64,000 nt of DNA from Candidatus Faecousia excrementipullorum (GTDB taxonomy: Bacteria; Bacillota; Clostridia; Oscillospirales; Oscillospiraceae). This document shows, one piece after another, positions 1 to 64,000 of the stretch (position 1 is the stretch's first letter; each line of letters opens with the position of its first letter). The notes under the pieces are model-generated. The model made no database searches, had not been told where the DNA came from, and saw only the letters and a list, made by a program, of their open reading frames with translations. The stretch lies in assembly GCA_018712825.1 (NCBI GenBank), contig DVGG01000026.1, positions 55,171 to 119,170 of the forward strand, written 5' to 3'. Both the position numbers and the translations under genes were made by a program.

Positions 1-278
1 TCCTGAGAGACGGTGATGAGGGCGACCTTGTCGGCATAGTAGCCGCTGCCGGCATACATCTTTACCGTGGCCCCTTCCGGCAGATCCGGGAAATACATAG
101 CGCCGCTGTCTCCCACGTCCTTGAGCTCTGTGTCATACTCCAGCTGGGTCAGCAGAGCCTGAAAAGCCGCCTGGGGATCCGTGGTCTTTTTTGCATCGTT
201 TTGGTTGCTGCAGGCAGTCAGTCCCAATACGGACGCCAGCACCAACAGCAAGGCAACGGTGCGTTGAATGTGTTTCAT
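1..278 (-). CDS. Lipoprotein, DUF4358-like, 3' end cut by window edge
   Basis: This reading frame starts with ATG at 278 and runs off the left edge, so the ORF track misses it. The first 20 or so residues are a classic lipoprotein signal peptide with lipobox LTAC, so the mature protein should be anchored to the outer face of the membrane by a lipidated Cys. The part visible (about 92 residues) carries a YFPDLPEGATVKMY-type stretch that resembles DUF4358 lipoproteins of Clostridia, whose function is unknown. The family call is from memory of the pattern only; the secreted lipoprotein call is firm. Confidence 0.7.
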   Translation of the reverse strand, partial: MKHIQRTVALLLVLASVLGLTACSNQNDAKKTTDPQAAFQALLTQLEYDTELKDVGDSGAMYFPDLPEGATVKMYAGSGYYADKVALITVSQ

Positions 279-533
279 GCAATCCACTTCTTTCTATTTT
301 TGATTTCCGTGACTTCCCATGGGGAGAATCTTTAGCGCTACTTATGTTAACCCAAAATTCCCATTTTTGCAACCTAAAAAAAGGAAAATTTCTATGAATT
401 TTGCCGTAACTTTTCCTTCATAATTTGTAATAAATATGTAATATGCTTCATTTTTCTCCTCATGCTGGTTTCCTTGGTTGAGGGGTGCCTTTTTCGCAAA
501 TCTGGGAAATACAAAAAAATTTCCCGGAAGCTA
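279..533. other. Intergenic, AT-rich, no gene seen
   Basis: About 250 bases between the divergent lipoprotein gene and the tRNA-Val promoter. A weak minus-strand promoter (TTGCAA, about 16 bases, TTAACA) for the lipoprotein gene may lie near 340-375. The ORF track entries here have no ribosome-binding site and overlap the lipoprotein gene or the tRNA. Confidence 0.4.
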
Positions 534-562
534 TTGACAAACAGCCAATCTTTCGTTATAAT
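534..562 (+). promoter_or_regulatory. Sigma-A promoter of tRNA-Val
   Basis: Perfect TTGACA (534-539) and TATAAT (557-562) boxes with 17 bases between them. The tRNA begins 14 bases after the -10 box. Confidence 0.93.
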
Positions 563-575
563 ACATCTCGCGTCT

Positions 576-651
576 GGACGATTAGCTCAGCTGGTAGAGC
601 ATGCGCTTGACGTGCGCAGGGTCAGCGGTTCGAGTCCGTTATCGTCCACCA
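576..651 (+). tRNA. tRNA-Val (anticodon GAC)
   Basis: A full cloverleaf can be drawn: acceptor GGACGAT/ATCGTCC, D arm GCTC/GAGC, anticodon stem TGCGC/GCGCA around the loop TTGACGT (anticodon GAC), T arm with TTCGAGT, and an encoded CCA end. It reads the valine codon GUC. It is transcribed alone, with its own promoter and terminator. Confidence 0.95.
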
Positions 652-654
652 TAA

Positions 655-687
655 ATCAGTCATCCGCCCGGATGGCTGATTTTTTAT
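655..687 (+). terminator. Terminator of tRNA-Val
   Basis: Stem ATCAGTCATCCG/GGATGGCTGAT (one G-T wobble) with a CCC loop, followed by TTTTTT. Confidence 0.9.
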
Positions 688-697
688 TATCATGGCC

Positions 698-731
698 AAA
701 AAAGGGAGCGTGCGGCTGCACGCTCCCTTTT
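698..731 (-). terminator. Terminator of htpG
   Basis: Symmetrical hairpin AAAGGGAGCGTGC...GCACGCTCCCTTT just past the htpG stop codon; the A run on the plus strand gives the U tract for minus-strand transcripts. Confidence 0.85.
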
Positions 732-738
732 GATTCTT

Positions 739-2631
739 TTAGCCCTGTACCAGACGGCACACCAGGTCCGTGTAGGCCACCGGGTCTTCCAGAGGCAGCT
801 CTGCCATCAGCTGTGCCTGGCAGCACAGGAGGTTGGCGTAGTCCTTTGCCTTCTCGGGGTTTTCCGTCATGGCACCCTCCATGGCCTTTACCAGAGGATG
901 CTCCGGGTTCAGCTCCAGGATTCTGTCCACCGGGAAGGCCATCTCCGGGTTCACCCGCTTCATGTACTTCTCCATCTCGAAGCTCATGCCGGGGCCGGGC
1001 ACCATGGCGACCGGGTGGTCACCCAGGTTGGCAGACAGGCGCACTTCCTTCACCTGATCTCCCAAGCTCTCCTTCACGAAGGTGATAAAGCCCTTCAGCT
1101 CCTCCGCCTTCTCCTGGATTTCCTTCTTCTCCTCCTCGGATTGCAGGCCCAAATCCTCCGTGGCCGCATTGCAGAAGGACTTTTCTGCGTAGGTCTGGAG
1201 GGTCTGGGGGATGAACTCGTCCACCTCGTCGGTAAACAGCAGCACATCATAGCCCTTATTGTCCAGGGTCTGAACCTGGGGGAGCTTGCCCAGCCGCTGG
1301 GTGCTCTCGCCGGAGATGTAGTAAATCTTCTCCTGGCCCTCGGCCATGGCATCCACATACTCCTGCAAGGTGATAAGCTTTCCCTGCTTGTGGCTGTAGA
1401 ACATGAGCAAATCCTGGGTGGCTTCCTTGTGGACGCCGTACTCCCCTGCCACGCCGAACTTCAGCTGGCGGTTGAACACGGCGTAGAACTTCTCGTAGGT
1501 TTCCCGGTCGTTTTCCAGCATGGCTTTCAGCTCGGACTTGATCTTCTTCTCCACGCCCTTGGCAATCACCCGCAGCTGCCGGTCATGCTGCAGCATCTCC
1601 CGGCTGATGTTCAGGGACAGATCCTGGCTGTCCACCACGCCCCGGACGAAGCGGAAGTGCTCCGGCAGCAAATCCTCGCAGTTTTCCATAATCATCACGC
1701 CGGAAGAATACAGCTGCAGGCCTGCCTTGAAGTCCTTGGTGTTGAAGTCATAGGGGGCTCTGCCGGGGATATACAGCAAAGCCTTGAAGGACACGGTACC
1801 CTCGGCGCTGAAGTGGATGGTACGCAGGGGCTTGGTATAGTCAAAGAATTTCTCCCGGTAGAAGCTCTCGTACTCCTCCTGGGTCACATCCTTCTTGTTC
1901 CGCTGCCACAAAGGCACCATGGAGTTCAGGGTCTCCATCTCCTGATAGGACTCGTACTCCGGCTTGTCCTCGGGGCAGCCCTCCTTCAGGCGGGACTTGC
2001 TCACCTCCATGCGGATGGGGTAGCGGATATAGTCGGAATACTTCTTCACCAGGCTGCGGATCTCATACTCCTCCAGGAACTGGGAGTACTTCTCCTCCTC
2101 CGTGTCCGCCTTCAGGGTCATAATCACATCGGTACCGGCGGTGTCTCTCTCGGCAGGCTCTACGGTGTAGCCGTCCTCCCCGCCGGACTCCCACTTCCAG
2201 GCAGAATCCTCGCCGTACTTTCTGGAAATCACCGTGACCTTATCCGCCACCATAAAGGCTGCATAGAAGCCCACGCCGAACTGGCCGATGATGTCCACAT
2301 CCTCGGTCTTTTCCATGCCCTGCTTGAAGCTAAGAGACCCGGACTTGCAGATGGTGCCCAGGTTCTCCTCCATCTCCTCCTTCGTCATGCCGATACCGTT
2401 ATCGGATACGGTGAGGGTACGGTTCTGGGGGTCCCGGGTGATGGTGATGGCCAGCTTCTCCCGGTCCACGGAGACCTTATCGTCGGTAAGGGCGGTATAA
2501 GCCAGCTTGTCCATGGCGTCGGAGCCGTTGGAAATAATCTCCCGGAGGAAAATCTCCTGGTGGGTGTAGATAGAATGAATCATTAAGTCCAAAAGCCGTT
2601 TGGACTCCGCTTGAAACTGTTTTCTTTCCAT
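739..2631 (-). CDS. htpG: Molecular chaperone HtpG (Hsp90)
   Basis: Cytosolic ATP-dependent Hsp90 chaperone of about 630 residues, the normal family length. The N-terminal GHKL ATPase motifs are all present: REIISNGSDAMDK, DNGIGM and GQFGVGFYAAF, followed by the middle and C-terminal dimerisation domains. The track ORF starts 33 bases earlier, but that start lies inside the CIRCE element. The ATG at 2631 (MERKQFQAES) has AGGAG upstream, at a rather long spacing. The gene is transcribed alone, has its own terminator, and is under an HrcA-type operator. Confidence 0.96.
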   Translation of the reverse strand: MERKQFQAESKRLLDLMIHSIYTHQEIFLREIISNGSDAMDKLAYTALTDDKVSVDREKLAITITRDPQNRTLTVSDNGIGMTKEEMEENLGTICKSGSLSFKQGMEKTEDVDIIGQFGVGFYAAFMVADKVTVISRKYGEDSAWKWESGGEDGYTVEPAERDTAGTDVIMTLKADTEEEKYSQFLEEYEIRSLVKKYSDYIRYPIRMEVSKSRLKEGCPEDKPEYESYQEMETLNSMVPLWQRNKKDVTQEEYESFYREKFFDYTKPLRTIHFSAEGTVSFKALLYIPGRAPYDFNTKDFKAGLQLYSSGVMIMENCEDLLPEHFRFVRGVVDSQDLSLNISREMLQHDRQLRVIAKGVEKKIKSELKAMLENDRETYEKFYAVFNRQLKFGVAGEYGVHKEATQDLLMFYSHKQGKLITLQEYVDAMAEGQEKIYYISGESTQRLGKLPQVQTLDNKGYDVLLFTDEVDEFIPQTLQTYAEKSFCNAATEDLGLQSEEEKKEIQEKAEELKGFITFVKESLGDQVKEVRLSANLGDHPVAMVPGPGMSFEMEKYMKRVNPEMAFPVDRILELNPEHPLVKAMEGAMTENPEKAKDYANLLCCQAQLMAELPLEDPVAYTDLVCRLVQG

Positions 2632-2657
2632 AGTGCTATTTTCACTCCTTCTGATTT

Positions 2658-2684
2658 TTAGCACTCAATTTATCTGAGTGCTAA
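2658..2684 (-). promoter_or_regulatory. CIRCE element (HrcA operator)
   Basis: Perfect TTAGCACTC-N9-GAGTGCTAA, the canonical inverted repeat bound by the heat-shock repressor HrcA. It lies between the htpG promoter and start codon, about where transcription should begin. Confidence 0.96.
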
Positions 2685-2685
2685 A

Positions 2686-2713
2686 ATTATACCACACTCC
2701 CGGAAAAAAGCAA
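2686..2713 (-). promoter_or_regulatory. Promoter of htpG
   Basis: On the minus strand TTGCTT (2713-2708) and TATAAT (2691-2686) are 16 bases apart, immediately upstream of the CIRCE element. Confidence 0.8.
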
Positions 2714-2839
2714 CCCCCTGGAAAAAAGTTCTTTCTTTATTCATAACTTTGTGCTATGATTATACTGTATAGTTATGTGTATCGGGGCGGAAACACCCTT
2801 TTCTGTCCAAAATCAATTCACCACCATGAAGGAGAAGTT

Positions 2840-4444
2840 ATGATTACTGTCAGCAATTTAGGTATGCAATTTGGCGGGCAATGGCTGTTCCAGCACGTTG
2901 ACCTGCAATTCCTGCCGGGAAACTGCTATGGCATTATCGGCGCCAACGGTGCCGGCAAGTCCACCTTCCTGCGGATTCTCACAGGCGAGCTGGACTCCAC
3001 CACCGGCAGCGTATCCATCGAGCCGGGCAAGCGGATGTCCGTTCTGAAGCAGAACCAGAACGCCTATGACGAATACACCGTTCTGGACACGGTGATTATG
3101 GGCAATCAGCACCTGTACGATGTGGTGAAGGAAAAGGACGCCATTTACGAAAAGCCCGACTTCACCGATGAGGACGGCATCCGGGCCTCGGAGCTGGAGG
3201 CGGAGTTTGCGGAAATGGGGGGCTGGGAAGCCGAGTCCGACGCCTCCCGGCTGCTCCAGGGTCTGGGAATTCCCACGGAGCTGCACTATGATATGATGGG
3301 CAATACCGACCCCCGGTTGAAGGTGAAGGTGCTGCTGGCCCAGGCTCTGTTCGACAATCCCGACATCGTCATGCTGGACGAGCCCACCAACAACTTAGAC
3401 ATTGAGGCCATCAACTGGCTGGAGGATTTCCTGCTGGACTTCCCCGGCACGGTCATTGCCGTGTCCCACGACCGCCACTTCCTGAACACCGTCTGCACCC
3501 ATACGGTAGATATTGACTACGGCAAAATCAAGATGTATGTGGGCAACTACGACTTCTGGTATGAGTCCTCCCAGCTGGTGCAGGCTCTGATCCGGAACAA
3601 GAACAAGCGGAACCAGGAGAAGATTGAAGAGCTGCAGCTGTTCATTCAGCGTTTCTCCGCCAACAAGGCCAAGGCCAAGCAGGCTACCGCCCGCCGGAAG
3701 CTGCTGGACAAGCTGACGGTAGAGGAAATGCCCTGCTCCACCCGCCGTTATCCCTTCGTGGGCTTCCAGCCGGAGCGGGAGCTGGGCAAGGACATTCTCA
3801 CGGTAAAGGATGTTTCCGTCACCGTGGACGGCCAGAAGCTGCTGGACAACGTTTACTTTGTGGTGGGCAAGACCGACAAGATTGCCTTTGTGGGTGAAAA
3901 CGAGCTGGCTCAGACCGCTCTGTTCCAGATTCTCATGGGAGAGCTGGAGCCGGACGAGGGCTCCATCAAGTGGGGCATTTCCACCAGCCGGAGCTATCTG
4001 CCCAAGGACAACACCCCCTACTTTGAGGGCAACACCGAGCCCCTGGTGGACTGGCTGCGGCAGTACTCCGCCAAGAAGGACGACGTGTACCTCCGGGGCT
4101 TCCTGGGACGGATGCTCTTCTCCGGCGAGGATGCCTTCAAGCCCGTAAACGTCCTCTCCGGTGGTGAGAAGGTCCGGTGCATGCTCTCCAAGATGATGCT
4201 CTCCGGTGCCAACGTGGTGCTGCTGGACCAGCCCACCAACCATCTGGACATGGAATCCATCCAGGCAGTGAACAAGGGTCTGGAAGCCTTCCCCGGTGTG
4301 GTGCTTCTGGCCTCCCACGACCACGAGATGCTCACCTCCGTGTGTAACCGGGTCATTGCCTTCCAGCCCGACGGCACCATTGTGGACCGGTACGGCACCT
4401 ATGACGACTATCTCAGATGGATGTCTGAGCAGAAAGGAAAGTAA
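2840..4444 (+). CDS. ABC-F family ATP-binding protein (YkpA/YbiT type) with degenerate second ATPase site
   Basis: Soluble protein of 534 residues with two nucleotide-binding domains and no membrane segments, the layout of ABC-F ribosome-associated factors. NBD1 has Walker A GANGAGKST and Walker B LDEPTNNLD; its signature is replaced by DPRLKVKVLLAQAL, as in the YbiT/YkpA clade. A charged interdomain linker follows. NBD2 is unusual: its Walker A reads GENELAQT, lacking the Lys-Ser/Thr, and its Walker B is LLDQPTNHLD, with Gln for the catalytic Glu, though SGGEKVR and the H-loop remain. The start at 2840 is chosen for AAGGAGAAG; the track ORF begins 84 bases earlier without a ribosome-binding site. 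It lies 2 bases from argS. Confidence 0.9.
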   Translation: MITVSNLGMQFGGQWLFQHVDLQFLPGNCYGIIGANGAGKSTFLRILTGELDSTTGSVSIEPGKRMSVLKQNQNAYDEYTVLDTVIMGNQHLYDVVKEKDAIYEKPDFTDEDGIRASELEAEFAEMGGWEAESDASRLLQGLGIPTELHYDMMGNTDPRLKVKVLLAQALFDNPDIVMLDEPTNNLDIEAINWLEDFLLDFPGTVIAVSHDRHFLNTVCTHTVDIDYGKIKMYVGNYDFWYESSQLVQALIRNKNKRNQEKIEELQLFIQRFSANKAKAKQATARRKLLDKLTVEEMPCSTRRYPFVGFQPERELGKDILTVKDVSVTVDGQKLLDNVYFVVGKTDKIAFVGENELAQTALFQILMGELEPDEGSIKWGISTSRSYLPKDNTPYFEGNTEPLVDWLRQYSAKKDDVYLRGFLGRMLFSGEDAFKPVNVLSGGEKVRCMLSKMMLSGANVVLLDQPTNHLDMESIQAVNKGLEAFPGVVLLASHDHEMLTSVCNRVIAFQPDGTIVDRYGTYDDYLRWMSEQKGK

Positions 4445-4446
4445 CC

Positions 4447-6198
4447 ATGGAAAAGATTTTGGATCTGATTACCCAAAAGGTATCGGAGGCTTTCCGGGAG
4501 GCCGGCTACGAAGCTTCCTACGGCAAGGTCACCGTATCCAACCGGCCGGATTTGTGCCAGTTCCAGTGCAACGGCGCCCTGTCTGCTGCCAAGCAGTACA
4601 AGTGCGCTCCCATTCAGATTGCCAACGCTGTGGCTGAAAAGCTCCAGTCCCCGGACTTTTCCATGATTCAGGCTGTGATGCCCGGATTTTTGAATCTGAA
4701 TGTCAGCGACGAATTTTTGGCCTCCTATCTGGAGCAGATGCGCACCGCCCCCGGTCTGGGCATTCCCAAAACCGGCGAGGGCAAGACCCTGGTGGTGGAC
4801 TACGGCGGACCCAATGTGGCAAAGCCTCTGCACATCGGCCATCTCCGCTCCGCCATCATTGGCGAGAGCCTGAAGCGGATTTACCGTTTCTTCGGATACA
4901 ACACCATCGGTGACATTCACCTGGGTGACTGGGGATTACAGATGGGGCTGATCATTGCAGAGCTTCAGGAGCGGCAGCCGGAGCTTCCCTACTTTGACCC
5001 GGACTTTACGGGAGAGTACCCGGGGGAAGCCCCCTTCACCATCTCCCAACTGGAGGAGATTTACCCCACCGCCTCTGCCAAGAAGAAGGAAGACCCGGAT
5101 TTTGCGGAAAAGGCTCACAACGCCACCTTCCAGCTTCAGCAGGGCCGCCGGGGCTACCGGGCGCTGTGGCAGCACATTATGAAAATCTCCGTTGCCGACC
5201 TAAAGAAAAATTATGACAACCTGGATGTGCATTTTGAAAGCTGGCTGGGTGAGTCTGACGCCGACCCTTATATCCCTCCCATGATTGAAGACCTGAAGGC
5301 CCGGGGCCTGACGGTGGAAAGCGAGGGTGCGCTGGTCATTCCCGTAGCCCGGGAGGATGACAAGAAGGAAGTGCCCCCCTGTATTCTGGTCAAGTCTGAC
5401 GGCGCCTCCATTTACGCCACCACAGACCTGGCTACCATGGTCCAGCGGATGCAGGACTTTGCCCCCCAGAAGATGCTGTATGTGACGGACAAGCGCCAGA
5501 GCCTGCACTTTGAGCAGGTATTCCGGGCCGCCAAGCTCTCCGGCATTGTGCCGGAGGATGTGGAGCTGGAGCATCTGGGCTTCGGCACCATGAACGGCAA
5601 GGACGGCAAGCCCTTCAAGACCCGGGACGGCGGCGTCATGCGGCTGGAGCAGCTGATTGCAGACATCACCGCTTTCGTCCGCTCCAAGGTGGTGGAAAAC
5701 CAGATTGTATCCGCCGACCAGGTGGATGAGACCACCAAGAAGATTGCCATGGCCGCCCTCAAGTACGGCGACCTGAGCAACCAGCCCACCAAGGACTATG
5801 TATTCGACATGGACCGGTTCGCCGCCTTCGAGGGCAACACCGGCCCCTATATCCTCTACACCATTGTGCGGATCAAGTCCATTCTTGCCAAGTACGGCCC
5901 CTGGGAGAATCTGCCCATTCAGCCCCCCGCCAACCCTTATGCCCGGGATCTGATGCTGGTAATTCCCAGAGTGTCCACGGCTTTGGAGGCCGCCCTTTCC
6001 GGCTCCGCCCCCAATCAGATTTGCGCTTACATCTATGAGCTGGCAGGCGCCGTCAACAAGTTCTACCACGAGACCCGGATTCTGGGTGAAGAAAACAAGC
6101 AGCTGCAGGCGGGCTACATCGCCCTTATGGGACTGGCCAAAAATGTCCTTGAAACCTGCATTGATCTGCTGGGCTTCTCCGCCCCTGAAAAAATGTAA
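4447..6198 (+). CDS. argS: Arginine--tRNA ligase
   Basis: Class I aminoacyl-tRNA synthetase charging tRNA-Arg, 583 residues. The N-terminal additional domain is followed by the catalytic fold with HIGH in PLHIGHLRSA, and a KFKTRDGG-like stretch where KMSKS would be, as is normal for many ArgRS. The C-terminal helical anticodon-binding domain ends with EKM. It starts 2 bases after the ABC-F stop, so the two are probably co-transcribed; ABC-F factors act on the ribosome, which fits. Confidence 0.97.
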   Translation: MEKILDLITQKVSEAFREAGYEASYGKVTVSNRPDLCQFQCNGALSAAKQYKCAPIQIANAVAEKLQSPDFSMIQAVMPGFLNLNVSDEFLASYLEQMRTAPGLGIPKTGEGKTLVVDYGGPNVAKPLHIGHLRSAIIGESLKRIYRFFGYNTIGDIHLGDWGLQMGLIIAELQERQPELPYFDPDFTGEYPGEAPFTISQLEEIYPTASAKKKEDPDFAEKAHNATFQLQQGRRGYRALWQHIMKISVADLKKNYDNLDVHFESWLGESDADPYIPPMIEDLKARGLTVESEGALVIPVAREDDKKEVPPCILVKSDGASIYATTDLATMVQRMQDFAPQKMLYVTDKRQSLHFEQVFRAAKLSGIVPEDVELEHLGFGTMNGKDGKPFKTRDGGVMRLEQLIADITAFVRSKVVENQIVSADQVDETTKKIAMAALKYGDLSNQPTKDYVFDMDRFAAFEGNTGPYILYTIVRIKSILAKYGPWENLPIQPPANPYARDLMLVIPRVSTALEAALSGSAPNQICAYIYELAGAVNKFYHETRILGEENKQLQAGYIALMGLAKNVLETCIDLLGFSAPEKM

Positions 6199-6202
6199 GA
6201 AA

Positions 6203-6236
6203 GTCCCCCATTTCCTGAGAAATGGGGGATTTTTAC
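6203..6236 (+). terminator. Terminator of the argS operon
   Basis: TCCCCCATTTC-CTGA-GAAATGGGGGA followed by TTTTTA. It may also serve the convergent permease gene. Confidence 0.9.
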
Positions 6237-6239
6237 GTC

Positions 6240-7523
6240 TTATTTTTCCTTATCTTCCGGTTTATGCTTATGGGTGAAATTTTCCATGGCTTTCAGGCCC
6301 TTCATCATTTCCCGTTTGGCCTTGGACTGCTTCCGCTTTTCCTTGAACCGGGAGACCAGCTCCGGCGGCTGCTCCTGCAGCTTATCCCCAGCCACGTCCC
6401 GTTTGTCCAGGCGGTTGTGGGTCCACTCCCGCAGGAGGGTATACAGGACGGAAACCACCGGAATCATCAAGAACATACCAAGAACGCCCATGAGCTCTCC
6501 ACCAATGCCGATGGCGAACAGCACCCACATACCGGACAGGCCGATGGAGGTGCCCACCACCTTGGGGTAAATCATGTTGCCCTCAATCTGCTGAATCACC
6601 AGGAACATAATCACAAACCAGAAGGCCTGCACCGGGTCGGAAATGAGAATCAGGAATGCACCGATGATACAGCCGGCCCAGGCACCCACCACCGGGATAA
6701 AGGCGGTGACCGCCACCAGCACGCTGATCAGGGGAATATAGGGCATCCGGAAAATAGCCATGGCCACCGCAAACAGTGCGCCCAGAATACACACCTCAAT
6801 GCACTGTCCGGACAGGAAGTTGGAGAAGGTGGCGTTGCTCAGCCGCAGCACCTTCACCACATAGTCCGCATGGCTCTCTTTCAGGAAAGCATAGGCAAGC
6901 TTTCTTCCCTGCCGGGCCAGCAGTTCCTTCTGAAACAGGGCATAGACCGCAAAGACGATGGCGATGAAGGCATCCATCAGCACACCCACAAGGCCGCCAA
7001 TGGCAGTCAGGGCCGTGGTCAAAATGGTAGACAGGCTGTTGCCCACCAGGGTCAGTCCCTGCTGCACCAGTCCCGCCCAATCCAGCTTGCTCAGCTCGGT
7101 ATTTTCCTGAATCCACTGCATAAGCTGGGGATTCTCCGCCAGCGTCCGATTCACCCACGCCTCTACCTCTTTCAAAAATGCAGCAACTGCCGGGTACAAA
7201 GAGGCAATGGTCTTGGCCAGCTGGGGAATCAACAGGGAAAATACCGCCGTAATCACCAGGGCCCCGCAAACAAGGGTCAGAAGCAATGCAATGCTCCGGC
7301 GCAAGCCTGCTTTTTGAACGAATTTGAGATGCCGCTCAAAAAACCGCATGGGAACATTCAATATAAAGGCAATCACCGCACCCACAATGAAGGGTGACAG
7401 GGTGCGAATGCCAAAGCTCCACACGCCGCTGGCAAGCTGGGGCTCGTTCAACAGCCAGTATAAAATGATTCCGGTACATACCACCGCCAGCAGGCGTTTG
7501 AAATTCTTTTTATCCAATTCCAA
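6240..7523 (-). CDS. AI-2E family permease
   Basis: Integral membrane protein of 427 residues with about eight hydrophobic segments, including paired N-terminal helices and a long C-terminal block with PVVGAWAG and a GLSGMWVLFAIGIGGELMG-like region typical of the AI-2E/PerM (former UPF0118) family. Family members export or exchange small solutes; the substrate cannot be read here. The cytosolic tail is highly basic. It follows the threonine aldolase gene by 12 bases and is probably in one operon with it. Confidence 0.88.
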   Translation of the reverse strand: MELDKKNFKRLLAVVCTGIILYWLLNEPQLASGVWSFGIRTLSPFIVGAVIAFILNVPMRFFERHLKFVQKAGLRRSIALLLTLVCGALVITAVFSLLIPQLAKTIASLYPAVAAFLKEVEAWVNRTLAENPQLMQWIQENTELSKLDWAGLVQQGLTLVGNSLSTILTTALTAIGGLVGVLMDAFIAIVFAVYALFQKELLARQGRKLAYAFLKESHADYVVKVLRLSNATFSNFLSGQCIEVCILGALFAVAMAIFRMPYIPLISVLVAVTAFIPVVGAWAGCIIGAFLILISDPVQAFWFVIMFLVIQQIEGNMIYPKVVGTSIGLSGMWVLFAIGIGGELMGVLGMFLMIPVVSVLYTLLREWTHNRLDKRDVAGDKLQEQPPELVSRFKEKRKQSKAKREMMKGLKAMENFTHKHKPEDKEK

Positions 7524-7535
7524 GGGAATACCTCC

Positions 7536-8576
7536 TTATTTCTTGGCAGCTTCCAGCAGCCGGCAAAGCTCCTCCACCGCCTCATCGCCGGTAGACCAGC
7601 TGGTACACAGGCGGATGGCCCGGTGGGTTTCGTCCGCCGGCCCCATGTCTGTATACAGCACCTTTTGGGAAAGGGCCTTCAAAGCGCTGTCAGACAATAT
7701 GGGGAAAATCTGATTGGTGCTGCCGGGGACCAGCATGGGAACGGCCCCATCTTCCAGGGTTTTGCGGATCCGGTCTGCCTGGTCATTGGCCTTTTGGGCA
7801 ATGCGGAAGTAAAGTCCGTCTTCCAGTAGGGCTTCAAATTGCAGCCCCAGAAGCCAGCCTTTTGCCAGCATGCCTCCCTGGCGCTTGATCATATACCGAA
7901 AATCTCCCGCAAGCTCCGGGTTGGCAATCACCACCGCCTCACCGAACATGGCGCCCACCTTGGTGCCGCCTATGTAGAACACATCACACATCCGGGCCAA
8001 ATCCTGCAAATTCACATCGCAGTCCTTCGCCGTCAGGCCGTAGCCCAGCCGGGCCCCGTCCAGGAACAGATACAGGCCATACTGCCGGCAGACCCGGTGC
8101 AGCGCCTCCAGCTCCTGCCGGGTATACAGGGTTCCCAGCTCCGTGGGATAGGAGATGTAAACCATTTTGGGCTGCACCTCATGGGCAGGGTCCTCCTGGC
8201 TTTGGTGGCTTTCCATCAGCTGCTCCACCTGGGCCGCCGTAACCTTGCCGTCCCGGGAGGGCAGGGCCAGCACCTTGTGGCCGGTGGCTTCCACGGCGCC
8301 GGTTTCGTGGACATGGATGTGGCCACTCTGGGCTGCTGTCACAGCCTGGTAGGGCCGCAGAGCTGCGGCAATCACCGTCAGGTTGGTCTGGGTACCTCCC
8401 ACCAGGAAGTGCACCGCCAAATCCTCCCGGCCGCACAGCCGCCGGATGGTATCCGCAGCCTTTCCGCACAGTTCGTCCTGTCCGTAGCCGGGGAAGTCTC
8501 TCTGGGAAAACCGGTCAAGCCGCCGGAGAATCTCCGCATGGCAGCCGGCATGATAATCGTTTTGAAAATAGAGCAA
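7536..8576 (-). CDS. Low-specificity L-threonine aldolase-like PLP enzyme
   Basis: PLP-dependent fold-type I enzyme, 346 residues, of the beta-eliminating lyase/threonine aldolase family, which cleaves L-threonine or L-allo-threonine to glycine and acetaldehyde. Visible marks: N-terminal NDYHAGCH, GGTQTN (cofactor phosphate region), the HVHETGA motif, LFLDGARLGYGL with the PLP-binding Asp, and YIGGTKVGA holding the Schiff-base lysine. It lies upstream of the AI-2E permease on the same strand. Substrate specificity is inferred from family. Confidence 0.88.
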   Translation of the reverse strand: MLYFQNDYHAGCHAEILRRLDRFSQRDFPGYGQDELCGKAADTIRRLCGREDLAVHFLVGGTQTNLTVIAAALRPYQAVTAAQSGHIHVHETGAVEATGHKVLALPSRDGKVTAAQVEQLMESHQSQEDPAHEVQPKMVYISYPTELGTLYTRQELEALHRVCRQYGLYLFLDGARLGYGLTAKDCDVNLQDLARMCDVFYIGGTKVGAMFGEAVVIANPELAGDFRYMIKRQGGMLAKGWLLGLQFEALLEDGLYFRIAQKANDQADRIRKTLEDGAVPMLVPGSTNQIFPILSDSALKALSQKVLYTDMGPADETHRAIRLCTSWSTGDEAVEELCRLLEAAKK

Positions 8577-8677
8577 ACTCTGCGCCCCCTTTGTATTCTT
8601 TCCCTATCATATCGGTTTTCCCCGCACCTGTCAAGAACTCCCGGGAAATACCCCCTTGCCATTTGCACAATTTCCTC

Positions 8678-8706
8678 TCATATTCTTCCCGGGGATTTCA
8701 TAATCT
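8678..8706 (+). promoter_or_regulatory. Candidate sigma-E promoter of spoIIID
   Basis: TCATATT (8678-8684), 14 bases, then CATAATCT (8699-8706), close to the sigma-E pattern (ATATT, about 14 bases, CATACAnT). SpoIIID is a sigma-E-dependent gene in Bacillus and Clostridium, so sequence and biology agree. Confidence 0.65.
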
Positions 8707-8739
8707 TTCCATGGCAGAACACAGCAGGGAGGGGAAATC

Positions 8740-8997
8740 ATGGCAGATACGATTGAGGATAGAGCCTGCGAACTGGCTGTGTACATGATTGAGACCGGTG
8801 CTACCGTCCGGGCCGCCGCCAAACGCTTTGGAATTTCCAAATCCACGGTGCATAAGGATCTTTCCCAGCGATTGCCTCAATGCAACCGGCGGCTTTATCA
8901 GCAGGTGCGGCAGGTGTTGGAAACCAACAAGGCACAACGGCACATCCGGGGCGGTCTGGCCACCCAGAAAAAATACCGTTCCCTGGAAAAGCCGTGA
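8740..8997 (+). CDS. spoIIID: Sporulation transcriptional regulator SpoIIID
   Basis: Small DNA-binding protein of 85 residues that modulates the mother-cell sigma-E and sigma-K regulons during endospore formation. The helix-turn-helix is clear: TVRAAAKRFGISKSTVHKDL. The C-terminal basic part (RHIRGGLATQKKY) matches the family tail, and length is typical. GGGAGG lies upstream of the ATG. Confidence 0.96.
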   Translation: MADTIEDRACELAVYMIETGATVRAAAKRFGISKSTVHKDLSQRLPQCNRRLYQQVRQVLETNKAQRHIRGGLATQKKYRSLEKP

Positions 8998-9004
8998 ACA
9001 CAGA

Positions 9005-9032
9005 AATGGGACTGCCGGAAGGCAGTCCCATT
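9005..9032. terminator. Hairpin between spoIIID and a convergent small gene
   Basis: Perfect 12-bp stem AATGGGACTGCC-GGAA-GGCAGTCCCATT shared by the two convergent genes. There is no strong T run on either side, so termination strength is uncertain. Confidence 0.6.
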
Positions 9033-9036
9033 GACC

Positions 9037-9141
9037 TTACAGGTCATCTGCATCCTGTACAGGCTTTTCGTAAGGCTCCTCCGGCCGGCCGGTATAGCTG
9101 CCCTGGGGGTCTGTGTTGATTTTTTTCTTTTTCTTCTCCAT
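9037..9141 (-). CDS. Small conserved-looking hydrophilic protein, 34 aa
   Basis: Too short for the ORF track. ATG at 9141 follows a strong GGGAGGTG site at good spacing, and the frame gives MEKKKKKINTDPQGSYTGRP... ending DADDL. A lysine cluster starts the peptide and an acidic tail ends it; there is no signal or membrane segment. The strong ribosome-binding site and clean convergent arrangement with spoIIID support a real gene. No function can be assigned. Confidence 0.7.
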   Translation of the reverse strand: MEKKKKKINTDPQGSYTGRPEEPYEKPVQDADDL

Positions 9142-9196
9142 ATGCCCACCTCCCGGTAAAAAGGATGCCGCTTTTGACGTTTTTTATACCCTTTTG

Positions 9197-9225
9197 TTGC
9201 TTTTCCGCCGAAAATATGCTATACT
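9197..9225 (+). promoter_or_regulatory. Promoter of rlmH
   Basis: TTGCTT (9197-9202), 17 bases, TATACT (9220-9225), about 20 bases ahead of the rlmH start codon. Confidence 0.7.
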
Positions 9226-9245
9226 TCCCCACAAGAGGTGAGCGT

Positions 9246-9728
9246 ATGTTTTCTGTTACCCTGATTTGTATGGGAAAGCTGAAGGAAAAATTCTACACCG
9301 CTGCCGCATCGGAATACGAAAAGCGGCTGCAGGGCTACTGCCAGTTCAAGCTTCTGGAGCTTCCGGAGGTGCGGCTGCCGGAGAATCCTTCCCCGGCGGA
9401 GATTGCCGCAGGTCTTGACAAAGAGGCGGAGGCCATTCTGGGAAAAATCCCCAAAGGTGCCTGGTTCTGTGTCCTGACCCCGGAGGGGAAGCTCCTGTCC
9501 TCCGAGGCGCTGGCCCGGCAGATGGAGCAGGTAAAGCTCAGCGGCAAAGGCAGCGCCTGCTTTTTGATCGGCTCCTCCTTCGGCATTGCCCCCCAGGTAA
9601 AGGCCCGGGCGGATCTGAAGCTCTCCATGAGCCCCATGACCTTTCCCCATCACCTGGCAAGGGTGATGGTGCTGGAACAGCTGTACCGGGCGGAGGCCAT
9701 TCAGGCCGGAAGCAAATACCATAAATAA
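9246..9728 (+). CDS. rlmH: 23S rRNA (pseudouridine-1915-N3)-methyltransferase RlmH
   Basis: SPOUT-class methyltransferase of 160 residues (family about 159) that methylates the conserved pseudouridine of helix 69 on 70S ribosomes using S-adenosylmethionine. The C-terminal knot region LSMSPMTFPHHLARVMVLEQLYRA and the terminal YHK are diagnostic. The start at 9246 follows AGAGGTG; the longer track ORF reads through the promoter and is rejected. Confidence 0.96.
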   Translation: MFSVTLICMGKLKEKFYTAAASEYEKRLQGYCQFKLLELPEVRLPENPSPAEIAAGLDKEAEAILGKIPKGAWFCVLTPEGKLLSSEALARQMEQVKLSGKGSACFLIGSSFGIAPQVKARADLKLSMSPMTFPHHLARVMVLEQLYRAEAIQAGSKYHK

Positions 9729-9757
9729 ACCGGCGGATTCCCCCGCCGGTTTTTTTC
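9728..9757 (+). terminator. Terminator of rlmH, shared with rsmE
   Basis: AAACCGGCGG-ATTCCC-CCGCCGGTTTTTTT, directly after the rlmH stop and overlapping the convergent rsmE stop. Confidence 0.9.
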
Positions 9758-10487
9758 AAAATTCCCCTGTGGCGTACATCACCGCAGACAAGGCGCAAAG
9801 GGGCGCCGTTTCACACCGAAGGATTCGTTTCCCCAGGGTGCAGACCTGAAGCCCTGCCTCCTGAGCCTTCTCCACCTCGGAAGCCTCCAGTCCCCCTTCC
9901 GGGCCGGTGAGCAGGCTCAACGTGGTGCCGGCGAACCCGGTCATGGCCATCTGCAAGGTGGTGGCCTGCTCGTTTTCGTAAAACAAAAATCCGGAATCTG
10001 CCTGGGCTGCACGCTCCAGGGCCTCCCGGTAGCTACCCAGCACCAGCACTTGGGGAATCTGCCCCCGGCCGGACTGCTCGGCAGCAGAGGCGGCAATCTT
10101 CTGCCACCGCTCCAGCTTCTTTTGGAGACTCTTGGCATCCGGGCGGGAGACGCACCGGGCGGAGGGGAAGCTCACAATCTCGTAAGCCCCCAGCTCCGTG
10201 GCCTTCTGAATCACGTGCTCCAGCTTATCCCCCTTGGGAAAGGCCATGTATACACTTACCCGAACCCGGGCTTCCGCACAGCTCTCCCGGCGCTCCAGCA
10301 CCGCAAGCGCCAGCCCCTCCGGGGTCAGATTCTCCACCTGGCAAAGACATTCCTGCCCCTGCCCGTCGCATAAAAGCACCTGCTCCCCCGGTTTCAGGCG
10401 GAGGACCCTGGCATGGGCTGCGTTATCCCCTGTCAGGCAAGGGGTCGGCCCAGCCATCTCCTCCGGCGTCACAAAAAATCGGGTCAT
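9756..10487 (-). CDS. rsmE: 16S rRNA (uracil-1498-N3)-methyltransferase RsmE
   Basis: SPOUT methyltransferase, 243 residues, that modifies U1498 of 16S rRNA. It starts MTRFFV with an N-terminal PUA-like segment (NAAHARVLRLKPGEQV) followed by the knot domain with LLTGPEGGL and a final LGKRILRCETA, all family hallmarks. The ATG at 10487 has AAAAGGAG upstream; the track ORF is longer by 34 residues with no support. A second rRNA methylase (rlmH) converges on it. Confidence 0.95.
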   Translation of the reverse strand: MTRFFVTPEEMAGPTPCLTGDNAAHARVLRLKPGEQVLLCDGQGQECLCQVENLTPEGLALAVLERRESCAEARVRVSVYMAFPKGDKLEHVIQKATELGAYEIVSFPSARCVSRPDAKSLQKKLERWQKIAASAAEQSGRGQIPQVLVLGSYREALERAAQADSGFLFYENEQATTLQMAMTGFAGTTLSLLTGPEGGLEASEVEKAQEAGLQVCTLGKRILRCETAPLCALSAVMYATGEF

Positions 10488-10582
10488 ATCAAAACGCTCC
10501 TTTTCCGCAGTTTTTTCCAGTATACCACAGTTCCCCCGGGAAAACAACCGCAAGCCCCGGCGGATTTTTCCTGAAAAATCTA

Positions 10583-10611
10583 TTGACAAATCCTTACACC
10601 TAAGCTATAAT
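10583..10611 (+). promoter_or_regulatory. Promoter of tRNA-Leu
   Basis: Perfect TTGACA (10583-10588) and TATAAT (10606-10611) with a 17-base spacer. Confidence 0.93.
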
Positions 10612-10625
10612 AGCTTGGCGTAGCT

Positions 10626-10709
10626 GCGAGAGTGTTGGAATGGTAGACAAGCACGTTTGAGGTGCGTGTGGTCAACGCCGTGTGGGTTCGAGTCCCATCT
10701 CTCGCACCA
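10626..10709 (+). tRNA. tRNA-Leu (anticodon GAG)
   Basis: Class II tRNA with a long variable arm. Acceptor GCGAGAG/CTCTCGC, anticodon stem CACGT/GCGTG around TTGAGGT (anticodon GAG, reading CUC), T arm GTGGG-TTCGAGT-CCCAT, and an encoded CCA end. The mobile-element remnant begins about 50 bases past its 3' end. Confidence 0.94.
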
Positions 10710-10712
10710 CTA

Positions 10713-10750
10713 AAAAACAGAGCAGAAAGTTTTATCTGCTCTGTTTTTTC
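10713..10750 (+). terminator. Terminator of tRNA-Leu
   Basis: AAAAAACAGAGCAGA...TCTGCTCTGTTTTTT hairpin with a U tract. Confidence 0.9.
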
Positions 10751-10838
10751 TTGTTTTCCTTGATTTTTCTGGGATTTCGCAACTTTTTGTTATTTGTTTT
10801 TTGAAACGGATGTTTCATATATGGGCCATCTATCCCAT

Positions 10839-10860
10839 AAAATGACAACAAAATGACAAC
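10839..10860. repeat. Tandem 11-bp repeat, possible integrase arm sites
   Basis: Two exact adjacent copies of AAAATGACAAC lie between tRNA-Leu and the remnant. Two short inverted repeats (GAAAC/GTTTC and TATGGG/CCCATA) lie just upstream. Such clusters are common near attachment sites of tyrosine integrases, but no integrase gene or second tRNA 3' end is present, so this is inference. Confidence 0.4.
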
Positions 10861-10872
10861 GGCATATTTTTG

Positions 10873-10905
10873 CCCCCTCCTGGGCCGGGATAGCCCAGGA
10901 GGGGG
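10873..10905 (-). terminator. Terminator at the 3' end of the mobile-element remnant
   Basis: Strong 13-bp GC-rich hairpin CCCCCTCCTGGGC...GCCCAGGAGGGGG. On the minus strand it follows the last remnant ORF; only a short AAAAAT stretch follows it. Confidence 0.65.
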
Positions 10906-10912
10906 TTACGCA

Positions 10913-10993
10913 TTATTCGCTCAACTGCTTTTTCGCCTGGTGCAGGCCAGTTGCGGCCAAACCCGAAACACCGCCGACAGCCGCAGCTGTCAT
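10913..10993 (-). CDS. 26-aa ORF overlapping the remnant ORF by ATGA
   Basis: MTAAAVGGVSGLAATGLHQAKK... begins in an ATGA overlap with the stop of the upstream ORF and is back in the reading frame of the large 11.4-13.8 kb ORF. It may be a translationally coupled peptide or simply the frame-shifted tail of the same decayed protein. No function can be named. Confidence 0.35.
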   Translation of the reverse strand: MTAAAVGGVSGLAATGLHQAKKQLSE

Positions 10994-11424
10994 AGCGTAT
11001 CTTCGCCAAGTACACCGTCAGGCCTGCGCTCATAGCCATAGTGCTTCAGCACATCCTCCGGCAAAACATCCGGGAAAAACTTATTGACAACATCCAGATA
11101 ATTCGCTATACTGATAGTGGAACCAGTAAAGTAACCGGTGCTTTGCACCGTAGTGCTTGGGGATAAGCTCCCGGCTGGTTCCGTTTTTGCGTTTACAGAG
11201 TATATAACATCCATATCCACAAGTTCATTTGAATAGCGATTTACAACGAACGAGATGACATAATGCTCGTTCGTTTTATTTTTTGCGGCGGACATCAGGA
11301 TATAGGAATCTTTGATATGCTCATAACGAGGAAGCAGTTCGTTTATCTGAATTGCATTTTTCAGTATATCACCAACACGCTCCACAACCGGGCCTACGGT
11401 TTCTTCTCTGCGATCAAGGCCTTG
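10990..11424 (-). pseudogene. C-terminal module of the mobile-element protein, shifted one frame
   Basis: The open frame (up to 145 codons) holds a compact alpha/beta module, VGDILKNAIQINELLPR...YVISFVVNRYSNELVDMDVIYSVNAK...PEDVLKHYG, of a kind I associate with C-terminal modules of Clostridial phage and conjugative-element proteins, possibly a barnase/EndoU/RelE-like nuclease fold. There is no ATG near its beginning and no ribosome-binding site; the track start is a GTG. It directly follows, in the +1 frame, the stop of the large ORF, so it is best read as the frame-shifted continuation of that protein. Confidence 0.55.
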
Positions 11425-11688
11425 CTACAAACCATTTATAGGAATACTTTTGGTAATCCCGGCGCTGTTCCTGCTCCCAGAGATAATTTATAACAGAGGC
11501 CGCCTGTCTGTCTACATTGGCTCCAAACTGCTGTTCTTTATACAGCCGTCCGGCTTCTGCACGCTTCTCCTGGAGCTCGTGAAGCTCCGCCAGGCGGTCC
11601 TTGAAGGTTTGCAGCGCAGCCTGTTCTGCATCGCTCATGTCGGAAAAACCAGCATCGTTGGCGGCAGCTTCCAGAACATCCCGGTCAG

Positions 11689-11829
11689 TCAGAGGGGAGG
11701 TTCGCTCTTGGTATTGTCCTTTGAAAATTCTCCGGCCCGAACCCGCTTTTCCAGTGCTTCGGCGATTGCTTCCTTCTCCTCGTCTGTCTTGCCAATCATC
11801 TCTTTGGTAATTTCTAGCATTGTACTCAT
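11689..11829 (-). CDS. Nested small ORF 3 (46 aa) in alternate frame
   Basis: MSTMLEITKEMIGKTDEEKE... gives a highly charged, helix-forming peptide. It lies in the frame one base off the large ORF, over that ORF's low-complexity linker (RRGEGSNRRSTGKAGSG). A GGAG lies 12 bases before the ATG, so the start is the weakest of the three nested ORFs. Function unknown. Confidence 0.4.
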   Translation of the reverse strand: MSTMLEITKEMIGKTDEEKEAIAEALEKRVRAGEFSKDNTKSEPPL

Positions 11830-12273
11830 GGATAAACCCATCTCCGTACATGTGATTGAGAAGCTCAACCGCTTCTCCGTGCCCGGCCGTACGCCTTTCT
11901 TCATCAAAAATCCGTCCTTTCACATAAGCCATATTGGCATCATAGTTCTCTGCAAACACAATCACTTTGCTCAGGGTTGGCGCATTAAAATCTCCATCTG
12001 TGAACATGATTTTGTTATTGTGTTCTATCATGTATACGCCATTTTTATTCCGGGGAACACTGTAATTGCGCTTGTTCAGGTCTGCAATCACTTCATAGAA
12101 TCTGGCTCGATCCGTCTCATCAATGATGAAATTTTCATAAGCCCAATTTGTGGAATCTGTGGCATATCCTTCATCGATGTAGTCCCGGCGCTGCTCCTGA
12201 ACCTCATCATCCAAAAGCTGAATGAGGTTCCCGTCATCGTCCAAGACCAGGGCGCCGCCCCGAATGGCTTCGC

Positions 12274-12477
12274 TTAGTTCTTCTCCGCTGCCAAATCCAT
12301 AGTAATCATCAAGATATCCTGCGGTGTCGCCCTCCGATTCTCCGCCATCCAGGACATCAGCCGGTCTCGCTTCTTTGGCGTATCCATCGCCAACATTATC
12401 CCAATCGTTTCGTCCTCGCTGCACCCCATAATCTTGAGCCATCTGACTAAATGTTTCTGTGCCGGTGTAAGCTCCAC
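12274..12477 (-). CDS. Nested small ORF 2 (67 aa) in alternate frame
   Basis: GTG at 12477 is preceded by AAAGGAG at 7 bases, a good initiation site. The peptide (VELTPAQKHLVRWLKIMGC...MSWMAENRRATPQDIL...) is well composed, helical, with no low-complexity, and looks like a genuine small soluble protein. It overlaps the linker after the second module of the large ORF. The track ORF begins 99 bases earlier with implausible sequence. No function assigned. Confidence 0.5.
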   Translation of the reverse strand: MELTPAQKHLVRWLKIMGCSEDETIGIMLAMDTPKKRDRLMSWMAENRRATPQDILMITMDLAAEKN

Positions 12478-12993
12478 TTTCGTACTCCTTTCGCAACTTC
12501 CGCAAGTATTTCTCATTGCCAGCAATCTTATACTTCTCAATCTTTCCGTAAGACATATACCCGGTTGCTTCCACAAGATAGATATGATTTGCTGTACTTA
12601 TGACAATTCTTTTCGTCTGTCCGGTTTTTAAGCTGCTGGTTTTATTGGCAAGGGAACGGTTGAATACCGACCATTCCCGTGCTCCTTTGGGCTCATTGGG
12701 GTTCTCATATTTTCTGCGCTGCTCCTGCTCCCAGAAATCATCTGCAACAAAGGTGCCATCCTGGATCGCCTGCACATCTTCAATCAGAAGACCAACCATA
12801 TCTCCCAGCCATCTGAACCGACCATCGTTTTCCAGGAGGACACGGTCTCCCTGCATAGCCTCATAGAACTGCCGGGCCATTTCCGTAACGGCTTCCCTGC
12901 GGATGTCCTCATCGGAAATATCTCCTTTTGCAATTTTCCCCAAGTACAACTCTGCCTCATCGCTACCATAGGTATAAAGGTCAAAACAATCTA

Positions 12994-13143
12994 CTATTTG
13001 TTCTTGTCGCTCTCCTCCGATCTCTTTCCAGCTCTTCGCAGGTTCTGCCTTTGATAGACTACTTCCGCTCCTTTTTGTATTTCCTTCTCCGACCAATCCG
13101 GGTGAATCTTTCTCAGAATTTTCACCATTTGTTCCTTCGTCAT
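12994..13143 (-). CDS. Nested small ORF 1 (49 aa) in alternate frame
   Basis: ATG at 13143 sits behind AGGAGAAAGGT, a strong ribosome-binding site inside the large ORF. The peptide MTKEQMVKILRKIHPDWSEK... looks like a real helical protein and ends in a charged tail. The overlapped part of the large ORF is low-complexity Gly/Ser/Glu/Arg linker. Same alternate frame as the other two nested ORFs. Function unknown. Confidence 0.5.
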   Translation of the reverse strand: MTKEQMVKILRKIHPDWSEKEIQKGAEVVYQRQNLRRAGKRSEESDKNK

Positions 13144-13844
13144 ACCTTTCTCCTCTCTCCGAATTTCCTCTGTTTTGTCCCTGGGCAAATTCAGTCGTCT
13201 TCTCAGTTGCAACAGTCAGCTGGTAATTCTCCACCGCCTGTTCGGCAACCTGGTCAAACATCTTTACAATGTTCTCCACATAGCGGACGGTTTCCCCCAC
13301 CTGCTCCTTCAAGGCATTTGCCTCTCTGGAACGGTTCTTTCCCAGGGAATCGAAATAGCTTCTCAGGCCCTCAACAAATTCCTTCAGTTTTTCCATTAAC
13401 TTCTGGAAGATGCTCTTATGTTTTTCCGCAAGATTCTGAACAAAATGACTGTCCGGCAGAATATCCGTCATGGCCTCCGCCACTACTTCCCGGCTTGCCA
13501 TGTCATAGGAAAGGCCGGCTGCCTGCTTTGCCTCCACCAGGTCGTCCACATTCTCCCCTCTTTCACGAAGGGTATCGAAAACCACCTTTCTGAATTCATT
13601 GTACTGCACCGGGTTCCACTTTTCAATAAAATGTGTGAACTCATGGGCAAAGGTGCGCAGCATTGTATATTTTGCCAGATTGCCAACATCGTGCTTGCCG
13701 TTGAGGCCTGCGTTGATATCGATGTAAATGGTGCCGGGTTCGCCTCTTTTGAATTGGCCCTGGGCGCCCTGGAAATTCCCACTTGCATCCATTTCAGACT
13801 GATACAGCACAATGTCAATGCCGGTAGCTTCCGCAAAAGTACTG

Positions 13845-13874
13845 CACCCCCACAGTCTGGAAGCTGTGGGGGTG
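13845..13874 (-). terminator. Terminator of the rpiR/ECF operon
   Basis: CACCCCCACAG...CTGTGGGGGTG hairpin past the rpiR stop, followed on the minus strand by CAGTACTTTT. The remnant coding sequence starts immediately beyond it, marking the junction. Confidence 0.75.
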
Positions 13875-13899
13875 TTTTGCTATGGAGAATCGCTGGGAT

Positions 13900-14727
13900 T
13901 CAGCCTTTTTCCGGAAAGTATTTTTTCTTCATCTGGTGAAGTGTTTCCAAAGACTCGGTGCCCCGCTGTCCCAGGCGGTCGCTGACGGCAACCACCAGGG
14001 CATCCACCATGGCTGCCGGGGCAGTCAGGGAATGATACTCCTTCTCCTCGCCCCGGTACACAAACAGGCTGATATCCGTCCGCTCCCGGGCAGGAATGAT
14101 GGTACGGCTGACAAATGCCATGGTTTGGTAGCCCGCATCCTTCCCGTGTTCCAGGATAATCCGTCCCTCCCGGGACAGCTTGGAAAAGCTGAACATCACC
14201 ACAAGATCTCCCTGTCCAGCCTGCACCAGGCCTTCCAACAGCTCGGAGCCGCCGGACGGCAGCAGCACAACCGGCAAGCCCAGCCGCCGCAGACGAAATG
14301 CCAGCATCTGAGCCAAAGAGCAGGAGGCGTTTTTGCCGTGGAGGAAAATCCGTCTTGCGGAAATCAGTGACTCCACCCCCCGGTCAAATTCCTCCGGGCG
14401 GAGCTGCTGTGCGGTTTTTTCCAGATACAATCTCTGGCGTTCCAGCCATGCTGCCGGGGAAAAGGCCCCATCCTGGGACAGGGTTCCGGCAATTTTGGCT
14501 GCCGGCCCGGAGGCCTGCTCCATTACCATGCCTTTCAGGGCCTTGAAATCGGCACAGCCTGCATGGCGGGCGAAGCGGGAAACAGTGGCATCGGAAATTT
14601 CCAGCCGCTGGGCCAGCTGTCCGATGGAAGAAAAGAGAAAACCGTCGGGATTGGTGTTGATATAATCAAGAATCTTTTGCTCCGCCCGGGTCAGCTCTGC
14701 CGCAGGCACGTTCAGGGAAAGTACCAC
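13900..14727 (-). CDS. MurR/RpiR family transcriptional regulator
   Basis: 275 residues: an N-terminal RpiR-type helix-turn-helix (SIGQLAQRLEISDATVSRFARHAGC) and a C-terminal SIS sugar-phosphate-binding domain (IFLHGKNASCSLAQML...VVMFSFSKLSREGR). Family members sense phosphosugars and control their catabolism or transport. It is the last gene of the ECF-transporter operon, 9 bases after the inositol-monophosphatase-like gene, so it probably regulates this operon in response to a phosphorylated ligand. Confidence 0.9.
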   Translation of the reverse strand: MVLSLNVPAAELTRAEQKILDYINTNPDGFLFSSIGQLAQRLEISDATVSRFARHAGCADFKALKGMVMEQASGPAAKIAGTLSQDGAFSPAAWLERQRLYLEKTAQQLRPEEFDRGVESLISARRIFLHGKNASCSLAQMLAFRLRRLGLPVVLLPSGGSELLEGLVQAGQGDLVVMFSFSKLSREGRIILEHGKDAGYQTMAFVSRTIIPARERTDISLFVYRGEEKEYHSLTAPAAMVDALVVAVSDRLGQRGTESLETLHQMKKKYFPEKG

Positions 14728-14736
14728 AATTACACC

Positions 14737-15519
14737 TCATTTCAGCATTTCCAGCAGGTCCCTGTGAAGCAAGCCGTTGGAGGCCAGCACGCCACCGCCC
14801 GCCTGCAGGGACAGTGGTTTCCCCTCCGGCCCGGTCACCATTCCTCCGGCCTCCTCCACCAGGAGCATTCCGGCGGCATAGTCCCAGGGCTGAAGGGACA
14901 GCTCCACAAAGCCTTCCAGACGTCCGCAGGCGACCCAGCACAAATCCAGAGAAGCGCAGCCGGTTCGGCGCACATCCTGGCAACAGTCATACAGCCGGCG
15001 CATCTGCCGGAACGCCAGATCCGCCAGATCTCTCCGACCCGGGACAGTCCCGGCAGAGAGCAGGCTCTGGGACAGTTTTTCCGCCTTGCTCACACAAATC
15101 CGCTTTCCGTTGCAGTATGCCCCTTTTCCTCTCACCGCTGCAAAGCATTCATGGGTATAGGGCTGGTACACCAGGCCAAAGGTCACCCGCCCCTCCTCCA
15201 CCAACCCCAGGGAGATGGCGCTGTGCCGGAAGCTGTGAATCAGGTTGGTGGTGCCGTCCACCGGGTCCAGGAGCCAATAGGGTTTGGCGGTATCCACCGG
15301 GATTTTCTCTCCCTCCTCCCCCCAGAACTGGGCCCAGGGGGTCAGCTGCAAAAGCGCCTTTTCCAGCCGGTGCTGCACAGAAAAGTCCACATTGGTTACA
15401 AAGTCCGTGGGGCTTTTGGCCTCCACCCTTTCCAGGCAGCAGGGGTCTGTCAGCAGCCTTCCGGTCTGCTTCACTGCCTCCGCCACCTGCTCTATCAGCA
15501 CAGGGTTCAGGCGGCTCAT
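14737..15519 (-). CDS. Inositol monophosphatase family protein
   Basis: Mg-dependent phosphatase of 260 residues. The metal-site motifs are complete: GEEGE, the DPVDGTTN box, and WDYAAGMLLVEEAGG near the C-terminus. Family substrates include inositol-1-phosphate, fructose-1,6-bisphosphate, histidinol phosphate and 3'-phosphoadenosine phosphates; the sequence does not decide. Its ATG overlaps the PHP-gene stop (ATGA), so the two phosphatases are translationally coupled. Confidence 0.9.
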   Translation of the reverse strand: MSRLNPVLIEQVAEAVKQTGRLLTDPCCLERVEAKSPTDFVTNVDFSVQHRLEKALLQLTPWAQFWGEEGEKIPVDTAKPYWLLDPVDGTTNLIHSFRHSAISLGLVEEGRVTFGLVYQPYTHECFAAVRGKGAYCNGKRICVSKAEKLSQSLLSAGTVPGRRDLADLAFRQMRRLYDCCQDVRRTGCASLDLCWVACGRLEGFVELSLQPWDYAAGMLLVEEAGGMVTGPEGKPLSLQAGGGVLASNGLLHRDLLEMLK

Positions 15520-16313
15520 TCTGTTCCCTCCCGGGTGAGAACGGAAACATAGTCTCCTCCCAGGGCATGAATCTCCTTCAGTGCCCGCTTCAAAAGGCCT
15601 GCGGTACGCACCTGGAAGGCTGCCGTGGGAGAAAGCTGTATCTCATAGCTGCCCCCATCCATCTGGGCTTTCAGCTGATCCAAGGAGGTACAGTCCTTTT
15701 CAAACACCGTACTGACGCAGCCATACTGCACCGCCTGGTGGGTGTCGCTTCCGGACACCACCGGGATTCCCAGCTTCCTGCCCAGCTCCCGGGTCAGGGT
15801 TTCCGTCCGTTCCCGGTCCTGGGCCAGGTCCTTTCCGTTCAGGTCCAGGAAGGAAAGGCGCTGAAGCTGCTCCAGAGGCAGCTGAGGCACATGCCCCGGT
15901 GCCCGATAGGGATGACCGCAGCCCACCAGAACCGGGTACTGGTCAAAGAGGTTCATAAGGCTTTCAAAGGGCAGAAAATTCCCCTTTTCTTTATGAAGCT
16001 CCAGGCGGCTGTTCAGCTCCAGGATCGCCTCCAGAGGGCCGATGGACAGAATGTGTCCCCCTTCTGCCACATCCGTTTCCATGCCGGGAAAAATCCGCAG
16101 TCCGTTTTCCAGCTCCAGGCAGTCCCCGACCCGGCTGCTGACAGAAGCCAGGTAGCCATAAAGCCTACCAAACTGCAAGGTGTTGAAATGCTCCGTCAGG
16201 CACAGAGCATCCAGCCCGGCTCTCCGGGCTTCTGCAAAAAGCCAGTCCGTATAGGTGGTGGAAAAGGGCAGCTTCTTGGCAAGCTTGCCATGGGTATGAA
16301 AATCAAGTCGCAA
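15516..16313 (-). CDS. PHP-domain metal-dependent phosphoesterase
   Basis: About 265 residues. The N-terminal DFHTHGKLAKKLP, LTEHFN and later GSDTHQ supply the His/Asp metal ligands of the PHP fold (histidinol phosphatase/PolIII-like). TTG at 16313 is proposed as start because AAGAAGG lies 7 bases upstream and the protein would begin directly at the PHP motif; the track ATG at 16367 lies inside the EcfT gene. Likely a small-molecule phosphatase working with the adjacent IMPase-like enzyme. Confidence 0.82.
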   Translation of the reverse strand: MRLDFHTHGKLAKKLPFSTTYTDWLFAEARRAGLDALCLTEHFNTLQFGRLYGYLASVSSRVGDCLELENGLRIFPGMETDVAEGGHILSIGPLEAILELNSRLELHKEKGNFLPFESLMNLFDQYPVLVGCGHPYRAPGHVPQLPLEQLQRLSFLDLNGKDLAQDRERTETLTRELGRKLGIPVVSGSDTHQAVQYGCVSTVFEKDCTSLDQLKAQMDGGSYEIQLSPTAAFQVRTAGLLKRALKEIHALGGDYVSVLTREGTE

Positions 16314-16327
16314 AGAAAAACCTTCTT

Positions 16328-17164
16328 TCAAAACAAAGTGGAACACAGAATAGACAGAACCACCCACAAAAAGGAAACCGCCAGGAAAAGCAGGTCGTTG
16401 CTGGTCACCTTCAGGTGGGACAGTTTGATCTTCTTTACCGCCTTATTGGTGGCCGCATACCGATAGCCCCGCAGCTCCAGAGCCTCTACCGTGGTCCGGG
16501 AGCGCTTGGCGGTATTGAGCATCAGGGGGTAGAAAGACTCCATAATGATTTTGATTTCATAGATGAGATACCGCACCTTGCCCCCAAAGGTGTCCCGGGC
16601 AGGGGGATTGCCCCGCAAGCGATAGGACAGCAGCACATTCTGAAATTCCTCCATCAGCATGGGAAGCATCCGGTAGGCATAGGAGATGGAAAAGCTCAGC
16701 CGCTCCGGACAGCCGTACCACATCAGGCCGTTGGACAGCTTATCCGGGTCCAGTCCGGAAAACACCGTCACAGAGGCCAGGGAGATGGTAGCCACTTTCA
16801 ATGTCAGAATCAGAAGGGGTACAATGGCAGAGGCGTCTCCTCCAAACACCAGGGTAACCAAAAACAGATAGCCCGTCTGGGAAAACACACCCAAAGCAAA
16901 CAGAAACAGCACCAGGCCCGCCACATGGGCCAAAATGGTAGTAACCATCACCAGGATGAAGCTTCCCAGAAGGAAATACAGGTCGTTGGCAAACCAGGGC
17001 ACCAGGCCGAAAAACAGGTACCAACCAATCAGCACCCGGGGGTCCAGGCCGGCAATCACCGTATCGTCATTGCCATAGGCGTTTTTCAGCACCTGATTCC
17101 GAAGAAAGTCCATAGAGAACTTCTCCAATATGTTTTCGGAGAGTTTTTTCTTCATCTTACGCAT
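16328..17164 (-). CDS. ecfT: ECF transporter transmembrane component (EcfT)
   Basis: 278 residues with several hydrophobic segments and two cytosolic coupling motifs, SYRLRGN and LELRGYR, equivalent to the paired Arg-containing coupling helices of EcfT. It couples the ATPase to the substrate-binding S component. Start at 17164 has AGGAGG at good spacing and overlaps the end of the fused ATPase gene; the track ORF is 69 residues too long. Middle gene of the S-A-T operon. Confidence 0.88.
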   Translation of the reverse strand: MRKMKKKLSENILEKFSMDFLRNQVLKNAYGNDDTVIAGLDPRVLIGWYLFFGLVPWFANDLYFLLGSFILVMVTTILAHVAGLVLFLFALGVFSQTGYLFLVTLVFGGDASAIVPLLILTLKVATISLASVTVFSGLDPDKLSNGLMWYGCPERLSFSISYAYRMLPMLMEEFQNVLLSYRLRGNPPARDTFGGKVRYLIYEIKIIMESFYPLMLNTAKRSRTTVEALELRGYRYAATNKAVKKIKLSHLKVTSNDLLFLAVSFLWVVLSILCSTLF

Positions 17165-18861
17165 GTTTTTGCCTCCTGAAATGCCCGGGTGAACGCATCT
17201 ATGGTATAGCACAGGGCCTGGGGGTTCAGGGCCTGGGCCATGGTAAAAATCTCCGGCGGTCGGATACCCACCAGCTGGGTCAGCCGGGTCTGGGAAAAAA
17301 TCTCGTCCCGGCTGCCGTCTGCCACCACCTTGCCGCCGCTGAGCACAATAATCCGCTCCGCCCACTGGCAAACCAGCTGCATATCGTGGGTGGCAATCAC
17401 GGCGGTTTTGATAATATCCTTCATATCCTCCAGTACCCCCAGAATTTCCCGGCGGGTGGCAATGTCCAGATTGGCGGTAGGTTCATCCAGCAGCAGAATC
17501 CCCGGTTCCAGCGCCACCCCAACCGCCAGACTGGCTCTGCGCATCTGACCGCCGGACATAAGCCTGCCGTCCCGGTGCTGAAGCTCCCGGAGGCGGAACC
17601 GCTCCAGCAGGGCATCGGTGCGTGCTTCCCACTGGGGAACCCCCCGCACCTTCATGGCATAGGAGATATCCCCCCGGATGGAGTCCTTGATGAACATCTC
17701 CTCCGGGTTCTGGTACACCAGCGAGATTTGCCGGGAAATCTCCTCCGGTTTTTTATCAGACACATTCTTCCCAAAGAGGGAAACGGTGCCGGACTGGGGT
17801 TTCAGCAGCCCCACCATCAGCTTCATCAGGGTGGACTTGCCCGCCCCGTTGGAGCCAATGAGCGCAACCCGCTCCCCTTCCCGGATGTCCAGGTTCAGCC
17901 CATCAAAAATGGTCCTGGGCTCTCCCTTCACCGACCGATAGGCAAGGGACACATCCCGGAAGGAAACTGCTGTTGCCTCCCTGTCATTTCCTTTATACCC
18001 TTCCGCAGGCTGGGGCATATAGGTGAGCTTTCCAAAGGTTTTGCGGCCCTCTTCCACGGTGGTGGGCAAGGCTTCATCCCGGGGCAGCACCCCTTCCTTT
18101 TGCAGGCGGTGGGCCGCCTGGGTTACCTGGGGCGGAAAAATATTGCAGGCCTCCAGTTCCTCCACATGCTGCAGCGCTTCCCGGGTGGGCAGGAGCCACT
18201 GGGCTTCTCCGTCCTTCATCAAAAGCACATGTTTGCAGTAATCCGCAATATACTCGGTGTGGTGCTCAATCACTACAATGGTCTTGCCGTACTTCTGGTT
18301 CAGCTCCCGCAGCACTTCGTAAATCCGGTCTGCGTGCATGGGGTCCAGCTGGGCAATGGGCTCGTCCAGAATCAGCACATCCGGCTGGAGGGATACCGCT
18401 CCCGCCAGTGCCAGCAGGTGGGTCTGTCCGCCGGACAGCTGCCAGATATACTCTGCATCGTGTCCCTCCAGGCCGCATTGACGAAGGGCTGTCTTACCCC
18501 GCTCCAGATAGTCCGGGTAAGCATAATTCAGACAGGCATAGGAAGCATCGTCCAAAACAGTAGGCCGGACAATCTGATTTTCAAAGTCCTGGTACACATA
18601 GCCTACCTTCCGGGCCAAATCCCCCACCTGGCTATCCAGGGTATTTTGTCCATCCACTCGCACCTCTCCCTGAAAATCCCCGGTGATAAAGTGGGGAATA
18701 AGCCCATTGATCACCTTACACAAAGTGGACTTCCCGCAGCCGTTGTTGCCAACCACTGCAAGGAAGTCTCCTTTGGTAATTTCCAGCGAGATATTTTTGA
18801 GGGTTGGCTGAGAGGCACCTGGATATGTATAAGTCAGGTTCTGAATCTCAACCGCATTCAT
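17152..18861 (-). CDS. Fused ECF transporter ATPase (EcfA-EcfA')
   Basis: 569 residues with two complete ABC ATPase domains in one chain. Domain 1: GNNGCGKST, LSGGQ, LILDEPIAQLD. Domain 2 (from about residue 295): GSNGAGKST, MSGGQMRR, LLLDEPTANLD. In many Firmicutes these are two genes (ecfA1, ecfA2); here they are fused. A linker of about 60 residues joins them. It powers ATP-driven uptake through EcfT and the S component encoded just upstream. Confidence 0.93.
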   Translation of the reverse strand: MNAVEIQNLTYTYPGASQPTLKNISLEITKGDFLAVVGNNGCGKSTLCKVINGLIPHFITGDFQGEVRVDGQNTLDSQVGDLARKVGYVYQDFENQIVRPTVLDDASYACLNYAYPDYLERGKTALRQCGLEGHDAEYIWQLSGGQTHLLALAGAVSLQPDVLILDEPIAQLDPMHADRIYEVLRELNQKYGKTIVVIEHHTEYIADYCKHVLLMKDGEAQWLLPTREALQHVEELEACNIFPPQVTQAAHRLQKEGVLPRDEALPTTVEEGRKTFGKLTYMPQPAEGYKGNDREATAVSFRDVSLAYRSVKGEPRTIFDGLNLDIREGERVALIGSNGAGKSTLMKLMVGLLKPQSGTVSLFGKNVSDKKPEEISRQISLVYQNPEEMFIKDSIRGDISYAMKVRGVPQWEARTDALLERFRLRELQHRDGRLMSGGQMRRASLAVGVALEPGILLLDEPTANLDIATRREILGVLEDMKDIIKTAVIATHDMQLVCQWAERIIVLSGGKVVADGSRDEIFSQTRLTQLVGIRPPEIFTMAQALNPQALCYTIDAFTRAFQEAKTCVR

Positions 18862-18862
18862 A

Positions 18863-19711
18863 TCAGCACGCTACTCTCTTTTCCCGATTCTTTTTCACCA
18901 GGATGCCCACAATGGCAACCACGGCAAGGGCGGCGGCTACCACCATGCCAACGGTCAGAGCAGTTTCGCTTTCTGCCCACTCGGCTTCCCACTCAATCAG
19001 GGGGGTGCCGGAGGAGGCCAGCATCTCAGCGGCAACGGCACAGGCAAAGCCCAGTACGCACACAATGCAAACCTTTGCGTTCAGTCCGGCAACGGGGCTT
19101 TCTGCCGTACGGGGTGCCATACCCAGAAGGGGCTCAATCTTGCCGTACAGCCGGGGCACCAGGTACAAGGTGGGCAGCAGACAGAACAGGATGCCGGAGA
19201 ACAGCAGGTCATTGGCAAAAGCAAAGCCCTCGGTAGCGAAGACGCTCTCCGGAAGACCGGCAACGGCTTCAAAATCCTCCACAGCGAACTGCACCTTGGC
19301 AATGTCCACCAACATACCCATAAACAGCTGGGCTGCGGTACCCACCAGAGCGGCCACGCCTACCATAACATGGTTCTTGGGATTCTTCACCATACGTCCG
19401 GCGATGTAAACGCCGATGGTCACGGTCAAAAACTTTTCCAGCTCACCCAGGCCGCCGAACTGACCCAGCATGATTTCGCTGAATACCAGCTCACCGGTGG
19501 CAGCGCCCAGGGCTGCGGACAGCGGGTCAAACAGCATACCCAGGGTCAGGGGGATAAACAGGAAGTACTCAACAGAAAACTCTACCAAACCCACCTGGAA
19601 TTTGGGAATCAACTCTGTAAAGAGGGTGGACAGACCATACAAAGACATGGTCAGCACAAAAATCATCAGCTTTTGGGATTGTGTGGTAGCATTTTTTGAA
19701 ACGGTGTTCAT
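18863..19711 (-). CDS. ECF transporter S (substrate-binding) component, substrate unknown
   Basis: 282 residues, strongly hydrophobic, with about 6-7 predicted helices, including the N-terminal IPLTLGMLFDPLSAALGAATGELVFSE stretch typical of S components. It is longer than the usual 180-200 residues, with a C-terminal extension of two more hydrophobic segments ending in a basic tail. AGGAGG precedes the ATG at 19711. First gene of an operon with A, T, PHP and IMPase phosphatases and an RpiR regulator; the company suggests a sugar, polyol or phosphorylated-compound substrate, but that is inference. Confidence 0.75.
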   Translation of the reverse strand: MNTVSKNATTQSQKLMIFVLTMSLYGLSTLFTELIPKFQVGLVEFSVEYFLFIPLTLGMLFDPLSAALGAATGELVFSEIMLGQFGGLGELEKFLTVTIGVYIAGRMVKNPKNHVMVGVAALVGTAAQLFMGMLVDIAKVQFAVEDFEAVAGLPESVFATEGFAFANDLLFSGILFCLLPTLYLVPRLYGKIEPLLGMAPRTAESPVAGLNAKVCIVCVLGFACAVAAEMLASSGTPLIEWEAEWAESETALTVGMVVAAALAVVAIVGILVKKNREKRVAC

Positions 19712-20081
19712 ACAAGAATTCCTCCTAATGTTTGTGGTGTTGCTCACACGCCTACAAGTATAGCCATGGGATGTAAATTTCTCTATCTTGGGGCAGTAAA
19801 ATGTAATTAAATTTTCTTTTTCACTTTTTCCCTGGAAAATATCGTCTGAATGCTTTTGGAAATTCAGAACTTTTCCCTTTGTATTTTTCTGGAATTAAAG
19901 AAAAACAACAGGGATTTCCCCATTTCCTGCAAAATGATTTCAGAATGGTTTTTCTCCTTTTTCCTGCCTGGTATCCTATTTTCCTCTTTACAAAAAACGG
20001 CTTTATCTTTACATTTCGTTCACAAAGCACCCGGCAGGCCCTGAAAAACGGCGCCTTCTTTCCCGGGATTTCAAAAAGGAC
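19712..20081. other. AT-rich intergenic region between divergent ECF and pheST operons
   Basis: About 370 bases without a convincing gene; both track ORFs here lack ribosome-binding sites. A TATACT box near 19755-19760 (minus strand) may serve the ECF operon. I see no recognisable riboswitch ahead of the S-component gene. Confidence 0.4.
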
Positions 20082-20110
20082 TTGCATTTTATGGCGGACT
20101 GTGGTACTAT
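20082..20110 (+). promoter_or_regulatory. Promoter of the T-box-pheST operon
   Basis: TTGCAT (20082-20087), 17 bases, TACTAT (20105-20110), directly ahead of the T-box leader. Confidence 0.7.
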
Positions 20111-20116
20111 TTTTGT

Positions 20117-20375
20117 TGATATGTAATGGCTATGAATGGGCTGCCCCAGGCGGTAACTCCCATACAGCGAAGACGGATTGGTGTGAGCCGTCTTGGGGGT
20201 GCGGACGGGCCTTCTCCCAGGAGCTGCCGCCTGAAAGATAAGTAGGGTGTGCCGGGTGACTCCGTTATGGGTCTTTGGTGTAGCAGCACCGAGAGTGCGC
20301 CGAACGGCGAATTGCGGGTGGTACCGCGGAGGTCAATGCCTTCGTCCCCAGGGGGACGGGGGTTTCTTTTTTTAC
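20117..20375 (+). promoter_or_regulatory. T-box leader of pheST (tRNA-Phe responsive by context)
   Basis: The diagnostic T-box sequence GGTGGTACCGCG (20317-20328) forms the antiterminator bulge that pairs with the uncharged tRNA acceptor end. It is followed by a GC-rich terminator (CGTCCCC...GGGGACG, then TTTCTTTTTTT, 20343-20375). Upstream lies about 190 nt of structured leader for stems I-III. The specifier codon could not be fixed by eye; pheST downstream implies a Phe codon. Confidence 0.92.
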
Positions 20376-20411
20376 CCCATATGTTTTATCTCAAGGGAAG
20401 GAGATTCAAAA

Positions 20412-21455
20412 ATGAAAGAACAATTGGCACAAATCAAGCAGCAGGCTATGGAAGCCCTGCAGCAGGCCCAGACCCCTGCCCAGCTAGAGGAGCTGCGGGT
20501 TCGGTTCCTGGGCAAGAAGGGCGAGCTCACCGCAGTGCTGAAGCAGATGGGCAAGCTCTCCCCGGAGGAGCGTCCTGTCATGGGACAGCTGGCAAACGCC
20601 GTCCGGGCGGAGATTGAGGAAATGCTGGAAAAGCAGAAAGCTGCTGCCCACGCTGCCGCTCTGGAAGCCAAGCTGGCTTCCGAGGCGCTGGATGTGACCA
20701 TCCCCGGCAAGAGCGTGGTGCTGGGCCACGCCCACCCCATGAATCAGGTTTTGCAGCAGATCAAGGATCTGTTTGTGGGCATGGGCTATCAGATTGTGGA
20801 CGGCCCGGAGGTGGAGCTGGCAGACTACAACTTCACCAAGCTGAACATTGAGGAAGGACACCCCTCCCGGGACCGTTCCGACACCTTCTACTTCACCGAT
20901 GACGATTCCGTCCTCCTGCGGACCCAGACCAGCCCCATGCAGATTCGGGTGATGGAAAACGCCAAGCCCCCCATCTGCATCCTGGCTCCCGGCCGGGTTT
21001 ACCGGAAGGACGAGGCAGACGCCACCCACTCCCCCATGTTCCACCAGATTGAAGGTCTGGTAATTGACGAGCACATCACCATGGGCGACCTGAAGGGTGC
21101 CCTTGTGACCCTCATGAAGAAGCTCTACGGCGAGGAGGCGGTGATGCGGTTCCGTCCCCACCACTTCCCCTTCACTGAGCCCAGCTGCGAAATGGATATG
21201 CAGTGCCACAAGTGCCACGGCACCGGCGAGGTGGATGGTCAGGTCTGCTCCACCTGCCACGGCGAGGGCTGGATTGAGCTGCTGGGTGCCGGTATGGTGC
21301 ACCCCAAGGTGCTGGAAGGCTGCGGTATCGACCCGGAGAAGTACTCCGGCTTTGCTTTCGGCATGGGCCTGGAGCGGATGGCCATGCGCCGCACCCGGAT
21401 CAACGACCTGCGTCTGATTTTCGACAACGATGTCAGATTCCTGAATCAGTTCTAA
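20412..21455 (+). CDS. pheS: Phenylalanine--tRNA ligase alpha subunit
   Basis: Catalytic subunit of the alpha2-beta2 enzyme, 347 residues. N-terminal coiled coil, then the class II core with FTDDDSVLLRTQTSPMQIR (motif 2 region), RVYRKDEADATHSPMFHQIEG, and GMGLERMAM (motif 3). An insertion CHKCHGTG...CSTCHGEGW carries two Cys-x-x-Cys pairs, like a zinc knuckle or DnaJ-type CxxCxGxG repeat; some bacterial PheS have a shorter version. Start at 20412 has AAGGAG. It lies behind the T-box and 13 bases before pheT. Confidence 0.97.
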   Translation: MKEQLAQIKQQAMEALQQAQTPAQLEELRVRFLGKKGELTAVLKQMGKLSPEERPVMGQLANAVRAEIEEMLEKQKAAAHAAALEAKLASEALDVTIPGKSVVLGHAHPMNQVLQQIKDLFVGMGYQIVDGPEVELADYNFTKLNIEEGHPSRDRSDTFYFTDDDSVLLRTQTSPMQIRVMENAKPPICILAPGRVYRKDEADATHSPMFHQIEGLVIDEHITMGDLKGALVTLMKKLYGEEAVMRFRPHHFPFTEPSCEMDMQCHKCHGTGEVDGQVCSTCHGEGWIELLGAGMVHPKVLEGCGIDPEKYSGFAFGMGLERMAMRRTRINDLRLIFDNDVRFLNQF

Positions 21456-21468
21456 GGAGGATACCAGG

Positions 21469-23853
21469 ATGAAGCTGAACAGAAAATGGATTAACGAAGA
21501 ATTTGTGGACCTTTCCTCCGTTTCCGACAAGGAATTTGTGGAGAAAATGACCATTTTCGGCCAGAAGGTGGAAACCTATGAGCCCATGGACAAGGAAATC
21601 AAGAATGTGGTAGTAGGCAAGGTGGTTTCCATCGTCCGCCATGAAAATTCCGACCATATGTGGATCTGCCAGGTGGATGTGGGACAGGATGAGCCTGTGC
21701 AGATTGTCACCGGTGCCCAGAATGTCCACCAGGGCGATCTGGTGCCTGCAGCCCTCCACAACTCCTGGCTGCCCGGGGGCATTCACATCACCAAGGGCAA
21801 GCTCCGGGGGGAAAAGTCCAACGGAATGCTCTGCTCTTTGAAGGAGCTGGGTCTGACCCTGGGGGATTTCCCCTACGCCATCGAGGACGGCATCTGGATT
21901 ATCCAGGAGGACTGCCAGCCCGGCGACGACATCAACAAGGTCATCGGCAACGACGACACGGTGGTGGATTTTGAAATCACCAACAACCGGCCCGACTGCT
22001 ACTCCATCATGGGTCTTGCCCGGGAAGCTGCCGCCGCCTTCGGCAAGCCCATGCGCCACCACGAGCCGGTGGTAAAGGGCAGCGATGCCGGCTCCATGTA
22101 CGACAAGCTGGATGTGGAGGTGGAGGCGGAGAACCTGTGCAACCGCTACACCGCCCGGATGGTGGCCAATGTGAAAATCGGCCCCTCTCCCAAGTGGATG
22201 CGTCAGCGGCTTCGTGCCAACGGTGTGCGGCCCATCAACAACATTGTGGACATCACCAACTATGTGATGCTGGAATACGGTCAGCCCATGCACGCCTTTG
22301 ACTACCGGTATGTAGGCTCCGGCAAAATCGTTGTCCGGGAGAGCCGGGAGGGTGAAACCCTCACCACCCTGGACGGCAATGTGCGGAACCTGAAGCCCGG
22401 TATGCTGGTGATTGCGGACGAAGAAAAGCCCATCGGTCTTGCCGGCATCATGGGCGGCGAGAACTCCGAAATTCTGCCGGACACCACCACCGTGGTCTTT
22501 GAGTCTGCCAACTTCGACGGCACCTCCATCCGTCAGACCGCCCTGGCTCTGGGTATGCGTACCGAGTCCTCCGGCAAGTTTGAAAAGAATCTGGACCCCA
22601 TGATGACCGTTTCGGCGGTTCAGCGGGCCTGCGAGCTGGTGGAGCTGCTCTCCTGCGGCGATGTGATGGACGGCATGGTGGACATCCTCAACTATGTCCC
22701 CGCCCCCAAGACTCTGGAGCTGGAGCCGGAGAAGATCAATGCCCTGCTTGGCACCAACATTCCCAGAGAGGACATGGTCAAGTATCTGAACCTGCTGGAG
22801 ATCCCCGTGGAGGGCAACACCATTCATGTCCCCTCCTGGCGGCCTGACCTGAACCTGATGGCAGACATTGCCGAGGAAGTGGGCCGCTCCTACGGCTACA
22901 ACGAGATTCCCATCACCGCCTTCAAGAACGCCACCCAGGGCGGCTACTCTCCGGAGATGCTTCTGGAGGCCAAGGCCGGGGCTGCCTGCCGCGCCGTGGG
23001 CTTCAGCGAAATCATCACCTACTCCTTCGTGTCCCCCAGCATCTTTGACCAGATTCGCCTGGGTGCCGACTCTCCCCTGCGGAACACCCTGAAGATTCAG
23101 AACCCCCTGGGGGAGGACACCTCTGTGATGCGGACCACTGCCCTTCCCTCCATGCTGGACATTCTGGCCCGGAACTCCGCCAATCACAACAAGGCCGCCA
23201 AGCTCTATGAGCTGGCAAAGGTCTATCTGCCGGTGGAAGGCCAGGTGCTTCCCCAGGAGCCCAAGTATCTGATGCTGGGCACCTACGGTGCCGGGGAGGA
23301 CTTCTTCTCCCTGAAGGGCGAGCTGGATGCAGTGCTGGAGGCTCTGAGACTGCCGGCAGCCCAGTACACCGCCGACACTGCCAATCCCTCCTACCATCCC
23401 GGCCGGTGTGCCCGGATTACCATTGGCGGTGAGGATGTGGGCTGCCTGGGTCAGATTCACCCCCTGGTGGCTGCCAATTACGGCATGGATTGTGAAGTTT
23501 ACTGCGCCGAAATCCGGTTTGACAAGCTCCTTGCCTTGCAGCTGCCGGAGGCCACCTATGTGCCCCTGCCCAAGTACCCTGCTGTCACCCGTGACCTGGC
23601 AATCCTCTGCCGGGAGGAAGTGACGGTGGGTGAGGCTGAGGCCGTCATCACCCAGGCCGCCGGAAAGCTCCTGCGGAACATCCGTCTCTTCGACGTGTAC
23701 CGGGGTACCGGTGTGCCGGAAGGCAAGAAGAGCCTGGCCTTCTCCCTGGAGCTGCGGGCGGATGACCGCACCCTCACCGACACCGATTCCGAAACCGTCA
23801 CCAAAAATGTACTGGATGCCCTGGAGAACCAGCTGGGAGCAGTATTGCGGTAA
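21469..23853 (+). CDS. pheT: Phenylalanine--tRNA ligase beta subunit
   Basis: 794 residues, the normal length. N-terminal tRNA-binding OB domain (VVGKVVSIVRHENSDHMWICQVDVG), B3/B4 editing domain (GIMGGENSEI), B5 domain, the catalytic-like core, and a C-terminal ferredoxin-like anticodon-binding domain (LFDVYRG...SLAFSLELRADDRTLTD). AAGGAGG precedes the ATG. Co-transcribed with pheS. Confidence 0.97.
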   Translation: MKLNRKWINEEFVDLSSVSDKEFVEKMTIFGQKVETYEPMDKEIKNVVVGKVVSIVRHENSDHMWICQVDVGQDEPVQIVTGAQNVHQGDLVPAALHNSWLPGGIHITKGKLRGEKSNGMLCSLKELGLTLGDFPYAIEDGIWIIQEDCQPGDDINKVIGNDDTVVDFEITNNRPDCYSIMGLAREAAAAFGKPMRHHEPVVKGSDAGSMYDKLDVEVEAENLCNRYTARMVANVKIGPSPKWMRQRLRANGVRPINNIVDITNYVMLEYGQPMHAFDYRYVGSGKIVVRESREGETLTTLDGNVRNLKPGMLVIADEEKPIGLAGIMGGENSEILPDTTTVVFESANFDGTSIRQTALALGMRTESSGKFEKNLDPMMTVSAVQRACELVELLSCGDVMDGMVDILNYVPAPKTLELEPEKINALLGTNIPREDMVKYLNLLEIPVEGNTIHVPSWRPDLNLMADIAEEVGRSYGYNEIPITAFKNATQGGYSPEMLLEAKAGAACRAVGFSEIITYSFVSPSIFDQIRLGADSPLRNTLKIQNPLGEDTSVMRTTALPSMLDILARNSANHNKAAKLYELAKVYLPVEGQVLPQEPKYLMLGTYGAGEDFFSLKGELDAVLEALRLPAAQYTADTANPSYHPGRCARITIGGEDVGCLGQIHPLVAANYGMDCEVYCAEIRFDKLLALQLPEATYVPLPKYPAVTRDLAILCREEVTVGEAEAVITQAAGKLLRNIRLFDVYRGTGVPEGKKSLAFSLELRADDRTLTDTDSETVTKNVLDALENQLGAVLR

Positions 23854-23880
23854 GAAATTTTTAATTTTCCGTAAAATCCC

Positions 23881-23909
23881 TTTACACTTTCCCCTTTTTC
23901 GGGTATAAT
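23881..23909 (+). promoter_or_regulatory. Promoter of ireB
   Basis: TTTACA (23881-23886), 17 bases, perfect TATAAT (23904-23909). Confidence 0.88.
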
Positions 23910-23939
23910 GTATCCAATATTCGGAAGGAGGTCGTTCCC

Positions 23940-24200
23940 ATGACGGACAATTCCAGAAGTACCATTAAGTTTAAGGTTCCCGGTGAAGATAAGGATGAGA
24001 TGCGTGCCGTCCTGCGCAGTGTGTTCGACGCCCTCACCGAAAAAGGCTACAATCCCATCAACCAGATTGTGGGCTATCTTCTCACGGAGGACCCCACCTA
24101 TATCACCAACTACAACAACGCCCGGAGCATGATCTGCAAGATTGACCGGGACGAGCTGTTGCAGGAGCTGGTTCGGTGCTACTTGTTCGATAAGGCGTAA
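23940..24200 (+). CDS. ireB: IreB family regulatory phosphoprotein (UPF0297)
   Basis: 86 residues, the family length, with the hallmark stretch ALTEKGYNPINQIVGYLLTEDPTYITNYNNAR. In Enterococcus IreB is phosphorylated by the PASTA kinase IreK and restrains cephalosporin tolerance; the same role here is inference. AAGGAGG lies before the ATG. In many Firmicutes it sits with ruvX and a DUF1292 gene, but neither is here. A Ser/Thr kinase of another architecture lies 12 kb away. Confidence 0.94.
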   Translation: MTDNSRSTIKFKVPGEDKDEMRAVLRSVFDALTEKGYNPINQIVGYLLTEDPTYITNYNNARSMICKIDRDELLQELVRCYLFDKA

Positions 24201-24210
24201 GGAATTCACA

Positions 24211-24257
24211 GGAGGCTTTTGCCCTGCAAAAGCCTCCACCATTATCAGGAGGTTTTT
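24211..24257 (+). promoter_or_regulatory. Candidate RNA switch: two exclusive hairpins over a ribosome-binding site
   Basis: Segment A GGAGGCTTTTGC (24211-24222) pairs perfectly over 12 bp with segment B GCAAAAGCCTCC (24226-24237). Segment B can instead pair over 10 bp (one G-U) with GGAGGTTTTT (24248-24257), which contains the only ribosome-binding site of the next gene. A:B leaves the site open; B:C hides it. Neither has a terminator U tract, so translational rather than transcriptional control is suggested. The ligand or trigger is unknown. Confidence 0.6.
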
Positions 24258-24548
24258 ATGGCTGAGGAAAAGGGTATTCTCACTTACAAAGGACATCCGC
24301 TGATGCGGAAAGATAATCTGATTTATTACGGCTCCATGGCCGACAGCCACATTGTCATGCTCCAGGTGCTGGAGACCAAGAAGGTCAACGATCTGGATGT
24401 GGCTACCCGGGTCAGCGTGCAGCTGCAGCTCACCGACCCCTCCGCCCGCAGCCGGGACCGGGTGGTGAAAAAGAGCGAAAAGCCCGGTCTTTACAACGCC
24501 CTGGATGTGGGCTGTGTCTGGCTGGAGCGGGCTCTGGCCGGTAAATAA
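24258..24548 (+). CDS. Conserved hypothetical protein, 96 aa
   Basis: MAEEKGILTYKGHPLMRKDN... through VVKKSEKPGLYNALDVGCVWLERALAGK. No signal peptide, membrane segment or known catalytic motif; a beta-rich start and a helical end. It looks like a family conserved in Oscillospiraceae, but I cannot name a function. The ATG at 24258 follows GGAGG by 5 bases; the track ORF begins earlier, inside the leader hairpin. It has its own terminator and probably shares the ireB promoter. Confidence 0.82.
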   Translation: MAEEKGILTYKGHPLMRKDNLIYYGSMADSHIVMLQVLETKKVNDLDVATRVSVQLQLTDPSARSRDRVVKKSEKPGLYNALDVGCVWLERALAGK

Positions 24549-24556
24549 CAAATTTT

Positions 24557-24590
24557 CTGCCGTCGGTTTATTTCCGGCGGCAGTTTTTTT
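24557..24590 (+). terminator. Terminator after the 96-aa gene
   Basis: CTGCCGTCGG...CCGGCGGCAG followed by TTTTTTT. Confidence 0.9.
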
Positions 24591-24641
24591 CATATTTTCA
24601 GGGGTTTTGCACAGCCTAAGAAAAAAAGGATGGTGAACCCC

Positions 24642-25655
24642 ATGGCAAATTATAAAGTCGGGCGGCAGAGCTTCCGCCTTCCCAATCCCCCGGTGATTAC
24701 CGCCTGGGCAAGCGTTGCCGGGAAAAAGGAATCCCAGGGGCCTTTGGGCAGCTTTTTTGATGTGACCGGCCAGGACCCCTACTGGGGGCAGAAAACCTGG
24801 GAGCAGGCGGAAAAGCGGATGCAGCAGTTGGCGTTGGAAACCCTGGCCAAGAAGGCCGGCATCTCCACCCGGGATTTTAACCTGGTGTTCTCCGGGGATT
24901 TGCTGAACCAGTGCATCGGCTCCTCCTTCTCCCTGCGGAACACCGGCATTCCCCATCTGGGACTGTACGGCGCCTGCTCCACCATGTCGGAAAGCCTGCT
25001 GCTGGCCGCCATGACCGTGGGGGGCGGCTTTGCCAGAAACGCCGTGGCTATGACCTCCTCTCACTTTGCCTCCTCGGAGCGGCAGTACCGCTTCCCTCTG
25101 GGCTACGGCGGACAGCGCACCCCCACCGCCCAATGGACGGTCACCGGCTCCGGTGCCGCTCTGGTGGAAGAAGCGGGGTCCGGGCCCAGAATCACCGGCT
25201 GCACCATCGGCACCGTCCGGGATCTGGGGATTCAGGATGCCAACAACATGGGCGCTGCCATGGCACCTGCGGCCTTTGACACCATAAAAGCCCACCTGGA
25301 GGATTTTTCCCGCACACCGGAAGACTTCGATCTGATTGTCACGGGAGACTTGGGGCAGCTGGGAAAGGATGCCCTTCTCATGCTGGGACAGGAGGAAGGG
25401 CTTTCTCTGGGGGGAAAAATCGCCGACTGCGGCACCATGATTTTTGATGCCACCCGGCAGGATGTTCACTCAGGCGGCTCCGGCTGCGGCTGCAGCGCCG
25501 TCACATTGTGCGGGTATCTGCTGGACAAGGTGAAAAAGGGAGAGCTGCGAAGGATTTTGTTCTGCGGCACCGGAGCCCTTCTTTCCCCCGTGTCCACCCA
25601 GCAGGGGCTGCCCATCCCCGGGGTCTGCCACGGGGTATCTATCGAGGGAGGCTGA
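24642..25655 (+). CDS. spoVAD: Stage V sporulation protein AD
   Basis: 337 residues, thiolase-like fold. SpoVAD binds dipicolinic acid and is needed for its uptake into the developing spore and release at germination. Marks: ACSTMSESLLLAAMTVGGG, the SSHFASSERQYRFPLGYGGQRTPTAQWTVTGSGA block and GCGCSAVTLCGYLL. The second ATG (24642) is preferred: AAAGGATGG lies upstream at normal spacing. spoVAE follows at once, but the usual spoVAC is not upstream. Confidence 0.95.
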   Translation: MANYKVGRQSFRLPNPPVITAWASVAGKKESQGPLGSFFDVTGQDPYWGQKTWEQAEKRMQQLALETLAKKAGISTRDFNLVFSGDLLNQCIGSSFSLRNTGIPHLGLYGACSTMSESLLLAAMTVGGGFARNAVAMTSSHFASSERQYRFPLGYGGQRTPTAQWTVTGSGAALVEEAGSGPRITGCTIGTVRDLGIQDANNMGAAMAPAAFDTIKAHLEDFSRTPEDFDLIVTGDLGQLGKDALLMLGQEEGLSLGGKIADCGTMIFDATRQDVHSGGSGCGCSAVTLCGYLLDKVKKGELRRILFCGTGALLSPVSTQQGLPIPGVCHGVSIEGG

Positions 25656-25659
25656 GAAT

Positions 25660-26016
25660 ATGGACTATGTAAAAGCGTTTTTGGTGGGCGGGTTCCTGTG
25701 CGCCATCGCCCAGGTGATTATTGACAAAACCAAGCTGACCCCAGCCAGAATCCTGGTTTCCTATGTGGTGACCGGGGTGATTCTGGGGGGACTGGGGCTG
25801 TATGAGCCCCTGGTGAACTTTGCCGGGGCCGGGGCTACCGTTCCCCTGACGGGATTCGGCTACGCCCTGGCAAACGGTGTGAGAAAAGCCGTGGAGGAAC
25901 AGGGGTTTCTGGGGATTCTCACCGGGGGGCTGGCAGCCTGTGCCGGAGGTATTACCGCCGCTATGGTGGCAGGGCTTCTTGCCAGTTTCTTTTTCCGGGC
26001 CAGGGATAAATCCTGA
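25660..26016 (+). CDS. spoVAE: Stage V sporulation protein AE
   Basis: 118 residues, small membrane protein with three to four hydrophobic helices, including GGFLCAIAQVIIDKTKLTPARILVSYVVTG and a C-terminal GGLAACAGGITAAMVAGLLAS. It belongs to the SpoVA channel that moves dipicolinate across the spore inner membrane. GGGAGG overlaps the end of spoVAD, 4 bases apart, so the pair is one transcript. Confidence 0.94.
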   Translation: MDYVKAFLVGGFLCAIAQVIIDKTKLTPARILVSYVVTGVILGGLGLYEPLVNFAGAGATVPLTGFGYALANGVRKAVEEQGFLGILTGGLAACAGGITAAMVAGLLASFFFRARDKS

Positions 26017-26076
26017 AAAACCGGGCAAGCTATCCTTGCGGACAAGTCCGCAGTATAAAATCGGAGGATTTTCATC

Positions 26077-26178
26077 ATGAACAACCAGAACAAGCAGCAA
26101 AATCAGTCCCAGAACAAGCGTCAGCAGGGTGCCGAGAACACCAAGGAACAGTGCACCAAGTCTCAGAACCAGAAATAA
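26077..26178 (+). CDS. Gln/Asn-rich small protein, 33 aa, possible spore protein
   Basis: Too short for the track. CGGAGG is 9 bases before ATG 26077; the peptide is MNNQNKQQNQSQNKRQQ... ending SQNQK, with about half of residues Gln or Asn. It follows spoVADE and has a strong terminator. Composition recalls gamma-type small acid-soluble spore proteins, but it is far shorter and no family motif is visible. A perfect inverted repeat TGCGGAC-AA-GTCCGCA (26037-26052) lies upstream and may be an operator or leader hairpin. Confidence 0.65.
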   Translation: MNNQNKQQNQSQNKRQQGAENTKEQCTKSQNQK

Positions 26179-26216
26179 AATTTTGCCGCCGGAAAAAGCC
26201 CGGCGGCAAAATTTTT
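26177..26216 (+). terminator. Bidirectional terminator, small Q/N-rich gene and addA
   Basis: AAATTTTGCCGCCG...CGGCGGCAAAATTTTT hairpin, symmetrical, with A/T tracts on both sides. Confidence 0.88.
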
Positions 26217-29200
26217 ATTCCGTTACCTCTGCAAAAGCCCCCAGGTGGAAAAAGTACAGTAGCTTTTTCTTTACTGGCTTTTGGAAGATTTTTTCCATGG
26301 CCTTTCCGTAGGCCATGATTTGGGGGGCGTAGCGACGGACGGCAGCTTCCAGGGAATCCTTCGTTACATGGTCGGTCTTGAAATCCACCACCGTGATGGA
26401 ATCTTCCACCATGGCGCAGTCCACCACGCCTTGCAGGAGAATCTTCTCTCCAATCATGGAAGGCTCCCGACTCTGGGCATCCACCAGAATGGAGAATTTG
26501 AACTCCCGGAGAACCTTGGGGGCTGCGCACAGGGCTTTGCCCTCCTCCGTTGCAAAGAAAGCATAAATCTTCTCCGGGCGGATTCCCATGCACTCCTCCC
26601 GGGTGAGGAACCCCTCTTCCTCCATCCGGGCAATTTCCGAGTTTACATAATCAAGGCTCATATCCTTTTGGAAGCGGATATGCTCCATAAGGGTATGGAC
26701 GGCGTTGCCGTAGTCCTTCCCCTGGGGGGTTCCCCCGGCAAAGCTGGGCTTACGCCACACCCGCTCCGGCTGGCGCACCTGTGCCGCCTCCGCCACCTCC
26801 TGGTCTTTGGGTCTGCCTTTCAGCTGGGTGGCTGTCTGCTTGGAAGGAGTCTGGGTTGCGGCGGTATAGGGGTAGGAAAAACGTAGGAATTTCTCCATTT
26901 TATCCAGGATTTCCGGCTCTATTTCCTGAATTTTGGCACTTTGGGTTTCCGTTTGGGTGGACAGGTTCTCCCCCTCCACCACCTGGATTTTCCAGGGAAT
27001 CTCCTGAACCTGGGAGCAGTTGGGCTTGCCCCCTAAGGCAAACAGGGCTCCCGCCTCCGTCCGGTGCAGGGCTGTATACAGCACCCAGGTGCCGGGGCAG
27101 TCCACATCCCAGGTCAGAAGCAGAGGGTCTGTCACGTCCATCCGGCGCACAAGGCCGGTCAGCTCTTTTGAGAGATTCTTCTGGGCGTAGGTCATAATCA
27201 GCCGGTCCTTGGCCCGGGTCATAGCCACGTACAGCACCCGCATTTCCTCGGAAACGGTGCTGTCCTCAATCTTGGCAGAGATGGCCCGCTTGGCAATGGT
27301 GGGGTACCGCACCCGCTGGTCTGTATTTACCCAGGACAGGCCCAGGCCCAGCTCCTTGTGGCACAGCACCTGATCCCGGGCGCTCTCCTGGTTGAAGCTC
27401 CGGGAGAGGCCGCACAGAAATACCACCGGAAATTCCAGTCCCTTGGATTTGTGGATGCTCATAATGGTGACGGCGCCGGAGCTGCCCTCCTGGGCCGGGG
27501 CGGTGACCCCCTTTTCCTCCAAAGCCTGCAAGTAGTCCAGAAACTGTCCCAAATCCTTATGACCGTTTCGCTCATAGTCCTCTGCCAGCCGGCAGAAGGC
27601 TTGCAGGTTCTCCGGCTGCCCCTCCTCCATGGCACCATACAGGCTGTCCATCCGGGTCAGGGCGAAAATATCCTGCAGGAGCTTACTCACATCGTTCATT
27701 CTGGCCTGTGCCCGGAGCTTTCCCAGCAGCTCCAGAAACGCCCGGCAGTCCTGCCGCTCACTTTTTTCCATCACCCGGATAAAGGGGGCGTTCCTGTCTG
27801 CCTTCCGAATCTGGGCCAGGTCGTCCGCTGTGAAGCCAAAGAGGGGGCTTGCCAGCACCGCCACCAAGGGGATGTCCTGCAAAGGGTTGTCGATGGTTTG
27901 CAGCAGCGCCCGGAGGGTGGAAACCTCCCGGGACTGAAGCAAATCCTCTCCGTTTCCGGTGACACAGGGGATGCCCAGCTGCTCCAAAGCGTACTGAAAC
28001 TCTCCCCCCACGGAACCGGGGGACCGGAGAAGAATCACAATATCCTCCGGGCGGATTCGCCGCAGGGTGTCCTTCTCCCGGACAAAGTGTTCCTCCGTCA
28101 AAAGCTCCCGGATACGCCGGGCGGTAAAGGCCGCCTCCTCCCGGTAGGTGTCTGCCTGCACCTGAATCCCGTACAGCTCCACCTCCGGCTCATTCTGAGG
28201 AATATGGGGAATGCCCTCGTAGAGCCTCTCCCCTTCCCCGTAGGTAAGGCCGCCAACTTCCGGGGACATACAGCAGCCGAACACGGCGTTGACTCCCGCT
28301 ATCACCTGCCCGGCAGAGCGGAAATTCCGGGTCAGAAGCACCTTCCGACCCTGGCCCGGCTGGGCCTCCTCCGCCGGAACAAACCGGTTGTATTTTTCCA
28401 GGAAGATTCCCGGGTCTGCCAGACGGAACTGGTAAATGGACTGCTTCACATCCCCCACCATAAAGCAGTTCTGCTTCTGGGCGGTAAGGGCGGAGAAGAT
28501 GGCGTCCTGCACCTGGTTGGAGTCCTGGTACTCGTCCACCATAATCTCCCGGAAGCGCTCTCCAATCTCCCGGGCCAGAGCGGTGGGGCCGCTGCGTTGC
28601 TTGCCCAGGAGCAAGTCCAGCATTTTATGCTCCAGGTCGCCGAAGTCCATCACCCGGCGGCTCCGTTTCAGCCGGTCATAGGCCTGGGAAAATTCCTCCA
28701 CCAGTCCCACCAGACCTTCCACGGAAAGCCGGGTTTTTTCCAAATCCTCCAGCACCTGGGCGCTGGAATCGGAGAAAATCTTATCTTTCTTCCCCACCGC
28801 TGCCTTGCAGGCATCCCGCACCGCCTTGATGGTCTCTTTCAGGGTTTCGTCCGGGAAGGCTTTGGGAAAGTTCAATCTGCCAAAATCCACCCCGGGATGG
28901 TGGTAAAGCTCATCCCAGCTCCGGCAGCCTTCCAGCTGCCGCAGCTGCCGGACTGTGGACTCCAGAAGGGCCAGGGGCTTCTCGCTGCCATCGAGACCTG
29001 TGGCCAGCTGGATGCACCGCTCCAGGGCGGCCCGGTGAAGACCTACGCTTCTTAAAAATTCCCCCATCAGGTACTCCCCCCAGGGGGTCTTTGCCGCATC
29101 CTCTCCCACCGGGATTTCCCGGCGGCACTGTTCCAGCCAGGCGGAGGGGTTTAAGTGGCATCTGGCGCTGTTGTACACCTTCAGCACAATCTCCGGAACG

Positions 29201-29709
29201 CTCCTGTCGCTGCGGCCGAAGCCCTGGGTGTCCACGAAGGCCCGGAAGGCCTCCGTCCCTTCCTCGTAGGCTTTGTCCAGGAGCCCCTCCAGCACCTGCT
29301 GCTGCAACAGGCGGCATTCGTTCTCCTCCGCCACCCGGAAATCCCCGGAAAGGTCAAGAGAATAAGCGTATTCCCGGAGAATATCCCCGCAAAAGGCGTG
29401 GACGGTGGAGATTTTGGCTAAGTACAGCCGCTGCATCTGCTGCTGCAAATGGCGGTTTCCCGGGTCGGCAGCCAGGCGCTCCGTCAGCTTCTGGGCGATT
29501 TTTCCCCGGAGCTCCGAGGCCGCCGCCTTGGTGTAGGTAATCATCAGGAAGTCATCGATGTTGGCCGGGTCCTCCGGCTGGGTGAGGTAGCTCAGGAGCC
29601 TGTCCACCAGCACCTTGGTTTTGCCGGAACCGGCGGCCGCCGACACCAGCAGCTTTCCGCCCCGGTCCGTCACCGCCATTTTCTGTTGGGGGGTCAGGGT
29701 CTCAGCCAT
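26215..29709 (-). CDS. addA: Helicase-exonuclease AddAB, AddA subunit
   Basis: UvrD/Rep superfamily helicase with a C-terminal RecB-type nuclease, 1164 residues. Motif I AAAGSGKTKVLVDRL, motif II VDEYQDSN, motif III VGDVKQSIYQFR, motif V SIHKSKGLEFPVVF, motif VI YVAMTRAKDRL, and the nuclease motif VVDFKTDH are all readable. With AddB it processes double-strand ends for RecA. Start at 29709 has GGAGGTGG; the track ORF begins inside addB. Overlaps addB by a few bases. Confidence 0.96.
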   Translation of the reverse strand: MAETLTPQQKMAVTDRGGKLLVSAAAGSGKTKVLVDRLLSYLTQPEDPANIDDFLMITYTKAAASELRGKIAQKLTERLAADPGNRHLQQQMQRLYLAKISTVHAFCGDILREYAYSLDLSGDFRVAEENECRLLQQQVLEGLLDKAYEEGTEAFRAFVDTQGFGRSDRSVPEIVLKVYNSARCHLNPSAWLEQCRREIPVGEDAAKTPWGEYLMGEFLRSVGLHRAALERCIQLATGLDGSEKPLALLESTVRQLRQLEGCRSWDELYHHPGVDFGRLNFPKAFPDETLKETIKAVRDACKAAVGKKDKIFSDSSAQVLEDLEKTRLSVEGLVGLVEEFSQAYDRLKRSRRVMDFGDLEHKMLDLLLGKQRSGPTALAREIGERFREIMVDEYQDSNQVQDAIFSALTAQKQNCFMVGDVKQSIYQFRLADPGIFLEKYNRFVPAEEAQPGQGRKVLLTRNFRSAGQVIAGVNAVFGCCMSPEVGGLTYGEGERLYEGIPHIPQNEPEVELYGIQVQADTYREEAAFTARRIRELLTEEHFVREKDTLRRIRPEDIVILLRSPGSVGGEFQYALEQLGIPCVTGNGEDLLQSREVSTLRALLQTIDNPLQDIPLVAVLASPLFGFTADDLAQIRKADRNAPFIRVMEKSERQDCRAFLELLGKLRAQARMNDVSKLLQDIFALTRMDSLYGAMEEGQPENLQAFCRLAEDYERNGHKDLGQFLDYLQALEEKGVTAPAQEGSSGAVTIMSIHKSKGLEFPVVFLCGLSRSFNQESARDQVLCHKELGLGLSWVNTDQRVRYPTIAKRAISAKIEDSTVSEEMRVLYVAMTRAKDRLIMTYAQKNLSKELTGLVRRMDVTDPLLLTWDVDCPGTWVLYTALHRTEAGALFALGGKPNCSQVQEIPWKIQVVEGENLSTQTETQSAKIQEIEPEILDKMEKFLRFSYPYTAATQTPSKQTATQLKGRPKDQEVAEAAQVRQPERVWRKPSFAGGTPQGKDYGNAVHTLMEHIRFQKDMSLDYVNSEIARMEEEGFLTREECMGIRPEKIYAFFATEEGKALCAAPKVLREFKFSILVDAQSREPSMIGEKILLQGVVDCAMVEDSITVVDFKTDHVTKDSLEAAVRRYAPQIMAYGKAMEKIFQKPVKKKLLYFFHLGAFAEVTE

Positions 29710-32700
29710 GTTTTTCCACCTCCTGTGCCACCGCCTCCCAGAATTCCTTGGAGGAAATGGCTTTATAATTTCTTCTGCCCTCCACCTGGGCCGGGTGGCA
29801 CAGGGCACCGTAGGGACAAAACCTACACACATTGTGGGATTCTCCCCGGGTGTAGGGGTTGGGAGCTACCTCTCCGGCGGCGATGGTATCCACCATCTGC
29901 CCCACAAGGGAGAATACATAGTCCCGGAGGGTTTTCAAATCCTCCCGGGAGGCAAGGTCCCCGGAAAGCTCCCCTTCTTTGTTGCATTTATAGCTCAGCC
30001 GCTTGGGCGGGGTTTCCGGCTCCATGGCCTGCAAAATCCCCATGTCCTCCAGAAGCAGTCCCTTCCGCTTCCAGAGCTTTTCCCGCTGCTGTCGGGCTTC
30101 TTCGTCTGTGAGCATTCCGTCGCTGGTCATTAAGGGCGCCCGGGCGGGGAAATACTGCACTCCCACCCCGTGGGGGTTGTCCCCCAGAAGGGATTTTCCC
30201 TGCTCCTCCAAAGAAAACAGGTACAGAAGCATTTGCAGTCCCAGGCCGTTATAGATGTCGCAGTAGTCAAAGTCCTTTTTGCCGGTTTTGTAGTCCACCA
30301 CTCGGAAATAGCGGTTGGGGCCCTCCTGCCACACATCCACCCGGTCCACAAAGCCTCGCAGCTGTGCCTCCATGGCTCTGCCGGACACCGGCACCGGAGG
30401 CAAATCCCCGTCGCCGCCGAAGGCCACCTCCGTGCCTGCCGGGGCAAACGCCGAAGCCCTGAGCTCCTCCCACAGCTCCCGGACAATCCAGAAAAGCTCC
30501 TGGTCGTTCCGCTGGAAAAGATACCGCAGACGCTGTGAGTCCAGCTGGGAGAAGTGGGTCTTTCCATAACTTTCCGCTGCCTCCCGGGCGATTTCCAGGG
30601 TGTCCTCCAGGGAAACTTCATGGAAGCCGCCTCGCTCCATTACGGTGTTCACCGTCTGCTCCAGCACCCAATGGACATAGGTGCCAAACTCCGCCGGGTC
30701 CACCTGGGCGGGCTTCCGCTCCCGGATTTTCAGGCCGTATTTAAGAAAATAAGCCAGCCGGCACTGGGCCTGCAAATCAATCTGGGAGGCAGAAAGGTTC
30801 AGACTCTTTCCGTAAAGGCCCTGAATCTGCTCCCGCTTCACCGTTCCCAATTTGAAGGACAGCTGCTGCAAGACCCGGTTATAATCCTCCGTCAGGCCCA
30901 GGTCTTGTGCCTGGGTCTTACCATTGCGGCCTGCCAGGTAGGCGGCGGCCTCTTGGGGGTCTGTCAGGGCTGCCCCCAGACCTTCCCCGGGGTTTTCCAT
31001 GCCCCCGGCCAACTCCCCCAGGCGGCGGCAGACGAAGGAGGGCTGTCCGCCGGAGCAGGAGACCCACATGGTCTCCCGGCAGCCGCAGAACACCCCGTAA
31101 ATCTCTCCGAACTCCGCCTGGATGCCCTCCATGGCACCGCCGGTGAGGGGCATTCCCAGGCTCCGCAGGGCATCACATTCCCGGTCGGACAAAATGCCGG
31201 TACTGCCGGTATACCCCGGCAGACTGCCTTCTGATGCCCCTAAGAGAATCAGATGGCGGCTTTCCTGGCACCGCATGGCAGACACCGGACCTGCCGTCAC
31301 TCCATCCAGCACCGGGGGGATGGTGCCCACGTCGTACTGGCTGATCAGCAGCCGGAACAGCCGGGTGAAGGTTTCTGAGTCCCAGGCCGTTTCTCCCAGC
31401 ACATCGTACAGCTGCTCCATGGCTCCCAGGAGAATCTCCCACAGCTGTGAAAGAATCTGGGATTCCCGGTTGTCCCCCTGGGCATCCAGGGTCTTGGCCA
31501 GCCGGTTGAGCCTGTCTGCCAGGCCGATTCCCTCCACGAAGGCATAAAGAGCCTGCACCTGCTGGGCAACGGAAGTGGCCTTTGAAAACGCCTTCCGAAG
31601 GTTGTCCAGGGGCCCGGTAATCTGCTGCCGCCAGCCGTTGAGCCCCTCCAAAAGGGCTTCGTCCTCCGTCGTCCATACATCCGTCAGCCCCTTGGGGTGG
31701 CCTGTCCAGGGGCTTAGCCATCGGCTGCCGGAGATATTCCACAGCCGCACATACGCCTCCAGCTGGTCACATTCCTCCAGGGACAGAGGAGACAGGGCAG
31801 ATTTTATGTAACGCAGCACATCCTGCTGCTCCAGCCCGCCCAGGGCTGCATCCATGGCAGAGAGCACCGTGGTAATCACGGACTTTTCCAGCACTTCCTC
31901 CGTGCCCGCCACATACACCGGGATGTGGCAGCGCTTCAGCACCATTTCCAGCTCTCCCCGGTAGCTGCCCATATCGGCGCACACCAGGCTGATGTCCCGG
32001 TAGCGGCAGCCTGAGGCCGCCAGCTCCAGAATCCGCTCCGCCGCCAGGACACACTCTGCGTGAATACTCTGGGCGGAGACCACCGTAAGGCAGTTCTTTC
32101 CCTGCCCCGGCTGGATTTTCCCCTGGAACAGCAGGCGGCTCACCTCCGCCGTGGGGGTCTCCTCCCGGGGCACCGTTACTGTCTGCACTGCAATTCCAGC
32201 CTTTTGGGCCAGGCGCAGCAGCTCCTTGGCGGTGGCGCCAGCTTTTTCAAAGGCCATGGCGGTGCTTCCCGGTGTGTCGCAGGGAAGGCTCACCACCACC
32301 GGGGCATCCTGCCGGATAAAATATTCCAGAATCGCCAAATGCTGCCGGGTAAAGTCCGGGAAGCCGTCCACATACAGCCGGTGAGACTTCCCGAAGTCGC
32401 TGGCTTCCAGCTCCTCCAGCACCCAGGTCATAAGATCCCGGGGGTCCATCTTTCCCCGCTGGCAGATGGCGTTATAAGCCTCCAGAATCAGGGACAGCTC
32501 CTCCAGCTTCTGGGCAAGGCTTCCCTGGGTCTGGGCGGAGGCTGCCATCAAGTCCGCCGGGGTGATACAGCAGCGTTTGAACACATCCACCCCGTCCAGC
32601 AGTCCCTGCAAAAACTCCGGCTTGGTCTCCACCGACGCATAGGCTTTCAGCTTGCTGTGCAGCTGCCGCACCGCCGAGGCCATGGCAACGATTCTGCCTC

Positions 32701-32959
32701 CTTTGTCCAGGGTGGGGGGGATATGGGTGCCCAGGTACTCCGCCGAACGTCTGGCCAGCCGGGTGAAGGACAGCACCTCTGCATACCGGCTGGCAGTGTC
32801 TCCCGCTGCCATACAAAGCCTGCGCTCCATCTCATGGCTGATAAGCTCCGGCACCAGAAGGATAGTCCCGGTTCTTTCCCGGGCCACATCCTCCCCCACC
32901 ATCTGCAAAACCTGCCGGGTATTGGCTACCCAGTCCGTGCCCAGCACCAATGTCAGCAT
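29702..32959 (-). CDS. addB: Helicase-exonuclease AddAB, AddB subunit
   Basis: 1085 residues. The N-terminal helicase-like half is degenerate (no clean Walker A, as in Clostridial AddB), and the C-terminal half has a RecB-type nuclease motif (RVVDYKTGKKDF). An Fe-S cluster is suggested by a Cys before the nuclease (LQAQCRLAYF) and a CRFCPYGALC triplet near the end. First gene of the addBA pair. Confidence 0.94.
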   Translation of the reverse strand: MLTLVLGTDWVANTRQVLQMVGEDVARERTGTILLVPELISHEMERRLCMAAGDTASRYAEVLSFTRLARRSAEYLGTHIPPTLDKGGRIVAMASAVRQLHSKLKAYASVETKPEFLQGLLDGVDVFKRCCITPADLMAASAQTQGSLAQKLEELSLILEAYNAICQRGKMDPRDLMTWVLEELEASDFGKSHRLYVDGFPDFTRQHLAILEYFIRQDAPVVVSLPCDTPGSTAMAFEKAGATAKELLRLAQKAGIAVQTVTVPREETPTAEVSRLLFQGKIQPGQGKNCLTVVSAQSIHAECVLAAERILELAASGCRYRDISLVCADMGSYRGELEMVLKRCHIPVYVAGTEEVLEKSVITTVLSAMDAALGGLEQQDVLRYIKSALSPLSLEECDQLEAYVRLWNISGSRWLSPWTGHPKGLTDVWTTEDEALLEGLNGWRQQITGPLDNLRKAFSKATSVAQQVQALYAFVEGIGLADRLNRLAKTLDAQGDNRESQILSQLWEILLGAMEQLYDVLGETAWDSETFTRLFRLLISQYDVGTIPPVLDGVTAGPVSAMRCQESRHLILLGASEGSLPGYTGSTGILSDRECDALRSLGMPLTGGAMEGIQAEFGEIYGVFCGCRETMWVSCSGGQPSFVCRRLGELAGGMENPGEGLGAALTDPQEAAAYLAGRNGKTQAQDLGLTEDYNRVLQQLSFKLGTVKREQIQGLYGKSLNLSASQIDLQAQCRLAYFLKYGLKIRERKPAQVDPAEFGTYVHWVLEQTVNTVMERGGFHEVSLEDTLEIAREAAESYGKTHFSQLDSQRLRYLFQRNDQELFWIVRELWEELRASAFAPAGTEVAFGGDGDLPPVPVSGRAMEAQLRGFVDRVDVWQEGPNRYFRVVDYKTGKKDFDYCDIYNGLGLQMLLYLFSLEEQGKSLLGDNPHGVGVQYFPARAPLMTSDGMLTDEEARQQREKLWKRKGLLLEDMGILQAMEPETPPKRLSYKCNKEGELSGDLASREDLKTLRDYVFSLVGQMVDTIAAGEVAPNPYTRGESHNVCRFCPYGALCHPAQVEGRRNYKAISSKEFWEAVAQEVEKHG

Positions 32960-33030
32960 ACCATCACATCCATCTTTTTATCAGATGGTTGTATCATAGC
33001 ATATTTTCTGTCCAAATAACAGGGTAAGAT

Positions 33031-33636
33031 TCAGCCCCGGAAGAAATTTTCCAGCTGTCCCAGCCAGTCCAGAAGCACAAAACGGATGCTGTAACGCCCC
33101 TGGGTCAGGCTGTTTGCCAGCGCCGGGGACAGGCCGCCATCCACCGCCTGGACCTCAAAGCCGTCGCTGGTGGCAGGAACGCACAAGGAGGGAAACACCA
33201 CGCACCACCAGTTATGCCCCTCTCCTTCTCCAATCTCAATCCGCAGGGATTGGTAGATTCCTGCGGGAAGGGTGAAGGTGTCGTACACCCGGGTGGTGAA
33301 TTCCTCCATATCCAAAGACACCACTGCCTGAAGGGCAGACCCGGCTTTTTCCAGAGCCTCATTTGCCACCTGCTCCAAATCCCCCAGGTGAGCCTGTAAG
33401 TATGCCACCGCCTCCTGGGGGTCAGAGATGGCCTCCATGGCAGGCTCCAGGTAGGAGAGCACCGCATCCCGCACCTGGAGCTTCTGGGCCTGGTCCGTCT
33501 CCGAGTCGGAGTTGGCAACCACATGAAGCCGCACCAAATGCTCCTGCAAAGTCTCCTTGTCCCGGAAAAGGATCACGGTTGTCCCGATTCCCACCAGGGC
33601 AAACAGAACCAGAGCAAGTTTCAGAAGTTTCCCCAT
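33031..33636 (-). CDS. spoIIR: Stage II sporulation protein R
   Basis: 201 residues with one N-terminal membrane/signal segment, then LVRLHVVANSDSETDQAQKLQVRDAVL, the SpoIIR signature. Made in the forespore under sigma-F and secreted into the intermembrane space, it triggers SpoIIGA to cleave pro-sigma-E; both partners are encoded 13 kb away in this window. The ATG at 33636 (MGKLLK) is preferred. It is separated from ispE by a terminator hairpin. Confidence 0.95.
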   Translation of the reverse strand: MGKLLKLALVLFALVGIGTTVILFRDKETLQEHLVRLHVVANSDSETDQAQKLQVRDAVLSYLEPAMEAISDPQEAVAYLQAHLGDLEQVANEALEKAGSALQAVVSLDMEEFTTRVYDTFTLPAGIYQSLRIEIGEGEGHNWWCVVFPSLCVPATSDGFEVQAVDGGLSPALANSLTQGRYSIRFVLLDWLGQLENFFRG

Positions 33637-33643
33637 AAAAAAC

Positions 33644-33682
33644 ACCGTCCATACTGAATTAACTCCAGTATGGACGGTTTTT
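33644..33682 (-). terminator. Terminator of ispE, just before spoIIR
   Basis: ACCGTCCATACTG...CAGTATGGACGGT, a 13-bp perfect stem; on the minus strand it ends in TGTTTTTT. It sits 8 bases ahead of the spoIIR start codon, so its 3' arm (GGACGGTG) also carries the only ribosome-binding-site-like sequence of spoIIR. Confidence 0.8.
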
Positions 33683-33689
33683 CCAGAAA

Positions 33690-34547
33690 TTATACAGGTT
33701 TTGCAATAAACACATGGGGGTAGTTTTCTTTGAGCATATTGCAGATGACTGCGGCAAACTCAAATTCCGGCACAATGCCGAACACCGCCGAGCCGCTGCC
33801 GGTCATTTGCTGACCGATGGAGCCATAGGTGTTGAAGATGGATTTGATGTAATTCAGCTCCAGGTGCTCCGCCGTCACCACCGGGTCAAACACGTTCCAC
33901 AGGTTTTCCCCGATTTTTCCCAGGTCTCCTGCCAGCAGACCGCTTTCCATGGCCTGATGGTCCGGCCGCCGGGCAATGGCGGTCTCGTCCAGCTTCCGGT
34001 ACAGCTCCGGGGTGGAGGCGGAGAATTCCGGCTTGCAGATGACAAAGCAGCAGTCCGGCATATCCGGCAGCTTCCGGATTTTCTCTCCCTTCCCCTCCAC
34101 CATAGCGGTGCCGCAGAGGGTACAGAAGGGCACGTCGCTGCCAACGGCTGCTCCCAGCTCCGCCAGAGCCGGCAAAGACAGGGGGCTGTCATAGTACCGG
34201 TTCAGGGCCCGCAGGACGGCGGCTGCATCGGCACTGCCGCCACCCAAGCCTGCCTGGGTGGGAATCCGCTTGGTAATGCGGATGTTTAGCCCCTCCGGGT
34301 CCTTGCCCAGGGTATCGCAGAATACCTTTGCTGCCCTCCAGGCAAGGTTACTTTCGTCCGTGGGAATGCCCTCCATGGTACATTCCAGCTTCCAGGGCTC
34401 TCCTGTGCCCACATCGATTTCCACATCGTCCCGGACGGAGATGGTCTGCATGATGCTTTTCAGATTGTGGTAGCCGTCGGGCCGCTTGTCCAGCACATCC
34501 AAAGTCAGGTTGACCTTGGCAAATGCCCCCTCGTAAAGTGTCGTCAT
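33690..34547 (-). CDS. ispE: 4-diphosphocytidyl-2-C-methyl-D-erythritol kinase
   Basis: GHMP kinase of 285 residues in the non-mevalonate isoprenoid pathway, phosphorylating the 2-position of CDP-methylerythritol. Marks: AFAKVNLTLDVLDKRPDGYHNL at the N-terminus, the ATP loop PTQAGLGGGSADAAAVL, and the C-terminal GSGSAVFGI. ATG at 34547 follows GGAGGCAG; the longer track start has no support. Confidence 0.96.
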   Translation of the reverse strand: MTTLYEGAFAKVNLTLDVLDKRPDGYHNLKSIMQTISVRDDVEIDVGTGEPWKLECTMEGIPTDESNLAWRAAKVFCDTLGKDPEGLNIRITKRIPTQAGLGGGSADAAAVLRALNRYYDSPLSLPALAELGAAVGSDVPFCTLCGTAMVEGKGEKIRKLPDMPDCCFVICKPEFSASTPELYRKLDETAIARRPDHQAMESGLLAGDLGKIGENLWNVFDPVVTAEHLELNYIKSIFNTYGSIGQQMTGSGSAVFGIVPEFEFAAVICNMLKENYPHVFIAKPV

Positions 34548-34687
34548 AGGCCACTGCCTCCGTATTTTCATAGTTTCAGCCACATTATAACGGATTTTTT
34601 CAATTTTGGCAATTCCAAAGTTTTTGAATAATTTTATAACTTCCGGCAACAATACCTACAGCAATTCATTTTACAGGAGGTTTCTTT

Positions 34688-34894
34688 ATGGATATTCTCG
34701 CACTTGTGCTTTCCATTATTGGCTGTATCAACTGGGGCCTGGTGGGACTTTTCCAGTTTGATCTGGTGGCATGGCTCTTCGGGGGCTCCGATATGCTGCT
34801 GAGCCGGATTGTCTACTCCGTCATCGGTGTGGCAGGTCTTTGGTGCATTACCCTGCTGTTCCACCGGTTCCGGAACGTGACGGAAAATTCCTGA
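34688..34894 (+). CDS. DUF378 small membrane protein
   Basis: 68 residues with two hydrophobic helices and the motif IIGCINWGLVGLFQFDLV...LSRIVYSVIGVAGLW, characteristic of DUF378. Function unknown. AGGAGG precedes the ATG. Convergent with the zinc-ribbon protein gene, with the terminator/repeat array between them. Confidence 0.9.
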   Translation: MDILALVLSIIGCINWGLVGLFQFDLVAWLFGGSDMLLSRIVYSVIGVAGLWCITLLFHRFRNVTENS

Positions 34895-34900
34895 AAGCAC

Positions 34901-35207
34901 ACGGCGGCAGCCCAAAAGGACTGCCGCCAGACTGTCAGTAAAGTCCCAAACCGGCAAAAGCAAAAGGAAATGGGCTTTCATCCCCTTTTGGAGGATTGGT
35001 AGAAAAACCAGGTGCAGTTCCTCCAACAAAAGCCCGGAAATTGTTGCTGCGCAACGCTTTTGCCTTACTGCGCAAACGCCGCCCTACCGTACCCTATGTA
35101 CGCCGACGGGCGGCGTTTGCTTGTCTTTGTGCCTTTCTTGACAGTCTGCCAGCGTGTCAAAAAGGTTTTTGACACGCTGACGGCGGCAGCCCAAAAGGAC
35201 TGCCGCC
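34901..35207. repeat. Terminator-duplicating dispersed repeat, copy 1
   Basis: Two identical 28-bp copies of the local bidirectional terminator (ACGGCGGCAGCCCAAAAGGACTGCCGCC, 34901-34928 and 35180-35207) bracket a 251-bp element. The element has short inverted ends (AGACTGTCA...TGACAGTCTG) and, on one side, an extra hairpin CAGCGTGTC...GACACGCTG. It is about 97% identical by eye to copy 2 at 40038-40290, in opposite orientation. ORFs inside (for example MLEELHLVFLPILQ..., minus strand) are not regarded as genes. Confidence 0.88.
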
Positions 35208-35226
35208 GCTTTGCATGTGTTTACTT

Positions 35227-36249
35227 TCAGCTTACCCGGACGATGAAGGTGTATTCCTGACCGCCGTAGGTGGTGGCAACGGTTACAATGCCGCTGCTGA
35301 CAGCCGTCAGGCGGTTGCCGGTGAAGGTGCAGCAGCTGCCCTCCTTCACGGTAAAGGTGGCGTCTACCTGGTTGCCGGAGGAATCCGTCAGCTGGAAGTC
35401 CAGGGTGTCGCCCACGGCAATGGTCACATCGTTGTACTGGTTCACGCCGTACTGGGTGCGAATCACATAGGTGCCCTGGGGCTCGGAGGCCTCAGTGGTG
35501 GGTTCCGTGGCCTCAGAGGAGGGCTCCGTGGCTTCGGTGGAGGGCTCGGTGGCCTCAGAGGAAGGCTCAGTTGCCTCGGAAGAAGGCTCCGTCTCCTCCT
35601 GGAAGGTGCAGCGGACAGCGCACTGGGTCTGGACATCGCCGCAGAAAATGGTGATTACCGTCTGTCCCGGTGCCACTGCGGTGATAAGACCGCTGCCGTC
35701 AACCGTGGCAACCGCCGGATCGCTGCTCTGGTATGTAAGGGTATCGGTGGTGTTCTGGGGCTGAGCCGTCACGGCAATCTGGTAAGTGGCGCCCTTTTCC
35801 GTCAGCTCCACCACCGGCTGGGACACCTGCAGGCTCATGCAGGGCACGGTGGTCGCCGCAGGCTGGGTGGTATTTCCCCCAAAGGGAAGCAGATCCGCCG
35901 GTGCAAAGAAGCGGATGGCGATATAGCCCGCCGTTGCCACAACACACAGCAAAAGCACCACCGCCACAATGATCAGGGGCTTATTGGACTTCTGCTTGGG
36001 CTTGCGGGGGGCCTCCGACTTCTCCACAGGGGATTCGGGCTTCTTGCCGCTGTTACGCTTATGGACGTTTTTGTTGGAGAAACGGCCGCCTTTTACATAT
36101 TGATAGCCCCGGGGCGCAGCCTCATCGCTGCCGGGCTTGGAATCGGCAACAACCTGAACATCGCCGGACCGGGCGCTTCCGCAAATGGGACACTGGGAAG
36201 CCGTCTCGGGATAGGATGTGCCGCAGACATCACAGATGATCTTGCTCAT
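35227..36249 (-). CDS. Zinc-ribbon, single-pass membrane protein with Ig-like (BIG2) domains
   Basis: 340 residues. N-terminal zinc ribbon CDVCG...CPICG (cytosolic), basic Lys/Pro-rich stretch, one transmembrane helix (LIIVAVVLLLCVVATAGYIAI), then an extracytoplasmic bacterial Ig-like domain (DPAVATVDGSGLITAVAPGQTVITI), a linker of about five EATEPSS-type heptads, and a second Ig-like domain. ATG 36249 follows AGGAGG; the track start is 11 residues earlier. It is transcribed away from an FN3-type Ser/Thr kinase with the same topology. Function unknown. Confidence 0.85.
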   Translation of the reverse strand: MSKIICDVCGTSYPETASQCPICGSARSGDVQVVADSKPGSDEAAPRGYQYVKGGRFSNKNVHKRNSGKKPESPVEKSEAPRKPKQKSNKPLIIVAVVLLLCVVATAGYIAIRFFAPADLLPFGGNTTQPAATTVPCMSLQVSQPVVELTEKGATYQIAVTAQPQNTTDTLTYQSSDPAVATVDGSGLITAVAPGQTVITIFCGDVQTQCAVRCTFQEETEPSSEATEPSSEATEPSTEATEPSSEATEPTTEASEPQGTYVIRTQYGVNQYNDVTIAVGDTLDFQLTDSSGNQVDATFTVKEGSCCTFTGNRLTAVSSGIVTVATTYGGQEYTFIVRVS

Positions 36250-36403
36250 GGGAAACCTCCTGTCGGGTGCTGCTATCAGCACCTGTATATTCTATCTTCC
36301 GGTATTATATCACCAACTGCGCAATAAAACAACTACAAACCTGTTGCTTTTTTGGGGATTTTATTTTATGATATGTATTGATACAAAAAAGGAGGCGATA
36401 TGC
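36250..36403. promoter_or_regulatory. Divergent control region of the two membrane sensors
   Basis: 154 bases between the start codons. A plus-strand TTGCTT (near 36342) and TATGAT (36366-36371) pair, 18 bases apart, could drive the kinase gene. No operator was recognised. Confidence 0.45.
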
Positions 36404-39388
36404 TTGTCAGAGCCGAAATTGATTTCCCCTCTGCTGGACAGCTTTGCCATGGGTGAGCCCATCAGTCAGCACAACGGTGTGCGGTGCTGCCCTGCCATTG
36501 ACGAGCGTTCCAATAAACGATATATTGTCAAAATCATTTCCATCCCCCAGTCTCCTGCCAAGCTGGAAGCCCTGCTGCTTACCGGCGCCTATTCCACCCC
36601 GGAGCAGGCCGGAAAGTATTTTGAGGGTTTGGCAGACGGTGTGGTACAGGAGGCCAAGGTGCTTACCAAGCTGTCCCAGCTGGAAGGATTCCTGCCTTAT
36701 GAAAACTGGCAGATTCGTCCCATGGACGATCAGGTGGGCTACGATGTGTATTTGCTGGGAGAGTACCGCCGCTCCCTGGAGCGGCAGTTCCGCCGGGACC
36801 CTCTGACCCATCTGCAGGCGGTCAATCTGGGCCTGGATCTGTGCGCTGCCCTCAGCGTGTGCCGGCAGGCCGGATACCTGTATGTGGATCTGAAGCCGGA
36901 GAATGTGTATATCACCGAGAAAAATCAATTCAAAATCGGTGATCTGGGCTTTGTGCGTCTTTCCTCTTTGAAGTACGCCTCCCTGCCGGATACATACCAC
37001 AGCCCCTACACCCCCCCGGAAATCACCGATGCCATGTCCAGCCTCAACGAGACCATGGATATTTATGCCTTGGGTCTGATTCTGTACCAGGCATACAACA
37101 ACGGTCAGCTGCCCTCCCAGGAGCAGACCGCTCCCGGAGAGGCCTTCCCGCCCCCGGAGTTTGCAGACTATGAGATGGCGGAGATCATCCTCAAGGCCTG
37201 CGCCCCCGACCCCAAGGACCGGTGGCAGAACCCCTCCCAGATGGGACAGGCTCTCGTGACCTATATGCAGCGCAACGGTGCCAACGACACTCCCATCATT
37301 GCCCCTGTGGACAGCCAGCCGGTTGCTTCGGAGGAGGTTCCCACCCAGGAGCCGGAGGAAGAAACTCCCGTCCAGGAAGCTGGAGGAACTGAAACCCCGG
37401 AAGCCGGGGAAGCACCGGAACCCCAGTCCGAGGATGGGGCAGAAGCCCAGCCGGAGGAGGAGACGGAATACTACCAGGACGAGCTGGGGAATCTCAGCTT
37501 CCTGGAAGACGCTCTGTCTCAGGAGGATATGCCCACCGCAGAGGATGCCCAGGATATCTCCTATGAGGAGGTCTCCGCCGAGGTATCGGAGATGATGTCT
37601 CAGGTAGACGACATCGCCGCCCATCCGGTTCCGGACCCGGTGGTGGCACCGGAGGCCATCGACGTTCCCATTCCCGACCCCCTGCCCATCGAGACAGAGG
37701 AAGAAACCCCTGACCAGGCAGATTCCCAGGAGGAATCCCAGGAAGAGGCGCAGGACGAGCCCCAGGACGGGGAGGAAGATGCTGAGGAGCCGGAAGAAGA
37801 AGCGGAAGAAGAAATCCTCCCGGAGGATGAGGAAACCCTTCAGAAAAGGAAGCACAGAAAGAAGGTCATCCTGGTCTGGACCATCACCTTGCTTCTGGTT
37901 GCTGCCCTGGCAGCAGGCGGTTTCTGCTTCTACAAATATTATTACGTGCAGACTGTTGACGGTATTACCGTAAGCGGCGACCACACCGCCCTGACGGTCA
38001 CGGTGGACACCCAGGCAGACCCCGCCAACCTCTATGTCACCTGTACCGATGACTACGGCAACCGCTACACCGCAGAAATTCAGGACGGCAAGGCCCTTTT
38101 CTCCAATCTGACCCCCAACACCTACTATACGGTGCAGGTACAGGCCAGAGGCTTCCGGACAGTTCAGGGCAATGCCTCCCAGACCTACACCACCCCCACC
38201 CTGATTAACATTTCCAAATTTGACGCCGTCACCGGCACGGAGGAGGGCAGCGCCATCCTCACCTTCACCACAGAGGGCGGCAACTCGGCCCAGACCGGCA
38301 GCTGGAATATCACCTACTACGCCGAAGGCGAGGAGGAAAAGACCATTTCCTGCACCGGAAACACTGCCACCATTACCGGCCTGACTCTGGGCAAGGAGTA
38401 CACCTTCCAGATTCTGCCCCAGAACAATGAGACCATCACCGGCACCACCATTTTGACCTTTGTGCCCCAGAAGCTGATTTATCCCAAGAATCTTCAGATT
38501 ATCAGCTGCGTGGACGGCAAGATGACCGCCACCTGGGAGGCCCCTGCCGATACCCAGGTCGCCAGCTGGACTGCCCACTGCTATCTGGCAGACGGCACCT
38601 ATGTGACCACCCAAACCGTCCAGGAGCCCACCGTCACCTTTGAAGGTATCGACCCGGCCCAGGGCTATATGGTTGAGGTGGTAGCGGAAGGGATGAGTGT
38701 CAGCGAGCGGGTTACCCTGGAGCCCAATCCCATCACCTTGTCCAATCTGGCAGCGGACACCTCCGTTCCCGGTACCGTTACCCTCACCTGGGACGCCACC
38801 CAGCAGCCGGAGCAATGGATTGTCAATTACCAAATCGAAGGCTTCGACCAGCCTCAGCAGGTGACCACCGGGGAGAACACCATCACCATCACCGGTCTGG
38901 TGCCCAACGTGGCCTATACCTTCCAGGTCACCAGGGAAGAAGGCAATGTGCTGGGAGGAACCCTGGTGGTAAACACCCCGGCGGCAGAGGTTTTCTCCTG
39001 CACCTATGACAACTTCACTGTAACCGCCCAGGATATGACCATCCAGATGTGCAAGACCCCCTCCGCGGAAGGCTGGAATCAGAATAACGTGAAGAAGTCC
39101 GACTACACCACGGAGTTTGCCGTGGGTGAGAAGGCTTCCTTCGTGCTGAATCTGAAGAAGGTTTACGGCCTTTCCGATGACCCGGTAGCGGTTACCTATG
39201 TGGTTACCGATGCCGAGGGAAAAATTCTCACCGTGGACACCCAGAACACCACCTGGAATGATTTGTGGGATATGTACTACGCCTGCCTGGATGTGCCTCA
39301 GCTGCCCTCCGCAGCCGGAGACTACAAGCTGTCCATTTACTTCAACGGCGGCTTTATTACCACCCAGGACTTTACCATGGTTGCCTGA
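36404..39388 (+). CDS. Membrane Ser/Thr protein kinase with FN3 ectodomain
   Basis: 994 residues. Kinase domain about 40-300: lysine in YIVKII, catalytic YVDLKPEN, DLG in place of DFG, and TPPE activation-segment end; a Gly-rich loop is not obvious. An acidic Glu/Pro-rich linker follows (about 310-480), then one transmembrane helix (about 488-512), then about four fibronectin type III-like repeats and a final beta domain outside the cell. TTG at 36404 is proposed as start: AAGGAGG lies 8 bases upstream, while the track ATG lacks one. PASTA repeats, usual in Firmicutes, are absent. Confidence 0.87.
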   Translation: MSEPKLISPLLDSFAMGEPISQHNGVRCCPAIDERSNKRYIVKIISIPQSPAKLEALLLTGAYSTPEQAGKYFEGLADGVVQEAKVLTKLSQLEGFLPYENWQIRPMDDQVGYDVYLLGEYRRSLERQFRRDPLTHLQAVNLGLDLCAALSVCRQAGYLYVDLKPENVYITEKNQFKIGDLGFVRLSSLKYASLPDTYHSPYTPPEITDAMSSLNETMDIYALGLILYQAYNNGQLPSQEQTAPGEAFPPPEFADYEMAEIILKACAPDPKDRWQNPSQMGQALVTYMQRNGANDTPIIAPVDSQPVASEEVPTQEPEEETPVQEAGGTETPEAGEAPEPQSEDGAEAQPEEETEYYQDELGNLSFLEDALSQEDMPTAEDAQDISYEEVSAEVSEMMSQVDDIAAHPVPDPVVAPEAIDVPIPDPLPIETEEETPDQADSQEESQEEAQDEPQDGEEDAEEPEEEAEEEILPEDEETLQKRKHRKKVILVWTITLLLVAALAAGGFCFYKYYYVQTVDGITVSGDHTALTVTVDTQADPANLYVTCTDDYGNRYTAEIQDGKALFSNLTPNTYYTVQVQARGFRTVQGNASQTYTTPTLINISKFDAVTGTEEGSAILTFTTEGGNSAQTGSWNITYYAEGEEEKTISCTGNTATITGLTLGKEYTFQILPQNNETITGTTILTFVPQKLIYPKNLQIISCVDGKMTATWEAPADTQVASWTAHCYLADGTYVTTQTVQEPTVTFEGIDPAQGYMVEVVAEGMSVSERVTLEPNPITLSNLAADTSVPGTVTLTWDATQQPEQWIVNYQIEGFDQPQQVTTGENTITITGLVPNVAYTFQVTREEGNVLGGTLVVNTPAAEVFSCTYDNFTVTAQDMTIQMCKTPSAEGWNQNNVKKSDYTTEFAVGEKASFVLNLKKVYGLSDDPVAVTYVVTDAEGKILTVDTQNTTWNDLWDMYYACLDVPQLPSAAGDYKLSIYFNGGFITTQDFTMVA

Positions 39389-39392
39389 TTAT

Positions 39393-39437
39393 CTGCCCGG
39401 TATCCCCCAAAAGGATACCGGGCAGTTCTATTCTTTT
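39393..39437 (+). terminator. Terminator of the kinase gene
   Basis: CTGCCCGGTATCC...GGATACCGGGCAG, 13-bp perfect stem followed by TTCTATTCTTTT. Confidence 0.85.
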
Positions 39438-39487
39438 GGGGGGACGCATATACTCCTGGATATCCATTCCTTTTTAGGAGGCATATT

Positions 39488-40003
39488 ATGGAATACCGCT
39501 GTCGCCCCCCGGAACCCCCTCTGCCACCTATCCGCATTGAGCGGAAAAACCCGGAATACGCCAGGCTCCTGTTGGCTGACTATGCAGGAAAAGCAGGAGA
39601 ATTTACCGCCTCTACCCAATACATTTATCAAGCCCTCATCACCCACCAGAGCCACCCCCGGCTGTCGGAAGATCTGGAGCGCATCTCCATCGCTGAGATG
39701 CGCCACATGGAGCGGCTGGGGAAGCTGATTGTACTGTTGGGAGGGAATCCCCTGCTGCGCACCTGTCCCATGGGTGGGTGCTGCTACTGGGAGGGTTGCT
39801 GCATCTCTCCCACCCGGGAAGTCACCGAATTCCTGGAAGAGAATATTCAGGGAGAAAAAGCCGCCATTGCGAATTACCGCCAGCGGATTCGTCAGATTCA
39901 GGACCGGTACATTCAGGCTGTGCTGGAGCGAATCATTCAGGATGAGGAAGCCCACATAGAAATCTTCCGAAAATACCTGGAGTATTTCCGGGGAGAAGGA
40001 TAA
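39488..40003 (+). CDS. Ferritin-like/rubrerythrin-like di-iron protein
   Basis: 171 residues forming a four-helix bundle with E...EMRHME and later GEKAAIANY...DEEAHIEIF carboxylate/His ligands of ferritin-like proteins. A Cys-rich insert GGCCYWEGCC lies between the helix pairs. Resembles Clostridial ferritin-like proteins related to manganese catalase/rubrerythrin; the enzymatic role (peroxide or oxygen detoxification) is inference. AGGAGG precedes ATG 39488. Confidence 0.82.
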   Translation: MEYRCRPPEPPLPPIRIERKNPEYARLLLADYAGKAGEFTASTQYIYQALITHQSHPRLSEDLERISIAEMRHMERLGKLIVLLGGNPLLRTCPMGGCCYWEGCCISPTREVTEFLEENIQGEKAAIANYRQRIRQIQDRYIQAVLERIIQDEEAHIEIFRKYLEYFRGEG

Positions 40004-40009
40004 AAAATC

Positions 40010-40318
40010 CAGCAGAACAGATTTTTCTGTTCTGCTGCAGCGTGTCAAAAAACCTTTTTGACACGCTGCCAGACTGTCAAGAAAGGCACAAAGACAAGCA
40101 AACGCCGCCCGTAGGCGTACATGGGGTACGGTAGGGCGGCGTTTGCGCAGTAAGGCAAAAGCGTTGCGCAGCAATAATTTCCGGGCTTTTGTTGGAGGAA
40201 CTGCACCTGGTTTTTCTACCAATCCTCCAAAAGGGGATGAAAGCCCATTTCCTTTTGCTTTTGCCGGTTTGGGACTTTATTGACAGTCTGCAGCAGAACA
40301 GATTTTTCTGTTCTGCTG
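40010..40318. repeat. Terminator-duplicating dispersed repeat, copy 2
   Basis: Two identical 28-bp copies of a different terminator (CAGCAGAACAGATTTTTCTGTTCTGCTG, 40010-40037 and 40291-40318) bracket a 253-bp element (40038-40290) that is the reverse complement of copy 1 with few differences. The flanking genes (ferritin-like, plus; EEP hydrolase, minus) are convergent, so each keeps its own terminator copy. The internal ORF MLEELHLVFLPILQ... is not regarded as a gene. Confidence 0.88.
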
Positions 40319-40325
40319 GTTCTTT

Positions 40326-41414
40326 TTATTGGGGTTTTACCTGCAAAAGCACCGGGTTGTGGTCGCTGTAGGTAAAGCTCTCGTCCAGGGTCTCCACCGA
40401 CAGCACCTGCAGATTGGGAGAGACGATAAAGCCGTCAATCACATAGTACTGGGTCAAATCACTTTCCGGGTCATAGGGTTGATTCAGCAGGCGGCAGGTG
40501 GGTGTGGTGTCATCGTACAGGTAATCCCATCCCTCCGGCAGGGCATCCAGGTAACCCGGCACCCACTGGCTGGTGGGTTTGATCACGGGGTCAAGGCCTG
40601 TGAAAAACTGATTGAAATCTCCACCGGCAATCACATAGTTTCCCTTTTCATATTCTTCAAGCAAAAGGCCTGTCAGCTGCTGGGTCTGGGCCGTCTTTCC
40701 CTCTCCATCATCATAGGCCTCCAGGTGCAGGTTGATGATCACCAGTTCCTTGTCCGTTCCCTCCACGGGAATCCGGGAAATCAGCAGGCAACGCTTCAGG
40801 TTGGCAGCCCGCACCGGCCAGGAAAAGGGCACCGGCAGGCTCTGGCGCACCGAATCCGCCAGGGTGTAGCGGCTGTAGGTGGCAAGGCCGGAGCTGACCT
40901 TTCCGATGGGGTCCGTCACCGGGAAGGGGACGAAGCCACATTCATAATTCAGGGCGAAGCAGGACTGGTAGTCCGCCAAAGTATCCCCATAGCGCTCCCA
41001 TTGGTTGTGGTGGTAGGTACGTCCCGAGTCCCGGTCCACCTCCTGCAAAAGGTAAATATCCGCCTGCACTTCCTCCAGCACTTGGGCAATGCCTTCCTCA
41101 TTTTTGCTCACCAGGGATTCACTTTCCGGGGTTCCCTGGGTGCCGCCGTCCAGAATAAAATCCGCCTCCGCACCCAGGCCTGCATAGCCTGTGTTCCAGG
41201 TGAGTACCTTCAAGACCTCCCCTTCATAAGCCTCAGGATTTCCCTGCTCCAGCTGCCAGGCCGGTTCCTCTGCCTGGGGCTTGTACTCCGTCACCGTCAG
41301 GTAGATGAGAAGCCCCAGCAGCATCAAAAGAGCCAGACCAACGAGCGCTGCCAGACCAATTCCCACATAAAAGTACCAGTGGCGGACGCCGCCCCCTCCT
41401 GTATGGATTTTCAT
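40326..41414 (-). CDS. Membrane-anchored endonuclease/exonuclease/phosphatase-family protein
   Basis: 362 residues: one N-terminal membrane helix, then an EEP domain with LTWNTGY, LLQEVD, a GGDFNQF motif and the terminal SDHNPVLL, which give the metal and catalytic residues. Such secreted proteins may be nucleases, sphingomyelinases or phosphodiesterases; the substrate is not evident. Start at 41414 has GGAGG 7 bases upstream; the first ATG of the track is only 1 base from it. Confidence 0.87.
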   Translation of the reverse strand: MKIHTGGGGVRHWYFYVGIGLAALVGLALLMLLGLLIYLTVTEYKPQAEEPAWQLEQGNPEAYEGEVLKVLTWNTGYAGLGAEADFILDGGTQGTPESESLVSKNEEGIAQVLEEVQADIYLLQEVDRDSGRTYHHNQWERYGDTLADYQSCFALNYECGFVPFPVTDPIGKVSSGLATYSRYTLADSVRQSLPVPFSWPVRAANLKRCLLISRIPVEGTDKELVIINLHLEAYDDGEGKTAQTQQLTGLLLEEYEKGNYVIAGGDFNQFFTGLDPVIKPTSQWVPGYLDALPEGWDYLYDDTTPTCRLLNQPYDPESDLTQYYVIDGFIVSPNLQVLSVETLDESFTYSDHNPVLLQVKPQ

Positions 41415-41492
41415 TTCCATTCCTCCTTTTCTTTATCCTACCACTCCCGGCGGCAGGATGCAAGAAAAAACCAACAGGACTTCCCCCCTCTA

Positions 41493-41520
41493 TTGATTTG
41501 TCCAGGGAAATATGTATAAT
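41493..41520 (+). promoter_or_regulatory. Promoter of the oxidoreductase-ROK operon
   Basis: TTGATT (41493-41498), 16 bases, TATAAT (41515-41520). Confidence 0.75.
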
Positions 41521-41550
41521 AAGGTTACAAGAAAAAGAAAGGAAACCGTC

Positions 41551-42852
41551 ATGACCAAAAAACTTTCTGTCATTCTCATCGGTGCAGGAAACCGGGGAGA
41601 AACCTACACAAACATCATGGCTCAAATGCCCCGGCAGTTTCAGGTGGTAGGGGTAGCTGAGCCCATCGAAAGCCGCCGGGAGCAGATTCGTCTGCGGCAC
41701 AATATCCCGGAAGAAATGTGCTTTTCCCACTGGAAGGATTTGCTGGCCCTGGGCAAATGCGCCGATGTGGCCCTGATTTGCACCATGGACCAGCAGCACC
41801 TGGAGCCGGCAATGGCTGCCATTTCTTTGGGCTATCAGATTCTTTTGGAAAAGCCTGTGGCACCGGACCCCCAGTCCTGCCTGAAAATCGCCCGCCACGC
41901 AGAAAAAATGGGTGTGAAGGTGGTGGTGTGCCACGTGCTGCGCTACACTCCCTTCTTTACCACGTTGAAAGCCCTGATTGCGGAAGGGCGGCTGGGGCAG
42001 ATTGTCTCTATCAACCACGAGGAATGTGTGGGCAATGTGCACCAGAGCCACAGCTTCGTCCGGGGCAACTGGGGAAATGCAGGCCGCTCCTCCTGTATGC
42101 TCCTGCAAAAATCCTGTCACGACCTGGACATTCTCCAATGGCTCATTGGAAAAAAATGCCGGAAGGTTCAGTCCTTTGGCTCCTTACAGTATTTCCGCCA
42201 GGAAAACGCCCCGGAAGGTGCACCTGAACGTTGCATGGACGGCTGCCCTCAGGGAGATACGTGCCCCTACAACGCTGTGAAGCTGTACCTGGAGGACAAG
42301 AAAAACGACTGGTTCCGCACCACCTGCGCCCGGCAGGCAGACCCCACCGATGAAATGATTGCGCAAGCCCTGCGCACCACCCAATACGGAAAATGCGTAT
42401 TCCGGTGCGACAACGATGTGGTGGACCACCAGACGGTGAATCTGCTGTTTGAAGATGGGGTAACCGTTACCTTTACCATGTGCGCCTTCAACCGGGGCGG
42501 ACGGTACATCCACATTATGGGCACCAAGGCAGAGCTGCGGGCAGCTCTGGACGGTACGGGGGAGCCCATCCGCCTGTATGATTTTGAAAGCCGCACCACC
42601 CAGGAAATTCCCATCACCGGGAAAGACGGCATCTCCGGTGGTCACGGCGGCGGAGACGAGGGGATCATTGAGTCCCTTTATCAGTACCTCACCGGCGGAG
42701 ACCCGGGGTGCTCTGTCTCGGATGTTGCGGTCTCCGTGGACAACCATCTGATCGTGTTCGCAGCGGAAAAGGCCCGGGAAACCGGCACCGTTGTGGATTT
42801 GCAGCAGTACATTCATTCTTTGGAAAACGAAGGAAAAGAGGATGCTTTATGA
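41551..42852 (+). CDS. Gfo/Idh/MocA family oxidoreductase
   Basis: NAD(P)-dependent oxidoreductase of 433 residues. Rossmann motif IGAGNRG at the N-terminus, EKPVA with the conserved Lys, and a C-terminal alpha/beta domain. It contains a Cys cluster CMDGCPQGDTCPYNA seen in some uncharacterised members. It overlaps the ROK kinase gene by 4 bases (ATGA), so the pair likely handles one sugar or sugar derivative. Start at 41551 is chosen over the track start; AAAGGAAA lies upstream. Confidence 0.9.
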   Translation: MTKKLSVILIGAGNRGETYTNIMAQMPRQFQVVGVAEPIESRREQIRLRHNIPEEMCFSHWKDLLALGKCADVALICTMDQQHLEPAMAAISLGYQILLEKPVAPDPQSCLKIARHAEKMGVKVVVCHVLRYTPFFTTLKALIAEGRLGQIVSINHEECVGNVHQSHSFVRGNWGNAGRSSCMLLQKSCHDLDILQWLIGKKCRKVQSFGSLQYFRQENAPEGAPERCMDGCPQGDTCPYNAVKLYLEDKKNDWFRTTCARQADPTDEMIAQALRTTQYGKCVFRCDNDVVDHQTVNLLFEDGVTVTFTMCAFNRGGRYIHIMGTKAELRAALDGTGEPIRLYDFESRTTQEIPITGKDGISGGHGGGDEGIIESLYQYLTGGDPGCSVSDVAVSVDNHLIVFAAEKARETGTVVDLQQYIHSLENEGKEDAL

Positions 42853-43787
42853 AAAAATATGTCATTGGCGTGGATGTGGGCGGCACTGCCTGCAAGCTGG
42901 GTGTGTTTGAAACCACCGGAGAGCTGCTTACCAAGTGGGAAATCAAAACCGACACCCGGGACAAGGGCAGCCACATCCTGGAGGATGTGGCCAAGGCAAT
43001 TCTGGGGAAGATTGCGGAAATGGGCATCGCCACTCAGGATGTGCTGGGCATCGGTGTGGGCGTTCCCAGCCCTGTAACCGGGGACGGAATTGCGGTGGGC
43101 GCTGCCAATCTGGGCTGGTCCAAATATCCCGTGGCCCAGGTGCTGAACCAGCTCACCGGGCTTCCGGTAAAGGCCGGAAACGATGTGAATGTGGCAACCC
43201 TGGGCGAGCAGTGGATGGGCAGCGCCGTAGGCCGTTCCAGCGCCCTGATGCTCACCCTGGGCACCGGTGTGGGCGGCGGTGTGGTGATTGACAACCGGAT
43301 TGTCACCGGCTTCTCCGGCGCAGCCGGTGAAATCGGGCACATGAAGGTAAAGGACAACGAGACCATCCCCTGCGGCTGCGGCAAGTACGGCTGTCTGGAG
43401 CAGTATGCCTCCGCCACCGGCATTGTCCGGCTGGCCAAGGAGCTTTTGTGCCGTTCCGACGAGGCCAGCGCCATGCGTCAGTGTGAAAACCTCACTGCAA
43501 AGGACGTGTTTGACTGTGCCAAGGCCCAGGACGCCCTGGCTTTGCAGGTGGTAGACCAGTTTGGTCAGATTCTGGGCACTGCCCTTGCCAACATTGCCGC
43601 CATCATCAACCCGGAGATTTTCGTCATCGGCGGCGGCGTGTCCAAGGCCGGTCAGATTATTCTGGATGTGGTGCAGAAGTATTTCCGGGAGAATGTGTTC
43701 TTCGGCTGTGCCGACACCCAGTTTACCCTGGCAAGCCTGGGCAACGACGCCGGCATCTACGGCGCCGCCTCCATGGTATTGAATTAA
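42849..43787 (+). CDS. ROK family sugar kinase
   Basis: 312 residues. Phosphate-binding GVDVGGTACKLGVF, GAAGEIGHMK, the zinc-binding CGCGKYGCLEQYAS signature of ROK proteins, and IINPEIFVIGGGVS. No DNA-binding domain, so a kinase (glucokinase-like) rather than a repressor. The exact hexose is unknown. Translationally coupled to the oxidoreductase. Confidence 0.92.
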   Translation: MKKYVIGVDVGGTACKLGVFETTGELLTKWEIKTDTRDKGSHILEDVAKAILGKIAEMGIATQDVLGIGVGVPSPVTGDGIAVGAANLGWSKYPVAQVLNQLTGLPVKAGNDVNVATLGEQWMGSAVGRSSALMLTLGTGVGGGVVIDNRIVTGFSGAAGEIGHMKVKDNETIPCGCGKYGCLEQYASATGIVRLAKELLCRSDEASAMRQCENLTAKDVFDCAKAQDALALQVVDQFGQILGTALANIAAIINPEIFVIGGGVSKAGQIILDVVQKYFRENVFFGCADTQFTLASLGNDAGIYGAASMVLN

Positions 43788-43794
43788 AGGAAAA

Positions 43795-43818
43795 GGCCCG
43801 GTGCTTACGCACCGGGCC
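43795..43818 (+). terminator. Hairpin after the ROK gene
   Basis: Perfect 10-bp stem GGCCCGGTGC-TTAC-GCACCGGGCC, but no T tract follows; a weak terminator or 3' end-stabilising hairpin. Confidence 0.55.
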
Positions 43819-44303
43819 GCATCACTGTCATTGTAGCAGATTCTTTACAGAAAAGTCAAGATATGTTTCTGATTCTTCTGTATTTCTATGTTTTACACAA
43901 GTTTATGGTATCTTTTTCTTGCAGTATTCCCTATTGCAATTCTCCTGCCCCTGTGGTACATTATAGTCAGAAAGGGTGATACCGATGCAGAGGTAAAGCT
44001 CCTCTACTTGCAGCAAGGTCGCTGCAGGAAAACCGAAACCGTATTTCCGGTTTGGATAGTTTCCCACATATCGGCCGCTCACTTATGAGCATACTGTATG
44101 AAAATTTTAGATGATTTGTGTGGAGGAAATGGGATTCAGCAAGGAAATGTGGTGCAGGAAATCTGTAGAAAGCGAGGTTACACACGGATGTTAGATATCA
44201 AGAGTGAACAGATTTGACCCTTGGCTGGAGGTTGCGGAAGGCACATCAGTCAAGGGTCAAATCTTTTCTCCTCTTCTGTCCGTGTTGGCCACAGGAGGCA
44301 CTT
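43819..44303. other. Intergenic region, AT-rich, possible gene remnants
   Basis: About 485 bases of lower GC. A 66-codon ORF (43888-44088, hydrophobic start LYLFLAVFPIAILLPLW) lacks a ribosome-binding site. A second, 39-codon frame at 44098-44217 (MKILDDLCGGNGIQQ...) also lacks one. They may be decayed gene pieces. A 13-bp inverted repeat at the end precedes the nitroreductase gene. Confidence 0.4.
44211..44263 (+). terminator. 13-bp inverted repeat before the nitroreductase gene
   Basis: GATTTGACCCTTG (44211-44223) and CAAGGGTCAAATC (44251-44263) are perfectly complementary with a 27-base loop, followed by TTTTCTCC. It could be a terminator, an attenuating leader, or the trace of a mobile element. 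Confidence 0.5.
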
Positions 44304-44834
44304 ATGAATTTTTTGGAAATCGCTAAGGTTCGGCAGTCCTGCCGCAGCTATAACCCGGACCGCCCTGTGGAGGCGGAGAAGCTCCAGGCGGTGCTGGAGG
44401 CGGTGCGGCTGGCACCCTCTGCCTGCAATTCCCAGCCCTACCACCTCACCGTCTGCCGGGGGGAAACCGCCCGGAAGGTGGCGGGGGCTGTCACCGGCAT
44501 GGGAATCAACGGCTTTGCCAAGGATGTGCCGGTGCTGATTGTCATTTCCCAGGACGCCTACTCCAAGTCCGCCGCCCTGGGAGCGAAGCTGAAGAAGAAC
44601 GACTACCGCTCCATGGACATCGGCATCGCCGCTGCCTATCTCACCGCAGAAGCCACCGCCCAGGGGCTGGGCTCCTGCATCTTGGGCTGGCTGGACGACA
44701 CCAAAATCCGCAACATCTGTAATCTGCCCGATGCGGTGCGGCTGGTGATCGCCCTGGGCTACCCCGGAGAAAAGGATGCACCCCGGATCAAGAAAAGAAA
44801 GACACTGGAAGAACTGGTCACCTATATGGACTAA
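44304..44834 (+). CDS. Nitroreductase family protein
   Basis: 176 residues, flavin (FMN)-dependent oxidoreductase fold. Marks: VRQSCRSYNPDRPV at the N-terminus (FMN phosphate contact), LAPSACNSQPYHL, GIAAAYLTAEATAQGLGSC and ALGYPGEK. Substrate unknown; family members reduce quinones, nitro compounds or flavins with NAD(P)H. AGGAGG precedes the ATG. Convergent with rex, the NADH/NAD+ sensor. Confidence 0.92.
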   Translation: MNFLEIAKVRQSCRSYNPDRPVEAEKLQAVLEAVRLAPSACNSQPYHLTVCRGETARKVAGAVTGMGINGFAKDVPVLIVISQDAYSKSAALGAKLKKNDYRSMDIGIAAAYLTAEATAQGLGSCILGWLDDTKIRNICNLPDAVRLVIALGYPGEKDAPRIKKRKTLEELVTYMD

Positions 44835-44839
44835 ATGCA

Positions 44840-44879
44840 AGACCGAAGCAGCATTTTGCCGCTTCGGTCTAAGTTTTTA
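44840..44879. terminator. Bidirectional terminator, nitroreductase and rex
   Basis: AGACCGAAGC...GCTTCGGTCT with TTTTT on the plus side; overlaps the rex stop codon. Confidence 0.85.
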
Positions 44880-45515
44880 CTTTTTTTCTTTAATTTGGGC
44901 CTGCAGGTGCATGGACAGCACTGCAAGAGAGGTTGCCATGTTCTCATTTTGCACCAGAATGTTGCCGGGCACGTCCAGATGCACCGGGGCAAAGTTCCAG
45001 ATGGCCTTGATTCCGCAGGCAATCATCCGGTCGCAAACCTCCTGGGCGTGTTCCGACGGCACGGTGATAATGCCCATGAGCACCTTGTTGGTACGGCAGA
45101 AGCTCTCCATCCGCTCCATGGGGATGATGGGCTTGCCGTCCACCGTTTTCTCCGCCTTGGGGCTTATATCAAAGGCTGCCAGAATGTTCAGGCCGTAGGC
45201 CTCAAAGCCGCTGTAGCCCAGCAGGGCCTGGCCCAGCTTGCCGGCACCCACCAAAATGGCGTCTGTTGTATTGTCATAGCCCAGAAACTGGCTGATATCC
45301 TCAATCAGTCCCTCCCGGAGATACCCGATTTTGGGGCGGCCGCCGTCGGACACCAAAGCCAGATCCTTCCGGACCTGCACTTCGCCCATACCCAGGGCGT
45401 TGGCCATGGCGGTGGCAGAAATATAGGGAGAGGCCTCCTCCGGGATGGTCTTCAGGTATGCCAGATAGCTGGGAAGCCGCTTGAGAACGGACTTGGAAAC
45501 TTCTTTTCGCTCCAT
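44877..45515 (-). CDS. rex: Redox-sensing transcriptional repressor Rex
   Basis: 212 residues. N-terminal winged helix with VLKRLPSYLAYLK and VQVRKDLALVS, then a Rossmann NAD(H)-binding domain with LVGAGKLGQALLGYSGFEAYG. Rex senses the NADH/NAD+ ratio and represses fermentation genes when NAD+ is high. The start codon follows AAAGGTG. Family length and motifs fit fully. Confidence 0.96.
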   Translation of the reverse strand: MERKEVSKSVLKRLPSYLAYLKTIPEEASPYISATAMANALGMGEVQVRKDLALVSDGGRPKIGYLREGLIEDISQFLGYDNTTDAILVGAGKLGQALLGYSGFEAYGLNILAAFDISPKAEKTVDGKPIIPMERMESFCRTNKVLMGIITVPSEHAQEVCDRMIACGIKAIWNFAPVHLDVPGNILVQNENMATSLAVLSMHLQAQIKEKK

Positions 45516-45560
45516 GGTAAAACACCTTTCGTACTTTCCATATCGATATTATTTTTACCG

Positions 45561-45589
45561 ATTGTACCACAGTTTTTTCCATTTTGCAA
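45561..45589 (-). promoter_or_regulatory. Promoter of rex
   Basis: Minus strand TTGCAA (45589-45584), 17 bases, TACAAT (45566-45561). No convincing Rex operator was seen. Confidence 0.7.
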
Positions 45590-45607
45590 GTGAGAAACAG
45601 GAATCTT

Positions 45608-46315
45608 TCATACGCAGCTGGTCTGCTTCATCAGTTCCTTCCGCAGGCGGAGCATAATCCGCTTCTCCAGCCGGGAGATATAGGACTGGGAAATGCCCAT
45701 TTTCTGGGCCACCTCCTTCTGGGTCAGCTCCTGCTGTCCCCACAGGCCAAAGCGCATCCCCACAATCTGCCGCTCCCGTTCCGGCAACTCCTGCACCGCC
45801 TGGCGCAGCAGCCGCAAGTCCACATCATCCTCCAAGGGCCGCAGAATCATGTCCTCGTCCGTTCCCAGAATGTCCGAAAGGAGCAGCTCGTTGCCGTCAT
45901 AGTCCATGTTGATGGGCTCATCCAGAGAGACCTCCGTCTTTTGGTTGGCGATTTTCCGGATATGCATGAGAATCTCATTTTCGATGCACCGGGAGGCATA
46001 GGTGGCCAGCTTGATGTTCTTGTCCCGGCGGTAGGTGCTGATGGCCTTGATGAGACCAATGGTGCCAATGGAAATCAAGTCCTCCAGATTCACCCCGGTG
46101 TTTTCAAACCGCCGGGCAATGAACACCACCAGCCGCAGATTCCGCTCAATGAGCAGCTGCTTGGCACTCTCCTCCCCGGCCTCCAGAGCTTCCAGAGCTT
46201 TTTGCTCCTGCTCCCCTTTTAAGGGGGGAGGCAGCACATCTGCCCCCCCGATATAATACACCCTGCCGGAAGAAAGAAGTCCCAGTTTCCGCAGCAACCG
46301 CACAAACCATCTCAT
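45608..46315 (-). CDS. sigE: Pro-sigma-E, mother-cell sporulation sigma factor
   Basis: 235 residues. An amphipathic N-terminal pro-sequence ([12 protein letters not shown]) ends before [14 protein letters not shown], the region of SpoIIGA cleavage. Regions 2 ([19 protein letters not shown]...[20 protein letters not shown]) and 4 ([16 protein letters not shown]...[13 protein letters not shown]) are typical of sigma-E. ATG at 46315 has AGGAGG upstream; the track ORF begins inside spoIIGA. Directly follows spoIIGA. Confidence 0.95.
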
Positions 46316-47082
46316 CATACCATACCTCCTGTCAACGCCTGGTATCCGTCCCGGCCGCTCAGGCCCTCCGGGGCGAATGCCACCAATCCGCTTCCTGTCC
46401 ACTTCCCAATCCGCACCTGAGCCAGCCGCAGCCCCAGGAGCATCCCCCCGGATTGTCCCACTGCCTCATAGGGAATCAGCCGGAGGCCGGGAATCGTCCC
46501 CATGGACTCCACCGGCCGCCGCAGCTGCTCCCGGGTAAGGCCTGTGAGCTTTTCCGCCGCCTGGGCATTCACCACCAGCACAGGTCTGCCGGTAAGGGGA
46601 TCCTTCAGGGTGTTTCCCGTGTCCAGCAGGGCAGTGAGGTGCAGCATTCTGTCCCCATAGGTCAGCTCCACCGGCACCAGGGTTTGGCTTCCCAGCTTTC
46701 CGCCGAAGCACACCATGCACAAAAGGCACAGCCCCGCCGCTGCCGCTCCCAGGGTGAAAAAGCCGCCCCCTCCCAGGCACAGCATCAGGCCTCCCAGGGC
46801 AAGGCTCAGGAACGCAAACACCAGGCTTCTGCGAAGGGCGCTTTGGTTCAGGCCGTAGGCAAGGCAGCCCATGGCTCCCAGGCTTACCAGCCGCCACAGC
46901 CAGCTCCCCAGAAACCGGAGCCGGGGGAGCATAGAGGCTCCCGCGTAAACACTTCCCAGAAGTGCCCCCAGGGCGCACTTTCCCGGCTCCAAAGGGTGGC
47001 CCATCAGCCGGTTTGTCCCCAAAAGCAGGAGAAAATCCACCAGAAAATTCAATAGCAGCACCACATCCAGATACACCGTCAT
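46315..47082 (-). CDS. spoIIGA: Sigma-E processing peptidase SpoIIGA
   Basis: 255 residues: five N-terminal membrane helices ([24 protein letters not shown] first) and a cytosolic aspartic-protease-like domain with [17 protein letters not shown], where DTGN holds the catalytic Asp. Activated by SpoIIR, it cleaves pro-sigma-E. Start MTVYLD at 47082 has GGAG upstream. Coupled to sigE by overlapping stop and start codons. Confidence 0.94.
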
Positions 47083-47107
47083 CTCCTGTCCCCCCTTCCT
47101 TGACCCC

Positions 47108-47140
47108 AGTATACACCCTGTCCCCTTCAAATCCAGTCAA
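47108..47140 (-). promoter_or_regulatory. Candidate spoIIG promoter with long spacer
   Basis: Minus strand TTGACT (47140-47135) and TATACT (47113-47108) are 21 bases apart. The Bacillus spoIIG promoter, activated by Spo0A, also has an unusually long (22-base) spacer. No clear 0A box was found, only a weak TCAAAGAAAA. Confidence 0.5.
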
Positions 47141-47210
47141 AGAAAAGGGGCTCCCAGCCCCCAGGAATTCCCAGAGGCAGAGGGGTTTCTCCCAACCCCT
47201 TCCCGGTTGT

Positions 47211-47245
47211 AAAAAATCCGGCAGCCGAATCCATCGGCTGCCGGA
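47211..47245 (-). terminator. Terminator of the rarA-DUF951 operon
   Basis: TCCGGCAGCCGA...TCGGCTGCCGGA, 12-bp stem, with TTTTTT after it on the minus strand. Confidence 0.88.
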
Positions 47246-47257
47246 CATTGCTGTCGA

Positions 47258-47443
47258 TTATTTCTCCGGGCGCAGAATCTGCCGGATGTTCTTCTCCGCC
47301 TTGAAGCGGTCAATCATCACCTCGTGGCCGCAGCCCAGGCAGCGGAGGCGGAAATCCGCCCCGGTGCGCAGCACCAGCCACTTCTTCTCCCCACAGGGGT
47401 GGGGCTTCTTCATTACCAGGGTATCCCCTATCTGCACATCCAT
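47258..47443 (-). CDS. DUF951 family protein
   Basis: 61 residues: MDVQIGDTLVMKKPHPCG...RTGADFRLRCLGCGHEVMIDR. The Cys residues in PHPCG and CLGCG give a small zinc-ribbon look. Family function unknown. Start at 47443 preferred over the track ATG because AAGGGGGA then lies at normal spacing. Adjacent to rarA. Confidence 0.9.
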   Translation of the reverse strand: MDVQIGDTLVMKKPHPCGEKKWLVLRTGADFRLRCLGCGHEVMIDRFKAEKNIRQILRPEK

Positions 47444-47445
47444 GG

Positions 47446-48729
47446 TCATTCCCCCTTAATGGCCTGCCAGTACTGTTTGGCGGCCTGCTCCAGCTTGTTG
47501 CTGCCGTAGTGGTAGTACACCGTCCCCACCAGATCGTCCGGCAGGTACTGCTGCTTCACCCAATGGTTGGGGAAATCGTGGGGATAGAGATACCCCTGCT
47601 CCCGTTCCATGGTATAGGTGTCGGCATGGACATTCTGCAAATGCCGGGGGAAATCCCCGCCACGGCCCTTGCGGATATCCGCCATGGCCTCATCCAAGGC
47701 AATGTGACCGGAATTGGACTTGGGAGAGGTGGCCATAAGCACCGCCGCATCCCCCAGGGGAATCCGGGCCTCCGGCATTCCCAGCATGAGGGCCATATCC
47801 ACGCAGGACTTCACAATGGGAATCACCATAGGATATGCCAGCCCCACATCCTCCGCCGCAATCACCATAAGCCGCCGGCAGGCAGACTGCATCTGCCCCG
47901 CCTCCAGAAGCCGCCCCAGGTAATGAACCGCCGCATCCGGGTCGGAGCCCCGGATGGACTTTTGAAGGGCCGAGAGCAGATCGTAAAAGTTGTCCCCGTC
48001 CCGGTCAGCCCGCATGGCGCTTTTCTGGGTAACCGCCTGGGCATCGGATAGGGTTATGGGAAGCTTGTCCCCCTGGGGAACTCCCACGGAGAACAGCACC
48101 TCCACTGCATTCATGGCCTTCCGCAAATCCCCGCCGCAGGCCCCGGCGATGTACTCCAGGGCCCCTTCCTCCGGCTGGGCGGTGAGGGCTGTCCGCTTCT
48201 CCAAAAAGGCCACCGCCCGGCGGATGGCTTGCAGCGCCGCCTCCCGGGAAATCTGCTTGAACTCAAACACCGTGGAACGGCTGAGGATGGCGTTGAACAC
48301 ATAGAAATAGGGATTCTCCGTGGTGGAGGCGATAAGGGTGATTTTTCCGTTTTCGATGTATTCCAGCAGGGTTTGCTGCTGCTTTTTGTTGAAGGACTGA
48401 ATCTCGTCCAGATACAGCAGCACCCCATTGGGGGCCATAAAGGTATCCAGCTGAGCCACGATATTTTTAATGTCTCCGGTGGAGGCAGTGGTGGCATTGA
48501 GCTGGTACAAGGTGCGGTTGGTTTGCTTGGCGATAATGTTGGCAACGGTGGTCTTTCCCGTGCCGCTGGGGCCATAGAAAATCATATTGGGGATGTTTCC
48601 GGAGTCAATTAGCCGGCGCAGGACGCCCTGTTTCCCCAGAATATGCTCCTGCCCATACACCTCGTCCAAGGTAGTCGGACGAAGCAAGTCTGCAAGGGGC
48701 TGATACACAGCTTCCACCTGCCTTTCCAC
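47446..48729 (-). CDS. rarA: Replication-associated recombination protein RarA
   Basis: AAA+ ATPase of 427 residues related to clamp loaders, acting at stalled forks. YGQEHILG, Walker A GPSGTGKTT, Walker B LLYLDEIQSF, sensor STTENPYF, and the C-terminal tetramerisation region. The start is uncertain: only GTG codons are available after an in-frame TAA (48729, 48717 or 48708), and no clear ribosome-binding site is visible. Follows two COG0523 genes. Confidence 0.94.
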   Translation of the reverse strand: MERQVEAVYQPLADLLRPTTLDEVYGQEHILGKQGVLRRLIDSGNIPNMIFYGPSGTGKTTVANIIAKQTNRTLYQLNATTASTGDIKNIVAQLDTFMAPNGVLLYLDEIQSFNKKQQQTLLEYIENGKITLIASTTENPYFYVFNAILSRSTVFEFKQISREAALQAIRRAVAFLEKRTALTAQPEEGALEYIAGACGGDLRKAMNAVEVLFSVGVPQGDKLPITLSDAQAVTQKSAMRADRDGDNFYDLLSALQKSIRGSDPDAAVHYLGRLLEAGQMQSACRRLMVIAAEDVGLAYPMVIPIVKSCVDMALMLGMPEARIPLGDAAVLMATSPKSNSGHIALDEAMADIRKGRGGDFPRHLQNVHADTYTMEREQGYLYPHDFPNHWVKQQYLPDDLVGTVYYHYGSNKLEQAAKQYWQAIKGE

Positions 48730-48771
48730 ATTTTAGGAAAGAGGCACGGCAAAAACCGCACCTCCCAAAAT

Positions 48772-49713
48772 TCAAAAAGTCGCTACTTCCGGATCTGCCG
48801 GATTTGCCGGCTCCACCCGGATGGCGGTGAGCACCGGGCCCAGCTCGTTCTGGTACACGGCGTGTTTCTCCGCAGTAACAGTGGCCTCCACCATCACCCA
48901 GGAGCGGGGCTTCAGCTCTCTGGAGTTGGGGTACCGGCAGGGAACCCCGAAGAATTCAATATCCGCCTCGCAGCAGGTCATCACAAACCTGCCGGGGGCA
49001 AACATGGTATTCCGGTCCCGGCGGAGCATGGCCACCTGGCCTTTGAACCGGACGGTCTTGCCGGCATACTTCTGGGGCTCCTCCGTCACATCCCGGTACC
49101 ACAGAGCGTAGTCCTCGTCCTTGATTTCAATGACCGGGGCGTTGATGTCAAAGGGCAAGGGGTCTTGCAGCTCGTCAAAGGCGGTGGTGCCGTCGGTGTA
49201 GTCGTACAAAATGTCAATCCGACGGTTGGCGGCTCGTGCCAGCTTGTGCAAAGGCAGGGTATCCGCCCCGGGGGTTACCCGGTTGAATACCACCATCTGG
49301 GCACCTACCAGCTTATCCATCACCAGATTGCGCATATTGGCGTTGTAGGTCATGATGGTGGTGGAGTCGGCAAACATCACTTCCTGAGCCACCACCCATT
49401 CCTCCGGGAAGCGGCTGTAAAGGTCCCCTACCATCTGCATACCGTTCAGCTCCGCCACAATCCGCTGAGCCTTGTACTTCTTTGCCAGGGCCTGGAGGGT
49501 CTTGGGCTCCACGGTCTGCTGGTCCAGTACCTCCAGGTACACATTCTTATGGGGATAGGTAGAGAAGTCGTACTCCTCCTCCCCTTCCTCAAACACCAGA
49601 AGCAGCGTCCGCTCGCCTCCGTTGAACCGGGGGTCTTCCAGGGTCTCCTGAATGAATTTGGTCTTTCCGGAGTCCAGGAAGCCGGTAAACGTATAGACAG
49701 GAATCTGGGTCAT
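48772..49713 (-). CDS. COG0523/CobW-like GTPase fused to a DUF1980 (TIGR03943) domain
   Basis: 313 residues. The N-terminal P-loop is TGFLDSGKTKF, followed by a CobW-like G domain in which the usual GCICC metal motif is not seen. The C-terminal 110 residues (YAGKTVRFKGQVAMLRRD...FVMTCCEADIEFFGVPCRY...WVMVEATV) match the DUF1980 pattern, usually attached to a membrane partner. A metal-handling role is likely from family and neighbour; the fusion is uncommon. Starts 4 bases past the other COG0523 gene. Confidence 0.8.
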   Translation of the reverse strand: MTQIPVYTFTGFLDSGKTKFIQETLEDPRFNGGERTLLLVFEEGEEEYDFSTYPHKNVYLEVLDQQTVEPKTLQALAKKYKAQRIVAELNGMQMVGDLYSRFPEEWVVAQEVMFADSTTIMTYNANMRNLVMDKLVGAQMVVFNRVTPGADTLPLHKLARAANRRIDILYDYTDGTTAFDELQDPLPFDINAPVIEIKDEDYALWYRDVTEEPQKYAGKTVRFKGQVAMLRRDRNTMFAPGRFVMTCCEADIEFFGVPCRYPNSRELKPRSWVMVEATVTAEKHAVYQNELGPVLTAIRVEPANPADPEVATF

Positions 49714-49716
49714 AGC

Positions 49717-50811
49717 TTACACTCCAAACAATGCGGCGATTTCCGCCTCATTCAGCTGGGCACCGATGACGCACACCTTGCCGGTGATGGCGGCGCTGCC
49801 GGTACGCACATCTGCTTCCTGAGGCACATGGTCAAAGTGAATCCAGGTGCCGTCCTGGGCTTCCACAATGCCCTTGGCCCGGAGCACCGTGCCGTACTTG
49901 CCGCTGTCCAGAGCTTCCAGAGCCTGGGTAATCTGCTCTTTGGTGAACTTCCGGGCCGTTTCCACACCCCAGGAGGTGAACACCTCGTCGGCATGGTGGT
50001 CATGGTGATGGTGACCGCAGCCGCAGCCTTCCTCGTGGTCATGGTGGTGATGGTGTCCGCAGCCGCAGCCTTCCTCATGGTCATGGTGGTGGTGTCCGCA
50101 GCCGCAGCCTTCCTCGTGGTCATGGTCGTGGTGGTGTCCGCAGCCGCAGTCCTCTTCGTGGTCATGGTGATGATGGTGGTGCTCCTGCTCCATCTGGGCC
50201 AGCTCTGCTGCCAGGGTTGCCTTGCCCTCCATGGCCTCCACTATCTGGGCTCCGGTCAGGGCGTTCCAGGGGGTGGTGACAATGGTGGCCTGGGGATTCA
50301 GCTCCCGGAGCAGCTCCACCGCCTTATCCAGCTTGTCCTGGGGGATGGCGTCCGTCCGGGACAGAATGATGGTGGAAGCGGTCTGCACCTGGTTATTATA
50401 GAACTCACCGAAGTTCTTGCTGTAGGATTTTACCTTGCCGGCGTCCACCACCGCCACGGTATAGCCCAGGGTCACATCCTCGCCGGTTACCTTGTTCACC
50501 GCACCGACGACATCGGAAAGCTTGCCTACGCCGGAGGGCTCAATCACAATCCGGTCGGGGTGGTAGTCCGCAATCACCTGGGTCAGGGCCTTGCCGAAGT
50601 CGCCCACCAAGCTGCAGCAGATGCAGCCGGAGTTCATCTCCCGGATGTTGATGCCTGCATCCTGCAAAAAGCCGCCGTCAATGCCGATTTCTCCAAACTC
50701 GTTTTCAATCAGCACCAGCTTCTGGCCCTGGTAAGCCTCCTGCAGCAGCTTCTTAATGAGGGTGGTTTTGCCTGCGCCCAGGAAACCACTGTAAATATCA
50801 ATTTTTGTCAT
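49717..50811 (-). CDS. COG0523 (CobW/ZigA-type) metallochaperone GTPase with His-rich repeats
   Basis: 364 residues. Walker A GFLGAGKTT, ENEFGEIGIDG, the metal-site GCICC and TRTD/SRTD G4 motif, plus CobW C-terminal domain (SWGVETARKF). Between the domains sits a metal-binding array of about four HHHDHEEGCGCGHHHH units. Such proteins deliver zinc or cobalt to client enzymes. ATG at 50811 is the start (the track uses a TTG 6 bases earlier). First gene of an operon with a second COG0523 protein and rarA. Confidence 0.92.
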   Translation of the reverse strand: MTKIDIYSGFLGAGKTTLIKKLLQEAYQGQKLVLIENEFGEIGIDGGFLQDAGINIREMNSGCICCSLVGDFGKALTQVIADYHPDRIVIEPSGVGKLSDVVGAVNKVTGEDVTLGYTVAVVDAGKVKSYSKNFGEFYNNQVQTASTIILSRTDAIPQDKLDKAVELLRELNPQATIVTTPWNALTGAQIVEAMEGKATLAAELAQMEQEHHHHHHDHEEDCGCGHHHDHDHEEGCGCGHHHHDHEEGCGCGHHHHHDHEEGCGCGHHHHDHHADEVFTSWGVETARKFTKEQITQALEALDSGKYGTVLRAKGIVEAQDGTWIHFDHVPQEADVRTGSAAITGKVCVIGAQLNEAEIAALFGV

Positions 50812-50901
50812 AATCAAACACCTTCTGTAAATTCAGTACAACCGTCAAAACGCCCCGGACTTCCGGGAAAGGGGCTATATAAAATCGCCCTTTTGACCGT
50901 T

Positions 50902-50939
50902 TGCACTATATAGTATAGCACTTTCAAAGGAATATGCAA
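50902..50939 (-). promoter_or_regulatory. Promoter and dyad upstream of the COG0523 operon
   Basis: Minus strand TTGCAT (50939-50934), 16 bases, TATACT (50917-50912). A partial dyad TGCACTATATAGTATAGCA (50902-50920) covers the -10 box and could be a repressor site. It does not match a Zur box I recognise. Confidence 0.5.
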
Positions 50940-51040
50940 GGAAAAAATCCCCGGGTTCTCGACAGCTTCCCCTTGCATATCCCAGCGCCTGTATCATAAG
51001 GTATATACGGCGGATATTTTCTCCCAATGCGACATCCGCC

Positions 51041-51080
51041 AAAAATGCCGCTGCGTATCTCCCACGCAGCGGCACCTTTT
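51041..51080 (-). terminator. Terminator of the sipL-like gene
   Basis: TGCCGCTGCGT...ACGCAGCGGCA, 11-bp stem, with A/T tracts on both sides (TTTTT on the minus strand). Confidence 0.88.
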
Positions 51081-52580
51081 TTACATCACCGGAATCAGAA
51101 GCAGAGCATCCGGGTCCGGCTCCCCTTCCAGGCCGTTGGCCTGGGAAATGGCATCCATGGTGGAGCCGCAGCTTTTTGCCAGGGCCCACAGGTCCGCCTC
51201 CCCCGGCTTTCTCACAATCAGGCTGGGACGATTGGGGTCAGGGCGGACAGGGTCTCCCAGCTCCAGTCCGGTCACCTGGCTCATACCCCGGCTGTTCCGG
51301 GTGGTGGTAGTGAGGCTCAGCTCTCCCCGGAGGGTTCCGCCGGCACCGGAAATGCTCCCGGACACCTTACCCACCGGAAGAACCTGGGCCTGGAGCTGGG
51401 CATTGGGGTGGGCTTCCAGCTTCCGGCACCACTCCCAGGACTGGCTTCCCCATTGAAGGTTCCCCTCCAAATCGTAGTACAGCATTTGCACCGTGCCCCG
51501 GAGGCACACCGAAACCTCCTGCTCCTGGCAGAGAATCTGGGGCTGTTCCCAGTACACTTCCCCGTCTGCCATCCGGGTTCCCTGGGCAGTGAGGCTCTCC
51601 TCCACTGCCACCGGCTGGGTATCCCAGTCCAGCAACATCGGCAGCTCCAGAGGCTCCCGGCAGGGACTTACCTTCCGGGTGTTGCTGTAGCCGTCCTCTG
51701 CCACCTCCAGAAGCCGGGAATCAAAAATCACATACTGGCAGGCAAGCCCGGCCTTCAGCTGCACCTGCCCATCCTCCTCCGGCTCCAGCTCCAGACTGGT
51801 GATTGCCGGGACAATCCGGGCCTGGGCCTCCAGGGCGTGTTCCTGGTCCAGCTGGGTATACTGGGAAAAGGGAACCTCAAAGTCCCAGGGGTAGAGGCAG
51901 TCGTCGGTGCCCAGGTACAGCACATGAATCTGGGCAATGCCCCGGAACACCACCTTGTCCTCCATGACCTTCTCGTCCAGAATTTCCGGCACCAGGCCAT
52001 ACCGGAGAATCCGGGAAATCCCGCCTCCGGCGGTGGGGGGATTCATGGTATCCTCCAGAGTAAAGGCCTTTTCCCCGGCCTCCGTAGGCAGGCGCACCGG
52101 ATATTTTCTTCGCAGCACCTGCACATCCTCCGGGATTTCCCCCAGGGTGGTCAGCTCCCGCTCCTCCGGCACCAGCGCCTCCCCCAGAATCCCCAGTCCC
52201 GCCCGGACGATCAGCTTCCGGGCGGAGGCGGAACGGGCATCCACCCCGGTGAGCTGGCAGCACACGCAGATGGTGCCGTCATGCTTGGTCTCCGGCAGCT
52301 CCCAGTTGACGGTGAAGGGCAGCCAGGTCTGCACTCCCCGGGGGGCGGAGCCGTCCTCCGGGGCATAGAGCACAAACACCATGACCCCGCCGGTTACCTC
52401 CATGTTTCCCTTCCGCCACTGCTTGCCCCGGACAATGGTCTGTCCCCAGGCACCCAGGACACTGCCCACGTCCGGCAAGTCCTCCGTCAAGCGGATTTCC
52501 TGGGTAAGCTCCTGATTCTTCTGCTCCCATTTCACCTGGTTCAGGCAGGAAATGGGCTGCTTGTCAAATTGTAATTCCAT
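51081..52580 (-). CDS. SipL-like spore coat morphogenetic protein (SPOCS/DUF3794 plus LysM)
   Basis: 499 residues. Repeated DUF3794 (SPOCS) beta-rich domains with the pattern LLDWDTQPVAVEESLT-like units and a C-terminal LysM (PSLIVRKPGEADLWALAKSCGSTMDAISQANGL...LLIPVM). This architecture and length match SipL of Clostridioides difficile, the SpoIVA-interacting protein that anchors the coat layer. Not secreted. Assigned to sporulation by family; symbol withheld because only the architecture is shown. Confidence 0.85.
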   Translation of the reverse strand: MELQFDKQPISCLNQVKWEQKNQELTQEIRLTEDLPDVGSVLGAWGQTIVRGKQWRKGNMEVTGGVMVFVLYAPEDGSAPRGVQTWLPFTVNWELPETKHDGTICVCCQLTGVDARSASARKLIVRAGLGILGEALVPEERELTTLGEIPEDVQVLRRKYPVRLPTEAGEKAFTLEDTMNPPTAGGGISRILRYGLVPEILDEKVMEDKVVFRGIAQIHVLYLGTDDCLYPWDFEVPFSQYTQLDQEHALEAQARIVPAITSLELEPEEDGQVQLKAGLACQYVIFDSRLLEVAEDGYSNTRKVSPCREPLELPMLLDWDTQPVAVEESLTAQGTRMADGEVYWEQPQILCQEQEVSVCLRGTVQMLYYDLEGNLQWGSQSWEWCRKLEAHPNAQLQAQVLPVGKVSGSISGAGGTLRGELSLTTTTRNSRGMSQVTGLELGDPVRPDPNRPSLIVRKPGEADLWALAKSCGSTMDAISQANGLEGEPDPDALLLIPVM

Positions 52581-52637
52581 TTGGAAATCACTCCTTCTCT
52601 CCCATTGCTGTTACAGCCTATTCCCACCGGGACAAGG

Positions 52638-52796
52638 TTATGACCGACAGCCGGGCCGGAAAAAATAAAATCCCAAAAGCATCAGGCCGATGCCAAGACA
52701 ACTGCACAGGAAACCACCTTCCAGCCAGGCTCCCAACAGGATGCCTCCCCCAAAGGCAATCAGCGCACTTCCCCAAAGCTGGTGATAGCGGCACAT
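52638..52796 (-). CDS. Small membrane protein, 52 aa
   Basis: MCRYHQLWGSALIAFGGGILLGAWLEGGFLCSCLGIGLMLLGFYFF...: two hydrophobic stretches with a Cys/His start. AGGAGG precedes ATG 52796, but that sequence is also the 3' arm of the liv operon terminator. The track ORF is longer by 14 residues without support. Small proteins of this type occur in Clostridia; function unknown. Confidence 0.72.
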   Translation of the reverse strand: MCRYHQLWGSALIAFGGGILLGAWLEGGFLCSCLGIGLMLLGFYFFRPGCRS

Positions 52797-52801
52797 AAAA
52801 A

Positions 52802-52835
52802 AACACCTCCTGCCAGATTCTATGCAGGAGGTGTT
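52802..52835 (-). terminator. Terminator of the liv operon
   Basis: AACACCTCCTGC...GCAGGAGGTGTT, 12-bp stem, followed on the minus strand by TTTTTTT. Its 3' arm contains the AGGAGG used by the next small gene. Confidence 0.9.
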
Positions 52836-52840
52836 CAATT

Positions 52841-53539
52841 TTAACCGCCCAGATAGGCTTTTCGTACTTCGTCGCTGCTAATAAGCTCTGCACCGGTACC
52901 GGAGAGGGTCAGGGTGCCGGTTTCCAGCACATAGGCCCGGTCTGCAATCTCCAGGGCCTTACTGGCGTTCTGCTCCACCAGCAAAATGGTGGTGCCGGCC
53001 TTGTGAAGCTCCCGGATGATGTCGAAAATCTGGTCCACCAAAATGGGGGCAAGACCCATGGAGGGCTCATCCAGCATCATAAGCCGGGGCTTGCTCATAA
53101 GAGCCCGGCTCATGGCCAGCATCTGCTGCTCGCCGCCGGAAAGGGTACCTGCCACCTGCTTACGCCGCTCCTTCAGCCGGGGAAACAGGGTGTAGACCCG
53201 CTCCAGCTCCTCTTTGGAGACCTCTTTCTGGGTAAAGGCACCCATTTCCAGATTCTCCTGAACGCTCATTTGCAGGAAAATCCGCCGCCCCTCCGGCACA
53301 TGGGCAAGGCCATGGCGCACCAGCTTATAGGCATCGGTGTGGGTAATGTCCTGGTCCATGAAGGTGATGGAGCCGCTGCGGGGGTGCATAAGGCCGGAGA
53401 TGGTTTTAAGGATTGTGCTCTTTCCGGCACCGTTTGCCCCAATCAGAGCCACAATCTCCCCCTGATTGACCTGAAAGCTCACCCCTTTGACTGCGTGGAT
53501 GGCTCCGTAATAGACATGAATATCCTGAATTTTCAGCAT
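52841..53539 (-). CDS. livF: Branched-chain amino-acid ABC transporter ATPase LivF
   Basis: 232 residues, full ABC ATPase: Walker A GANGAGKST, LSGGEQQM signature, Walker B LMMLDEPSMGLAP, H-loop. The sequence start (MLKIQDIHVYYGAIHAVKGV) is typical of LivF. Powers uptake of Leu/Ile/Val with LivG, LivH, LivM and a binding protein, all encoded directly upstream. Confidence 0.95.
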   Translation of the reverse strand: MLKIQDIHVYYGAIHAVKGVSFQVNQGEIVALIGANGAGKSTILKTISGLMHPRSGSITFMDQDITHTDAYKLVRHGLAHVPEGRRIFLQMSVQENLEMGAFTQKEVSKEELERVYTLFPRLKERRKQVAGTLSGGEQQMLAMSRALMSKPRLMMLDEPSMGLAPILVDQIFDIIRELHKAGTTILLVEQNASKALEIADRAYVLETGTLTLSGTGAELISSDEVRKAYLGG

Positions 53540-53542
53540 AAC

Positions 53543-54385
53543 TTAACCATCCTTTCGTCCCAGGTAAGCCTCAATTACCGCCGGGTTCTGCTTGATCTGC
53601 TCCGGGGTGCCCTTGGCAATGACCCGGCCGTAGTTGACCACCATGATGGCCTCGCACACATTCATCACCAGGTTCATGTCATGCTCAATGAGAAAAATGG
53701 CAATCTGGAAGGTATCCCGGATTCTGCGGATCTGGTGCATCAGCTCTGCGGTTTCGCTGGGGTTCATGCCTGCCGCCGGCTCATCCAGCAGCACAATGGA
53801 GGGGTTGGTGGCCAGAGCCCGGACGATTTCCAGCCGCCGCTGGACGCCGTAGGGCAAGGCTCCTGCCTTCACATTTGCCACATCCGTAAGACCCATAAAG
53901 TCCAGAAGCTCCATTGCCCGCTCGTTGGCCCCCCGCTCCGCCTTATAGTAAGGGGGAAGCCGCAGAAGTGAGGACAGGAAGGAACACTTGATGGAATTGT
54001 GCATGCCCACCTTCACATTGTCCAGAGCCGTCATCTCGGAAAACAGCCGGATATTCTGGAAGGTTCTGGCGATGCCCAGCCGGTTGACCTTGGCGGTGGT
54101 CATGCCCTTGGTGTCGATACCATTGAGAAGAATGGAGCCCCGGGTGGGCTGATACACGCTGGTCAGAAGGTTAAAAATGGTGGTCTTGCCGGCACCGTTG
54201 GGGCCGATGAGGCCGGAAATCTCCGTGGGGCCGATGGACATGGTGAAACCGTCCACCGCCGTCAGGCCGCCGAAGTCAATGCCCAGGTTCCGCACATCCA
54301 GCACCGGCTGCTTATCCGTATCCTGTTCCCGCAAAAGGTTTGTGGTGGTAACCTCCACCATTTTTCTGGAATATTCCTCACGCAT
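53543..54385 (-). CDS. livG: Branched-chain amino-acid ABC transporter ATPase LivG
   Basis: 280 residues, with GPNGAGKTT, LPYGVQRRLEI (the LivG-type signature region) and IVLLDEPAAGMNP. Longer N-terminus than LivF. Overlaps the livM stop by 8 bases. Second ATPase of the liv complex. Confidence 0.95.
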   Translation of the reverse strand: MREEYSRKMVEVTTTNLLREQDTDKQPVLDVRNLGIDFGGLTAVDGFTMSIGPTEISGLIGPNGAGKTTIFNLLTSVYQPTRGSILLNGIDTKGMTTAKVNRLGIARTFQNIRLFSEMTALDNVKVGMHNSIKCSFLSSLLRLPPYYKAERGANERAMELLDFMGLTDVANVKAGALPYGVQRRLEIVRALATNPSIVLLDEPAAGMNPSETAELMHQIRRIRDTFQIAIFLIEHDMNLVMNVCEAIMVVNYGRVIAKGTPEQIKQNPAVIEAYLGRKDG

Positions 54386-55457
54386 GGTCGGCCGCCCCCT
54401 TTCTGAAAATTTTGTTTTTCTGCTTGCCCAGCCACAGCCGGACTACCTGCATCTTGCCCTTCACCTGGGGAGACCAGGTGCACAGCATCACCACAATCAG
54501 CACCACCGCATACAGAATCATGCGGAGGTCCTGCAAGCCCCGGAGCAGCTCCGGCAGCAGGTACAGCACTGTGGCGGAAATCACGGAGCCCAGGATGTTG
54601 CCCATGCCGCCCAGCACCACAAACACCAGGATGTTGATGGAGTTGGTAAAGTCAAATTTATCCGCAGTAATGGCAGAGTAATTCTGGGCGAACAGAGCGC
54701 CTGCCATGCCTGCCAGGACGGAGGCCACCACGAAGGCCTTCAGCTTGAAGGCAGTGACATGGATGCCTACGCACTCAGCTGCAATCCGGTTGTCCCGGAT
54801 GGCCTTGATGGCCCGGCCTTCCTTGGAGTTGATGAGATTCAGCACCACAAACAGGGTGAAGAGAATCAGCAAAAAGCCTGCGGTAAAGGAGGAGAGTTTT
54901 TCAATTCCCGTGGCACCCATGGGGCCTTTCAGGAGCATGGTGCCCCCCTCTTCCAGGGATACGCCGCCGGCGCTCATGGCAAAGTGGAGCCCGGTTGCAT
55001 CCTTGCCGATATAGATGTTGCCGATGATATTCTTCAGGATTTCACCGAAGGCCAGGGTGACGATTGCCAGATAGTCGCCCCGGAGGCGAAGCACAGGCAC
55101 GCCGATAATCACACCGGCTACACCTGCCATCAGGCCGCCGCCTACCATGGACAGCACCAGCCGCAAAGCGTCGCTATCCACTGCGCCCTTCAGGCTTCCG
55201 GAAATCACCACGCCCACAAAAGCACCCACGCCCATAAAGCCTGCATGGCCCAGGCTCAGCTCACCGGAAACGCCCACCACCAGGTTCAGGGAAACTGCCA
55301 TTACAATGTAGGCGCAGATGGGAACCAGATAGCCCTGGGTGGACCGGGACAGCATATCCTGGCTGGACAAAATTTGCAGCACCAGAAATGCCACCGTCAC
55401 CGTTCCGTATGTAAGCAGGTTGGTTTTGTATTTCTGCCAGATATTTTGTAAACGCAT
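54378..55457 (-). CDS. livM: Branched-chain amino-acid ABC transporter permease LivM
   Basis: 359 residues with about ten hydrophobic helices. GELSLGHAGFMGVGAF and VLGGMGNILGSVISA are LivM motifs. The ATG at 55457 (MRLQNI) follows AAGGTG at 6 bases; the earlier ATG at 55463 and the track GTG at 55466 are alternatives. Forms the membrane channel with LivH. Confidence 0.93.
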   Translation of the reverse strand: MRLQNIWQKYKTNLLTYGTVTVAFLVLQILSSQDMLSRSTQGYLVPICAYIVMAVSLNLVVGVSGELSLGHAGFMGVGAFVGVVISGSLKGAVDSDALRLVLSMVGGGLMAGVAGVIIGVPVLRLRGDYLAIVTLAFGEILKNIIGNIYIGKDATGLHFAMSAGGVSLEEGGTMLLKGPMGATGIEKLSSFTAGFLLILFTLFVVLNLINSKEGRAIKAIRDNRIAAECVGIHVTAFKLKAFVVASVLAGMAGALFAQNYSAITADKFDFTNSINILVFVVLGGMGNILGSVISATVLYLLPELLRGLQDLRMILYAVVLIVVMLCTWSPQVKGKMQVVRLWLGKQKNKIFRKGAADHA

Positions 55458-55467
55458 ACCCATCACC

Positions 55468-56349
55468 TTACACTTTCTCCTGGATGTTCTTGCCCAACAG
55501 GCCTGCCGGCTTCACCAGCAGCACCACAATCAGCACCAGGAACACCACTGCATCGGAAAACTGGGTGGAAATATAGCCCTTGGTAAAGGTCTCTACCAGC
55601 CCCAGCACCAGGCCGCCCAGCATAGCCCCCGGAATGGAGCCGATGCCGCCAAACACTGCCGCCGTAAAGGCCCGGATACCGGGCATGGAGCCGGTGGTGG
55701 GCTGGAGGGTGGGCACGGTGGAGCACAGGAGAATTCCCGCAATGGCTGCCAGGGCAGAGCCGATGGCAAAGGTCACGGAAATGGTGCGGTTCACATGGAT
55801 GCCCATAAGCTGGGCTGCATCCCGGTCCTCGGAAACCGCCCGCATGGACTTACCGATTTTGGTTTTCTCCGTGAAAAGCACCAGAGCAATCATAATCACA
55901 ATACAGGTGATGACTGTTACCAGCACCTCGCCGGTGATGGTCACCTGGCCGTCAAAGAGCTTGATGGGGGAAAAGATCACGATACTGGTGAAGTTCTTCG
56001 GATCGCTGCCCCAGATCAGCTGGGCGGCATTTTGCAGGAAGTAGCTGGCGCCGATGGCGGTAATGAGCACCGCCAGGCTGGGTGCGCCCCGCAAAGGACG
56101 GTAGGCCAGGGCCTCAATCACCACACCCAGCACCACACAGCCCACCATAGCCACCAGAATACTCAGGTAAGGGGACATATGGAGATAACTGGTAACCGAG
56201 AAGGAAATATAGGCACCCACCATAATCACATCACCGTGGGCAAAGTTCAGCATCTTGGCAATGCCATAAACCATGGTATAGCCCAGGGCGATAATGGCAT
56301 ACACAGCACCGATACTGATACCGTTGATGGTATACTGTAAAAAATCCAT
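55468..56349 (-). CDS. livH: Branched-chain amino-acid ABC transporter permease LivH
   Basis: 293 residues with about eight hydrophobic helices. INGISIGAVYAIIALGYTMVYGIAKMLNFAHGD, GGIGSIPGAMLGGLVLG and YISTQFSDAVVFL are LivH marks. GAGG upstream of ATG 56349. Partner of LivM. Confidence 0.94.
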   Translation of the reverse strand: MDFLQYTINGISIGAVYAIIALGYTMVYGIAKMLNFAHGDVIMVGAYISFSVTSYLHMSPYLSILVAMVGCVVLGVVIEALAYRPLRGAPSLAVLITAIGASYFLQNAAQLIWGSDPKNFTSIVIFSPIKLFDGQVTITGEVLVTVITCIVIMIALVLFTEKTKIGKSMRAVSEDRDAAQLMGIHVNRTISVTFAIGSALAAIAGILLCSTVPTLQPTTGSMPGIRAFTAAVFGGIGSIPGAMLGGLVLGLVETFTKGYISTQFSDAVVFLVLIVVLLVKPAGLLGKNIQEKV

Positions 56350-56425
56350 GTTTCTTCCTCACTTTCTTCAACAGCCTATGACAAAGCCCCGGTGGGCTCT
56401 CTCATAGACCGGTGAAAGACCGAAG

Positions 56426-56454
56426 AACCGGGCGGGGGGAATCCCCGCCCGGCT
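56426..56454 (-). terminator. Hairpin between the binding-protein gene and livH
   Basis: AACCGGGCGGGG...CCCGCCCGGCTT, GC-rich stem in the 120-base gap. Minus-strand downstream is TTCTTCGG. Probably a partial terminator giving excess binding protein over permease. Confidence 0.7.
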
Positions 56455-56471
56455 TTCATTCAGTCTATGTA

Positions 56472-57623
56472 TTATTCGATACCTACATAAACACCGTTTT
56501 CAATCTTCACAGCCTTGGGCTCCTTGGAAACGGCACCGTCTGCGCTCCACTGCATTCCCTCACCGGTCAGACCGTCAAAGCTCATGGACAGGACCTGCTC
56601 CATCAGGATTTCACAAATCTGCTCTGCAGTCATATCCGGAGTAACCTTACCGGCTTCACAGGCAGCTGCAATCACGTAGGCCACGTCGTAAGCATCCGCA
56701 GCGAACTGGTTGGGGGCAATGCCAAACTTCTCGGTATAGTTCTTTACGAAGTTCTGGGTCTTTTCGTCGGTTGCGGTGGCATCGAAGGGGGTCAGGAGCA
56801 TGACGCCCTCGGCCAGAGCCGGGTCAAAGCCTTCCACAGCCAGGATGCCGTCCAGGCCGTCACAGCCGAAGAACTTGGGGGTGTAGCCAATCTTGTCAGC
56901 ATAGGTCAGAACCTGGGTAGCTTCTGCGGCGTAGATGGGCAGGAAAATCAGGTCGCAGCCGGCAGACTGGCACTTGGTCACCTGAGTGGTCAGGTCTGCC
57001 TTGTTGTCTTCGGTAAAGGCTTCCACTGCCACCACATTCAGGCCAATTTGATTGGCTCTCTCCTGGAACTTCTCGTAAATACCGGAGGAATAGGGGTTGG
57101 AGGAATCATAGATAACACCGATGGCAGTGCCCAGATTGTGCTGGGAAATGTAGTCGGCAGAGCCAACGCCCTGGTTGGGGTCGGTAAAGCAGATCTGGAA
57201 GATGTTGTCACCGGCGGCAATGACGGATACATCGGAAGCGGAGGGGCTCATCATGAACACCCGGTCAGCTGCACACTCAGCAGCGGTAGCAGCTGCAGAG
57301 ACGGAGGTGGTGGGGCCTGCCATAATCTGCATACCCCAGTCCATCAGGGCGGTGTAAGCGTTGACGGCCTTCTCAGCGTCAGCTTCGTCGTCCTGGGCAT
57401 TGACCTCAAACTGCAGGCCGCCCTGGGCATTGATCTCCTCAAAAGCCAGCTTCAGGCCGTTGGCAACGGCGTTGCCGTACATAGCGTTGCCGCCGGTGAG
57501 AGGACCGCTGGTGCCGACCTTGATCACTCTGGCGGCTTCCTCTTCCCCTTCCTTGGGGGCGCAGCCGACAAACATGGTTGCTGCCATACATGCGGCCATT
57601 ACAAATGCAAATACCTTCTTCAT
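56472..57623 (-). CDS. livK: Branched-chain amino-acid ABC transporter substrate-binding protein
   Basis: 383 residues, lipoprotein: signal peptide with the lipobox MFVGC, then a type I periplasmic-binding fold with KVGTSGPLTGGNAMYGNAVANG, IMAGPTTSVS and FFGCDGLDGIL. Binds branched-chain amino acids (or a related ligand) outside the cell. AAAGGGAG precedes the ATG. First structural gene of the liv operon, behind a leader ORF and hairpin. Confidence 0.92.
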   Translation of the reverse strand: MKKVFAFVMAACMAATMFVGCAPKEGEEEAARVIKVGTSGPLTGGNAMYGNAVANGLKLAFEEINAQGGLQFEVNAQDDEADAEKAVNAYTALMDWGMQIMAGPTTSVSAAATAAECAADRVFMMSPSASDVSVIAAGDNIFQICFTDPNQGVGSADYISQHNLGTAIGVIYDSSNPYSSGIYEKFQERANQIGLNVVAVEAFTEDNKADLTTQVTKCQSAGCDLIFLPIYAAEATQVLTYADKIGYTPKFFGCDGLDGILAVEGFDPALAEGVMLLTPFDATATDEKTQNFVKNYTEKFGIAPNQFAADAYDVAYVIAAACEAGKVTPDMTAEQICEILMEQVLSMSFDGLTGEGMQWSADGAVSKEPKAVKIENGVYVGIE

Positions 57624-57656
57624 AAAAATCTCCCTTTCATTTTCCTTTTATAAAAG

Positions 57657-57706
57657 GAAGCGGCTGTGCAGATACACAACCGCTTCTTCTATACCATAAA
57701 AAGCGG
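57657..57706 (-). promoter_or_regulatory. Attenuator-like structure before the liv operon
   Basis: On the minus strand three segments follow the leader ORF: CCGCTT (57706-57701), AAGCGG (57685-57680) and CCGCTT (57663-57658). Segments 2 and 3 form the terminator-like hairpin GAAGCGGTTGTG...CACAGCCGCTTC followed by CTTTTATA. Segments 1 and 2 form the alternative, antiterminator-like pairing. The layout is that of amino-acid attenuators. Confidence 0.6.
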
Positions 57707-57708
57707 TG

Positions 57709-57876
57709 CTATGGGGCCAACAGCAGAGCCAGCAGGCTTAGGGACAGCGTGCAAAAAATGGACATTGCCAAAGCAGCAATGTCCATAATCATGCAGGCGC
57801 GCACAGAGGTACCCGCTGCGGAAGCGTTCATGCAGCAGTCAGACCAATTGGAAGAAGCATTGTGGAAAGCCATCAT
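57709..57876 (-). CDS. Leu-rich leader ORF, 55 aa
   Basis: ATG 57876 follows AAGGAGG at 9 bases. The peptide starts MMAFHNASSNWSDCC and ends CTLSLSLLALLLAP, with 7 Leu among its last 13 residues, immediately ahead of the attenuator-like hairpins and livK. It may be a leader peptide sensing charged tRNA-Leu. It also reads as a small hydrophobic membrane peptide, so both roles are possible. The track ORF starts 30 bases earlier with no support. Confidence 0.6.
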   Translation of the reverse strand: MMAFHNASSNWSDCCMNASAAGTSVRACMIMDIAALAMSIFCTLSLSLLALLLAP

Positions 57877-57906
57877 TGTCTTGTACCTCCTTGTTAAGAT
57901 GTTCAC

Positions 57907-57935
57907 ATTGTATCCCAGAGGCGTACATTTGTCAA
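57907..57935 (-). promoter_or_regulatory. Promoter of the liv operon
   Basis: Minus strand perfect TTGACA (57935-57930), 17 bases, TACAAT (57912-57907). Transcription should start about 25 bases before the leader ORF. Confidence 0.88.
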
Positions 57936-57998
57936 CACTTCAAAAGCACCAAATTCTCCCTACAGGAGGACATATGTTTTGTTCACTTCACACAATGT

Positions 57999-59369
57999 TC
58001 ATTTTTGGTCAATGGCCTGTTTACAAGCCTCCAGCACCTGGGTGGCGATGGGGATACAGGTAGAGGCACCGTAGCCACCATCTTCCACGCATACGATAAA
58101 GGCAAAGGGATAGTCTTCATCCGTGGTAAAGCCCGACAGCATAGCGTTGGGCTTCCGGTCGCCTCCCACCTCAGCCGTGCCGGTCTTGGCACATACCCGG
58201 AGGCTGCCGAAGTTTCCGGGGCCGTACCGGGTTTCCACGTTGTTCCTGAGAAATTCCTGGACGGTTTTGGCGGTTTGGGCGTCCATAATCCGCTCTGTCT
58301 GGTGGGTGCCGGCCTGGTAGGTGGTGGTATTACCCACGGTAATGTTCTCCACCAGGTAGGGCTCCACACCCACGCCGCCTCCCGCAATGGCGCCCATGTA
58401 GGTAAGGAAAGCACAGGGGTTAATCTGATCCAAATACTGACCGATGGCGCTCCAGGCCACGTTCACCGGGGTATTGTCCACCTGGAAATTCCCCGCCGCC
58501 GTGGTAATGCCGTCAAAGGTCTGACTTTCCGTAATTCCCATCTCTTCCACATACTTTGCCAGGGTTTCTCCCCCCAGCTGCTCCGAAATCTGGGCGAAGG
58601 CGCAGTTGCAGGAATTGGCAAAGGCATCCTTCACATTCTGGGTACCGTGGGCTCTTTCGCAGGTGATTTTGTCCACGCCCATTTCGTAGGCGCCGGTACA
58701 GGTGAAGGACTGCTGCTGCAAATCGGGAATCTCCTGCAAAGCCGCAGCCAGGGTCACCACCTTGAAAATGGAACCGGGAATATACACAGACTGGGTAAAG
58801 CGGTTTAGGTACATGCCCTCGTATTTTCCGGTGGTATCCGCCTCCAGATCCGGCACGTTGTCCGGGTCATAGGCGGGAGTGGACACGGCGCACAGAATCT
58901 GGCCGGTTTTGTAGTTGTATACCGCCACCGTTCCTTTATAGTCTCCCATGGCCTCCAGGGCGGCCTTCTGGGCCTCTGCCAGCAGGGTAAGCCGGGCAAC
59001 ACCGGCGGTCTCTCCATAGGCGTACACGCCGTTTACCAGGGAGTAGCCTGCCATTTCCGCTGCATAGTGGGAAAGGGCCGGGGCTTCCACAAAGCCGTCC
59101 CGGTCCCCCAGCCAATGGACTGTGGACGTCCGCAGCAGGGCGTCGGAGCTGTAGGTTCTGTCCTGGCGCATATCCAGAAGCAGGGTGCCGTTGGCATCGG
59201 TGACCACGCCGCAGTCAATATTACTGCCGGTATACACATGGGGAGAACCGGGGAACACAATCCAGGCGGAAGCCTGAGTGGTATATTCCCACAGGAAAAA
59301 GCCCAATCCCCCTACCAGCACCGCCACCAACAGCAGCACCGCCAGGGCACGGGTCGCAACTCTATTCAT
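57999..59369 (-). CDS. Class B penicillin-binding protein (transpeptidase)
   Basis: 456 residues: one N-terminal membrane helix, then a transpeptidase domain with SIFK (SxxK), SCN (SxN) and KTGT motifs. It is shorter than FtsI/Pbp2 and has little dimerisation domain. Makes peptidoglycan crosslinks outside the membrane. Start at 59369 has AAAGGAGG; it overlaps the stop of the FHA-FtsW gene, so the synthetic pair is co-expressed. Confidence 0.92.
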   Translation of the reverse strand: MNRVATRALAVLLLVAVLVGGLGFFLWEYTTQASAWIVFPGSPHVYTGSNIDCGVVTDANGTLLLDMRQDRTYSSDALLRTSTVHWLGDRDGFVEAPALSHYAAEMAGYSLVNGVYAYGETAGVARLTLLAEAQKAALEAMGDYKGTVAVYNYKTGQILCAVSTPAYDPDNVPDLEADTTGKYEGMYLNRFTQSVYIPGSIFKVVTLAAALQEIPDLQQQSFTCTGAYEMGVDKITCERAHGTQNVKDAFANSCNCAFAQISEQLGGETLAKYVEEMGITESQTFDGITTAAGNFQVDNTPVNVAWSAIGQYLDQINPCAFLTYMGAIAGGGVGVEPYLVENITVGNTTTYQAGTHQTERIMDAQTAKTVQEFLRNNVETRYGPGNFGSLRVCAKTGTAEVGGDRKPNAMLSGFTTDEDYPFAFIVCVEDGGYGASTCIPIATQVLEACKQAIDQK

Positions 59370-61080
59370 CCTCCCTGCCTCCTTTCTTTTGCAGGCGCAC
59401 CGCAAAGCTGGCATTCTGCCGGGTGTCTCCTGCCTTGATAAAGGCCAAGAGTCCCCAGGCGCCAATCATACTGGAGCCGCCGTTGGACAAAAAGGGGAAG
59501 GTCACACCGGTCAGGGGCAGCACATCCACGGTACCCAAGGCGTTCAGAATGGTTTGCAGCAGCAAAATGCTGGCTGCGGTGCAGGCGCCGATGGTGTAGA
59601 AGCTGCTCCGGCCCACCGCCGCAGAGCGCACCACAAACACACCCAGCGCCACGATGCTAAGAATAATCATCACCACCATGAGAAGGCCCCACTCCTCTGT
59701 AATGGTGGCAACCACCATATCCGAATCGGCGGCAAAGACATTTTTCATGTAGCCCTGTCCGGCGCCCAGGCCGAACAGGCCGCCGGCAGCCATGCACATA
59801 AGAGCCCGGGTCTGCTGGTAGCCGGCAGACAGCGGGGATTCCCAGATATGCCGCCAGGAGGAGAACCGCTGCATGGCATGGGGGGCGATTTTCAGGGCCA
59901 CCACCCCGGCAAAGCCCAGAGAGGTACAGGCCAGGGCAATGGTGCCCACGCTGCCGGAGCGCATATAGGCAATCACCAAAAAGGCACAGAAAAAAATCAG
60001 GGCTGTACCAAAGTCATTCATGAGGGCCAGGCAGCCGCAGATAACCACGGAATAGGCGATGAAGCCAATGAGGTTCCGCTTGGCAAGGATTCTGTCCATG
60101 GTGGAGGCCCCCACAAACACGAAGCAGACCTTACTCAGCTCCGAGGGCTGAAGGGAAAAGGAGCCGATGATCAGCCAGTTTTTGGCGCCGTTGATTTCTT
60201 TGCCCAGCACCAGAGTGATGAGCAAAAAGCCAATGCCGCCAACCGCTGCCAGCCACCGGAGCTTCTTCGCCCGCTCCAGGTCCCGCAGGGCCCAGCCGAT
60301 GCCCAAAAAGGCGCAGACACCCATGACGATGGAAAGAAACTGCTTGCTGGCCTCCTCCGGCACCACGGCGGCAATGGCCGCCATGCCCATGGTAGAGATG
60401 AAAAAGGCGATGGTCTCCACCTCGAAGGAGGTTCGGCGGATGCAGAAGTAGAACAGAAGCAGCAGCCACTGCACCACCATAATGCCGCCGATGCCCACCA
60501 GCACCGACTGCACGTCCTTCTGACGGCTGAGAAGAAAGCCCAGGCAGCACAGCACCTGGAAGATGGTCAGCAGCAGCACATTGATGAGGCTGCTGCCAAA
60601 GCTGCCGGCTCTGCCCCGGAGCTGGGCCAGCCGCTCCTCCTGCCGCTGGGTGATGGGCTGCAGGGTCATCTTCACCCCGCCGATTTCAATTACATCCTCC
60701 GGCTGCAGGGCCCAGATGGATTTGCGCTTGCCGTTGATGAACAGGCCGCCGGAGGACTCGGTATCCCGGATGGTCCAGCTGCCGTCATCGTACCGGGTCA
60801 GAACGCAGTGGTTCCGGGAGATGGTGGGCACATCCAGCACCACATCACAGCTTTTGCTTCTGCCGATGACGTTTTCCCAATGGGTGATGGGCAGCTTGGT
60901 GCCGTCTGCCATGGTGAGCCATGCCCAGATTTCCGGTGCCCGGCGGAAAAACAGCAGAGGCTTTACCGCCCGGAACAAAATGAGAAAGGCCAGAGCCGGG
61001 GCCACGTAGCGAAACACCGACAAAAACACATAGTAAAACGTGGACTCCGCTCCTTGCAGGCTTTGTACCAGATCCTGCAT
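59362..61080 (-). CDS. FtsW/RodA/SpoVE glycosyltransferase with N-terminal FHA domain
   Basis: 572 residues. A first membrane segment, then an FHA domain (NVIGRSKSCDVVLDVPTISRNHCVLTRY...GGLFINGKR) at about 60-135, then a SEDS polymerase with about ten helices carrying GAKNWLIIGSFSLQPSELSK, MNDFGTALIFF, ITEEWGLL and GVTFPFLSNGGSSM. FHA binds phosphothreonine, so a Ser/Thr kinase probably controls this peptidoglycan polymerase. Paired with the class B PBP. Start MQDLVQS at 61080 has GGAGG. Confidence 0.93.
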   Translation of the reverse strand: MQDLVQSLQGAESTFYYVFLSVFRYVAPALAFLILFRAVKPLLFFRRAPEIWAWLTMADGTKLPITHWENVIGRSKSCDVVLDVPTISRNHCVLTRYDDGSWTIRDTESSGGLFINGKRKSIWALQPEDVIEIGGVKMTLQPITQRQEERLAQLRGRAGSFGSSLINVLLLTIFQVLCCLGFLLSRQKDVQSVLVGIGGIMVVQWLLLLFYFCIRRTSFEVETIAFFISTMGMAAIAAVVPEEASKQFLSIVMGVCAFLGIGWALRDLERAKKLRWLAAVGGIGFLLITLVLGKEINGAKNWLIIGSFSLQPSELSKVCFVFVGASTMDRILAKRNLIGFIAYSVVICGCLALMNDFGTALIFFCAFLVIAYMRSGSVGTIALACTSLGFAGVVALKIAPHAMQRFSSWRHIWESPLSAGYQQTRALMCMAAGGLFGLGAGQGYMKNVFAADSDMVVATITEEWGLLMVVMIILSIVALGVFVVRSAAVGRSSFYTIGACTAASILLLQTILNALGTVDVLPLTGVTFPFLSNGGSSMIGAWGLLAFIKAGDTRQNASFAVRLQKKGGREDE

Positions 61081-61081
61081 A

Positions 61082-61918
61082 CTACACCTCCTGTGCCTCC
61101 AACTGCCGCAGCAGGGCGATTTCCCGGGCATAGCCGGGAAGCTCATTGGGGGTTTCCAATATCATGGGAAGTCCCCTGAGCTTGGGATGGTTTACAATCT
61201 TTCGGAAGGTTTCCAGGCCCAGAGAGCCTTCTCCGATTTTTTCATGCCTGTCCTTATGGGAGGCAAAGGGGTTTTTGGAATCGTTCAGGTGGAGGGCTTT
61301 CAGTCGATTCAGGCCAATCACCCGGTCAAACTCCTCCAGAACGCCGTCCAGATTCCCCACAATATCATACCCGCCGTCGTACACATGGCAGGTATCCAGG
61401 CAGACCCCCAGATCCTGACGGCCTACCCCGTCCAGGATGGCCTTCAGCTCCTGAAAGCTCCCCCCGACCTCGGTGCCCTTGCCGGCCATGGTTTCCAGAA
61501 GCACGGTTACAGGGTAGCTTGGAGCCATGGCGGCAGTCAGGGCCTCGCAAATCTGGGCAATGCCCGTATCTGTTCCCTGCCCCACATGGCTGCCGGGATG
61601 GAAATTATAGAAGTTTCCGGGAAGGGACGCCATCCGACGCAAATCCTCCTCCAGCAGGCTCCGGGCGAAGGCTCGGTCCTCTCCCTTGGCGGTGCAAAGG
61701 TTCATGGTATAAGCCCCGTGGGCAACCAGCTTTCCAAAGGACAGGTCGTTCATTTTTTCCATGGCTTTCCGGCAGTCGGGCAGGTCCTCTGCCCGGGCAC
61801 GGCTGCCTCTGGGGTTTCTGGTAAAGTAAGCAAAGGTGTTGGCACCCAATTCCGCTGCCGTATCCACCGTAGCGGCAAAGCCTCCGGTGGTTGACAGGTG
61901 ACATCCGATAAACAGCAT
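61082..61918 (-). CDS. nfo: Endonuclease IV (apurinic/apyrimidinic)
   Basis: 278 residues, TIM-barrel AP endonuclease with zinc ligands visible in the N-terminal GCHLS, NFHPGSHVG, LLETMAGKGTE, CLDTCHVYDGGYDI, HLNDSK, and DRHEKIGEGSLG. Cuts at abasic sites in base-excision repair. ATG 61918 follows GGAGG. Stop adjoins the FHA-FtsW start. Confidence 0.95.
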   Translation of the reverse strand: MLFIGCHLSTTGGFAATVDTAAELGANTFAYFTRNPRGSRARAEDLPDCRKAMEKMNDLSFGKLVAHGAYTMNLCTAKGEDRAFARSLLEEDLRRMASLPGNFYNFHPGSHVGQGTDTGIAQICEALTAAMAPSYPVTVLLETMAGKGTEVGGSFQELKAILDGVGRQDLGVCLDTCHVYDGGYDIVGNLDGVLEEFDRVIGLNRLKALHLNDSKNPFASHKDRHEKIGEGSLGLETFRKIVNHPKLRGLPMILETPNELPGYAREIALLRQLEAQEV

Positions 61919-62036
61919 ATTTTTTGTACCTCCAAGTGCCCATAGCATATCACACAATGGGGAAAAAATCAAATTTATGAATTTTCTCTTTCCACCATTG
62001 TGACAGATGTGTTATAATCGGAAGGAGGTGAGGAAC

Positions 62037-63014
62037 ATGGGAAAGTACGACAACCAAAAGCTGAAAATTCTGTATATCCTGGATTATCTGCAAAAAAATT
62101 CCCACGAGAGTAAACCCGTGAGAGCTGCGGAGCTTATCGCAATGCTCCAAAACCGCCACGGGATTCACTGCGACCGGAAAACCGTCTACTCCGATGTGGC
62201 GGCATTGCAGGAGTATGGGGTGGACATTGTGTCCATTCCCGGCAGAAACGGCGGCTACTACATCGCCTCCCAGCGGTTTCAGCTGCCGGAGCTGAAGCTG
62301 CTGATTGACGCCGTTCAGTCCAGCCGGTTCCTCACAGAGCGCAAGTCCCGGGCGCTGATTGAAAAGCTGTGCAGCCAGTGCAACGAGGAGGACGCCCGGC
62401 TTATGAAGCGGAACGTCCTGGTATCCGGGCGGGTCAAGAGCATGAACGAGTCCATCTACTACAACGTGGATGCCATTCAGGAGGCCATCGGCCAGAACCG
62501 GCAGATTTCCTTCCGGTACTTCGACTGGGATCTGGGGGGCAAGCGCCGGTATCGGGACAAAGAATACCTGGCAAGCCCTTACGGACTGTGCCAGGACAAT
62601 GAAAACTATTACCTGCTGGCCCACTCCCAGCGTCACGGCGTCACCTCCTACCGGGTGGACCGGATGACGGACATCCGCATTACAGATGAGAGCCGCAATC
62701 CCTGCCCGGAGCTGACGGGGAAAGCCCTTGTGGAACACGCCAATCAGCTCTTTCAGATGTACTCCGGGGATGCGGTGACGGTAAAACTGCAGTTCCACCG
62801 GAGCCTCATCAATGTGGTGATTGACCGCTTCGGTAAGGACACCATGCTGATTCCCCAGGACGAGGAGCACTTCACCTTCACGGTGCAGGTGGCGGTTTCT
62901 CCCATGTTTTTAAGCTGGGTCATCGGATTCGGGGACAAGGCCCAGATCCTCTATCCCCAGTCGGTGATTGAGGCCTGCAAAGACCTATGCAGGGCAGCTA
63001 CGAGCCGCTACTGA
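62037..63014 (+). CDS. WYL-domain DeoR-type transcriptional regulator
   Basis: 325 residues. N-terminal winged helix (VRAAELIAMLQNRHGIHCDRKTVYSDVAALQEYG), then a WYL-domain core (ISFRYFDWDLGGKRRYRD...YLASPYGLCQDNENYYLLAH) and a C-terminal WCX-like part. Such regulators often bind nucleic acid or nucleotide ligands and control stress, repair or defence genes. GGAGGTGAGG before ATG 62037. Stands alone; a TATAAT lies about 30 bases upstream. Confidence 0.9.
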   Translation: MGKYDNQKLKILYILDYLQKNSHESKPVRAAELIAMLQNRHGIHCDRKTVYSDVAALQEYGVDIVSIPGRNGGYYIASQRFQLPELKLLIDAVQSSRFLTERKSRALIEKLCSQCNEEDARLMKRNVLVSGRVKSMNESIYYNVDAIQEAIGQNRQISFRYFDWDLGGKRRYRDKEYLASPYGLCQDNENYYLLAHSQRHGVTSYRVDRMTDIRITDESRNPCPELTGKALVEHANQLFQMYSGDAVTVKLQFHRSLINVVIDRFGKDTMLIPQDEEHFTFTVQVAVSPMFLSWVIGFGDKAQILYPQSVIEACKDLCRAATSRY

Positions 63015-63528
63015 CCATGCTTTCCGGTTCAATCACCCGGAAGGAGTTGAACACCTCCACCCAGGTATCGCTCTGCAAAGCCGCCGCTTCCGCCTCCGGG
63101 GCCATAATGGTCATGACATACAGGTGGTGGCCGTCGTCAATCATCCGAAGCCGCCCCACCTGGCTGCCCCCTTCCCCGGCTGCCGTCCAGATGCAGTCAT
63201 ACTGGGTGCCCTCCATCCGGGCGGTTTCCACCACCTGCAGCTGGTCCGGGGTAAAGCCGGTGGTCTCCTGAATCACCCCCGTCACATCCCCGGATTTCCG
63301 GGTGGCTACCGTCAGGGTATAGTCCTCCCACAGGTACAGGGTGTCCCCCTGTTCGTTGGTCAGAATCGGGTCCCCTGCCTGGTCAGGCACCTGCAGCAGC
63401 ACCTGCTGGGCCTCCTGCTCCAAAACCGGCTGGTACACATCCTCCACGGTTTCCGCCGCCTCCTGTGGGGCACAGCCGCAAAGCAGCAGCCCCAGGGCGG
63501 CACAGACAAACAGTTTTTTCAAATCCAT
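62998..63528 (-). CDS. Secreted lipoprotein of unknown function
   Basis: 176 residues. Signal peptide with lipobox LLCGC, then an acidic stretch and a beta-rich domain (YLWEDYTLTVATRKSGD...RMEGTQYDCIWTAAGEGG...RLRMIDDGHHLYVMTIM). No family recognised. Its end overlaps the convergent WYL gene by 17 bases. Confidence 0.82.
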   Translation of the reverse strand: MDLKKLFVCAALGLLLCGCAPQEAAETVEDVYQPVLEQEAQQVLLQVPDQAGDPILTNEQGDTLYLWEDYTLTVATRKSGDVTGVIQETTGFTPDQLQVVETARMEGTQYDCIWTAAGEGGSQVGRLRMIDDGHHLYVMTIMAPEAEAAALQSDTWVEVFNSFRVIEPESMVSSGS

Positions 63529-63548
63529 CCCTCCAAGAAAGGTATTTT

Positions 63549-63821
63549 ATGAAGCCAGTCCTCATTTATCTGTTATCAGTCAATGCGCTGGGGTTCCTGC
63601 TTATGCTTATTGACAAGTACAAAGCCAGAAAAAAACTTTGGCGGATTCCCGAGGCCACCCTTATGTGGGTGGCAGCCCTGGGAGGAAGCCTGGGGGCTCT
63701 TCTGGGAATGTATACCGTTCGCCACAAGACAAAGCACCCCAAATTTACCATCGGGGTGCCGGCACTGCTGGCCCTGCAAATCATACTGGGACTTTTGACT
63801 TATCGCTTTCTTTACTTCTGA
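63549..63821 (+). CDS. DUF1294 family small membrane protein
   Basis: 90 residues with three hydrophobic helices and the pattern LMLIDKYKARKKLWRIPEATLMWVAALGGSLGALLGMYTVRHKTKHPKF, characteristic of DUF1294. Function unknown. AGAAAGG precedes ATG 63549; the track start is far upstream without support. Confidence 0.9.
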   Translation: MKPVLIYLLSVNALGFLLMLIDKYKARKKLWRIPEATLMWVAALGGSLGALLGMYTVRHKTKHPKFTIGVPALLALQIILGLLTYRFLYF

Positions 63822-63824
63822 CGC

Positions 63825-63870
63825 AAAATCGCCTCACAGAAAGGTTTTTCCTTCTGTGAGGCGATTTTTA
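63825..63870 (+). terminator. Terminator of the DUF1294 gene
   Basis: AAATCGCCTCACAGAAAGG...CCTTCTGTGAGGCGATTTTT, a long perfect stem with a T tract. The ISL3-like end begins immediately after it. Confidence 0.92.
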
Positions 63871-64000
63871 GGTTCTATAATAAATGTTGGGGTCAGGGGA
63901 ATGAGCCTGGCCCCAAAGTTATAATAATAGGTTGAACATAGAGACCAAAATCCTTACAATACAAGTATACCCCTACACTCAATCGAAAGGATGATCTCTA
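63871..64000 (+). mobile_element. Left end of an ISL3-like insertion sequence, cut by the window edge
   Basis: The sequence after the terminator begins GGTTCTATAATAAATGTTGGGGTC, resembling the terminal inverted repeat of ISL3-family elements, which start GGNTCT. A promoter (63932-63960) follows and the window ends on a ribosome-binding-like GAAAGGATGATCTCTA, so a transposase start should lie just beyond 64000. The transposase itself is not visible, so the family call is tentative. Confidence 0.55.
63932..63960 (+). promoter_or_regulatory. Promoter inside the insertion sequence end
   Basis: TTGAAC (63932-63937), 17 bases, TACAAT (63955-63960). Confidence 0.6.

What the first reader, a model, noticed from the sequence alone, without database searches (positions are those of the whole stretch)
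11689..13143. Three small ORFs nested in one alternative frame of a modular mobile-element protein
Seen: inside the ~800-codon ORF, three short ORFs (13143-12994, 12477-12274, 11829-11689) all lie in the same +1-shifted frame. The first two have good ribosome-binding sites (AGGAGAAAGGT; AAAGGAG at 7 bases). Each overlaps a low-complexity Gly/Ser/Arg linker that follows a folded module of the large ORF, not a folded domain itself. All three peptides look helical and charged. Inference: each module is followed by a small overprinted protein, as would suit a toxin-like module and its immunity or antitoxin partner. I know of no described system of this form.
Basis: partly seen in the sequence, partly recalled or inferred. 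Interest (0 to 1): 0.8.

Follow-up and report, generated by a model that had tools for sequence, protein, structure and literature searches.

The report
Small genes hidden inside phage toxin gene
In gut Clostridia and their phages, giant multi-domain phage genes carry small genes written in a second reading frame, usually just after a toxin-like domain; these hidden genes are conserved and look like real proteins, probably the matching antidotes, and ordinary gene finders are likely to miss them.

Summary
The ~800-codon ORF is a decayed piece of a ~3000-aa phage polyvalent protein (intact in congener G135), left beside a tRNA-Leu gene. Two of its three nested ORFs are supported as genes. s2 (12274-12477): a profile of this small protein alone found 28 distinct members in six-frame scans of Clostridia genomes and viral contigs; 21 lie at least 95% inside a larger ORF, all in the +1 frame, none in +2, typically just after a small alpha/beta module. 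s3 (best start 11904) is 96% identical in G135. s1 has no homologue found. Across 13 nested pairs, substitutions follow the small frame: in the overlap the large frame's wobble is the least variable position, outside it the most (p about 1e-35, not adjusted for relatedness). 22 of 25 nested starts have a 5-base or longer Shine-Dalgarno match, against 21 of 368 nearby NTG codons. s2 is modelled as a four-helix bundle (pLDDT 94.5). Module and s2-type protein co-diversify (Mantel r 0.69, p 5e-5); a module model resembles RelE/HigB toxins weakly (Z 5). Best reading: each s2-type cassette is a toxin-like domain with its antitoxin overprinted behind it. Nested coding is well supported; antitoxin function is inferred. 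No published description was found.

The parts
11414..13810 (-). remnant of a phage polyvalent-protein gene (798 aa; frame open to 13879); modules A, B, C with linkers
   Evidence: aa 1-206 and 538-772 are 94-95% identical to parts of a 3000-aa ORF in congener G135 (L028:725-9727 -)
13190..13810 (-). module A, metallopeptidase-like (HEFTHFIEKW)
   Evidence: 52-95% identity in 17 viral loci and G135
12994..13143 (-). nested ORF s1, 49 aa, +1 frame, strong SD; unconfirmed
   Evidence: no homologue found
12404..12757 (-). module B, small domain in front of s2, distantly similar to the modules modelled as RelE/HigB-like
   Evidence: profile-profile E 0.016, weak
12274..12477 (-). nested gene s2, 67 aa, GTG start, SD AAAGGAG, +1 frame, modelled as four-helix bundle
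11830..12199 (-). module C, in front of and overlapping the start of s3
   Evidence: 94% identical in G135; L033 carries a module similar by eye with its own nested ORF
11689..11904 (-). nested gene s3, 71 aa, ATG 11904, +1 frame
   Evidence: ATG and frame kept in G135, 96% identical
12707..12727 (-). EQEQRR-type repeat, with copies at 12179-12199 and 11453-11473; possible recombination joints between modules
   Evidence: the same motif stands at the module C border in G135
10990..11385 (-). ORF just downstream of the large ORF, probably its displaced polyvalent-protein tail
   Evidence: no Pfam match; assignment from memory of similar tails
10626..10709 (+). tRNA-Leu(gag), likely integration site of the remnant
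   Evidence: site role is inference

Best explanation
Phage polyvalent proteins of Clostridia are built from swappable cassettes. In the s2-type cassette a small toxin-like domain, read in the large frame, is followed by a separate small gene read in the +1 frame over the region that becomes the domain's low-complexity linker. The ribosome makes the giant protein; a second initiation at a Shine-Dalgarno site inside the domain's 3' end makes a four-helix protein from the same mRNA. Shown by sequence: conserved small-frame coding, kept frame relation, SD sites, co-diversification with the domain. Inferred: that both products are made, and that the small protein is the antitoxin or immunity partner that keeps the domain silent in the producing cell. 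Overprinting would let one recombination event move domain and antidote together without breaking the giant ORF. In the window this is a decayed prophage copy with s2 and s3 still open.
For: Frame relation: of 28 distinct members found with the small-frame profile, 21 lie at least 95% inside a +1 large frame and 0 inside +2; three members found in the later search (L094, L096, L099) and a TnpV-like one (L109) are +1 as well. Selection: 13 pairs pooled, substitutions in the overlap by large-codon position 372/268/220 against 230/206/523 in flanks, p 1.6e-35; same direction with large-frame or plain DNA alignment; s3 window vs G135 3/2/2, with the shorter start 3/1/1 against 1/5/18 upstream, p 0.008. 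Both frames kept: T before AA/AG/GA, which would stop the large frame, 3/1123 against 301/2010 elsewhere, partly circular. SD of 5 or more bases at 22/25 nested starts vs 21/368 background, p 7e-17. Fold: s2 pLDDT 94.5, pTM 0.80. Pairing: Mantel r 0.69, p 5e-5, and the three cassettes of L048 each group with cassettes of other genomes. Toxin-like module: top structural matches RelE, HigB2, RelBE, with Cami1, PfiAT and BrnT lower, Z 5.1 and below. Survivors: small ORF open where the large frame is broken (L040, L042, L049, L034) or absent (L041, L044). Polyvalent context: ART-PolyVal, LPD3, MuF_C in host ORFs.
Against: No expression or neutralisation data. The RelE-like match is weak (model pLDDT 70; Z 5 can mean a common arrangement) and was made on a relative's module, not the window's. 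In G1 the nested protein is kept while the module upstream differs, so not every nested protein is the antidote of its neighbour. s1 is unconfirmed. Pairs and members share ancestry, so the p-values overstate independence. The window copy is truncated and may be silent.
Confidence: 0.62

Rival explanations
1. The nested ORFs are real overprinted phage genes, but not antitoxins: small anti-defence, regulatory or assembly proteins that use linkers as free coding space.
For: Coding evidence is independent of function. G1 proteins are TnpV-like (PF14198, E 7e-5; G3 4.7e-6), a family of unknown role, and persist while the upstream module differs.
Against: For the s2 type, module and small protein co-diversify and the module resembles TA toxins weakly; solitary s2-type genes persist on chromosomes.
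Confidence: 0.28
2. Chance ORFs: the +1 frame of such linkers is open because of their codon make-up, and the small peptides are not made.
For: Counting nested ORFs with a lax SD rule gives 146 against 123 expected. It remains the default for s1.
Against: Small-frame homology across families, substitution pattern, SD enrichment, fold.
Confidence: 0.04
3. The small genes are the only real genes; the large frame over them is a non-coding by-product and the modules are separate genes.
For: In L034 the module frame stops early in the overlap; in L040-L042, L044 and L049 the large frame is broken or absent.
Against: Large frames run unbroken for 2000-3000 aa through the nested genes in G135 and viral contigs, with conserved modules on both sides, and stops are avoided.
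Confidence: 0.05

Closest known systems
Polyvalent proteins of phages and conjugative elements (Iyer et al. 2017, PMC5512222)
   Same: giant multi-domain ORFs with peptidase, ART, helicase/methylase and LPD domains; ART-PolyVal, LPD3 and MuF_C found here
   Different: that paper's text does not contain the words overlap or overprint; small genes inside the ORF are the new element
MuF polymorphic toxins of temperate phages (Jamet et al. 2017, PMC5576092)
   Same: phage toxin domain with a small ORF as putative immunity gene; one member here carries MuF_C (L043)
   Different: there the small ORF follows the toxin gene; here it lies inside the continuing ORF, in another frame, and can repeat several times in one ORF
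Rpn toxin with intragenic antitoxin (PMC10327210)
   Same: antitoxin gene within the toxin gene, with its own translation start
   Different: RpnS is the C-terminal domain of the same protein; here the frame differs and the proteins are unrelated in sequence
Rz/Rz1 and phiX174 nested genes (own knowledge)
   Same: phage genes nested out of frame
   Different: lysis or other functions, single fixed positions, no repeated cassettes
TnpV (PF14198)
   Same: G1 and G3 nested proteins resemble it
   Different: the strong family hits in host genomes have open frames of usual gene size (their nesting was not examined); the ones here are divergent and nested

Membership tests
Phage polyvalent protein | very long ORF joining several unrelated domains, with LPD/ART-PolyVal/MuF_C/helicase-methylase domains | tested here: met
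   G135 3000 aa; Pfam hits in related loci; the window piece itself has no Pfam hit above cut-off
Overlapping (nested) gene | both frames open | tested here: met
Overlapping (nested) gene | purifying selection on the nested frame | tested here: met
   (s2 family, G1-G4; s3 by few changes only; s1 untested)
Overlapping (nested) gene | translated product | not testable with these tools
   needs ribosome profiling or mass spectrometry; SD sites only
Type II toxin-antitoxin / toxin-immunity pair | toxin of a known fold | tested here: inconclusive
   RelE/HigB2 matches at Z 5.1 on a relative's module; Foldseek E above 0.1
Type II toxin-antitoxin / toxin-immunity pair | partners inherited together | tested here: met
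   Mantel r 0.69, p 5e-5 for the s2 type; not for G1
Type II toxin-antitoxin / toxin-immunity pair | small protein neutralises the toxin | not testable with these tools
   needs a bench assay
Rv0078B-related antitoxin (PF18993), for s1 | match above the curated cut-off | tested here: not met
   18.2 bits against 27.1

The most novel reading that the evidence does not exclude
A general coding strategy: phages chain toxin domains in one polypeptide and write each domain's antidote out of frame in the linker behind it, so that one swap exchanges both; the low-complexity linkers of polyvalent proteins are the shadow of these hidden genes.
Probability: 0.5. Interest if true: 0.92.

Novelty: new variant of a known kind. 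Interest (0 to 1): 0.82.

Why it matters
If right, a class of small phage proteins is absent from annotation, because gene finders do not normally call an ORF wholly inside another (own knowledge; not checked here). It would give candidate antidotes for phage toxin domains, explain why linkers of polyvalent proteins look low-complexity, and offer natural, repeated cases of out-of-frame overprinting in which both frames can be tested.

Tried and rejected
Counting nested ORFs against synonymous shuffles: little enriched overall (146 against 123), so counting was dropped as evidence. PF18993 for s1: below cut-off; the papers found describe Rv0078B in M. tuberculosis toxin-antitoxin work, and it was not pursued. 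s1 searched in viral contigs, phages and 245 order-level genomes: only marginal hits, E 0.006 or worse. s3 profile in 245 class genomes: only the window's own genome. s2, L045-type, module and G1/G4 queries against the phage or plasmid records: nothing. PHROGs and NCBIfam: nothing convincing for s2-type proteins. Solved structures by sequence: nothing for the module, only E above 0.1 for s2. s2 fold against PDB: only general helical bundles; against viral models one 64-aa uncharacterised phage protein, TM 0.91/0.95, E 5.8e-4, whose gene context was not examined. Papers: none describing this arrangement among those searched; only open-licence full text is held.

Full report
What is there. The ORF at 11414-13810 (-) is one piece of a much larger gene. 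Its residues 1-206 and 538-772 are 94-95% identical to parts of a 3000-aa ORF in congener G135, which has another module between them. The piece lies between tRNA-Leu at 10626-10709 and an rpiR-type regulator at 13900-14727. It begins without the N-terminal ~1000 residues seen in G135, and its presumed tail lies in a separate ORF (10990-11385), so it is most simply a decayed prophage remnant; that it entered at the tRNA is inference.

The nested ORFs. All three exist in the +1 frame. Existence alone proves little: shuffling synonymous codons of this ORF gives about two such ORFs. The question is whether the small frames behave as genes elsewhere.

s2. A protein search with s2 found relatives in three order-level genomes, and a large-frame search had already brought in a fourth locus, L007. 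A profile of seven such proteins, searched in 391 genomes of the class, gave 14 further places, and a 21-row profile in 265 more draws gave new places L094, L096, L098 and L099. Merged, there are 28 distinct members: 21 lie at least 95% inside a larger frame in +1, three more partly, four not, none in +2. Nearly all were found by the small frame (L003, L005 and L007 came in through the large frame), so the frame relation was not built in. One of the four, L098, lies in frame in a 308-aa ORF and is probably a false match.

Other nested families. Viral contigs fetched through module A contain further nested +1 proteins: G1 (TnpV-like; seven distinct versions counting L109), G2, G3 and G4. L048 and L050 each carry three nested genes and L033 four.

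Which frame is selected. With the small frame shifted +1, the wobble of the large frame is the second position of the small one. In 13 pairs the overlap has 372/268/220 differences at large positions 1/2/3, and flanks with at least 40% identity have 230/206/523. The order in the overlap is that of a gene read in the small frame. Aligning by the large frame or as DNA gives the same order (297/191/177 and 295/195/166 in 11 pairs). Single pairs vary: G4 and L050/L094 are strong, L045/L096 and L014/L018 are nearly flat. For s3, window against G135, there are few changes (3/2/2), so its support rests on conservation of start, frame and product.

Both frames kept. In 43 nested ORFs, T before AA, AG or GA, which would stop the large frame, occurs 3 times in 1123 contexts, against 301 in 2010 elsewhere. 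Part of this is circular, because an open large frame helped to define several cases.

Initiation. 22 of 25 starts examined have at least a five-base match to the SD core, against 21 of 368 NTG codons upstream in the same loci. Starts were placed by eye, which can favour good sites, and two of the 25 positions as listed are not start codons.

Structure. s2 with 20 relatives is modelled as four helices, pLDDT 94.5, pTM 0.80. The module before a related nested gene in L050 is modelled as helix, three strands, helix at pLDDT 70; the five highest second-look matches are RelE or HigB2 toxins, with Cami1, PfiAT and BrnT lower, all at Z 5.1 or less. That level can reflect a common arrangement, so the toxin fold is a lead. 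The window's module B is linked to that family only by a weak profile match (E 0.016).

Pairing. In 19 s2-type cassettes the similarity of modules and of small proteins correlates (Mantel r 0.69, p 5e-5), and the three cassettes within one L048 gene group with cassettes of other genomes, which shared descent of the whole gene would not give. In G1 the nested protein stays while the module upstream differs.

Survival of the small gene. In L040, L042, L049 and L034 the large frame has stops within or near the overlap while the small frame is open; L041 and L044 have no large frame. This fits a gene kept for protection, but also any useful small gene.

Conclusion. Nested coding is well supported for the s2 family and supported for s3; s1 is open. 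The antitoxin role is the best reading for s2-type cassettes and remains untested. The arrangement was not found in the papers searched; that search covered open-licence text only. Limits: p-values do not account for relatedness, many loci were fetched through the small ORF, and no expression data exist.

Noticed in passing
window 12707-12727, 12179-12199, 11453-11473: Three copies of an EQEQRR-encoding 21-base repeat stand at module borders and may be recombination joints.
   Followed up: partly
L033 around 1343-1370 and 2350-2380: The remnant after the ClpC-like gene carries repeated short palindromes (GGGAACCGTCCCC type), as a small mobile element might.
   Followed up: no
L032, L033 and the window: Three remnants lie just behind a terminator-like hairpin that follows a host gene.
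   Followed up: no
L034 1932-2378: Near the nested ORF is a frame with an HELGH motif, metallopeptidase-like.
   Followed up: no
BFVD A0A8S5NB41: An uncharacterised 64-aa protein of Myoviridae sp. ctUX613 has the s2 fold (TM 0.91/0.95); whether its gene is nested is unknown.
   Followed up: no
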